DNA from: Paludibacteraceae bacterium
GTDB taxonomy: Bacteria > Bacteroidota > Bacteroidia > Bacteroidales > Paludibacteraceae
Reading direction: 5' to 3'
Length of the DNA: 37,860 nt
Assembly (NCBI GenBank): GCA_017387515.1
Contig: JAFOFC010000001.1
Coordinates: 1-37,860, forward strand
The first letter of the stretch is position 1. Every line of letters begins with the position of its first letter. Below the pieces are notes generated by a model. It was not told the DNA's origin, ran no database searches, and was given only the letters and a program-made list of their open reading frames with translations. A program made the position numbers and the translations under genes. Below, piece by piece: positions 1-37,860 of this stretch.

Positions 1-1077
1 AAGAAGGGTCTTTCAGAGCTCCGTTCATTTGACTCTATCGACAATGCTCCAGAGGAGAAAGAGCGTGGTATTACTATCAACACTGCACACGTTGAGTATC
101 AAACTGCTAACCGTCACTACGCTCACGTTGACTGCCCTGGTCACGCTGACTACGTAAAGAACATGGTAACTGGTGCTGCTCAAATGGACGGCGCTATCAT
201 CGTAGTAGCTGCTACTGATGGTCCTATGCCTCAAACACGTGAGCACATCCTTTTGGCTCGTCAGGTGAACGTTCCTCGCTTGGTTGTATTTATGAACAAG
301 TGCGACCTCGTTGATGACGCTGAGATGCTTGATCTCGTTGAGATGGAGATGCGTGAGCTTCTTTCATTCTATGAGTTCGATGGCGACAATACTCCTATCA
401 TCCGCGGTTCTGCTCTTGGTGCTTTGAACTCTGTGAAAGAGTGGGAAGACAAAGTTATGGAGTTGATGGATGCTTGCGATACATGGATTGAGTTGCCTCC
501 ACGTGCTGTTGACAAACCATTCTTGATGCCTGTTGAGGACGTGTTCTCAATTACAGGTCGTGGTACTGTAGCAACTGGTCGTATTGAAACTGGTATCATC
601 AAAGTTGGTGACGAAGTTCAAATCATCGGTCTTGGTGCTGAAGGCATGAAATCAGTTGTAACTGGTGTTGAAATGTTCCGCAAATTGTTGGATCAAGGTG
701 AAGCTGGTGATAACGTAGGTTTGTTGCTTCGTGGTATCGACAAAAACGAAATCAAACGTGGTATGGTTATCGCTCACCCAGGTCAAGTAACTCCTCACAG
801 CAAGTTCAAAGCTTCTGTGTATATCTTGAAAAAAGAAGAAGGTGGTCGTCACACTCCATTCCACAACAAATATCGTCCTCAATTCTATATCCGTACCTTG
901 GACGTAACTGGTGAAATCACCCTACCAGAAGGTCGCGAAATGGTAATGCCTGGCGATAACTTGGAAATCTCTGTAGAATTGATCTACCCAGTAGCTTGCA
1001 ACGTAGGTCTACGTTTCGCTATCCGCGAAGGTGGTCGTACCGTAGGTTCTGGTCAAATTACCGAAATTTTCGAATAA
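1..1077 (+). CDS. tuf: Elongation factor Tu, 5'-truncated by window edge
   Basis: EF-Tu is the GTPase that delivers aminoacyl-tRNA to the ribosome. The open frame runs from base 1, so the first 35-40 residues, with the GHVDHGKT P-loop, lie outside the window. Visible are the switch II G3 motif DCPGHAD, the G4 motif NKCD, the G5 region around GSAL, and domains 2 and 3 to the usual C-terminus. A later in-frame ATG at 163 is internal and is not the start. Codon use is mosaic: of 16 Glu codons up to base 537, 15 are GAG, while all 16 from base 586 to the end are GAA. CTC Leu codons also occur only in the first part. The second part resembles the rest of the window. This suggests recombination with a foreign tuf or an assembly chimera. 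The product call itself is certain. Confidence 0.97.
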
Positions 1078-1095
1078 TTACCAACCAACCAATAA

Positions 1096-1123
1096 CAAAG
1101 GTTCACCTCTAGGTGGACCTTTG
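1096..1123 (+). terminator. Hairpin between tuf and tRNA-Trp
   Basis: CAAAGGTTCACCT pairs with AGGTGGACCTTTG through one T-G wobble, leaving a very tight loop. No T-run follows, so it is not a textbook intrinsic terminator. It may mark the tuf mRNA 3' end, attenuate read-through, or guide processing of the downstream tRNA. Confidence 0.45.
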
Positions 1124-1128
1124 TACAC

Positions 1129-1201
1129 ACGGGTCTAGCTCAGTTGGTAGAGCATCGGTCTCCAAAACCGAGTGTCGGGAGTTCGAGTCTCTCGACCCGT
1201 G
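1129..1201 (+). tRNA. trpT: tRNA-Trp (anticodon CCA)
   Basis: The cloverleaf folds with acceptor ACGGGTC (1129-1135) paired to GACCCGT (1194-1200) and discriminator G at 1201. The D-arm is TAGCTCAGTTGGTAGAGCA. The anticodon stem TCGGT/ACCGA encloses the loop CTCCAAA, giving anticodon CCA. The T-arm contains GTTCGAGTC. The 3' CCA is not encoded, since CTAA follows the discriminator, so it must be added after transcription. Its place between tuf and secE is the classical trpT position. Confidence 0.96.
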
Positions 1202-1223
1202 CTAATTAAAAAAATAGCAAACC

Positions 1224-1415
1224 ATGAAGTTTGTAAACTACATCAAAGAATCTTACAACGAACTTAAAAATAAAGTTTCCTGGCCTACCACAAAGGAACT
1301 TACCAATAGCGCGGTGATTGTTCTCATTGCTTCCGTTATTATGTCACTTGTTATTGGTTTGGTAGACTTAGGTTTCGAACACATGATGAAGTTCATTTAC
1401 AGTCTTATTAGCTAA
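1224..1415 (+). CDS. secE: Preprotein translocase subunit SecE
   Basis: Sixty-three residues, the single-membrane-segment form of SecE that clamps SecY in the inner-membrane translocon. The amphipathic N-terminal part carries the conserved ELKNKVSWPT element at about residues 13-22. One hydrophobic helix follows (about 31-50). It lies 23 bases after tRNA-Trp and 11 bases before nusG, the standard order. The ATG at 1224 is the natural start. No Shine-Dalgarno is evident, as is usual in Bacteroidota. Confidence 0.95.
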   Translation: MKFVNYIKESYNELKNKVSWPTTKELTNSAVIVLIASVIMSLVIGLVDLGFEHMMKFIYSLIS

Positions 1416-1426
1416 CACGAAGAGTT

Positions 1427-1981
1427 ATGTCAGTTACAGAAAAAAAATGGTATGTTCTTCGTGCTATCAGTGGGAAAGAAAACAAGGTGAAAGAGTACAT
1501 TGATGCCGAGATCAAAAACAATCCGATTTATCAAGGTCGTGTTTCACAAGTGTTGATTCCTACTGAAAAAGTATATCAAATGCGCGGCAACAAACGTGTT
1601 GTAAAGGAAAGAAGTTATCTTCCTGGATACGTGTTGGTTGAAACCGTATTAGCAGGCGATGTAATGCACGAACTACGCAATGTACCTAATGTAATTGGTT
1701 TCTTAGGTGGCAGCAATAGCGCTAACATCACTCCCCTTCGCCAATCAGAGGTAAATCGTATCTTAGGTACGGTAGACCAACTGCAAGAAGCTGAAGAAGA
1801 AATGTTGGTTCCATTCTGCGTAGGCGAGACTGTTAAAATCATTGCTGGTCCCTTTAATGATTTTACTGGTACCATCGAAGAGGTGAACGAATCGCAAAAG
1901 AAACTAAAAGTCAGGGTCATGATTTTCGGAAGGAAAACTCCTCTGGAATTAAGCTTTATGCAAGTTGAAAAAACACAATAG
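1427..1981 (+). CDS. nusG: Transcription termination/antitermination factor NusG
   Basis: A 184-residue NusG. The N-terminal NGN domain begins with KKWYVLRAISGKE and binds the RNA polymerase clamp. The C-terminal KOW domain contains VGETVKIIAGPFNDFTGTIE and contacts Rho or ribosomal protein S10. Length is normal for the family. It sits between secE and rplK in the expected order. Its stop codon is embedded in the left arm of a hairpin (1973-2001), so termination of nusG translation could be coupled to folding of the rplK leader. Confidence 0.96.
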   Translation: MSVTEKKWYVLRAISGKENKVKEYIDAEIKNNPIYQGRVSQVLIPTEKVYQMRGNKRVVKERSYLPGYVLVETVLAGDVMHELRNVPNVIGFLGGSNSANITPLRQSEVNRILGTVDQLQEAEEEMLVPFCVGETVKIIAGPFNDFTGTIEEVNESQKKLKVRVMIFGRKTPLELSFMQVEKTQ

Positions 1982-2001
1982 AGGTTACGCTCCTATTGTG
2001 T
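1973..2001 (+). promoter_or_regulatory. Hairpin spanning nusG stop, upstream of rplK
   Basis: ACACAATAG (1973-1981) pairs perfectly with CTATTGTGT (1993-2001) around an 11-nt loop. The TAG stop of nusG is the end of the left arm, and no T-run follows. In many bacteria the rplK-rplA operon is translationally controlled by L1 binding to a leader just upstream of rplK. The position fits such a site, but I cannot show an L1-binding consensus. Confidence 0.4.
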
Positions 2002-2041
2002 AATTTCACCATTTATTTATTAATTAAAAGTATTTGATAAC

Positions 2042-2485
2042 ATGGCAAAAGAAGTTGCTGGACAAATCAAATTGCAAGTAAAAGGTGGTGCTGCAAACCC
2101 ATCTCCTCCAATTGGTCCTGCCTTGGGTTCCAAGGGTATCAATATCATGGAGTTTTGCAAACAATTTAATGCCAGGACCCAAGACAAAGCAGGAAAAATC
2201 TTGCCTGTGGTCATTACCTATTACTCGGACAAATCGTTCGACTTTATCATTAAAACTCCTCCGGTAGCCATTCAATTGCTTGAAATTACCAAGCAAAAAA
2301 GTGGTTCAGCTCAACCAAACCGCAAAAAGATTGCAGAGATTACTTGGGAACAAGTTAAAGCTATTGCAACCGACAAAATGCCTGATTTGAACTGTTTTAC
2401 CGTAGAAGCTGCAATGCGTATGGTAGCTGGTACTGCAAGAAGTTTGGGTATCACTGTTAAAGGTGAATTCCCTAGTGAAAATTAA
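2042..2485 (+). CDS. rplK: 50S ribosomal protein L11
   Basis: A 147-residue L11, part of the GTPase-associated centre that binds 23S rRNA together with L10-L7/L12. The N-terminal domain shows the typical [20 protein letters not shown] stretch. The C-terminal rRNA-binding domain ends with [17 protein letters not shown]. Start ATG at 2042 lies 60 bases after nusG. rplA follows after 20 bases, so the two are surely co-transcribed. Confidence 0.97.
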
Positions 2486-2505
2486 TAACCCTTCAATTTT
2501 AAGAA

Positions 2506-3198
2506 ATGAGTAAACTAACAAAAAATCAAAAGTTGGCTGCTGGTAAAGTTGAAGTAGGTAAAAACTATTCACTTGTAGAAGCCGCTCAATTGGTAAAAGA
2601 AATTACCTTTACTAAATTTGACGCATCTGTTGATATCGACGTACGTTTAGGTGTAGACCCTCGCAAAAGCAACCAAATGGTTCGTGGCGTAGTTTCTCTA
2701 CCAAACGGAACTGGTAAAACTGTACGCGTGTTGGCACTTTGTACACCAGACAAAGAAGCTGAAGCAAAAGCTGCTGGAGCTGACTATGTAGGTCTTGACG
2801 AATTCATCGAAAAGATCAAAGGTGGTTGGACCGACATTGATGTAATCATCACCATGCCTTCTATCATGGGTAAACTTGGTGCTTTGGGTCGCGTGTTAGG
2901 ACCTCGTGGTTTAATGCCTAACCCAAAAAGTGGTACCGTTACCAACGAAATTGGCAAAGCTGTAAAAGAAGTAAAACAAGGTAAAATTGACTTCAAAGTA
3001 GATAAAAACGGTATTGTACACGCTGCTATTGGTAAAGTATCTTTTGATGCTGAAAAAATTGCAGAAAATGCCAAAGAATTTATCAGCACCTTGAACAAAT
3101 TGAAACCTACTGCAGCTAAAGGTGTATATATTAAGAGCGTTTATCTTTCTAGTACAATGAGCCAAGGTGTCAAAGTTGACCCTAAATCGGCCGAATAA
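2506..3198 (+). CDS. rplA: 50S ribosomal protein L1
   Basis: A 230-residue L1, the protein of the mobile L1 stalk near the ribosomal E site and, in E. coli, the translational repressor of the L11 operon. Diagnostic motifs include [13 protein letters not shown] and the signature around [21 protein letters not shown]. Length is normal. It starts 20 bases after rplK and ends 19 bases before the true rplJ start, inside the rplKAJL block. Confidence 0.97.
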
Positions 3199-3217
3199 CC
3201 ATTAAAAAAACGTGATT

Positions 3218-3739
3218 ATGAAAAAGGAAGATAAAGCTATATTGATTCAACAATTACAAGACACTATTCAACAATATGCTCACTTCTACGTAGCCGATAC
3301 ATCTGGCTTAAACGCAGAAAAAACTCACGCTTTGCGTAAAGCATGTTTTGAAAAAGGTGTTAAATTAATGGTTGTTAAAAACACCTTGTTCCAAAAGGCC
3401 CTTGAAGGTTTAGATGGCGATTACAGCCAACTATTCACTTCGTTGAAAGGATCTACCTCTATTATGTTCTCTGACAACGGTAATGCACCTGCTCGTCTTA
3501 TCAAAGAATTGCAAAAAGATAAGGCTAACAATGGCAAACCAGAATTGAAAGCAGCTTACGTATACGAAAGCTACTACGATGCTAGCCAACTAGAAGCATT
3601 GACCGCTTTGAAATCGAAAGAAGAACTTCTTGCCGAAATTATTGGTTTGTTGCAATCGCCCATGCAAAATGTACTTGGTGCATTACAATCGGGTGGCAAC
3701 ACTATCCATGGCGTGCTAAAAACCCTAGGCGAGAGATAA
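3218..3739 (+). CDS. rplJ: 50S ribosomal protein L10
   Basis: L10 anchors the L7/L12 dimers to the ribosomal stalk base. I choose ATG 3218 (MKKEDKAILI, 173 residues) over an in-frame GTG two codons upstream at 3212, because family members begin with this MKKEDK-like segment. Typical features are the region with LRKACFEKGVKLMVVKNTL and the C-terminal helix that binds L7/L12. The gap from rplA is under 20 bases. There is therefore no room for a long L10 leader of the kind seen upstream of rplJ in Firmicutes and enterics. Confidence 0.96.
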   Translation: MKKEDKAILIQQLQDTIQQYAHFYVADTSGLNAEKTHALRKACFEKGVKLMVVKNTLFQKALEGLDGDYSQLFTSLKGSTSIMFSDNGNAPARLIKELQKDKANNGKPELKAAYVYESYYDASQLEALTALKSKEELLAEIIGLLQSPMQNVLGALQSGGNTIHGVLKTLGER

Positions 3740-3784
3740 TAAAACAACAAATTAAATTAGAAACAATTTTTAAAACTTACTAAA

Positions 3785-4162
3785 ATGGCAGATTTGAAAA
3801 AACTTGCAGAAGAACTAGTTAACCTAACTGTAAAAGACGTTAACGAACTAGCTCAAATTTTGAAAGAAGAATATGGTATCGAACCCGCAGCTGCAGCTGT
3901 TGCTGTTGCTGGTCCTGCTGCTGGTGCTGCTGCTCCTGCTGCTGAAGAAAAAACTTCTTTTGACGTAGAATTGAAAAGCGCTGGTGCTAACAAACTAGCT
4001 ATCGTAAAATTGGTTAAAGAATTAACTGGTCTTGGCTTGAAAGAAGCTAAAGATATGGTTGACGCAGCTCCTTCTGTAATTAAAGAAGGCGTAAGCAAAG
4101 ACGAAGCTGAAGCTTTGAAAAAACAATTGACTGAAGCTGGCGCTGAAGTTGAATTGAAATAA
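3785..4162 (+). CDS. rplL: 50S ribosomal protein L7/L12
   Basis: A 125-residue stalk protein that recruits translational GTPases. It has an N-terminal dimerisation helix, an Ala/Pro/Gly-rich hinge (about residues 35-55), and the conserved C-terminal domain with [20 protein letters not shown]. It lies 45 bases after rplJ. A strong hairpin with a short T-run (4190-4228) separates it from rpoB, which fits higher expression of ribosomal protein genes than of polymerase genes. Confidence 0.97.
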
Positions 4163-4189
4163 GAAAACCACCTGTTAATCAGGGACTTC

Positions 4190-4228
4190 GGTTTAGAACC
4201 TTAGCCAAATAAGGTTCTAAACCTTTTT
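4190..4228 (+). terminator. Intrinsic terminator/attenuator between rplL and rpoB
   Basis: GGTTTAGAACCTTA (4190-4203) pairs perfectly over 14 bp with TAAGGTTCTAAACC (4210-4223), with loop GCCAAA, followed by five T (4224-4228). The rplL-rpoB gap hosts a partial terminator in E. coli, and this is the structural equivalent. I see no clear promoter consensus in the remaining leader (4229-4310), only a small hairpin TATTCG/CGAATA at 4252-4267. rpoB may thus depend on read-through. Confidence 0.8.
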
Positions 4229-4310
4229 ATGCTTAAAAAAGAGTGGTGTACTATTCGACAACGAATAAGGCAATCACGAGTTTATTTAACCTTGCTGATA
4301 GACGTCTCGT

Positions 4311-7300
4311 ATGAGTAACCAAAGAATAAATTTCTCCTCCATAAAGAATCCGTTGGAATATCCGGATTTCCTTGAAGTACAGTTGAAATCGTTCAGGGAT
4401 TTCTTCCAACTTGACACCCCACCGGAAAAACGTAAAAATGAAGGATTGTACAAGGTATTTGCCGAAAACTTTCCCATTACAGACACCCGAAACAATTTTA
4501 ATCTTGAATTTTTAGATTACTATATTGATCCTCCTCGTTATACCATCGAAGAATGTATTGACAGAGGTTTAACTTATAGTGTGCCTTTAAAAGCAAAATT
4601 AAAATTGTCGTGCACCGATGATGAGCACGAAGATTTTGCCACTGTTATTCAAGATGTATACCTAGGTCCTATTCCTTATATGACCGACAAAGGTACATTT
4701 GTGATTAACGGTGCTGAACGTGTTGTTGTATCGCAATTACACCGTTCTCCAGGCGTATTCTTCGGCCAAAGCATGCACACCAATGGTACTAAATTGTACT
4801 CTGCCCGTATTATCCCATTCCGTGGTTCATGGATTGAGTTTACTACGGATATCAGCAACATCATGTATGCTTACATTGACCGTAAAAAGAAATTACCCGT
4901 AACTACTTTGTTGCGTGCTATCGGTTTTGAAAGCGACAGAGATATTCTTGAAATCTTCAACCTAGCCGAAGAAATCAAGGTTAACAAAGCCAACTTGAAA
5001 AAAGCAGTAGGTCGTAAAATTGCTGCTCGTGTACTAAAAACATGGGTAGAAGACTTTGCTGACGAAGATACTGGCGAGGTGGTTTCTATTGAACGCCACG
5101 AAGTGGTAGTAGACCGCGAAACCATCCTAGAAGCAGAACACGTTGAAAAGATTTTGGAAACCAACACGCCAACTATCTTGTTGCATCGCGACGATGCCAA
5201 CATGTCTGACTACTCTATTATCTATAATACATTACAAAAAGATACTTGTAACTCAGAAAAAGAAGCTATCTATTACATTTATCGTCAATTGCGTAATGCA
5301 GAACCTTCTGACGACGCAAATGCACGCGAAGTAATCAACAGCTTGTTCTTCTCTGAAAAACGTTACGATTTGGGTGACGTTGGTCGTTACAGAATTAACC
5401 GCAAACTAAATCTTAATATCGACCCCGAGATCAAAGTTTTGACTCGCGAAGATATCATTGAGATTATTAAATACTTAATTGAGTTAATCAACTCTAAAGC
5501 AGACGTAGACGATATTGACCACTTAAGCAACCGTCGCGTACGTACCGTAGGCGAACAATTGTATGGTCAATTTGGTGTAGGTTTGGCTCGTATGGCTCGT
5601 ACTATTCGCGAAAGGATGAACGTACGCGACAACGAAGTGTTCACTCCTATTGACTTGATCAATGCTAAAACCATTTCGTCTGTTATCAACTCATTCTTTG
5701 GTACCAACGCCTTGTCGCAATTTATGGACCAAACCAACCCATTGGCAGAAATTACCCACAAACGTCGTTTGTCTGCTCTAGGTCCTGGTGGTTTGTCGCG
5801 CGATAGAGCTGGTTTTGAGGTACGTGACGTACACTATACTCACTACGGCCGTTTGTGCCCCATCGAAACCCCTGAAGGTCCAAACATTGGTCTTATTTCG
5901 TCGCTTTGCGTATTTGCAAAAATCAACGATTTAGGCTTTATTGAAACTCCTTATCGTAAAGTAGAAGGTAGCAAAGTTAACCTAAATGAAGATGATGTTA
6001 TATACCTTACTGCCGAAGAAGAAGAAGGTAAAATCATTGCACAAGGTAATGCTCCTTTGAATGACGATGGTAGCTTTATTAGAACACGTGTTAAATCACG
6101 TCAAGATAGCGACTTCCCAGTTGTAGCTCCAGAAGAAGTTGAATTGATGGACGTTGCTCCTCAACAAATTGCATCTATCGCTGCTGCTTTGATTCCTTTC
6201 TTGGAACACGACGACGCTAACCGTGCGTTGATGGGTTCGAACATGATGCGTCAAGCAGTGCCTTTGTTGCGTACCGAAGCTCCTATTGTAGGTACTGGCA
6301 TTGAACGTCAGTTGGTACACGACTCGCGTACTCAAGTTACCGCCGAACGTGACGGTGTAATTGAATACGTTGATGCAACCACTATTAAAATTCGTTACGA
6401 CTACACCGAAGAAGAACTATTTGTTCGCTTTGATGATGCCGTTAAAGAATACCACTTACCTAAGTTCCAAAAAACCAACCAAAGTACCACCATCGACCTT
6501 CGTCCTATTGTACGCAAGGGCGACCGCGTAACCAAAGGTCAAATTTTAACCGAAGGTTACTCTACTCAAAATGGTGAGTTGGCTATTGGTAGAAACCTGA
6601 AGGTAGCATTCATGCCTTGGAAAGGTTACAACTACGAGGACGCTATTGTTATTAACGAACGTGTTGTACGCGAAGACTTATTGACTTCTGTACACGTAGA
6701 CGAATACACACTAGAAGTTCGCGAAACCAAACGTGGTATGGAAGAGTTAACCGCAGATATTCCTAACGTTAACGAAGAAGCTACCAAAGATTTGGACGAA
6801 AACGGTATTATCCGTGTAGGTGCTTTAATTGAGCCAGGCGATATTCTTATTGGTAAAATTACTCCTAAAGGCGAATCGGATCCTACTCCAGAAGAAAAAC
6901 TATTACGCGCTATCTTTGGCGACAAAGCTGGTGACGTTAAAGACGCTTCGTTGAAAGCAAATCCTTCGCTTCGTGGTGTTGTAATTGGCAAACGCTTGTT
7001 CTCTAAAGCTCAAAAAACCAAAAAAGAAAAGGCTGAAGAAAAAGCTCAAATGCAAGCTTTAGACGCACAATTTGAAGACGAAGCAGCAAAACTTAAAGCT
7101 ATTTTGATTGACAAATTGCTAGAGCTAACCAACGGCAAAACATCGCAAGGCGTTAAAGATTTCTTAGGTGCCGATTTAATTGCTAAGGGTAACAAATTTA
7201 CTCAAAAACAATTGGCCGAAATTGATTACACCACTGTACAAGCTAGCAAATGGACAACTGACAATCATAAAAATGACTTGATTCGCGATGTTATCCTAAA

Positions 7301-8111
7301 CTACTTGCGCAAATACAAAGAAATGCAAGCCCAATTGCAACGTAAACGCTACAACTTGTCTATTGGCGACGAATTGCCTTCTGGTACCGTACAATTGGCA
7401 AAAGTATACGTGGCTAAAAAACGTAAAATCCGCGTAGGTGATAAGATGGCTGGTCGTCACGGTAACAAAGGTATTGTATCGCGTATTGTACGTCAAGAAG
7501 ATATGCCTTTCTTGGCCGATGGTACTCCTGTAGATATCGTACTAAACCCATTGGGTGTGCCTTCTCGTATGAACTTGGGACAAATCTTTGAAACCGTTCT
7601 AGGTTGGGCTGGTAAAGAATTAGGCGTTAAATTTGCAACTCCTATCTTTGACGGTGCTACCCTAGACGATTTGAACCAATGGACCGACAAAGCAGGTATT
7701 CCTCGTTATGGTAAAACTTACCTTTACGATGGTGGTACTGGTGAACGCTTTGACCAACCTGCTACCGTAGGTGTTATCTATATGTTGAAATTAGGACACA
7801 TGGTTGAAGACAAAATGCACGCTCGTTCAATCGGTCCTTACTCACTTATTACACAACAACCTTTGGGTGGTAAAGCCAACTTTGGTGGTCAACGTTTTGG
7901 TGAGATGGAGGTTTGGGCATTGGAAGCATTCGGTGCATCGCACATCCTACAAGAAATTCTTACCATTAAGTCTGACGACGTAATGGGACGTGCTAAAGCA
8001 TACGAAGCAATTGTTAAAGGCGATCCTATGCCACAACCAGGCATCCCAGAATCACTGAATGTATTACTACACGAATTACGTGGTTTAGTTCTTAGCATCA
8101 AATTAGAGTAA
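4311..8111 (+). CDS. rpoB: DNA-directed RNA polymerase subunit beta
   Basis: RpoB, 1266 residues, normal for Bacteroidota. It forms one pincer of the polymerase and most of the rifampicin pocket. Visible landmarks are the N-terminal protrusion and lobe, the rifampicin region around [20 protein letters not shown] with [15 protein letters not shown], the segment [17 protein letters not shown], the basic active-site element [21 protein letters not shown], and the C-terminal clamp contact ending in [11 protein letters not shown]. The Rif-region residues look wild type. The gene is intact and sits 12 bases before rpoC. Confidence 0.98.
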
Positions 8112-8123
8112 AAGACAGGAATT

Positions 8124-11100
8124 ATGGCATTTAGAACTGATAATAAACAAAAAAATAATTTTAGCAAAATCACCATCAGCTTGGCTTCTCCAGAAGAAAT
8201 TTTGGAGCAATCAAGCGGTGAAGTGCTAAAACCAGAAACCATCAACTACCGTACGTATAAACCCGAACGCGATGGTTTGTTCTGCGAACGTATTTTTGGT
8301 CCTACCAAAGATTACGAATGTCATTGCGGCAAATACCGTAGCATTCGTTACAAAGGCATTACTTGCGACCGTTGTGGTGTAGAAGTAACCGAAAAGAAAG
8401 TTCGTCGTGAACGCATGGGACACATTAAATTGGTAGTTCCTGTTGCTCACATTTGGTATTTCCGTTCGTTACCTAATAAAATTGGTTATTTGTTGGGCTT
8501 GCCTACCAAAAAACTAGATTCTATTATCTACTACGAACGTTACATCATTATCCAACCTGGTATTCGTACCGACTTGGCTGCAGGCGACTTGCTTACCGAA
8601 GAAGAATACTTGGACATTATGGATTCGCTACCACGCGAAAACTACTTGCTAGAAGATACCGATCCTAACAAGTTTATCGCAAAAATGGGTGCAGAAGCCG
8701 TTCAAGATATGCTTAATCGTTTGGATTTGGATAGCTTATCGTACGAATTGCGCGATAAAGCCAACAGCGATGGCGCACAACAACGCAAAACAGAAGCATT
8801 AAAACGCTTGCAAGTAATTGAATCGTTCCGTGCCTCTAAAAATCGCAACAAACCCGAATGGATGATTGTAAACGTGGTTCCTGTAATTCCACCCGAATTG
8901 CGTCCTTTGGTTCCATTGGATGGTGGCCGTTTTGCAACATCCGACTTGAACGATTTGTATCGTCGTGTTATTATTCGTAACAACCGTCTTAAAAAGTTGA
9001 TTGAGATCAAAGCTCCTGATGTAATTTTACGTAACGAAAAACGTATGTTGCAAGAAGCTGTAGACTCACTATTTGACAATACCCGCAAATCGACTGCAGT
9101 TAAAGCAGATGCTAACCGTCCTTTAAAATCGTTGTCGGACAGCTTGAAAGGTAAACAAGGTCGTTTCCGTCAAAACTTGTTGGGTAAACGTGTTGACTAT
9201 TCAGCTCGTTCTGTAATTGTGGTTGGTCCTGAATTGCGCATGCACGAATGTGGTCTGCCTAAAGACATGGCCATTGAATTGTATAAACCTTTTGTTATTC
9301 GTAAATTAATAGAACGTGGTACTGTAAAAACAGTAAAAGCTGCCAAAAAAATGGTAGACTTTAGAAAAGACCCCATTGTATGGGAAATCTTGGAACACGT
9401 TATGAAAGGTCACCCCGTGTTGTTGAACCGTGCTCCTACCCTACCGTTTGGGTATTCAAGCATTCCAACCCAAAATGATTGAGGGTAAAGCAATTCAACT
9501 ACACCCATTGGCATGTACCGCGTTCAACGCTGACTTTGACGGTGACCAAATGGCTGTTCACTTGCCACTAGGCAATGAGGCTATTTTGGAAGCACAAATC
9601 TTGATGTTGGCATCGCACAACATTTTGAACCCTGCCAACGGTGCTCCTATTACCGTGCCTTCGCAAGACATGATTTTGGGCTTGTACTACATGACCAAAG
9701 AACGTCCCGGCGCATTGGGTGAAGGGTTGAAATTCTATTCGCCAGAAGAAGTAAACATTGCATACAACGAACGTAAAGTATCGTTGAACGCTAAAATTAC
9801 CGTTAGAACCAAAGACGTTGAAAACAGCTTAGTAGTAACTAAATTGATAGAAACTACCGTAGGTCGTGTATTGGTTAACGAATGTGTTCCAAACGAAGTA
9901 GGCTTTATCAACGAATTGATTACCAAAAAATCGTTGCGTAACATCATTAGCAAGGTAATTAGCGTATGTGGTGTTGCACGTACTGCCGATTTCTTGGACG
10001 ATATCAAGAACTTGGGTTATTACATGGCATTTAAAGGTTGTTTGTCGTTTAACCTTGAAAACGTAATTATTCCTGCCGAAAAAGAAAGCTTGGTGGCAGA
10101 AGGTTACCAAAAAGTAGAAGACATCATGATGAACTATAACATGGGTCTTATTACTTACAACGAACGTTACAACCAAATTATTGATACTTGGACTCACGTT
10201 AACAACAACCTATCGCGCATCTTGATTAAACAATTGCAAGAAGACGAACAAGGCTTCAACTCTGTTTACATGATGTTGCACTCGGGTGCTCGTGGTTCTG
10301 AAACACAGATTAGCCAGCTATGCGGTATGCGTGGTTTGATGGCTAAACCTCAAAAAGCGGGTTCGGAAGGTGGTCAAATTATTGAAAACCCCATTTTGTC
10401 GAACTTTAAAGAAGGTTTGTCGGTGTTGGAATACTTTATTTCTACCCACGGTGCTCGTAAAGGTTTGGCGGATACCGCTTTGAAAACGGCTGACGCTGGT
10501 TACTTGACCCGTCGTTTGGTAGACGTATCGCACGACGTGATTATTCAAGAAGAAGACTGTGGTACTTTGCGTGGTTTGATTGCTACCGAATTGAAAAACA
10601 ACGAGGACGTTATTTCTACCCTAGAAGAACGTATCTTGGGTCGCGTATCGGTACACGATATTGTTCATCCTATCACTAACAAGATTATTGTGGGTGCTGG
10701 CGAAGAAATTACCGAAGAAGCCGCTAAACTTATCCAAGAATCGCCTATTGAACAAGTAGAAATTCGTTCGGTATTGACCTGCGAATCTAAAAAAGGTGTT
10801 TGTGCTAAATGCTATGGTCGCAACTTGGCTACCGGCAGAATGGTACAAAAAGGCGAAGCGGTTGGTGTAATTGCTGCTCAATCTATTGGTGAACCTGGTA
10901 CACAGCTTACCCTTCGTACCTTCCACGTGGGTGGTGTTGCATCGAACGTAGCTACCGAAAATAAATTAGTTTCTCGTTACGAAGGTATTCTAGAAATTGA
11001 CGAATTACGTACCGTAACCAGCAACGATGGCAAAGAAATTGTAGTAAGCCGTTTAACAGAAATGCGTATTGTTGAACCAAATACCAAAGTTATTTTGACT

Positions 11101-12417
11101 CAACAAAACATTCCTTACGCATCTACCTTGTTCCTAAAACCAGGAACAACCTTGAAAAAAGGTGACGTAATTTGCGAATGGGACCCATTCAACGCTGTAG
11201 TTATTTCTGAGGTAACTGGTAAAATTCAATTTGAAAGCATGATTGAAAATGTTACCTATAAAACAGAATCGGACGAACAAACAGGCTTGAAAGAAAAGAT
11301 CATTATTGAATCGAAAGATAAAAATAAGATCCCTGCTGCTCAAGTTTTGGACGCAGAAGGCAATGTAGTTCGCAACTACGCACTTCCTGTAGGTGCTCAC
11401 GTATCGCTAGACGAAGGTGCTGCCATTGAAGTAGGTCAAACCTTGTTTAAAATACCTCGTGCTGTTAGCAAAGCAGGTGACATCACAGGTGGTCTTCCAC
11501 GTGTTACCGAATTGTTTGAAGCACGTAACCCATCTAACCCAGCTATTGTATCTGAAATTGATGGTGAAGTAAGCTTTGGTAAAATTAAACGTGGTCAACG
11601 CGAAATTATCATTACCTCTAAATCGGGCGAAGAAAGACGTTACTTGGTTCCATTGTCAAAACAAATTTTGGTACAAGAAAACGACTTTGTACGCGCAGGT
11701 GGTGCTCTATCTGACGGTGCTATCACTCCATCGGATATCTTGGCTATCAAAGGTCCTACCGCTGTTCAAGAATACATTGTAAACGAGGTACAAGACGTAT
11801 ACCGTTCGCAAGGTGTAAAAATCAACGATAAACACTTTGAGGTTATTGTACGTCAAATGATGCGCAAAGTAGAAATTGACGACCCAGGTGATACACGTTT
11901 CTTGGAAAAACAAATTGTGGACAAACAAGCCTTTATGGCAGAAAATGACCAAATTTGGGGTAAAAAAGTGGTTACCGATGCTGGTGACTCTACCATTTTC
12001 CAACGCGGTATGATTATTACAGCTCGTAAATTGCGTGACGAAAACAGTGCGCTAAAACGTAAAGACTTACGCCCTGTAGAAACACGCGATGCTGTTCCTG
12101 CAACATCAAGCCAAATTTTGCAAGGTATTACTCGTGCTGCATTGCAAACCACCAGCTTTATGTCGGCTGCTTCGTTCCAAGAAACCACCAAAGTATTGAA
12201 CGATGCTGCTATCAACGGCAAAGTAGACAAACTAGAAGGTATGAAAGAAAACGTTATTTGCGGTCACTTGATTCCTGCTGGTACTGGCCAAGCCGAATTT
12301 GAAAAGATTGTGGTAGCTTCGCGCGAAGAATACGACAAATTAATGGAAGCTAAACGCAGTGTAATTGATATGAACGTTGCTAAACAAGAAGACAACATCG
12401 CTTCTATCAACGATTAA
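8124..12417 (+). CDS. rpoC: DNA-directed RNA polymerase subunit beta', frameshifted by an apparent 2-nt deletion
   Basis: RpoC is the catalytic clamp subunit. The first frame (8124-9482) holds the N-terminal zinc site CHCGKYRS...CDRCG and runs to LLNRAPTL. It then goes out of frame and stops at 9480-9482. The second frame resumes at 9445 with [10 protein letters not shown] and runs to 12417. It includes the Mg-binding [10 protein letters not shown] (9526-9555) and the second zinc site [13 protein letters not shown]. The family sequence here is NRAPTLHRLGIQAF. The His codon is reduced to a lone C at 9444, so two bases (AC or CA of CTACACCG) are missing. Restoring them gives 1431 residues, a normal length. 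A broken essential gene is most simply a sequence error, though a true lesion or recoding cannot be excluded from the sequence. Confidence 0.93.
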
Positions 12418-12437
12418 TCAACTTACTATTCTATACA

Positions 12438-12469
12438 AAAAAGAGGGTAACAAAAGTTATCCTCTTTTT
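12438..12469 (+). terminator. Intrinsic terminator of rpoBC
   Basis: AAAAGAGGGTAAC pairs with GTTATCCTCTTTT through one G-T wobble around loop AAAA, and the right arm ends in a T-run. It starts about 20 bases after the rpoC stop and closes the rpoBC transcription unit. Confidence 0.85.
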
Positions 12470-12496
12470 ATTGCTATCAGTTAGAAAAAATAGTTG

Positions 12497-12504
12497 TATT
12501 TTTG
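12497..12504 (+). promoter_or_regulatory. Bacteroidota -7 element upstream of GH97 gene
   Basis: TATTTTTG matches TAnnTTTG. A candidate -33 TTG lies at 12471-12473, with spacing slightly longer than usual. Transcription would start near 12511, just before ATG 12526, which argues against the upstream in-frame TTG at 12502 as translation start. Confidence 0.5.
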
Positions 12505-12525
12505 AGGAAACAATCAACTATTGCT

Positions 12526-14637
12526 ATGAAAAGAATCGTTTTACTACTAGGCAGCCTGCTAACAGTACTCTGTTTGCAAGCAGAAACAGTTTATTCACCC
12601 AATGGTAACGTTAAAGTGACTTTTGAGTTAAGCGAAAAGGGTGAACCCACGTACACGGTATGGTACAAAAATAAAGAAGTAATTAAGCCTTCTTGCATGG
12701 GGTTAAAACTGAATATGGATGATTTTACGGATGGATTAAAACTGATAGAAAGCAAAACCTCAACGTTTGACGAAACATGGGAACCTGTTTGGGGTGAAGT
12801 AAAAAGCATTAGAAATCATTACAACGAATTGGTAGTTACGCTAGAACACATCGATTGGTACCAACTGGATATTCGTTTTAGGGTATACAACGATGGGGTT
12901 GGTTTTAGGTACGAGCCACGCAGTGGCCGCAACACAGCGTTTCCACTTACCTACTATGAAGTATTTGAGGAAAATACCGAATTTAGATTAACTGGAAATC
13001 ATACGGCTTTTTGGATTCCCGGAGCATACGACAGCAACGAATTTGCTTACGAGACTACCTTGCTAAGCGATATACATGCGCTAACATGTAATGGAAGTGG
13101 CATAGGTACTAATAAAATTGTGGGCGATAAAACCATTCAATCGCCTGTTATGCTAAAAAGCGATGACGGACTATACATCAATGTTTTTGAAGCAGCGTTA
13201 GTAGATTACCCCGCCATGATGCTGGATGTTGACACGCAAAATGGCTATTGCCTAACATCGCACTTGGTTCCCGGAGCTACCCACGCCGTAGCTTATATGC
13301 AAGAACCTAGTGCAACTCCATGGCGTACCATTATAGTAAGCGATAAGGCTACCGATATATTGGCTTCTAACATGATTCTGAATCTAAACGAACCATGTGC
13401 CATTGAAAATACCGATTTTATTAAGCCACAAAAGTACATAGGCATTTGGTGGGAAATGCACGTTCCCAATCATAGCAGTTGGGATTATGCCTCTATTAGC
13501 GGCGTGCGACTAAAAGATATGGATTGGCAAGCGGTTAAACCCCATGGAAGGCATGGAGCTACCACAGAGAACACCAAACGTTATATTGATTTTGCTGCTA
13601 AACACGGGTTTGATGCGGTGTTGGTAGAAGGTTGGAACGTGGGTTGGGAAGAATGGGCAGGCCGTTGGAAAGAAGAGGTATTTGACTTTGTAACCCCCTA
13701 TCCCGATTTTGATTTGGATGCGGTAAGTGAATATGCCAAAGAAAAAGGGGTAAAACTAATTATGCACCACGAAACATCGGGCTCGGTTACCAATTACGAA
13801 CGTCGTATGGACGAGGCCATTGCCTTGATGAAAAAATACGGATACGAAGCTGTTAAAACAGGTTATGTAGGCAAGATTATTCCACGGGGCGAGCACCACG
13901 ATGGCCAATGGATGGTTCAGCACTACCAAAGAGTGGTTGAAAAAATGGCCCAAAATAAGATTATGCTGAATGCACACGAACCCGTGCGACCCACAGGGCT
14001 GCATCGTACCTACCCCAACCTACTTGCTTGCGAGGCTGCACGTGGCAATGAATTTAATGCATGGAGCCACGGTAACCCACCCGAACACGAAACCATTTTG
14101 CCTTTTACACGTTTAATGGGTGGCCCTATGGATTATACCCCAGGTATTTTTCAACAAAAAATGGATTACTACCAAGCGGGTAACCCTTGTCAAGTACATA
14201 CTACGTTGGCCAAACAATTGGCCTTGTATGTAACCATGTATAGTCCATTGCAAATGGCGGCTGACTTGCCCGAAAATTACGAGCGCTTTATGGATGCGTT
14301 CCAATTTATTAAAGATGTTGCAGTTGACTGGGATGACACCCAAGTGTTAGAAGCAGAGCCTGGTGATTACATAACCATAGCCCGTAAAGCAAAAAATAGC
14401 GACACTTGGTTTGTAGGAGCCATTACCGACGAGAATAGCCGCACGGCTACCATAGATTTATCGTTTTTAGATAAAGGGAACTACACAGCTACCATTTACA
14501 AGGATGGCAAAAACGCACATTGGGAAAAGAATCCACAATCGTATCAAATAGAAACTAAAAAGGTAAAAAATACCACTGTTTTGAAGATTAAACTTGCAGC
14601 AGGTGGAGGTTGTGCCATCAAACTAGAAAAGAAATAA
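12526..14637 (+). CDS. GH97 family alpha-glucosidase, SusB-like, secreted
   Basis: A 703-residue glycoside hydrolase family 97 enzyme closely resembling Bacteroides SusB, which releases glucose from alpha-glucans. A signal peptide (MKRIVLLLGSLLTVLCLQA) directs it to the periplasm. The N-terminal beta-sandwich, central (beta/alpha)8 barrel and C-terminal domain are all present. By motif alignment with SusB, the general base/acid glutamates are E416 (HHETS), E485 (NAHEPVRPTG) and E509 (ARGNE). This pattern marks the inverting alpha-glucosidase branch rather than the retaining alpha-galactosidase branch. An in-frame TTG at 12502 lies in the promoter element, so I choose ATG 12526. No susC/D genes are adjacent, so it is not in a visible starch-utilisation locus. 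Its stop is one base from the convergent mltF-like stop. Confidence 0.92.
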   Translation: MKRIVLLLGSLLTVLCLQAETVYSPNGNVKVTFELSEKGEPTYTVWYKNKEVIKPSCMGLKLNMDDFTDGLKLIESKTSTFDETWEPVWGEVKSIRNHYNELVVTLEHIDWYQLDIRFRVYNDGVGFRYEPRSGRNTAFPLTYYEVFEENTEFRLTGNHTAFWIPGAYDSNEFAYETTLLSDIHALTCNGSGIGTNKIVGDKTIQSPVMLKSDDGLYINVFEAALVDYPAMMLDVDTQNGYCLTSHLVPGATHAVAYMQEPSATPWRTIIVSDKATDILASNMILNLNEPCAIENTDFIKPQKYIGIWWEMHVPNHSSWDYASISGVRLKDMDWQAVKPHGRHGATTENTKRYIDFAAKHGFDAVLVEGWNVGWEEWAGRWKEEVFDFVTPYPDFDLDAVSEYAKEKGVKLIMHHETSGSVTNYERRMDEAIALMKKYGYEAVKTGYVGKIIPRGEHHDGQWMVQHYQRVVEKMAQNKIMLNAHEPVRPTGLHRTYPNLLACEAARGNEFNAWSHGNPPEHETILPFTRLMGGPMDYTPGIFQQKMDYYQAGNPCQVHTTLAKQLALYVTMYSPLQMAADLPENYERFMDAFQFIKDVAVDWDDTQVLEAEPGDYITIARKAKNSDTWFVGAITDENSRTATIDLSFLDKGNYTATIYKDGKNAHWEKNPQSYQIETKKVKNTTVLKIKLAAGGGCAIKLEKK

Positions 14638-14638
14638 T

Positions 14639-16015
14639 TTATTTAGCCCAGAGCTTGTAATCGGCGTATTTATCCATGATGATATCAACGTAGGTTACAG
14701 GCTCTTTCCCTCTACAATAGCCATATTTACATACAGAGTCTGAATAAAAAGCAGGCTCTGATTTTTTTAGCAGGAACTCTTTAACATCGTCCCATACATT
14801 CATATCTTTTTGATATTTAACGGCCAATGCCCTGGCATCAAAAATATGTCCTGGACCGGCATTATAAGAGGCTAATACAAATTTGATTCTTTCTTCTTTA
14901 TCTGTTATTCCTGGGAATAATTTTTCTAACGATTTTAAGTAATCTACAGCAACTGCCACATTCTTTTCTGGCACAAAGATTTCTTCGGCCAATAAGTTAA
15001 GCGATGCGGCTGTATTGGGCATTAGTTGCATCAACCCACAAGCCCCTGCCCACGACACGGCTTCTGGATTAAATTTTGATTCTTTGTAAGCAACTGCGGC
15101 CAATAAGCGCCAATCCCAACCTAATTTTTCGGCTTCTTTCTTAAACAAATAATCGAACGATGAGATTCGACCGGGCACAGGGATAGGAGCAAAACCTACC
15201 GACTCAAAATACTTACTTTTTTCAAAATACTTATAGTAGATGGATTGGAAGGATGTTTTTTTATTTAATTCAGCTACCCATTCGTTGATGTAATGCAGTA
15301 ATTCGGGCGCGTTTTGCGATACTACCCATGCAGAACGTTGCGGGAAACTAATAGCCAAACTATAATCAATGTTGCCAAAATAAGTTTTATTTAACCTAGC
15401 CGTTACATCGTCCGAAACGGTGTACGAAAGCTGATGATGCGCCACCTGAGCAATTAGTTCGTCTGTTTTAACCGAGTCGGGAACGGTTAGAATGTTTATT
15501 CCTCCTCCAATCTCGTCGTTCAAGTCTATTAAGCGGTTGGTATAGATACTATGCTCTGGAACGGTCACATCAATTCCTGCTAAATCTAATACCGTTTTAC
15601 ACATAGAATCGGAATGGCATTGCACCAATACCTGGTTGCTGATGTATTCACGCTCTGTGTAGGCTACCAACGATTTATACTGATGAGTGTAAGGAATGCG
15701 ATAAGCAACTAAATCGCCTTTGCCCTCTTGCAACCAATCCAATAGGGTGGGCATATCTGGTGCTATGATTATCTGCAGGTTTATGGAGAGCTCCTTGCAT
15801 AGATTTTTGGCTAACTCGTATTCGTATCCCATTTCGTTATCGCGGTACAGAAAATACGAAGTTGGTCCATACATGGTTAACACGCGCAAGGTATCGGACG
15901 CCATTATTTCGGGCAAATCGCGTGTAAAATGAATGGGTTCCTTTCTGCCAGGCTCGTTGCAAGAAAATAAAAGTACAAGCAATAAAATAGAAATAATAGA
16001 GAGGTGTTTTTGCAT
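14639..16015 (-). CDS. MltF-like membrane-bound lytic transglycosylase, lipoprotein
   Basis: A 458-residue protein combining a solute-binding family 3 domain (about residues 35-270) with a C-terminal SLT lysozyme-like domain (about 285-440), the MltF architecture. Lytic transglycosylases cleave the MurNAc-GlcNAc bond of peptidoglycan, giving 1,6-anhydro products. The N-terminus is a lipoprotein signal with lipobox LFSC at about residue 19. The catalytic glutamate is E312 in AYKESKFNPEA, followed by the family motif GACGLMQLMP and later LASYNAGPGH. In MltF the first domain senses cell-wall peptides and controls the enzyme. Here the bound ligand is unknown. It is transcribed alone on the minus strand. 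Confidence 0.9.
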   Translation of the reverse strand: MQKHLSIISILLLVLLFSCNEPGRKEPIHFTRDLPEIMASDTLRVLTMYGPTSYFLYRDNEMGYEYELAKNLCKELSINLQIIIAPDMPTLLDWLQEGKGDLVAYRIPYTHQYKSLVAYTEREYISNQVLVQCHSDSMCKTVLDLAGIDVTVPEHSIYTNRLIDLNDEIGGGINILTVPDSVKTDELIAQVAHHQLSYTVSDDVTARLNKTYFGNIDYSLAISFPQRSAWVVSQNAPELLHYINEWVAELNKKTSFQSIYYKYFEKSKYFESVGFAPIPVPGRISSFDYLFKKEAEKLGWDWRLLAAVAYKESKFNPEAVSWAGACGLMQLMPNTAASLNLLAEEIFVPEKNVAVAVDYLKSLEKLFPGITDKEERIKFVLASYNAGPGHIFDARALAVKYQKDMNVWDDVKEFLLKKSEPAFYSDSVCKYGYCRGKEPVTYVDIIMDKYADYKLWAK

Positions 16016-16104
16016 CTATAAAACCAAACTAAACTATTCAAAAAGTAAATATAAGTTTTATCGGCGAAAAAAACTATTTTTTATCCACTTTTATAACTTT
16101 ATGA

Positions 16105-16134
16105 TTGTGCTTTCTAATTATTTTAGTATTTTTG
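16105..16134 (+). promoter_or_regulatory. Promoter of ssb (-33 TTG / -7 TATTTTTG)
   Basis: TTG at 16105-16107 and TATTTTTG at 16127-16134 are separated by 19 bases, the arrangement known for the Bacteroidota primary sigma factor. The implied leader is about 70 bases up to ATG 16211. It is the best two-element promoter in the window. Confidence 0.65.
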
Positions 16135-16210
16135 TGATGTTTGAAAGAAGACTATTTGTAACGACCCATACTTAATTTTAATTTTTTTCAACTTTAAAAC
16201 ACCAAAAATT

Positions 16211-16648
16211 ATGTCACTAAACAAAGTTATTTTAATTGGAAATGTAGGACGCGACCCAGAGGTTCGCTATGTAACAGACAACGTACCTGTAGCATCGTTT
16301 ACCGTTGCTACCACTAAAAGAGGATACAAAACACAAGACGGAAAAGAAGTTCCCGAAAAAACCGAATGGCACAACATTGTACTATGGCGTGGCTTGGCAA
16401 AAGTTGCCGAACAATATGTAAAAAAAGGCACCCAAGTGTATATTGAAGGAGAATTGCAAACCCGCAGTTGGGAAAAAGACGGTATTAAGCACTATACTAC
16501 CGAAATTATTGCCAACGATATGCAATTACTAGGTCGTCGTTCTGACAATGCTGCTAGTGCACCTACAGCTGCACCTGCCGCTGCTCCTACCCAAAACAAC
16601 GCAGCACCTTTTGCTGCAGATAATGGCAGCGACGATTTGCCTTTCTAA
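16211..16648 (+). CDS. ssb: Single-stranded DNA-binding protein
   Basis: A 145-residue SSB that protects single-stranded DNA in replication, repair and recombination. The OB-fold occupies about residues 1-105, starting MSLNKVILIGNVGRDPEVRY. A short Ala/Pro/Asn linker follows. The acidic C-terminal tip, SDDLPF, is the interaction peptide for partner proteins such as PriA, RecO or pol III chi. The linker is shorter than in E. coli SSB. It is monocistronic: its own promoter lies upstream and a bidirectional terminator downstream. Confidence 0.97.
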   Translation: MSLNKVILIGNVGRDPEVRYVTDNVPVASFTVATTKRGYKTQDGKEVPEKTEWHNIVLWRGLAKVAEQYVKKGTQVYIEGELQTRSWEKDGIKHYTTEIIANDMQLLGRRSDNAASAPTAAPAAAPTQNNAAPFAADNGSDDLPF

Positions 16649-16677
16649 CAAATAAATAGAGTCGTTTACAAATAAAG

Positions 16678-16705
16678 AAGAGGTTGCTATTAATAGCAAC
16701 CTCTT
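16678..16705. terminator. Bidirectional terminator between ssb and nagB
   Basis: AAGAGGTTGCTATT is followed directly by its reverse complement AATAGCAACCTCTT, a perfect 28-bp palindrome. T-rich sequence lies after it on the plus strand. Convergent genes use both sides, so it can serve ssb and nagB. Confidence 0.8.
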
Positions 16706-16711
16706 TCTATT

Positions 16712-16735
16712 AGGAGTTGAATAAAAACTCCTTTG
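16712..16735. terminator. Second hairpin between ssb and nagB
   Basis: AGGAGTT (16712-16718) pairs with AACTCCT (16726-16732). It lies 6 bases after the larger palindrome and 10 bases from the nagB stop. On the minus strand the sequence after it is not T-rich. It probably reinforces 3'-end formation. Confidence 0.5.
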
Positions 16736-16744
16736 TTGTACGTA

Positions 16745-17536
16745 TTAAAGATTATCTTTTTCAATGTCTTTAAAGTAGTTATAAGTGCCTACTTTTAGTT
16801 CGATGGTAGCGGCATCGTCGCAAACAATAATGCCTTTGGGATGCATTTGCAACGCACTGATGGTCCACATATGGTTTACACTACCCTCTATAGCCGCTGC
16901 CAAGGCGCGTGCTTTGTTATGACCATTTACCAAGATAAGCACTTCTTTGGCATCCATTACGGTACCTACACCAACGGTAAGCGCCGTTTTGGGCACTTTG
17001 TTGATGTCGTTATCAAAGAAACGCGAGTTGGCAATAATGGTATCGGTAGTAAGGGTTTTAATGCGGGTACGCGACGATAACGAAGAACCGGGTTCGTTAA
17101 AGGCGATATGTCCATCTGGGCCAATTCCGCCTAAAAATAAATCGATGCCACCAGCCTTAACAATAGCCTCTTCGTATTGGGCACATTCTGCCTGTAAATC
17201 GGCAGCATTACCATTTAAGATGTGTACATTTTCTGCTTTGATATCTATGTGGCTAAAGAAATTATTCCACATAAAAGAGTGATAACTTTCTGGGTGATCT
17301 TTAGGCAAATTTACGTATTCGTCCATATTAAAGGTAATAACATTTGCGAACGACACACAACCTTGCTTGTTTAGTGACACTAATTCGCGATACATTCCAA
17401 GGGGCGAAGAGCCGGTTGGAAGACCCAAAACAAATGGTTTTTGCGCGGTAGGGGCAGCTGCATTAATTTTAGCAGCTACATAATTAGCTGCCCATTTCGA
17501 CATCTTGTCGTAATCGGGCTGAATGATAAGTCTCAT
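16745..17536 (-). CDS. nagB: Glucosamine-6-phosphate deaminase
   Basis: NagB converts glucosamine-6-phosphate to fructose-6-phosphate and ammonia, feeding amino sugars from cell-wall or host-glycan breakdown into glycolysis. I choose the ATG at 17534-17536 (MRLIIQPD, 263 residues), because numbering then matches E. coli NagB exactly: D72 in FNMDEY, and D141, H143 and E148 in [10 protein letters not shown]. An alternative upstream in-frame start would add eight residues with no homology. The phosphate-binding loop LPTGSSP (39-45) and SRTRIKTLT are present. It is monocistronic, and a -7 element lies 22 bases upstream of the start. Confidence 0.96.
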
Positions 17537-17557
17537 TGTTCTTGTAATTTTTCGGAG

Positions 17558-17565
17558 CAAATATA
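17558..17565 (-). promoter_or_regulatory. Bacteroidota -7 element upstream of nagB
   Basis: On the minus strand this reads TATATTTG, a match to TAnnTTTG, placed 22 bases before the chosen nagB start. No convincing -33 TTG is seen at the usual spacing. Confidence 0.4.
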
Positions 17566-17681
17566 ATGCATTTACTAAAAAATTATTTCTATCAACTGTA
17601 TTTTTTTTCTACTTTTTTTCTTTCCTTCTTACAATCCGGCAGAATGAGCTTATAAAATAATAATATTTTGCAAATTTATAG

Positions 17682-17689
17682 TACCTTTG
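17682..17689 (+). promoter_or_regulatory. Bacteroidota -7 element upstream of holB
   Basis: TACCTTTG matches TAnnTTTG and lies 17 bases before ATG 17707. It supports that start over the earlier in-frame start at 17668, which would sit upstream of the element. No clear -33 is visible. Confidence 0.5.
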
Positions 17690-17706
17690 TAGGAAGGTAT
17701 TATAGT

Positions 17707-18789
17707 ATGCAGTTCAAGGATATTATCGGACAACAACCCATTAAACAACGAATCATTGGATTGATTCAAGAGAATCGTTTACCCCATGCTTTGCTTTTAT
17801 GGGGGAACGAGGGTATTGGTAAATTGGGGTTATCCATAGCCTTGGCACAGTATTTGCTTTGCAACAATAGACAAGAGGGCGATGCCTGTGGAGAATGCTT
17901 ATCGTGCAAACAGATAAAAAAACTGATGCATCCCGATATGCACTTTGTTTTTCCCATTGTAAAGAAAACAACAGAACCTATTTGCGATGATTTTTTGGAA
18001 GAGTGGCGAGAAATGATAACACAAACGCCTTACTTTTCTTATCAGCAATGGATGGATAAAATTGGCGATGGCAAGCAAGGACAAATCTATAGTCGCGAGA
18101 GCGAGGAAATTATACGAAAACTTAGCTACAAAGGGTTTCAAGGCGATTATAAGGTAATGATTATTTGGCTTCCAGAAAAAATGAATGCTATTTGCGCCAA
18201 CAAATTGCTTAAGTTATTGGAAGAACCACCCGAAAAAACGTTCTTTATATTGGCCAGCAATCAACCCGAACAACTTTTGTCTACCATATCGTCGCGAACA
18301 CAAATGATACATGTTCCGAACATTGCCACAGAAGACCTACAACCCATTTTTGGGCAAGAAGTTGCACGCGTTGCAAATGGTAATTATGTAAAAGCCTTGT
18401 CTATTCAGAACCAAGCAGGCGAAAGTAAAATCTATTTTGATTTATACAGAAACCTAATGCTAATGGTAGTAAGGCACGATGTTTTAGGCGTAAAAAATTG
18501 GGCAGAGCAACTGCACGAAATGGGTCGTGAAGAAATGAAAAACTTTTTAGCATACGCCCAACACATTACTCGCGAATGCTTTATATTACATTTTGGTGCT
18601 AGCGAACTAAACTATTTAGAGGTGCACGAACAAGATTTTGCCCCAAAATTTGCACGTTTTTTAAGTGCTACTAACATAGAATTCATCATGGAGACTTTTG
18701 CCAAAGCCGTTACTGATATTGAACAAAATGGCAATGGAAAAATTGTGCTATTTGACACAGGTCTTCAACTTATGACTAAAATAAAATAA
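17707..18789 (+). CDS. holB: DNA polymerase III subunit delta'
   Basis: A 360-residue clamp-loader subunit of the AAA+ fold, part of the tau/gamma-delta-delta' complex that loads the sliding clamp. It begins MQFKDIIGQQPIKQRIIGLI. The degenerate P-loop region GNEGIGKLGLS is followed by the four-cysteine zinc module CNN...CGECLSCKQI and by MHPD. The arginine-finger region is SSRTQ rather than the SRC motif of DnaX. The start is ATG 17707, just after the -7 element. It heads a run of tightly spaced genes: ricT starts 2 bases after its stop. Confidence 0.9.
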   Translation: MQFKDIIGQQPIKQRIIGLIQENRLPHALLLWGNEGIGKLGLSIALAQYLLCNNRQEGDACGECLSCKQIKKLMHPDMHFVFPIVKKTTEPICDDFLEEWREMITQTPYFSYQQWMDKIGDGKQGQIYSRESEEIIRKLSYKGFQGDYKVMIIWLPEKMNAICANKLLKLLEEPPEKTFFILASNQPEQLLSTISSRTQMIHVPNIATEDLQPIFGQEVARVANGNYVKALSIQNQAGESKIYFDLYRNLMLMVVRHDVLGVKNWAEQLHEMGREEMKNFLAYAQHITRECFILHFGASELNYLEVHEQDFAPKFARFLSATNIEFIMETFAKAVTDIEQNGNGKIVLFDTGLQLMTKIK

Positions 18790-18791
18790 CC

Positions 18792-19934
18792 ATGGATTAC
18801 ACACTGGATACAGGGAATAGAAGATTAACTGCTGCTGGGTGCAAAAAGAGCTCAGGACAAATGCTCAGCATACACGATTGGTTGGCCGATATTGATATCA
18901 ATACAGAAAGTTGCCAATACGTTGAAGTACAATTTAAGAACACCCGCAAAGGATACTACCTAAACTCCAATAACATAGACCTAGAAAAAGGCGACATTGT
19001 TGCCGTTGAATCAAATCCAGGCCACGATATTGGTACCGTAACCACACAGGGCTATTTGGTGGCATTGCAAATGCGCAAAAATGGGTACGATCCGCAAAAA
19101 AACGAAGTAAAACGCGTTTACAGAAAAGCACGTCCAGCCGACATTGAAAAATGGGAGGAATCTAAGGCTAGGGAGCATGACGCCATGTTACGTACCCGAA
19201 AAATTGCCAAAGATCTTAACTTGGATATGAAAATTGGCGATGTAGAATTTCAAGGCGATGGCAATAAGGCTATTTTCTATTACATTGCCGATGAACGGGT
19301 GGACTTTAGGCAGCTGATTAAGGTATTGGCAGAAGTTTTTCAAGTGCGTATTGAAATGAAACAAATTGGGGCTCGCCAAGAGGCAGGACGCATTGGAGGC
19401 ACCGGGCCTTGCGGCCGCGAATTGTGTTGTTCTACCTTTTTAAGTAAGTTTTCGTCGGTAGGAACCAACGCCGCCCGTATTCAAGATTTATCGATGAATC
19501 CGCAGAAGTTAGCCGGTCAATGCGCCAAACTTAAATGTTGTTTAAACTTTGAACTAGACAATTACATAGAGGCCATTAAAGAATTTCCCGATAAATCCAT
19601 CCAGTTGGAAACTGCCAATGACACCTACTATTTCTTTAAGTTAGATGCCTTTGCTAGAAAAATGACCTACTCTACGGCACCCAATGCACCACAAAACTTG
19701 GTAGAAATATCGTTAGATAGGGCAAAGGCCGTTATTGACATGAACAAAAAAGGTCAAAAGCCTGACAGCCTACTAGAAGAATCTACCGATAGACAAAACG
19801 CAGTAATTGACTTTACATCGTCGGTAAGCGAAGGAAGTTTAACCCGTTTTGACAACAAAAACAAGAAAAAGAAGAAAAAAAGAAACAAGCACAAAAATCA
19901 TGACAAAAAACAAGATAACAATGAACCTGCATAA
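18792..19934 (+). CDS. ricT: PSP1 domain protein, RicT/YaaT family
   Basis: A 380-residue PSP1-family protein. In Bacillus, RicT forms a Fe-S-containing complex with RicA and RicF that assists RNase Y maturation. Partners are not visible here and the role in Bacteroidota is unproven. The PSP1 domain spans about residues 70-290. It carries the cysteines expected for cluster binding: C207, C212, C213, and C244, C249, C250, in the motifs GPCGRELCCS and QCAKLKCCL. The C-terminus is a Lys/Asn-rich tail encoded by an A-rich tract, and its last bases overlap the start of gldH. The holB-ricT-gldH order recurs in Bacteroidota. Confidence 0.88.
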   Translation: MDYTLDTGNRRLTAAGCKKSSGQMLSIHDWLADIDINTESCQYVEVQFKNTRKGYYLNSNNIDLEKGDIVAVESNPGHDIGTVTTQGYLVALQMRKNGYDPQKNEVKRVYRKARPADIEKWEESKAREHDAMLRTRKIAKDLNLDMKIGDVEFQGDGNKAIFYYIADERVDFRQLIKVLAEVFQVRIEMKQIGARQEAGRIGGTGPCGRELCCSTFLSKFSSVGTNAARIQDLSMNPQKLAGQCAKLKCCLNFELDNYIEAIKEFPDKSIQLETANDTYYFFKLDAFARKMTYSTAPNAPQNLVEISLDRAKAVIDMNKKGQKPDSLLEESTDRQNAVIDFTSSVSEGSLTRFDNKNKKKKKKRNKHKNHDKKQDNNEPA

Positions 19935-20409
19935 AATAGGGTTATGGAGTGTTTTCGTGCTGATGTTGTGTGCTTGTAACTCGCACAGTGTTTACGAAAA
20001 ATACGAGTCAATATCGCCCATGGCATGGGACATGAATGAACCGGCCCATTTTGAGGTAGAAATGACCGATACCGTTGGCAAGTACGATGTTATTTTACAC
20101 ATCAGAAACAACGACATGTACCCCTACCAAAACATTTGGCTTTTTACCCATTCTATGGCGCCAGACAGCACCACTGCCACCGATACATTGGATTGTTACT
20201 TGGCAGATAATCAGGGAAAATGGATAAACGATGCATTTTTAAGCGAGCACGATATGCCTTTGATTTACATGAGCCATGTGCGTTTTCCCAAAACAGGCAC
20301 CTATACATTTGACATAGCGCATGGCATGCGCGACAGCCTCTTAACTGGCATTAGCCGTATAGGATTAATTATAGAACCCTCTAACACAAACGTAAATGTC
20401 AAAGAATAA
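19921..20409 (+). CDS. gldH: Gliding motility lipoprotein GldH family
   Basis: A 162-residue lipoprotein of the GldH family. The signal helix [13 protein letters not shown] ends in the lipobox LCAC. The rest ([11 protein letters not shown], then a beta-rich domain with [14 protein letters not shown]) matches the GldH pattern. In Flavobacterium GldH is needed for gliding. Bacteroidales that do not glide keep it, so motility should not be assumed. I favour ATG 19921; an in-frame ATG at 19900 is possible and would add seven residues. Either start lies inside the ricT tail. Its 3' end overlaps trmB by 14 bases. Confidence 0.82.
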
Positions 20410-21160
20410 ATTGGCTAAATTTGCCGACATGGAAACGTATAAACACGTATTTCAATATCCATTTGGCAAATTAAAAGAAGAAGGTAGTTTTCCGCAAAAA
20501 GGAAAATGGAGCGATTTTTTTAATAATAATAATCCCATTGTATTGGAATTAGGTTGCGGCAAAGGCGAATATACCGTTGAATTGGCACGACTATTCCCCA
20601 ACAAAAACTTTATTGGAGTAGACATAAAAGGGGCTAGAATGTGGACAGGCGCCAAAATGTCGCTAGAAGAAGGGTTGAACAATGTGGCATTTTTACGTAC
20701 CAACATAGAACTGATTGAGTATTTCTTTGCGGCAGGAGAAGTTGCCGAAATTTGGATTACCTTTCCCGACCCACAAATGAAAAAGGCCACCAAGCGACTT
20801 ACCTCAACCTGGTTTATGCAACGTTACCAAAACATCATGGCAACAGGCGGACTAATTCACCTTAAAACCGATAGTCCTTTCTTGTACACGTACACATCGT
20901 ACATGGTAAGAGACAACCAATACCCTGTTGTTTTTCAGACGGACGATTTATACCACTCTAATTGGGTAAACGAAATTTTATCCATTAAAACCTATTACGA
21001 AAAACAATGGCTAGAAAGAGGACTCACCATTAAATACATCCAATTTGAATTAACCCCTAAAACATCTTGGAAAGAGCCCGTAGAAGATATTGAAGAAGAT
21101 ACCTATAGAAGTTTTAACCGTAGCAAGCGCAGTGCTGCTACCACAAATACAGAAGCATGA
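20396..21160 (+). CDS. trmB: tRNA (guanine-N7-)-methyltransferase
   Basis: A 254-residue class I SAM-dependent methyltransferase that makes m7G46 in tRNA variable loops. The SAM-binding motif is [16 protein letters not shown] (about residues 49-64). The conserved [13 protein letters not shown] matches the TrmB FPDPWxKxRHxKRR motif with replacements. The Trp in that motif is Gln here, and this variant needs comparison with Bacteroidota homologues. It starts within the gldH 3' end (14-base overlap), and its stop overlaps the mrp start as ATGA. Confidence 0.92.
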
Positions 21161-22221
21161 CACTTTATCCCAACTTAATATTAGAAGCCCTCTCGCACGT
21201 AAAATACCCCGGTAAAGAGGGAAACATTGTAAGCCTAAACATGGTGGCCGACAACATTCGCATTGACGGCAATAGTGTTTGGTTTTCGCTGTTGTTACGT
21301 CCTAACGATCCCTTTGGAAAATCGTTGGTAAAAGCATCGGAACAAGCTATTTTAACCTACATAAGCCCTGAGATTGATGTAAAAGGACACGTTGACATTA
21401 TTCAGGTAAAACCAGAGGCCGTAGTAACCGAACAACCTTTGGCCAACGTAAAATGCAAATTGGCCATTTCATCGGGCAAAGGGGGCGTAGGGAAATCGAC
21501 TGTTTCGGCCAACCTGGCCGTAGCCTTGGCTAAATTGGGCTACAAAGTGGGCTTATTGGATGCCGATATATTTGGTCCATCTATTCCTAAAATGTTTGGC
21601 ATAGAAGACGAACGTCCTGTTGCCGACGACCAAGGCAAGATTGTTCCCATTGAGAAATACGGTGTTAAAATTTTATCGATAGGATTCTTTGTTAATCCAG
21701 AAAGCGCCATAGTATGGCGAGGCGCCATGGCCAGCAACGCCATTAAACAACTTATTAACGATGCAGCATGGGGCGATTTGGACTTTTTCTTGATTGATTT
21801 ACCTCCTGGCACTAGCGACATTCACTTAACCGTTGTAGGCAGTTTACAACTAGATGGAGCCATTGTGGTAAGCACCCCACAGGCAGTAGCGTTGGCCGAT
21901 GCCATTAAAGGCATTGATATGTTCCAAAACGATAAAGTAAATGTTCCTATTTTAGGTTTAATTGAAAACATGGCTTGGTTTACACCGGCTGAACTTCCAG
22001 AAAATAAATACTATTTATTTGGTAAAGAAGGTGTAAAACGACTAGCCGAAGAAAGAGGACTTACGCTTTTAGGGCAAATTCCTATTGTACAAGGCATTTG
22101 CGAATCGGGCGATAAGGGTGAACCCATTGCCCTTAGTAATCACGAGATTGTAGCTGCTGCATTTGAGAATGTAGCAAAAAATAGTATCTTTGCAAAAATT
22201 GTAGAGCAACATGAAATTTGA
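21157..22221 (+). CDS. mrp: Iron-sulfur cluster carrier, Mrp/ApbC family ATPase
   Basis: A 354-residue P-loop NTPase of the Mrp/NBP35 family that carries Fe-S clusters to apoproteins. An N-terminal MIP18/DUF59-like domain (about 1-90) precedes the deviant Walker A GKGGVGKS at 107-114. The later motif [16 protein letters not shown] and the segment [11 protein letters not shown] are typical. The C-terminal CxxC of some Mrp proteins is not evident; the region reads [19 protein letters not shown]. It overlaps trmB by 4 and rsfS by 11 bases. Its presence near the cysteine-rich ricT product is suggestive only. Confidence 0.92.
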
Positions 22222-22570
22222 AAAAGAATTAGTAAACACCATCGTTGATGGTATTCAAGACAATAAAGGATTAAAAATAGTAGTAGCCGATTTAACCAAG
22301 ATTGGCAACACCATTTGCAACTATATGATTATATGCGAAGGCAACTCGAACACACACGTAAATGCCATCGCCACCAATTTAAGAGAGTACGTTCGCGAAC
22401 ACATTGGCGAAAAACCCATGGCCATGGAAGGCTTTGAAAATAGCGAATGGATTGTAGCCGACTACGCCGACGTAATGGTACACATTATGCAACGTGAACC
22501 CCGTGCTTTTTACGATCTTGAGCACTTGTGGGAAGACGCAAAACTTACCGAAATTGAAGACTTAGCATGA
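22211..22570 (+). CDS. rsfS: Ribosomal silencing factor RsfS
   Basis: A 119-residue RsfS/Iojap protein that binds L14 on the 50S subunit and blocks subunit joining in starvation. The conserved CNYMIICEGNSNTHVNAIA and the C-terminal FENSEWIVADYADVMVHIM are family hallmarks. Length is normal. It is embedded in the operon, overlapping mrp by 11 bases at its start and ftsH by 4 at its end. Pairing with ftsH recurs in Bacteroidota. Confidence 0.94.
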   Translation: MKFEKELVNTIVDGIQDNKGLKIVVADLTKIGNTICNYMIICEGNSNTHVNAIATNLREYVREHIGEKPMAMEGFENSEWIVADYADVMVHIMQREPRAFYDLEHLWEDAKLTEIEDLA

Positions 22571-24591
22571 GCAACAACACACAAAATACCAACAAACCGC
22601 CACAAAACCAACCCAACCTACCAAAAATGAAATTTAATTGGTACTGGTTGTACGGCATTGTTGCCGTAGTACTGATTATTCTTCATTTTACAGACGATCA
22701 AGTTGCTTTAAAAGAAGTGGAGTATGGTACTTTTAAAAAATACGTAGAAAAAGGGTATGTAGATAAAGTTACCATTATAAAAAATGAGGGAATTGCAGAA
22801 GTAAGCCTTCAGCCCAATGATACCACGGCCTTAATTGAAATTTTTGGAGCAACACAAGCGGTCAATCATACCAAAGCACCTCAACTAACTGTCCAAATTC
22901 CATCAAGCGATCGATTTGACGAATACATCTCTAACAACCCTAATATTGATGTAAGATACGAAGAGCGTAAAGATTTCTTCAATTCTATTATGTCATTTGC
23001 TCCGCTGTTATTCTTTATTTTGCTATGGATTTTTATGATGCGCAGAATGGGAGGCGGCCCGCAAGGAGGCATCTTTAACGTTGGCAAATCTAAAGCACAA
23101 TTGTTTGATAAAGAGACATCAGCACACAAAGTAACCTTTAAAGATGTAGCAGGACTAGAAGGTGCAAAACAAGAAGTAGAAGAAATTGTTGCTTTCTTAA
23201 AGAATCCCAAACGTTATACCGATTTAGGGGGTAAAATTCCTAAAGGTGCATTGTTGGTTGGCCCTCCCGGGACTGGTAAAACCTTGCTTGCAAAAGCCGT
23301 AGCTGGCGAAGCCAACGTGCCTTTCTTCTCGATGTCTGGTTCTGACTTTGTAGAAATGTTTGTGGGTGTAGGCGCATCGCGCGTACGCGACTTGTTCCGT
23401 CAAGCCAAAGAAAAATCACCTTGCATCATTTTTATAGACGAGATTGATGCCATAGGTCGTGCCAGAGGTAAGAATCCTTCTTTTAACTCGAACGATGAGC
23501 GCGAAAATACCCTGAACCAATTGCTAACCGAAATGGACGGTTTTGGTTCTAATAGTGGGGTTATTATTTTGGCAGCGACTAACCGAGCCGACATTTTGGA
23601 CAAAGCCTTGTTGCGCGCTGGTCGTTTTGACCGTCAAATTAGTGTAGACCTACCTGATGTTCACGAACGTAACGAAATCTTTAAGGTACACTTGCGCCCC
23701 TTAAAAACGGCAGAAGACTTAAATATTGACTTTCTAGCCAAACAAACACCTGGGTTCTCTGGCGCCGACATTGCCAACGTATGTAACGAAGCGGCTTTAA
23801 TTGCAGCCAGAAAGAACAAAAAGGCAGTAGAAAAGCAAGACTTTTTAGATGCTGTAGACCGCATTATTGGTGGTTTGGAAAAGAAAACAAAAATTACTAC
23901 CTTGTCGGAGAAAAAATCCATTGCCACCCACGAAGCAGGACACGCATCGGTTAGTTGGCTATTGGAATTTGCCAACCCTTTGGTAAAAGTAACCATTGTA
24001 CCCCGAGGAAAAGCATTGGGAGCGGCATGGTATTTGCCAGAAGAGCGCCAACTTACTACCAAAGAACAAATGCTAGACGAGATGTGCTCGCTTTTAGGTG
24101 GTAGAGCCGCAGAAGAGGTTTGCTTTGGCAAAGTTTCGACGGGTGCACTAAACGACTTGGAACGTGCCACCAAAATGGCGTACGCCATGGTAGTTTATTA
24201 CGGCATGAGCGACAAACTGAAAAACATCAGTTTTTACGACTCAACACAAGCAGATTATTCGTTTACAAAGCCCTATAGCGATAACACGGCCGAAATTATT
24301 GACCAAGAAATGCAGAGCATTGTATCAGAACAATACGAACGTGCTAAAACCATTATTTCTACTAATAGAGAAAAGCACCAAGCCTTGGCAGATTTATTGG
24401 TAGAAAACGAGGTTATATTTACAGAAGACGTAGAACGTATTTTTGGCAAACGTCCATGGGTAAGCCGTATGGATGAACTCATGAACGAGAATAAGAAAAA
24501 TGAGCCCGCAGACGCTACTCAACCTAACGATAACAGCGAGCCAGAAGCAGAAATAGAAGAACAACCCATAGAACCCAATCAGGAGTTATGA
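22567..24591 (+). CDS. ftsH: ATP-dependent zinc metalloprotease FtsH
   Basis: A 674-residue inner-membrane AAA+ protease that extracts and degrades misfolded or regulated membrane proteins. Two transmembrane segments (about 22-40 and 138-157) flank a periplasmic domain. The Walker A is GPPGTGKT at 232-239, with Walker [12 protein letters not shown] and the second region of homology [15 protein letters not shown]. The zinc site HEAGH is at 455-459. The acidic, Pro/Asn/Glu-rich C-terminal tail is typical of the group. Overlaps of 4 bases join it to rsfS and cdsA, which suggests translational coupling with phospholipid synthesis genes. Confidence 0.97.
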
Positions 24592-25421
24592 AAAATTTCA
24601 TACAACGTGCCATTACAGGTATTCTTTTTGTAGCCGTTATTTTGAGTGCTATCTTTTTTCAACCTGAATACAAAACCTTATCGTTTTTGTTTGCGGTGGT
24701 AACCGCATTGGGGTTGCATGAGTTTTACCAAATTGTAAACAAAGGTATGAACTTACAAGTACCCATTGGTTACTCGATAGCGTGTGGCTTGTTATTGTAT
24801 TTTGGATGCGCGTTAGCTTCTATTAGCAATGGCATGGCAATTATAATAGCATACGTTTTTTGCATAGTTGCATTACTAATAGCCGAACTATACCGCAAAA
24901 AAGAACAACCCATACATAATCTTGCCTTTTCTATTTTGGGTCAAGTAATGGTAGCTTTGCCTTTTAGTTTATTAAATTTTATTGCAACCCCCGATAATTT
25001 GCATTGGCTATTTGCCATTTTTATACTTATTTGGCTAACTGACACAGGAGCTTATTTAGTAGGTTGCACCCTTGGTAAGCACAAATTATTTGAACGCATA
25101 TCGCCAAAAAAATCGTGGGAAGGATTCTTTGGAGGTTGTGTATTTGCCATTGGCGCTTCAATGCTATTATGGCATATATTTACCACCGTATGGCCTATAG
25201 CCACCGACACAACCTGGTGGGAATGGTTGATTTTTGCCATAATTATTATTATCTTTGGCACCTACGGAGATTTATCGGAATCGCTTTTAAAACGCACGGC
25301 TAACATCAAAGACTCTGGTAAAATTTTACCTGGTCATGGCGGCATCCTAGACCGTTTTGATAGTTTGTTATTTTGCATACCTGTTGTATATATTTACCTT
25401 GAAATACTAAACGCATTATGA
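24588..25421 (+). CDS. cdsA: Phosphatidate cytidylyltransferase
   Basis: A 277-residue polytopic inner-membrane enzyme that makes CDP-diacylglycerol from phosphatidate and CTP, the precursor of all phospholipids. About seven or eight hydrophobic segments are visible. The C-terminal signature is KRTANIKDSGKILPGHGG followed by ILDRFDS, which is diagnostic for CdsA. It overlaps ftsH by 4 bases and psd by 4 bases. The cdsA-psd pair thus supplies two steps on the way to phosphatidylethanolamine. Confidence 0.95.
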   Translation: MKNFIQRAITGILFVAVILSAIFFQPEYKTLSFLFAVVTALGLHEFYQIVNKGMNLQVPIGYSIACGLLLYFGCALASISNGMAIIIAYVFCIVALLIAELYRKKEQPIHNLAFSILGQVMVALPFSLLNFIATPDNLHWLFAIFILIWLTDTGAYLVGCTLGKHKLFERISPKKSWEGFFGGCVFAIGASMLLWHIFTTVWPIATDTTWWEWLIFAIIIIIFGTYGDLSESLLKRTANIKDSGKILPGHGGILDRFDSLLFCIPVVYIYLEILNAL

Positions 25422-26086
25422 TAAAAATACACAAAGAAGGACGCACCTGGTTACTCATTTTATTATTTGGATTGGTAATAATGAATACCTTGTTGTATTA
25501 CCTGGCCAATTCACTTATCTTATCCATTATTATCGGCACTATATCGTTGGGTATATTTATTTTCTTTTCTTACTTCTTTAGGATTCCTAACCGCATTGTT
25601 ATTGCTGACGAAAACTACATTGTAGCTCCTGCCGACGGAAAAATAGTAGTTATAGAACCTACTATCGAGAATGAGTTTTTAAAAGAAAAGCGCATTCAGG
25701 TTTCTATTTTTATGTCGGTATTTAACGTGCATGCCAACTGGTTTCCTATATCGGGCAAGGTAAAACATGTATCCCACCAAAACGGCCGTTACATGGCTGC
25801 TTATTTGCCTAAATCAAGTACAGAAAACGAACGTTCTACCGTTTTAATTGAAGCTCCCAACAAACAAACTGTTTTAGTAAGACAAATTGCTGGAGCATTG
25901 GCTCGTCGTATCGTAACTTACGCCAAAGAGGGACAAGATTGTAAAATAAACGAACAACTTGGTTACATTAAATTTGGCTCGCGCGTGGATTTGTATTTGC
26001 CACTAGACGCCGAAATTTTGGTAGAAATGGGCGAAGAAACCACAGGCAACGAAACCATCATTGCCAAACTAAAACACGAAGCCTAA
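25418..26086 (+). CDS. psd: Phosphatidylserine decarboxylase proenzyme, short form
   Basis: A 222-residue proenzyme of the short, archaeal-like Psd type common in Bacteroidota. It makes phosphatidylethanolamine from phosphatidylserine. A hydrophobic N-terminal hairpin (about 10-52) precedes the catalytic domain with VAPADGKIVVIE and FMSVFNVHANWFPISGKV. Autocleavage to form the pyruvoyl group is expected at G187-S188, within IKFGSRVDLY. It is the last gene of the overlapping run. pssA is not in the window. Confidence 0.94.
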   Translation: MIKIHKEGRTWLLILLFGLVIMNTLLYYLANSLILSIIIGTISLGIFIFFSYFFRIPNRIVIADENYIVAPADGKIVVIEPTIENEFLKEKRIQVSIFMSVFNVHANWFPISGKVKHVSHQNGRYMAAYLPKSSTENERSTVLIEAPNKQTVLVRQIAGALARRIVTYAKEGQDCKINEQLGYIKFGSRVDLYLPLDAEILVEMGEETTGNETIIAKLKHEA

Positions 26087-26090
26087 TCGT

Positions 26091-26114
26091 TTTACCTAAT
26101 CGTGATTAGGTAAA
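26091..26114. terminator. Palindrome after psd
   Basis: TTTACCTAATC and GATTAGGTAAA are perfect 11-bp inverted repeats separated by GT. It follows the psd stop by a few bases and lacks a T-run on the plus strand. It is either a 3'-end hairpin of the long operon or an operator ahead of the YifB gene at 26155. Confidence 0.45.
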
Positions 26115-26154
26115 CTAAGCAACATATTATCTTTCTTAATTCTTATTCTTTTTT

Positions 26155-27693
26155 ATGCTAGTAAAATGCTACGGGGCGGCGGTGCAAGGCATCGACGCTA
26201 CCACCATTACCATTGAGGTAAATGTTTCTCTTGGCGTACGTTTCTTCTTAGTAGGACTACCCGATAGTGCCGTAAAAGAAAGCCACGAACGCATACTTTC
26301 TGCCTTTACCTACAACGGTTACAAATTTCCTAAACAACAAGTCATTATTAACATGGCTCCTGCCGATATTCGTAAAGAAGGAGCATCGTACGACCTACCC
26401 TTAGCTATGGGGATGATGGCTGCTAATAATCAACTAAGTAGCGAGAAATTAGACCAATACATTATGATGGGAGAACTCTCGTTAGACGGAACACTTTTAC
26501 CCATAAAGGGGGTGCTACCCATAGCCATTAGGGCAAAAGAAGATGGCTTTAAAGGCATCATTATTCCCATGGCCAACGCAGCAGAGGCTGCCGTAGTAAA
26601 CGGTTTAGAAGTAATTGGCGTAAAAAACATAGTAGAGGTGGTCGATTTTTTAAGTGGTAAAACGACCATACCTCCCATGCGCATAGATACCGAACACGTA
26701 TTTAGACAACAAAGCAACCTGATTGACCTTGATTTTTGCGAAGTTAAAGGACAAGAGAACGTAAAACGTGCTATGGAAGTAGCGGCTGCAGGAGGACATA
26801 ACATCATTATGGTAGGCCCTCCTGGGGCAGGAAAATCAATGCTGGCTAAACGCATATCGTCTATACTTCCACCACTATCGCTTTCAGAAGCACTTGAAAC
26901 TACAAAAATTCATTCTGTTGCAGGAAACTTAGGAAAAGGCTGCTCGTTAATGTACCAACGCCCCTTTAGAAGTCCACACCACACCATCTCTGACGTTGCA
27001 TTGGTGGGTGGCGGTTCTTATCCACAACCTGGCGAAATGTCGTTGGCGCACAATGGAGTACTTTTTTTGGACGAATTACCAGAGTTTAAACGTTCGGTGC
27101 TAGAAGTAATGCGACAACCACTTGAAGATAGAAAAATAACCATCGCCCGATCTGCTATGACGGTAGAATATCCTGCCAGTTTTATGCTAGTAGCATCTAT
27201 GAATCCATGTCCATGCGGCTACTACAACCACCCAGAGAAGGACTGTGTTTGCGCTCCTGGTGCTGTGCAAAAATACCTTAACAAAATATCGGGTCCCCTA
27301 CTTGACCGCATTGATATTCAGATAGAAATTGTTCCTGTTCCATTTAAAGACCTAAGCAGCAAGAAAGTATGCGAAAAAAGTGAAGTGATTAGGGAACGTG
27401 TAATTAAAGCACGTAAAATCCAGCAAGAACGATTCAAAAACGAGCCTGCCGTATACTGCAATGCTCAAATGAACACGCGTCTTCTAAATGAATATGTAGT
27501 GTTGGACGAAACCTGTAAAAGTATATTACAACGCGCTGTTGATATACTAAAACTTTCTGCTAGAGCATACGACCGCATCCTAAAAGTAAGCAGAACCATT
27601 GCCGACCTAGAAGGGTCTGACAAGGTTCTGCCTAAACATGTATCGGAAGCGGTTACCTACAGAAATCTTGATAGAGAGAATTGGGCTGGTTAA
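26155..27693 (+). CDS. YifB/ComM family Mg-chelatase-like AAA+ ATPase
   Basis: A 512-residue YifB/ComM protein. In naturally competent bacteria ComM is a hexameric helicase promoting branch migration during DNA uptake; in others its role is unclear. The N-terminal domain (about 1-190) has a Lon-protease-like fold. The ATPase core carries Walker A GPPGAGKS at 221-228, then FRSPHHTISDVALVGGG and the Walker B VLFLDELPEF. A cysteine cluster NPCPCGYYNHPEKDCVC follows. The C-terminal domain ends with LSARAYDRILKVSRTIADLE. It is separated from psd by 68 bases and ends 6 bases from the convergent punA stop. Confidence 0.93.
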   Translation: MLVKCYGAAVQGIDATTITIEVNVSLGVRFFLVGLPDSAVKESHERILSAFTYNGYKFPKQQVIINMAPADIRKEGASYDLPLAMGMMAANNQLSSEKLDQYIMMGELSLDGTLLPIKGVLPIAIRAKEDGFKGIIIPMANAAEAAVVNGLEVIGVKNIVEVVDFLSGKTTIPPMRIDTEHVFRQQSNLIDLDFCEVKGQENVKRAMEVAAAGGHNIIMVGPPGAGKSMLAKRISSILPPLSLSEALETTKIHSVAGNLGKGCSLMYQRPFRSPHHTISDVALVGGGSYPQPGEMSLAHNGVLFLDELPEFKRSVLEVMRQPLEDRKITIARSAMTVEYPASFMLVASMNPCPCGYYNHPEKDCVCAPGAVQKYLNKISGPLLDRIDIQIEIVPVPFKDLSSKKVCEKSEVIRERVIKARKIQQERFKNEPAVYCNAQMNTRLLNEYVVLDETCKSILQRAVDILKLSARAYDRILKVSRTIADLEGSDKVLPKHVSEAVTYRNLDRENWAG

Positions 27694-27699
27694 TACCGC

Positions 27700-28512
27700 T
27701 TATAATTGAGCAATTAGTTCTTTCATGATAAGGGTCATTTTGGGCTGTGCTAGATTGGCAATTTGTTGTACCTCCTCGTGCGATACCTCAACAACTTGTC
27801 CTGGCACACCCAAATCGGTAATAATAGACATGGCAAACACCTTAATACCAGCATGTACTGCCACTATTACCTCTGGAACGGTAGACATACCAACGGCATC
27901 ACCACCTATTACTCTAAAGTAGTTGTATTCGGCAGGTGTTTCAAAAGTAGGGCCAGAGGTGCCAACATATACACCCTCTACAACCTTAATACCGTTAGCA
28001 TCAGCTATCTGCTTGGCCTTATTGCGCAATTCAATGGGATAAGCCTTACTCATATCTGGGAAACGAACCCCTAGTGAGGGGTCGTTCTTACCGCGTAAGG
28101 GATGCTCTGGGAAGGTATTAATATGGTCGGTAATAATCATCAAATCGCCTATTTGGAACGATGGGTTCATACCACCAGCAGCATTAGAAACCAACAACGT
28201 TTCTACGCCTAAAGCCTTCATTACACGCACAGGAAAGGTAACCTCTTTCATGCTATATCCCTCGTAGTAATGAAAACGACCTTGCATAGCTAACACTTGA
28301 GTAGTGCCTAACATTCCTACAATTAACTTTCCTGAATGTCCCTCTACCGTTGATATGGGAAAATTAGGAATCTCTTGATATGGAATTTCTTGTCTTTCTG
28401 TAATTTGGGTCGCTAATTCGCCCAATCCCGTACCTAAAATAATACCTACTTTGGGTAAGTATTGCATTTTAGCAGCTAAATACGCGGCTGTCTCGTTTAT
28501 TTTTGCTAACAT
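27700..28512 (-). CDS. punA: Purine nucleoside phosphorylase I
   Basis: A 270-residue trimeric-type PNP that splits inosine and guanosine with phosphate, for purine salvage. Motifs are GTGLGELA, the substrate segment [10 protein letters not shown], and the phosphate/purine region [11 protein letters not shown]. The C-terminal half has [12 protein letters not shown]. The start [13 protein letters not shown] is typical, so the 44-base overlap with the 3' end of lpxK is probably real. It is the downstream member of an lpxK-punA unit. Confidence 0.95.
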
Positions 28513-29542
28513 AATCTACTAAAAGTTTATTGAATTCTTTTTCGCCATCTTGTAAAAATGCCACCTTTATTGGCAATGCCCATATATGCTGTTTTAAGGC
28601 AGTTGGTACCACATCCAAACTAACCAATTTAGCTGCATCCTTTTCGGTAACTACAATGCATTTATTGGGACCATCTATCATATCAAACTTTTGTTGTATA
28701 TGCTTCCAATCTGATTTAGTAAAAGCATAATGATCTGGATACGAAATAGTTTGAACAGTTGCTACCTGACTCAATAAATATTGAACCAATGGGGTTGGTT
28801 GGGCTATACCAGTAACCATAAGCACCGTCATATCTGCCATAAACTTTTTGGGGTCATTACCAAATACAGTTTGGGGTTGACCATAATCAAAATATGAGTA
28901 AAAAAGACGTTGATAGGGTCTTGGAGCTATATCCTTGTATAGGTTACGCAATTCTATGGGAGGTAATTGTGGTGGACATTTGGTAATCACAATAACAGAT
29001 GCACGCAATTTAGCACTGATAGGTTCCCGCAAATTTCCTACGGGCAACAATTTATCTTTATTAATCAGTCTATTGTAATCTACCAGCAATATAGACATCC
29101 CTGCCTCTACATAACGATGCTGAAAGGCATCGTCTAACACAACGGCATCGGTAGATGGATAATGTTTTTCTATGTAATCAATGGCTTTGCAGCGGTTGGC
29201 TTCTACTACTACCAACGTTTGGGGGAATTTTCTAAATACTTGATAAGGCTCGTCGCCTAATATGGCACTATTACTAGTACTTGAAGCAATTTGCAAGCCA
29301 GACGACTTCCGTTTGTAACCACGACTAACCATGGCCACGTTGAATTGTTGCTGCAATAGCTGAATAATATACTCGGTATGCGGAGTTTTTCCAGTACCAC
29401 CAACCGTTATATTGCCCACCGATATGGTGGCTGCCTTAAATTGACGGGACTTGAGCCAACCCCAATCAAAAAAACAATTTCGTAAGTAAACAACTAAACC
29501 GTACAGGCAAGCAATAGGCCATAGGTACCAACGTGATTTCAT
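28469..29542 (-). CDS. lpxK: Tetraacyldisaccharide 4'-kinase
   Basis: A 357-residue LpxK that phosphorylates the 4' position of the lipid A disaccharide precursor at the inner membrane. An N-terminal hydrophobic helix (about 5-22) is followed by the P-loop [12 protein letters not shown] at 43-54. Family motifs include [10 protein letters not shown] with the DDxFQ active-site pattern. Its presence implies a lipid A-containing outer membrane. A -7 element on this strand lies 62 bases upstream. The unusual feature is the 44-base overlap with punA. Confidence 0.95.
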
Positions 29543-29603
29543 AGATGATAGGTCTTAATATACAAATAACACAACGGATAGGTATCTTATTGTGTTGGGT
29601 GTG

Positions 29604-29611
29604 CAAAAATA
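29604..29611 (-). promoter_or_regulatory. Bacteroidota -7 element upstream of lpxK-punA
   Basis: It reads TATTTTTG on the minus strand, matching TAnnTTTG, 62 bases from the lpxK start. No -33 is evident at the expected distance. It shares the 194-base divergent region (29543-29736) with the ilvE element. Confidence 0.4.
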
Positions 29612-29699
29612 ATCAATTTATTGCTAATCTTAGGTAAATAATTGCAAACGATAGCATAAAATTGTAAAAATACGACCTTTACAATCAAACATTTTTTTG

Positions 29700-29707
29700 T
29701 ATTTTTG
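29700..29707 (+). promoter_or_regulatory. Bacteroidota -7 element upstream of ilvE
   Basis: TATTTTTG followed by C, 29 bases before ATG 29737. It matches TAnnTTTGC. The upstream sequence is T-rich with no unambiguous -33. Confidence 0.5.
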
Positions 29708-29736
29708 CAGGCGGAAAATTATAAACACTAACATAT

Positions 29737-30756
29737 ATGAAAGATATCAATTGGTCTGAATTAGGCTTTGGGTACATGAAAACCAATGCCAACGTTCGCT
29801 GCGAATACCACAATGGTCAATGGGGCGAGCTAGAACTTCACACAGAAGAAACCATTAACCTTCACATGGCTGCAACTTGCCTACACTACGGTCAAGAAGC
29901 GTTTGAAGGTTTAAAAGCATTCAAGGGTAAAGATGGCAAAGTACGTATTTTCCGCATTGACGAAAACGCCAAACGTTTGGCTTCGTCTTGCAATGGTATT
30001 TGCATGCCAGCCTTACCAGAAGGCGTATTTGAAAAAGCAGTTATGATGGCCGTTAAAGCCAACATGGAATTTGTACCTCCTTACGAAAGCGGTGCTGCAC
30101 TTTACATCCGTCCTGTATTGTTCGGTTACACACCACAAATTGGTGTTAGTCCTGCAAAAGACTATTTATTCATTGTATTTGTATCGCCAGTAGGTCCATA
30201 CTTTAAAGGCGGTTTCTCTACCAACCCTTACGTAATTACCCGCAAATATGACCGTTCTGCTCCTCTTGGCACTGGTATCTATAAAGTAGGTGGCAACTAT
30301 GCTGCTAGTTTGGCTGCACACCAAGAAGCACACGCAAAAGGTTATTCTTCTGAATTCTATTTGGATGCCAAAGAAAAGAAATACATTGACGAATGTGGTG
30401 CTGCCAACTTCTTTGCCATTAAAGACAACACATACATCACTCCAAAATCAACCTCTATTTTGCCTTCTATCACCAACAAGAGTTTGATGGTATTAGCAGA
30501 AGATTTAGGATTAAAAGTAGAACGTCGTCCTATTGCCGAAGAAGAACTAAGCACCTTTGAAGAAGCTGGTGCTTGTGGTACTGCTGCTGTTATTAGCCCT
30601 ATTGAACGTTTGGACGACTTGGACAACAACAAATCGTACGTATTCTCTAAAGACGGCAAACCTGGTCCTATTAGCACCAAATTGTACAACAAATTGCGCG
30701 CCATCCAATACGGCGACGAACCAGACACACACGGTTGGATTACCTTTGTTGAATAA
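29737..30756 (+). CDS. ilvE: Branched-chain amino acid aminotransferase
   Basis: A 339-residue PLP enzyme of fold type IV (BCAT group B4). It transfers amino groups between glutamate and the keto acids of Leu, Ile and Val. The Schiff-base lysine is K183 in GIYKVGGNYAAS. The segments LHYGQEAFEGLKAF and YIDECGAANFFAI are conserved. Length is normal. The TAA stop overlaps the aroQ ATG by one base, suggesting translational coupling between two unrelated amino-acid pathway genes. Confidence 0.95.
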   Translation: MKDINWSELGFGYMKTNANVRCEYHNGQWGELELHTEETINLHMAATCLHYGQEAFEGLKAFKGKDGKVRIFRIDENAKRLASSCNGICMPALPEGVFEKAVMMAVKANMEFVPPYESGAALYIRPVLFGYTPQIGVSPAKDYLFIVFVSPVGPYFKGGFSTNPYVITRKYDRSAPLGTGIYKVGGNYAASLAAHQEAHAKGYSSEFYLDAKEKKYIDECGAANFFAIKDNTYITPKSTSILPSITNKSLMVLAEDLGLKVERRPIAEEELSTFEEAGACGTAAVISPIERLDDLDNNKSYVFSKDGKPGPISTKLYNKLRAIQYGDEPDTHGWITFVE

Positions 30757-31172
30757 TGAAACTTTTAATTTTAAACGGCCCTAACCTCAACCTTTTGGGC
30801 ACACGCGAGCCCGATATTTATGGTAAAGAAGGATTTGAATCGTACCTAGAAACCCTACGTGGGCAATTTAGTACCATTCAATTGGAATATTACCAAAGCA
30901 ACGTTGAGGGCGAGATTATTAACAAACTGCACCAAGTAGGATTTACTTACGATGGTATTATTTTGAATGCTGGAGCCTATACGCATACCTCTATTGCCAT
31001 TGGCGATGCCATTAAGGCCATTACCACACCGGTAGTAGAAGTACACCTTTCTAACGTATTTGCCCGCGAAAGTTACCGCCACGAAAGTTTCCTTACACCC
31101 GTATGCAAAGGTTGCATTTCTGGTTTTGGATTACATTCCTACCACCTTGCTATACAAAGTTTTTTAATTTAA
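30756..31172 (+). CDS. aroQ: 3-dehydroquinate dehydratase, type II
   Basis: A 138-residue type II dehydroquinase, third step of the shikimate pathway, forming a dodecamer. The N-terminal LILNGPNLNLLGTREPDIYG contains the flexible-lid Arg and the catalytic Tyr (Y25). IILNAGAYTHTSIA and the catalytic His in VEVHLSN are present. The lid and C-terminal part are normal. It overlaps ilvE by one base and is followed by a strong terminator. Confidence 0.96.
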   Translation: MKLLILNGPNLNLLGTREPDIYGKEGFESYLETLRGQFSTIQLEYYQSNVEGEIINKLHQVGFTYDGIILNAGAYTHTSIAIGDAIKAITTPVVEVHLSNVFARESYRHESFLTPVCKGCISGFGLHSYHLAIQSFLI

Positions 31173-31192
31173 CCAATGGACCCATCCATAAG

Positions 31193-31243
31193 AGGCTAAC
31201 TTCTGGAAGTCTTATTAGACTTAGAGGTTAGCCTTATTTTTTT
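31193..31243 (+). terminator. Intrinsic terminator of ilvE-aroQ
   Basis: AGGCTAACTTCT pairs with AGAGGTTAGCCT (one T-G wobble) and encloses a second perfect hairpin AAGTCT-TATT-AGACTT. It is followed by TATTTTTTT. The long stem with stacked inner stem and T-run makes this the most elaborate terminator in the window. Confidence 0.9.
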
Positions 31244-31297
31244 CTAAAAAAAAATCCTCCTAATTAAACTTTGCATATATTATTCCGTCTACGCGGT

Positions 31298-33721
31298 ATG
31301 AAAAAAATATTCCTAATGCTAATATGTGCCCTATGGGGTACATTTTTGTGGGCCGATAATTTAAAGATTAGCGGCACCCTTATTGATGCCAACAACAACG
31401 AGCCCTTTGCTTACGTCAACGTGGCGCTTTATCAATCATCTAACAACCAACTTATTACAGGTGGGTTATCGGATATGGATGGCAAGTTTGAGCTATTTGC
31501 ACCCAGCGGAAAATACCAACTAACCATTACGTTTGTAGGGTATAAAACATACAATCGCCCCATCACACTGTCAGAAGATCATCCGCATGTAAGACTGGGC
31601 AAAATAAAACTAGAAGAAGATGCCCAACTTATCAAAGAAGTAGAGGTGGTTGGACAAAAATCGGCCATGCAATTAGACATTGATAAAAAAGTATTCAATG
31701 TAGCCGATAATATCTTGGCGGAAGGCGCTTCGGCAACAGATATTTTAGAGAACATTCCATCGGTAGAGGTTGATACAGAAGGAAATGTGTCGCTACGCAA
31801 CAATTCATCGGTAGAAATTTGGATAAACGGCAAACCCTCTGGATTATCAGACACCGATAAAGGACAAGTATTAGAGATGCTTCCCGCAGAAACCATCGAG
31901 AAAGTAGAACTCATTACCAACCCATCGGCTAAATACAACCCCGAAGGAAGTGTAGGTATTATCAACATTGTAATGAAAGAGTCTAGCAAAGGCGGCTATT
32001 TTGGCAGTGTTTCGGCAGGTGCCAACTACCAAGAAAGGAACGATTACCCTGGCGGTAATTTAGGCTTAAACTTTAATTACAACCAAGGAAAATGGGATTT
32101 CTTTTTAAATGCATCGGGCAGACATCACCTACGTACCAACAGTAGCTACAACAACCGCACATCGTTTGAGGCAGGAGAAGACACCACCTATTTGAACCAA
32201 ACCAGCAATAATACCAACAAGTTTTACAACGGATTTTTACGTACTGGCTTTACGTATCGTATTGACAAACAAAACGAAATTGGCATGAGTGCTTTTGGGG
32301 CATACAATCATTTTGACAGAAATAGTTTGCTGCATTATACCAACCTAAATCAAGATAAAGACACCACCAATACACGTAACCGTACCACCAATAGCCTTGG
32401 CGATATGGCATTCTACAATGCCACCATCGATTACAAACACAAATTTGTAGCCGACAAAGAAGAGATATCTGCCAATCTAAATTATTTTGGCAGATACCGT
32501 GACAATAACAGCGACTACCACAATTGGTACAACAACGCAGGTATCATTAGCCAAACATCCGAATTCCAAACACAGCACGAAATAGGACATAGCGCATCGG
32601 CACAAGTAGACTACTTTAACAAGTTTACCCCAAATTCTAAATTAGAGGTAGGTGCCAAAGCTAACTTTGACTACACCAATAGCCAAGACAGAAGTTTTGA
32701 CGCAGATCACACCGAAATTGCCGACCGCTACAGGCCTTTCTTATATACCGAGCAGATTTATGCCTTGTATGCTAGTTACGGCAATAAATTTGGCTGGTTT
32801 GGTTTTCAATTAGGGGTACGCGGCGAAGAAACCATTACTCAAGCTAACGATATTAAACGTTCGTATTTCCAAGCCTTCCCATCGGCTTACCTTTCTTTTG
32901 AATTGCCTAAACAAAACGAAATCCAGGTTAACTATACCCGCCGCATTAACCGCCCAAGAGGCAGAGTCATAGACAACTATATAGACCGCTCTGACCCCAC
33001 CAATATTAGCTATGGTAACCCATGGCTGATGCCCGAATTTAGCAACAATGTAGAGGTTAACTATTTAAAAACGTGGAACGAGCACACCCTATCGGCTGGA
33101 TTATACTATTCTTACACAGAGAATGTTATTCAACGTGTAAGCAAACTTAACAGTAATGGGGTAATGGAAAATACCTTTGAGAATATTAACTATTCACACA
33201 ATGCAGGTATAGAACTAATTGCTAAAAATAGATTGTTTAAGAATTACCTAGATTTAACCACCAACATCACCGGTTATTACTACTGTTTGGGCGAAAACGA
33301 GAAATACCATATTGCCCGTACAGAAACGTTCTCTTGGAACGCTAGAATCAACGCCAACGTAAAAATACTTAGCAACCTCTCGGCCCAAGTAACCGCCTAC
33401 TACAATGCCCCCCGATTGGTAGCACAGGGTACGGTAGACCATCGATATGGGCTAAATGCCGGCATCAAGGCTTCGTTCTTAAACAAAGCGTTAAGCATTA
33501 ACTTTACCGTAAACGATATTCTTAACTCTAGATCCAATAGTTTGCGTACCAATTACAGCGATAATTTTTACCAAGAAAGTGCCAATACCTCAATAGGCAG
33601 AAGTTATCGTTTATCGCTTTCGTACAACTTTGGCAACATGCGACCCAAGAAAAATAAAAACCAAATGAACAATAACAATGTTTCTACTGGTTTTGAAGAC
33701 GAAATGAATACCGATTTTTAA
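31298..33721 (+). CDS. TonB-dependent-receptor-like outer-membrane beta-barrel protein
   Basis: An 807-residue outer-membrane protein. A signal peptide (MKKIFLMLICALWGTFLWA) precedes a CarboxypepD_reg-like Ig domain (about 22-105, from KISGTLIDANNNEP). A plug-like domain follows (about 110-215, with DILENIPSVEVDTEG and VELITNPSAKYNPEG). The rest is a long Asn/Tyr-rich barrel of the OMP_b-brl_3 type. The C-terminal part (LSLSYNFG, then a short Asn-rich tail) is typical. I choose ATG 31298 over an in-frame TTG at 31271, which would lack a signal peptide at its start. No susD partner is adjacent and no clear TonB box was seen. The substrate is unknown. Confidence 0.85.
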   Translation: MKKIFLMLICALWGTFLWADNLKISGTLIDANNNEPFAYVNVALYQSSNNQLITGGLSDMDGKFELFAPSGKYQLTITFVGYKTYNRPITLSEDHPHVRLGKIKLEEDAQLIKEVEVVGQKSAMQLDIDKKVFNVADNILAEGASATDILENIPSVEVDTEGNVSLRNNSSVEIWINGKPSGLSDTDKGQVLEMLPAETIEKVELITNPSAKYNPEGSVGIINIVMKESSKGGYFGSVSAGANYQERNDYPGGNLGLNFNYNQGKWDFFLNASGRHHLRTNSSYNNRTSFEAGEDTTYLNQTSNNTNKFYNGFLRTGFTYRIDKQNEIGMSAFGAYNHFDRNSLLHYTNLNQDKDTTNTRNRTTNSLGDMAFYNATIDYKHKFVADKEEISANLNYFGRYRDNNSDYHNWYNNAGIISQTSEFQTQHEIGHSASAQVDYFNKFTPNSKLEVGAKANFDYTNSQDRSFDADHTEIADRYRPFLYTEQIYALYASYGNKFGWFGFQLGVRGEETITQANDIKRSYFQAFPSAYLSFELPKQNEIQVNYTRRINRPRGRVIDNYIDRSDPTNISYGNPWLMPEFSNNVEVNYLKTWNEHTLSAGLYYSYTENVIQRVSKLNSNGVMENTFENINYSHNAGIELIAKNRLFKNYLDLTTNITGYYYCLGENEKYHIARTETFSWNARINANVKILSNLSAQVTAYYNAPRLVAQGTVDHRYGLNAGIKASFLNKALSINFTVNDILNSRSNSLRTNYSDNFYQESANTSIGRSYRLSLSYNFGNMRPKKNKNQMNNNNVSTGFEDEMNTDF

Positions 33722-33740
33722 TAAAGTTTACCGTTTTAAA

Positions 33741-33766
33741 AGCAGGGGTTTCCCTGCTTTTTTTTT
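33741..33766 (+). terminator. Intrinsic terminator after the outer-membrane barrel gene
   Basis: AGCAGGG-GTTT-CCCTGCT followed by nine T. It ends exactly where the -7 element of the next gene begins. Confidence 0.9.
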
Positions 33767-33773
33767 AACTTTG
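33766..33773 (+). promoter_or_regulatory. Bacteroidota -7 element for 33796 gene
   Basis: TAACTTTG followed by C matches TAnnTTTGC, 22 bases before ATG 33796. The upstream -33 position would fall inside the preceding terminator hairpin, and no TTG is seen at the usual distance. Confidence 0.5.
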
Positions 33774-33795
33774 CCACAAAATAAAACCTGATGAT

Positions 33796-34629
33796 ATGAA
33801 AAAGATGATTAGCTTGTGTGCTGTTTTACTATGCATGGGCATTGCTATGGCACAAACCAACTTTTACCAAAACAGTTCTTACATTTCTGATAGCGGTGCT
33901 AAGCCCGAGGTTAAAACCGTTTTAAACTACGACAAAAACCTAATTATGGGATACACCATTACCTTTAATTACGATGCTAAAGACATTGAAACGGCTGTAA
34001 TTGAACGCCTTAAAAAAGAAGGTGTAGAAGGAAACAAAAAGAAAAACTTCTATGCTTTCAAAGGCATAAAATACAACTACATTTGGAATAAAATGTTTGA
34101 TATGTACATCCAGTTTGTTGGTTCCAAAAATGCAGGTACTATTAACGTGATATTATCGCAAGGATACGATAATTTTATTATCCCAACAGAAGATAGCATC
34201 ACTACAACCAATATGTTTGCATGGTTAACCTCGTTAGACTTGGACGTACAAAATTATCAATACAACCTTGCCATGCAAGCTCATCAAGAAGAGCATAAGG
34301 ACATAAAAAAAGAATTAAGCAAGCTTGAAAAACAACAAGCTAAGGTTGAAAAGAAGATTAAGAAAAATGCAGATGCACAAGCTAAGTTTGATGCCAGCAA
34401 AACCATTGTATCTGAGAATGATTTAAATGTTGATGCCAAAGTATTAGAGAAAGAGCAAAAACAAGCACAAAAATTATTGGACGAGAAGGCACTACTAGAG
34501 GCAGAATTAAAGAAAATTACCGACAAGATAGACTTGGTTCGCTCTGACCTTAGCAAAAAGAATACTGCCATATCAGACCTTGAAAAAGAGAAACCACTTT
34601 CTAATTCTATCACCACAAGAAAAAAATAA
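33796..34629 (+). CDS. Secreted coiled-coil protein of unknown function
   Basis: I do not recognise this 277-residue protein. It begins with a signal peptide (MKKMISLCAVLLCMGIAMA, cleavage before Q20), so it is probably periplasmic or secreted. Residues about 21-155 form a small mixed globular domain with aromatic residues (FYAFKGIKYNYIW). Residues about 160-262 are Lys/Glu/Ala/Gln-rich heptad-like sequence with no Pro, a likely long coiled coil. The C-terminal end is short and basic. It has its own -7 element and ends 2 bases before the kinase-RapZ gene. It may thus be co-transcribed with that gene, or merely be adjacent. A cell-envelope structural or scaffold role is only a guess. Confidence 0.8.
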   Translation: MKKMISLCAVLLCMGIAMAQTNFYQNSSYISDSGAKPEVKTVLNYDKNLIMGYTITFNYDAKDIETAVIERLKKEGVEGNKKKNFYAFKGIKYNYIWNKMFDMYIQFVGSKNAGTINVILSQGYDNFIIPTEDSITTTNMFAWLTSLDLDVQNYQYNLAMQAHQEEHKDIKKELSKLEKQQAKVEKKIKKNADAQAKFDASKTIVSENDLNVDAKVLEKEQKQAQKLLDEKALLEAELKKITDKIDLVRSDLSKKNTAISDLEKEKPLSNSITTRKK

Positions 34630-34631
34630 GC

Positions 34632-36062
34632 ATGGAGACTTTGTTTAGCCTCTTTGAAAAATATACCGGAGCCCGTCCTAGCCAGCATAGGTTATTGGCG
34701 GGCTCTGGTTCTAATAGGGTTTATTATCGTTTATGGAACAATGAAAAATCCTACATAGCTGTACACGGAACAGACATCAAAGAGAACAATGCATTTTTGG
34801 TTTTATCGGAGCAGATGGCGTCTTGCGGCATTAACGTTCCACAAGTGCTAGCTGTTTCTTCTAATAAAGCCGATTACATACTAAGCGATTTGGGCGATGA
34901 ATCGTTGTTTTTTGAGCACATTGCTAAAGGTTTTGATGATACAACGGTTGCATTACTGCACAAAACCATTGCACAATTACCCCGTATTCAATTTGAGGTT
35001 GCCAAGCATTTAGACTTTGCTGTTTGCTACCCACAAGCCTCCTTTGATAAACGTACCGTTTATTGGGATTTAAACTACTTTAAATATGAGTTTTTAAAGC
35101 CATCGGGCATTGAATTTAACGAAGCCTACTTAGAAGATGATTTTGATGCGCTATGCGCTGATTTGCTAGCAGTAGATACCCCATCTTTTATGTACCGCGA
35201 CTTTCAAAGCCGCAATGTAATGGTGGTAAACAACGTACCTTATTTTATTGATTACCAAGGAGGAAGAAAAGGACCTTTTTATTACGATTTAGTATCGTTT
35301 GTATATCAAGCAAAGGCCAACTTCCCTGCAGCGGTTCGCACATCGCTAATTAACACTTATAAAGAGGCATTACAGCCTTATTACAAGGTGGACGATGCTA
35401 CATTTAATAGGCAATTATCTATTTTTGCACTATTTAGAACTTTGCAAGTGCTAGGGGCATATGGTTTTAGGGGACTTATTGAGCAAAAATCACACTTTAT
35501 AGCTAGCATTCCGTTTGCCATCAAACAATTGCAGTCATTGCTAAACGAAAACGATTATAGTGCCTATCCATACCTAGTAAGTGTGCTAACTGCTTTGGTA
35601 GATAAATACGCTAACACCACCGTAGAGACCAACATTGCCCCCACTAAATTATGCGTTGACGTGTATAGTTTTTCTTACAAAAAAGGCATTCCTACCGACT
35701 ATTCGGGCAACGGAGGCGGTTTTGTGTTTGACTGCAGGGCTATTCACAATCCAGGCAGATACGAACCATATAAAAAGTTAACAGGTCTAGATAAAGAAGT
35801 AATTGACTTTTTAGAAGAAGACGGCGAGATAGTAACCTTTATGCAACACATCTACGCCTTGGCCGATCCCGCTGTAGAGCGTTATGTAAAGCGTGGTTTT
35901 ACGCACCTACAATTTAGTTTTGGTTGCACGGGCGGGCAACATCGCTCTGTATATGGTGCCCAACATCTAGCCGAACACATCGCCCAAAAATTTGGGGTAC
36001 AAGTGCGTTTACAACACCGAGAAAGAAACATTACCCAATATTTTAATTGTTCTAAGAAATGA
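34632..36062 (+). CDS. AmgK-like phosphotransferase fused to RapZ C-terminal domain
   Basis: A 476-residue two-domain protein. Residues about 1-325 are an aminoglycoside-phosphotransferase-type kinase like AmgK, the MurNAc/GlcNAc anomeric kinase: a Gly-rich loop AGSGSNRVYYR, YILSDLGDESLF, the catalytic loop YRDFQSRN (D190, N195) and Mg-binding D207 in DYQGG. The loop has Tyr where canonical enzymes have His. Residues about 338-476 match the C-terminal domain of RapZ: SYKKGIP, FVFDCRAIHNPG, TGLDKEVIDFL and the hallmark GCTGGQHRSV at 431-440. In E. coli that domain binds glucosamine-6-phosphate and the RNA adaptor machinery. The C-terminal part here lacks the P-loop NTPase half of RapZ. The stop overlaps the next gene as ATGA. 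Confidence 0.87.
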   Translation: METLFSLFEKYTGARPSQHRLLAGSGSNRVYYRLWNNEKSYIAVHGTDIKENNAFLVLSEQMASCGINVPQVLAVSSNKADYILSDLGDESLFFEHIAKGFDDTTVALLHKTIAQLPRIQFEVAKHLDFAVCYPQASFDKRTVYWDLNYFKYEFLKPSGIEFNEAYLEDDFDALCADLLAVDTPSFMYRDFQSRNVMVVNNVPYFIDYQGGRKGPFYYDLVSFVYQAKANFPAAVRTSLINTYKEALQPYYKVDDATFNRQLSIFALFRTLQVLGAYGFRGLIEQKSHFIASIPFAIKQLQSLLNENDYSAYPYLVSVLTALVDKYANTTVETNIAPTKLCVDVYSFSYKKGIPTDYSGNGGGFVFDCRAIHNPGRYEPYKKLTGLDKEVIDFLEEDGEIVTFMQHIYALADPAVERYVKRGFTHLQFSFGCTGGQHRSVYGAQHLAEHIAQKFGVQVRLQHRERNITQYFNCSKK

Positions 36063-36808
36063 AAGCCTTTGTTTTTGCTGCCGGATTAGGCACGCGTTTA
36101 AAACCATTAACCGACACCATGCCCAAAGCCTTGGTTCCTATCCAAGAGAAACCGCTATTGGGGCATGTTATGGAAAAATTACAACGCTATGGCATCAACG
36201 ATTTTGTGGTAAACATTCATCATTTTGGCGAACAAATAATTGATTACCTTAAACTAAATTGGAGCGATGCACAGGTAACCATATCTGACGAACGCGCTGC
36301 ACTATTAGAAACAGGGGGCGCAGTAAAGAAAGCCATTCCATTATTGGGTACTGAATCCTTTTTAATACACAATGTGGATATTTTATCAAATGCCAACATA
36401 GCCCAACTAACAACAGAGCATACGCACAAAAAAGCGGCTGCAACCCTATTGGTTAGCAACCGCAAAAGCAGTAGGTATTTGTTGTTCGATAAGGACATGC
36501 GCCTTAAAGCATGGACCAACACGCAAACTGGCGAGGTTAATTCGCCCTATCAAAACATTGACATTAGCACACTAAAGCCATATGCATTTGGTGGAATTCA
36601 TTGCTTTTCGCCCGTGCTGTTTGACGAAATGAGCACCTATCCCGACAAATTCTCTATTATTGATTTTTATCTTGACCAATGCCTTAAATACCCTATTTAT
36701 GGATGGGAACAAGTAGATTTACGACTATTGGATGTGGGTAAAATAAATTCGCTTGAATTAGCCAATATGTACGTCGCGCAATCCCAAGAAATACAAGATT
36801 CCATCTAA
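36059..36808 (+). CDS. MurU-like sugar-1-phosphate nucleotidyltransferase
   Basis: A 249-residue GT-A-fold nucleotidyltransferase. The N-terminal nucleotide-binding motif is FAAGLGTRLKPLTD with PKALVPI (residues 6-28). The metal-binding Asp is in FLIHNVDILS. YAFGGIHCFSPVLFDE matches the later family motif. It resembles MurU, which makes UDP-MurNAc from MurNAc-1-phosphate. Other NDP-sugar pyrophosphorylases of this shape exist, so the sugar and nucleotide are inferred. It overlaps the kinase-RapZ gene by 4 bases, the AmgK-MurU arrangement, which supports a two-step pathway. Its last 51 bases overlap serB on the opposite strand. Confidence 0.87.
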   Translation: MKAFVFAAGLGTRLKPLTDTMPKALVPIQEKPLLGHVMEKLQRYGINDFVVNIHHFGEQIIDYLKLNWSDAQVTISDERAALLETGGAVKKAIPLLGTESFLIHNVDILSNANIAQLTTEHTHKKAAATLLVSNRKSSRYLLFDKDMRLKAWTNTQTGEVNSPYQNIDISTLKPYAFGGIHCFSPVLFDEMSTYPDKFSIIDFYLDQCLKYPIYGWEQVDLRLLDVGKINSLELANMYVAQSQEIQDSI

Positions 36809-37860
36809 ACCAATAGAAGATATAGATTGACGTGCCCCCTCACGAACTTTTGGTTTGGCATGAAAGGCTATGCCCAATCCTGCCAAATGGAGCATCGGCA
36901 AATCGTTGGCTCCATCGCCAACAGCCACCACTTGCTCTAAATCTATCTTCTCAACTTGAGCAATAAGGCGTAGCAATTCTGCTTTACGCTTACCATCTAC
37001 CACATCACCTACATAACGACCTGTTAGCTTGCCGTTTTCTATTTCTAGTTCATTGGCATATACATAATCTACATCAAAGCGTTTCTGCAAATATTTACCA
37101 AAATAGGTAAAACCACCCGACAAAATAGCAATCTTAAATCCACACTTTTTAAGAACTGGCATTAACCTATCGGCACCTTCCATAATAGGAAGATTTTCTG
37201 CAATCTCTTGCATTACCGATTCGTCCAACCCTTTTAATAGGGCAACTCGACGGGTAAAACTCTCGTTAAAATCAATCTCGCCGCGCATGGCCGATTCGGT
37301 AATAGCACGTACCTCTGGGCCCACACCTGCTCTATCGGCCAATTCGTCTATTACTTCTGTTTTAATCAAGGTAGAGTCCATATCAAAACAAATAAGGCGA
37401 CGAAAACGACGATACATATCGTCTTTTTGAAATGACAAATCTACCCCCTCTTGTGCAGAAATACGTAGTAATTGTGTTTGTAGTAATTCTTTATCTAACA
37501 AATCGCCACGCAAAGACAATTCGATACACGAACGCAAATTCTCAGGGTTTTCTATATACAAAGGGGTTCTACCTGTTAAACGGCGTATGGAATCTATATT
37601 TAAGTTTTGTTGTAGAACCGCGTCAGAGACTAACGAAAGTTGGCGAGCCGTAACCGTATGTCCCAACAAAGAAAGTACATACCTTCCCTTTCCTTGCCTT
37701 TCTACCCAATTGCAATAACGTTCTTCTGAAATATGCGTAAACCATACTTGCAAATTTAGTTCTGAACATTTAAACAAGATGACTTTTAAAATTTGACCCG
37801 ATACTACGCCACTACCTACTTGAAAAAAAATACCTAACGAAAGGGAATGATGTATATCGG
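36758..37860 (-). CDS. serB: Phosphoserine phosphatase, 5'-truncated by window edge
   Basis: SerB hydrolyses phosphoserine to serine. The HAD phosphatase domain has the nucleophile motif FDMDSTLI, then ILSGGFTYFG, and the C-terminal VVAVGDGANDLP. The N-terminal part is an ACT-type regulatory domain. Reading the same frame past a possible TTG at 37777 stays open to the edge and yields DIHHSLSLGIFFQV, a conserved ACT segment. So the true start lies beyond 37860 and the N-terminus is cut by roughly 25-30 residues. The 3' end overlaps the convergent nucleotidyltransferase gene by 51 bases. Confidence 0.95.
   Translation of the reverse strand, partial: DIHHSLSLGIFFQVGSGVVSGQILKVILFKCSELNLQVWFTHISEERYCNWVERQGKGRYVLSLLGHTVTARQLSLVSDAVLQQNLNIDSIRRLTGRTPLYIENPENLRSCIELSLRGDLLDKELLQTQLLRISAQEGVDLSFQKDDMYRRFRRLICFDMDSTLIKTEVIDELADRAGVGPEVRAITESAMRGEIDFNESFTRRVALLKGLDESVMQEIAENLPIMEGADRLMPVLKKCGFKIAILSGGFTYFGKYLQKRFDVDYVYANELEIENGKLTGRYVGDVVDGKRKAELLRLIAQVEKIDLEQVVAVGDGANDLPMLHLAGLGIAFHAKPKVREGARQSISSIGLDGILYFLGLRDVHIG

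Follow-up and report, generated by a model that had tools for sequence, protein, structure and literature searches.

The window analysed here, a 37,860-nucleotide stretch corresponding to contig 17 of a Bacteroidales genome of 1.76 Mb (label G000, family f1; 87% complete), encodes an AmgK-like sugar kinase fused to the C-terminal domain of RapZ (RapZ-C) and, overlapping it, a MurU-like nucleotidyltransferase (Table 1). The two genes probably represent the Bacteroidales form of the anabolic N-acetylmuramic acid (MurNAc) salvage pathway. The kinase half would phosphorylate MurNAc, and possibly GlcNAc too, at C1, and the MurU-like enzyme would then form UDP-MurNAc, which would enter the Mur ligases and bypass MurA and MurB. 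Through its conserved CTGGQHRS loop, RapZ-C would hold a sugar phosphate of the pathway by the phosphate group and so couple salvage to the supply of amino-sugar phosphates, with regulation of the kinase half as the most likely means. We infer the substrate, the C1 regiochemistry, the identity of the ligand and the regulatory effect in this model. Taken as a whole, as an anabolic MurNAc salvage pair in which RapZ-C binds a sugar phosphate and regulates the kinase, the proposal stands at about even probability.

Table 1. Features of the cassette and its upstream neighbour; positions refer to the window.
Feature	Position	Strand	Evidence or remark
277-aa protein, possible operon partner	33796..34629	+	2 bp upstream of the fusion gene
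AmgK-like kinase and RapZ C-terminal domain fusion, 476 aa	34632..36062	+	ATG start; ORF, Pfam, NCBIfam, PDB
APH/AmgK-like kinase domain, residues 21-248	34692..35375	+	Pfam PF01636 (E 2e-9)
RapZ C-terminal domain, residues 342-464	35655..36023	+	Pfam PF22740 (E 1.1e-33)
C432-TGGQH-R438-S439 (C-X5-R-S loop)	35925..35948	+	Equivalent to E. coli RapZ C247-S254
MurU-like sugar-1-phosphate nucleotidyltransferase, 249 aa	36059..36808	+	ATG start; Pfam PF00483 NTP_transferase (E 1.4e-16), NCBIfam

The fusion gene and its overlapping partner

Pfam places both domains within the single reading frame, in agreement with the sequence-only reading, which had also described the ATGA overlap with the MurU-like gene (read at positions 36059–36062) and the motif GCTGGQHRSV at residues 431–440, where it indeed lies. 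The PF01636 (APH) match on the kinase exceeds its cut-off, and the PF22740 (RapZ_C) match reaches 116.4 bits against a cut-off of 27; the equivalog model of full-length RapZ, NF003828, gives 99.9 of 244 bits and stays under its cut-off. The kinase domain contains the motifs YRDFQSRN (D190 and N195) and IDYQGG (D207), which we take to be the catalytic loop and the metal-binding Asp, and the three residues are kept in all 80 aligned fusions. The solved structure nearest to the kinase is 3csv, named aminoglycoside phosphotransferase (phmmer E 8.8e-12). For the partner, the nearest solved nucleotidyltransferases are 4y7t and 8hhd, of which 8hhd bears the name MurU.

The top NCBIfam models for the kinase are those of AmgK, with scores far under their cut-offs (53.6 of 550 bits for NF045759 and 33.7 of 500 for NF045698). 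The transferase is matched best, among 35 families, by MurU (NF045761) with 120 of 250 bits, again under the equivalog cut-off, as compared with 72.6 bits for HddC, a heptose-1-P guanylyltransferase. AmgK and MurU are also the top models in two distant relatives. The arrangement resembles the Pseudomonas AmgK–MurU system in that an APH-fold sugar kinase neighbours a small nucleotidyltransferase and that the best models are AmgK and MurU, but differs from it in the RapZ domain carried at the C-terminus of the kinase and in scores that fall well below equivalog level. In the open-access literature, no paper was found that contains both RapZ and AmgK, and the papers listed in searches on related terms gave no account of the fusion.

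The 277-aa protein encoded upstream has no match in a Pfam search; five of the 80 loci, the window among them, have a homologue immediately before the fusion (position -1) in the same orientation. Elsewhere in the window (8124–12417), rpoC is present in two overlapping frames (8124–9482 and 9430–12417) between which Rpb1 domain 2 is split, probably by a frameshift or an assembly error in this metagenome-assembled genome (MAG).

Distribution and gene organisation

A tblastn search of genome contigs with the fusion returned 467 relatives, of which the best 80, each covering most of the query, were kept. The closest are Paludibacteraceae MAGs with 83% identity along the fusion. The set referred to here as the 80 fusions comprises 79 of the 80 loci and the window; locus L094, where a longer opposite-strand ORF covers the place of the fusion ORF, was left out. 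In profile searches, RapZ_C was detected in 304 of 393 Bacteroidales genomes and in 36 of 296 Bacteroidota genomes, so that the survey called for by the sequence-only reading finds the fusion to be widespread. The 36 Bacteroidota frames fall into two classes, 27 of 478–524 aa and nine of 134–155 aa, and the Bacteroidales frames, among the matches listed, measure about 390 aa or more, long enough to include the kinase, except in G299, G318, G417, G418, G529, G576 and G657. Chance, misassembly or a rarity of one organism was considered as the origin of the fusion and is ruled out by the 467 relatives and the 304 RapZ_C-containing Bacteroidales genomes.

The NTPase half of RapZ (PF03668) was found in none of 60 Bacteroidales genomes, that of the window included, but in six of 14 control genomes, E. 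coli among them. Bacteroidales thus appear to use the tail of RapZ without its head. The earlier suggestion that a kinase replaces the N-terminal half of RapZ holds for this architecture, but the fusion is not the essential feature, as six f5-lineage genomes and a few others encode the domain separately, beside the kinase. In the six f5 genomes, kinase and RapZ-C are encoded by separate adjacent genes, and the MurU-like gene comes next in five of them. Considering the nine short-frame RapZ_C genomes together, seven (G031 and the six f5 genomes) have a gene for this type of kinase immediately adjoining, and the MurU-like gene follows next in six of the seven. The occurrence of the cassette both as a fusion and as separate genes is a classic sign of functional linkage.

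In 52 of the 80 loci, no more than 150 bp separate the fusion from a MurU-like gene downstream of it; the distance is 150–1500 bp in nine and larger in two. No such gene was found in the retrieved flank in 16, and the flank is too short in one. A gene for an N-acyl-D-glucosamine 2-epimerase (annotated in one case of six) is located two or three genes downstream in six of the 80 loci. In G448, some 3.5 kb separate the gene for AnmK and the cassette's MurU-like gene. Clusters with further recycling genes were seen in G505 and G651, the two genomes of family f161 examined for clustering out of four sampled: genes for the MurU-like enzyme, the fusion, an HGSNAT/NagX-like membrane protein and MurQ sit together with a GH3 (NagZ-family) gene (L147:4652–11999 and L151:2728–8982), and the GH3 gene of L147 is joined to a beta-lactamase-type domain. 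Stand-alone RapZ-C of the Bacteroidota type without an adjoining kinase occurs at L131, L132 and L135, whose neighbours match endonuclease I, MFS and imidazolonepropionase and share no theme.

Association with cell wall recycling

The distribution of RapZ_C follows that of AnmK across the 393 Bacteroidales genomes: both are present in 232, RapZ_C only in 72, AnmK only in 21 and neither in 68 (odds ratio 10.4, p 2.5e-19). The association persists when each family is given one vote by majority (79, 19, 4 and 18 families in the same order; odds ratio 18.7, p 5e-8). Against the salvage reading stand the 72 RapZ_C genomes without AnmK, with 14 families in which RapZ_C is present in most genomes and AnmK in none, as well as the 16 loci without a MurU-like gene and the low scores of both enzymes in the equivalog models. 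Outside Bacteroidales, AnmK is near-universal (17 of 18 RapZ_C-positive and 18 of 18 RapZ_C-negative genomes) and is uninformative for the association. Porphyromonas gingivalis, described as lacking both AmgK and AnmK (PMC7670621), agrees with the co-occurrence.

For MurQ, a manual count with E 1e-40 as the threshold gave 88 genomes (75 at the curated cut-off); matches near 1e-9 in frames of about 610–620 aa, which are GlmS-like with SIS domains, and those of G521 and G526 at about 1e-20 were excluded. By this count, MurQ is present in 51 of 304 RapZ_C-positive and 37 of 89 RapZ_C-negative genomes (odds ratio 0.28; family-majority p 0.046). MurQ as the complement of RapZ_C was nevertheless rejected, because the overall avoidance vanishes within AnmK-positive genomes, where MurQ occurs in 29 of 232 genomes with RapZ_C and four of 21 without (p 0.49). 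At the same MurQ threshold, 203 of the 253 AnmK-positive genomes have RapZ_C and no MurQ. These genomes should make MurNAc-6-phosphate (MurNAc-6P) without the degrading etherase, which indicates an anabolic route.

The window's own family fits less well. All six sampled f1 genomes contain the fusion, none contains AnmK, an absence that counts against salvage, and two contain MurQ. AnmK, MurQ and GlmS were not found in the window genome, where incompleteness (87% complete) may explain the case of GlmS, and AnmK is also absent from five relatives in the family that are 99–100% complete. In G676, a 100%-complete member of the same family, an SIS-domain match is absent from the MurQ search; the family may lack de novo synthesis of glucosamine-6-phosphate (GlcN6P). 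The window also encodes, at 14639–16015 on the minus strand, an MltF-like protein that combines SLT lytic transglycosylase and solute-binding domains and would produce anhydro-muropeptides, yet AnmK was not found in this genome.

G606, a 99%-complete genome, gives no match to MurB or MurA, both of which are present in four other members of its family. AnmK is also absent from G606. Besides six Mur-ligase-domain matches, the genome contains the fusion, overlapped by a MurU-like gene, and no source of UDP-MurNAc other than these two genes was seen. A parallel is found in Tannerella forsythia, which is described as a MurNAc auxotroph without MurA, MurB or a predicted AnmK, and to which an AmgK/MurU route has been assigned (PMC7670621, PMC5790795); its AmgK and MurU have been expressed in E. 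coli (PMC13041923). G606 shares these absences, and the likeness concerns the route of MurNAc salvage in a Bacteroidales member, the architecture of AmgK standing outside the comparison.

These observations bear on a second reading, in which the kinase/transferase pair acts on another sugar, such as GlcNAc, a heptose or a capsule sugar, and its link to AnmK is indirect. The sub-threshold AmgK and MurU scores and the score of the HddC model would fit such a pair, as would the lack, in the window, of a recycling gene directly adjoining the cassette. The association with AnmK, the MurQ/GH3 clusters of f161 and the retention of the pair in the MurA/MurB-less genome point the other way. Heptose or capsule synthesis had been named in the sequence-only reading as the context that would speak against wall recycling; of the neighbour groups within three genes on either side in the 80 loci, none of the 14 most frequent, some annotated and others judged by the start of one sequence, looks capsule- or heptose-like, and co-occurrence with AnmK was found instead. 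We consider action on another sugar improbable. The assignment of the pair to wall recycling, as first proposed, is well supported for the order by the AnmK association, the f161 clusters and G606, and is weaker for the window genome, in which AnmK and MurQ were not found.

Role of the RapZ-C domain

The C-domain was analysed in 106 sequences, fused or stand-alone (126 of 140 pieces passed the redundancy filter, and 105 of these were aligned with the window's own). The loop reads G-C-T-G-G-[QKR]-H-R-S, and its C, T, G, G, H, R and S are invariant throughout. The residues T248, G249, H252 and R253 of the GlcN6P pocket (E. coli numbering) are kept in 80 of 80 fusions. The fifth residue of the pocket, H190, is replaced by Gly in every one of the 80; across the 106 sequences its position has Gly in 105 and Tyr in one. 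Compared with the C-terminal domain of E. coli RapZ (5o5s, 5o5q), the window protein differs by Gly at the position of H190, by a G-N-G-G-G insertion at residues 359–363 that E. coli RapZ does not have, by the loss of K270 and by the missing NTPase half. GlcN6P as the ligand of this domain is doubtful. One fused protein (L116, in G371) has NPYW in place of NPGR in its RapZ-C, nearer to E. coli RapZ.

The substitutions also bear on the idea that RapZ-C keeps its role as an RNA adaptor and moonlights on sRNA or mRNA. The domain is a true RapZ_C, and the published pocket is reported to contact RNA as well (PMC9841335). By contrast, K270, one of the RNA-binding residues of E. coli RapZ (PMC7073468), is replaced by V in 56, I in 23 and L in one of the 80 fusions, in a comparison that covers the E. 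coli fragment to residue 277, short of the RNA-binding K281, R282 and K283; and H190, replaced here by Gly, is described as essential for the control of GlmZ in E. coli (PMC9841335). An RNA-adaptor role is accordingly very improbable.

In a structural model of RapZ-C (mean pLDDT 95), a strand ends at C432 and a helix begins at R438, so that strand 92–99 and helix 105–121 (model numbering) flank the C-X5-R-S loop. A C-X5-R-(S/T) motif between a strand and a helix is the signature of the phosphate loops of cysteine phosphatases. The layout raises the possibility that the RapZ-C half is a cysteine-dependent sugar-6-phosphatase that uses the C432-X5-R438-S439 loop to remove the 6-phosphate placed on MurNAc by AnmK or MurK, after which the kinase would add the C1 phosphate. 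RapZ-C would then supply the step of the MurNAc-6P phosphatase MupP, which is an enzyme of the HAD superfamily (PMC5371407), unlike RapZ-C.

Several observations are compatible with such an activity, beginning with the invariance of the seven loop residues in the 106 sequences. In the 203 genomes with AnmK and RapZ_C and without MurQ, MurNAc-6P probably needs a phosphatase. A Gph-like HAD model (NF009698, PRK13223), a hint in this respect given that the MupP model is NF009696, was searched in 19 genomes. It gave no match in G409, while its scores in G395, G579 and G566 did not exceed 23.2 bits; all four genomes have AnmK and RapZ_C and lack MurQ. A HAD gene lies upstream of the fusion in nine of the 80 loci; the one that is annotated encodes an inorganic diphosphatase of the BT2121 type and not MupP. 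The corresponding loop of E. coli RapZ is reported to help bind sulfate or malonate (PMC5737377). Replacement of its Cys247 by Ala or by Ser inactivates the protein, its authors suggest that the -SH group of this residue may be catalytic, and the density in the crystal with GlcN6P is described as likely that of a transformed product, in a report whose main text never uses the word phosphatase (PMC9841335).

On the other side, RapZ-C persists in genomes without AnmK. For this reason, and because the 50 matches listed from each of Foldseek and VIA-align do not decide for or against a known CX5R phosphatase fold, a phosphatase is not favoured over a sensor. We regard the sugar-6-phosphatase as possible though rather unlikely. 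The broader idea, that RapZ-C is an unrecognised C-X5-R-S enzyme acting on amino-sugar 6-phosphates and that together with the anomeric kinase it would take the C6 phosphate off and put the C1 phosphate on, is offered tentatively, at a similarly low level of confidence. If it were true, the enzyme would supply the MupP step, close the pathway and explain the cysteine requirement of E. coli RapZ. That the RapZ-C half regulates, rather than acts on the sugar phosphate, we rate at an even chance. Self-sensing by the fusion, the central suggestion of the sequence-only reading, is a plausible hypothesis.

RapZ is known as an enterobacterial RNA adaptor, and its C-terminal domain is widespread beyond these bacteria. 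The present data link RapZ-C without the NTPase half to the salvage of wall sugars throughout Bacteroidales, either as a fusion partner or as a neighbour. They offer a route to the original ligand or activity of this domain and to the puzzle of the essential Cys247 in E. coli RapZ, and they name a likely kinase feeding UDP-MurNAc in bacteria without MurA and MurB.
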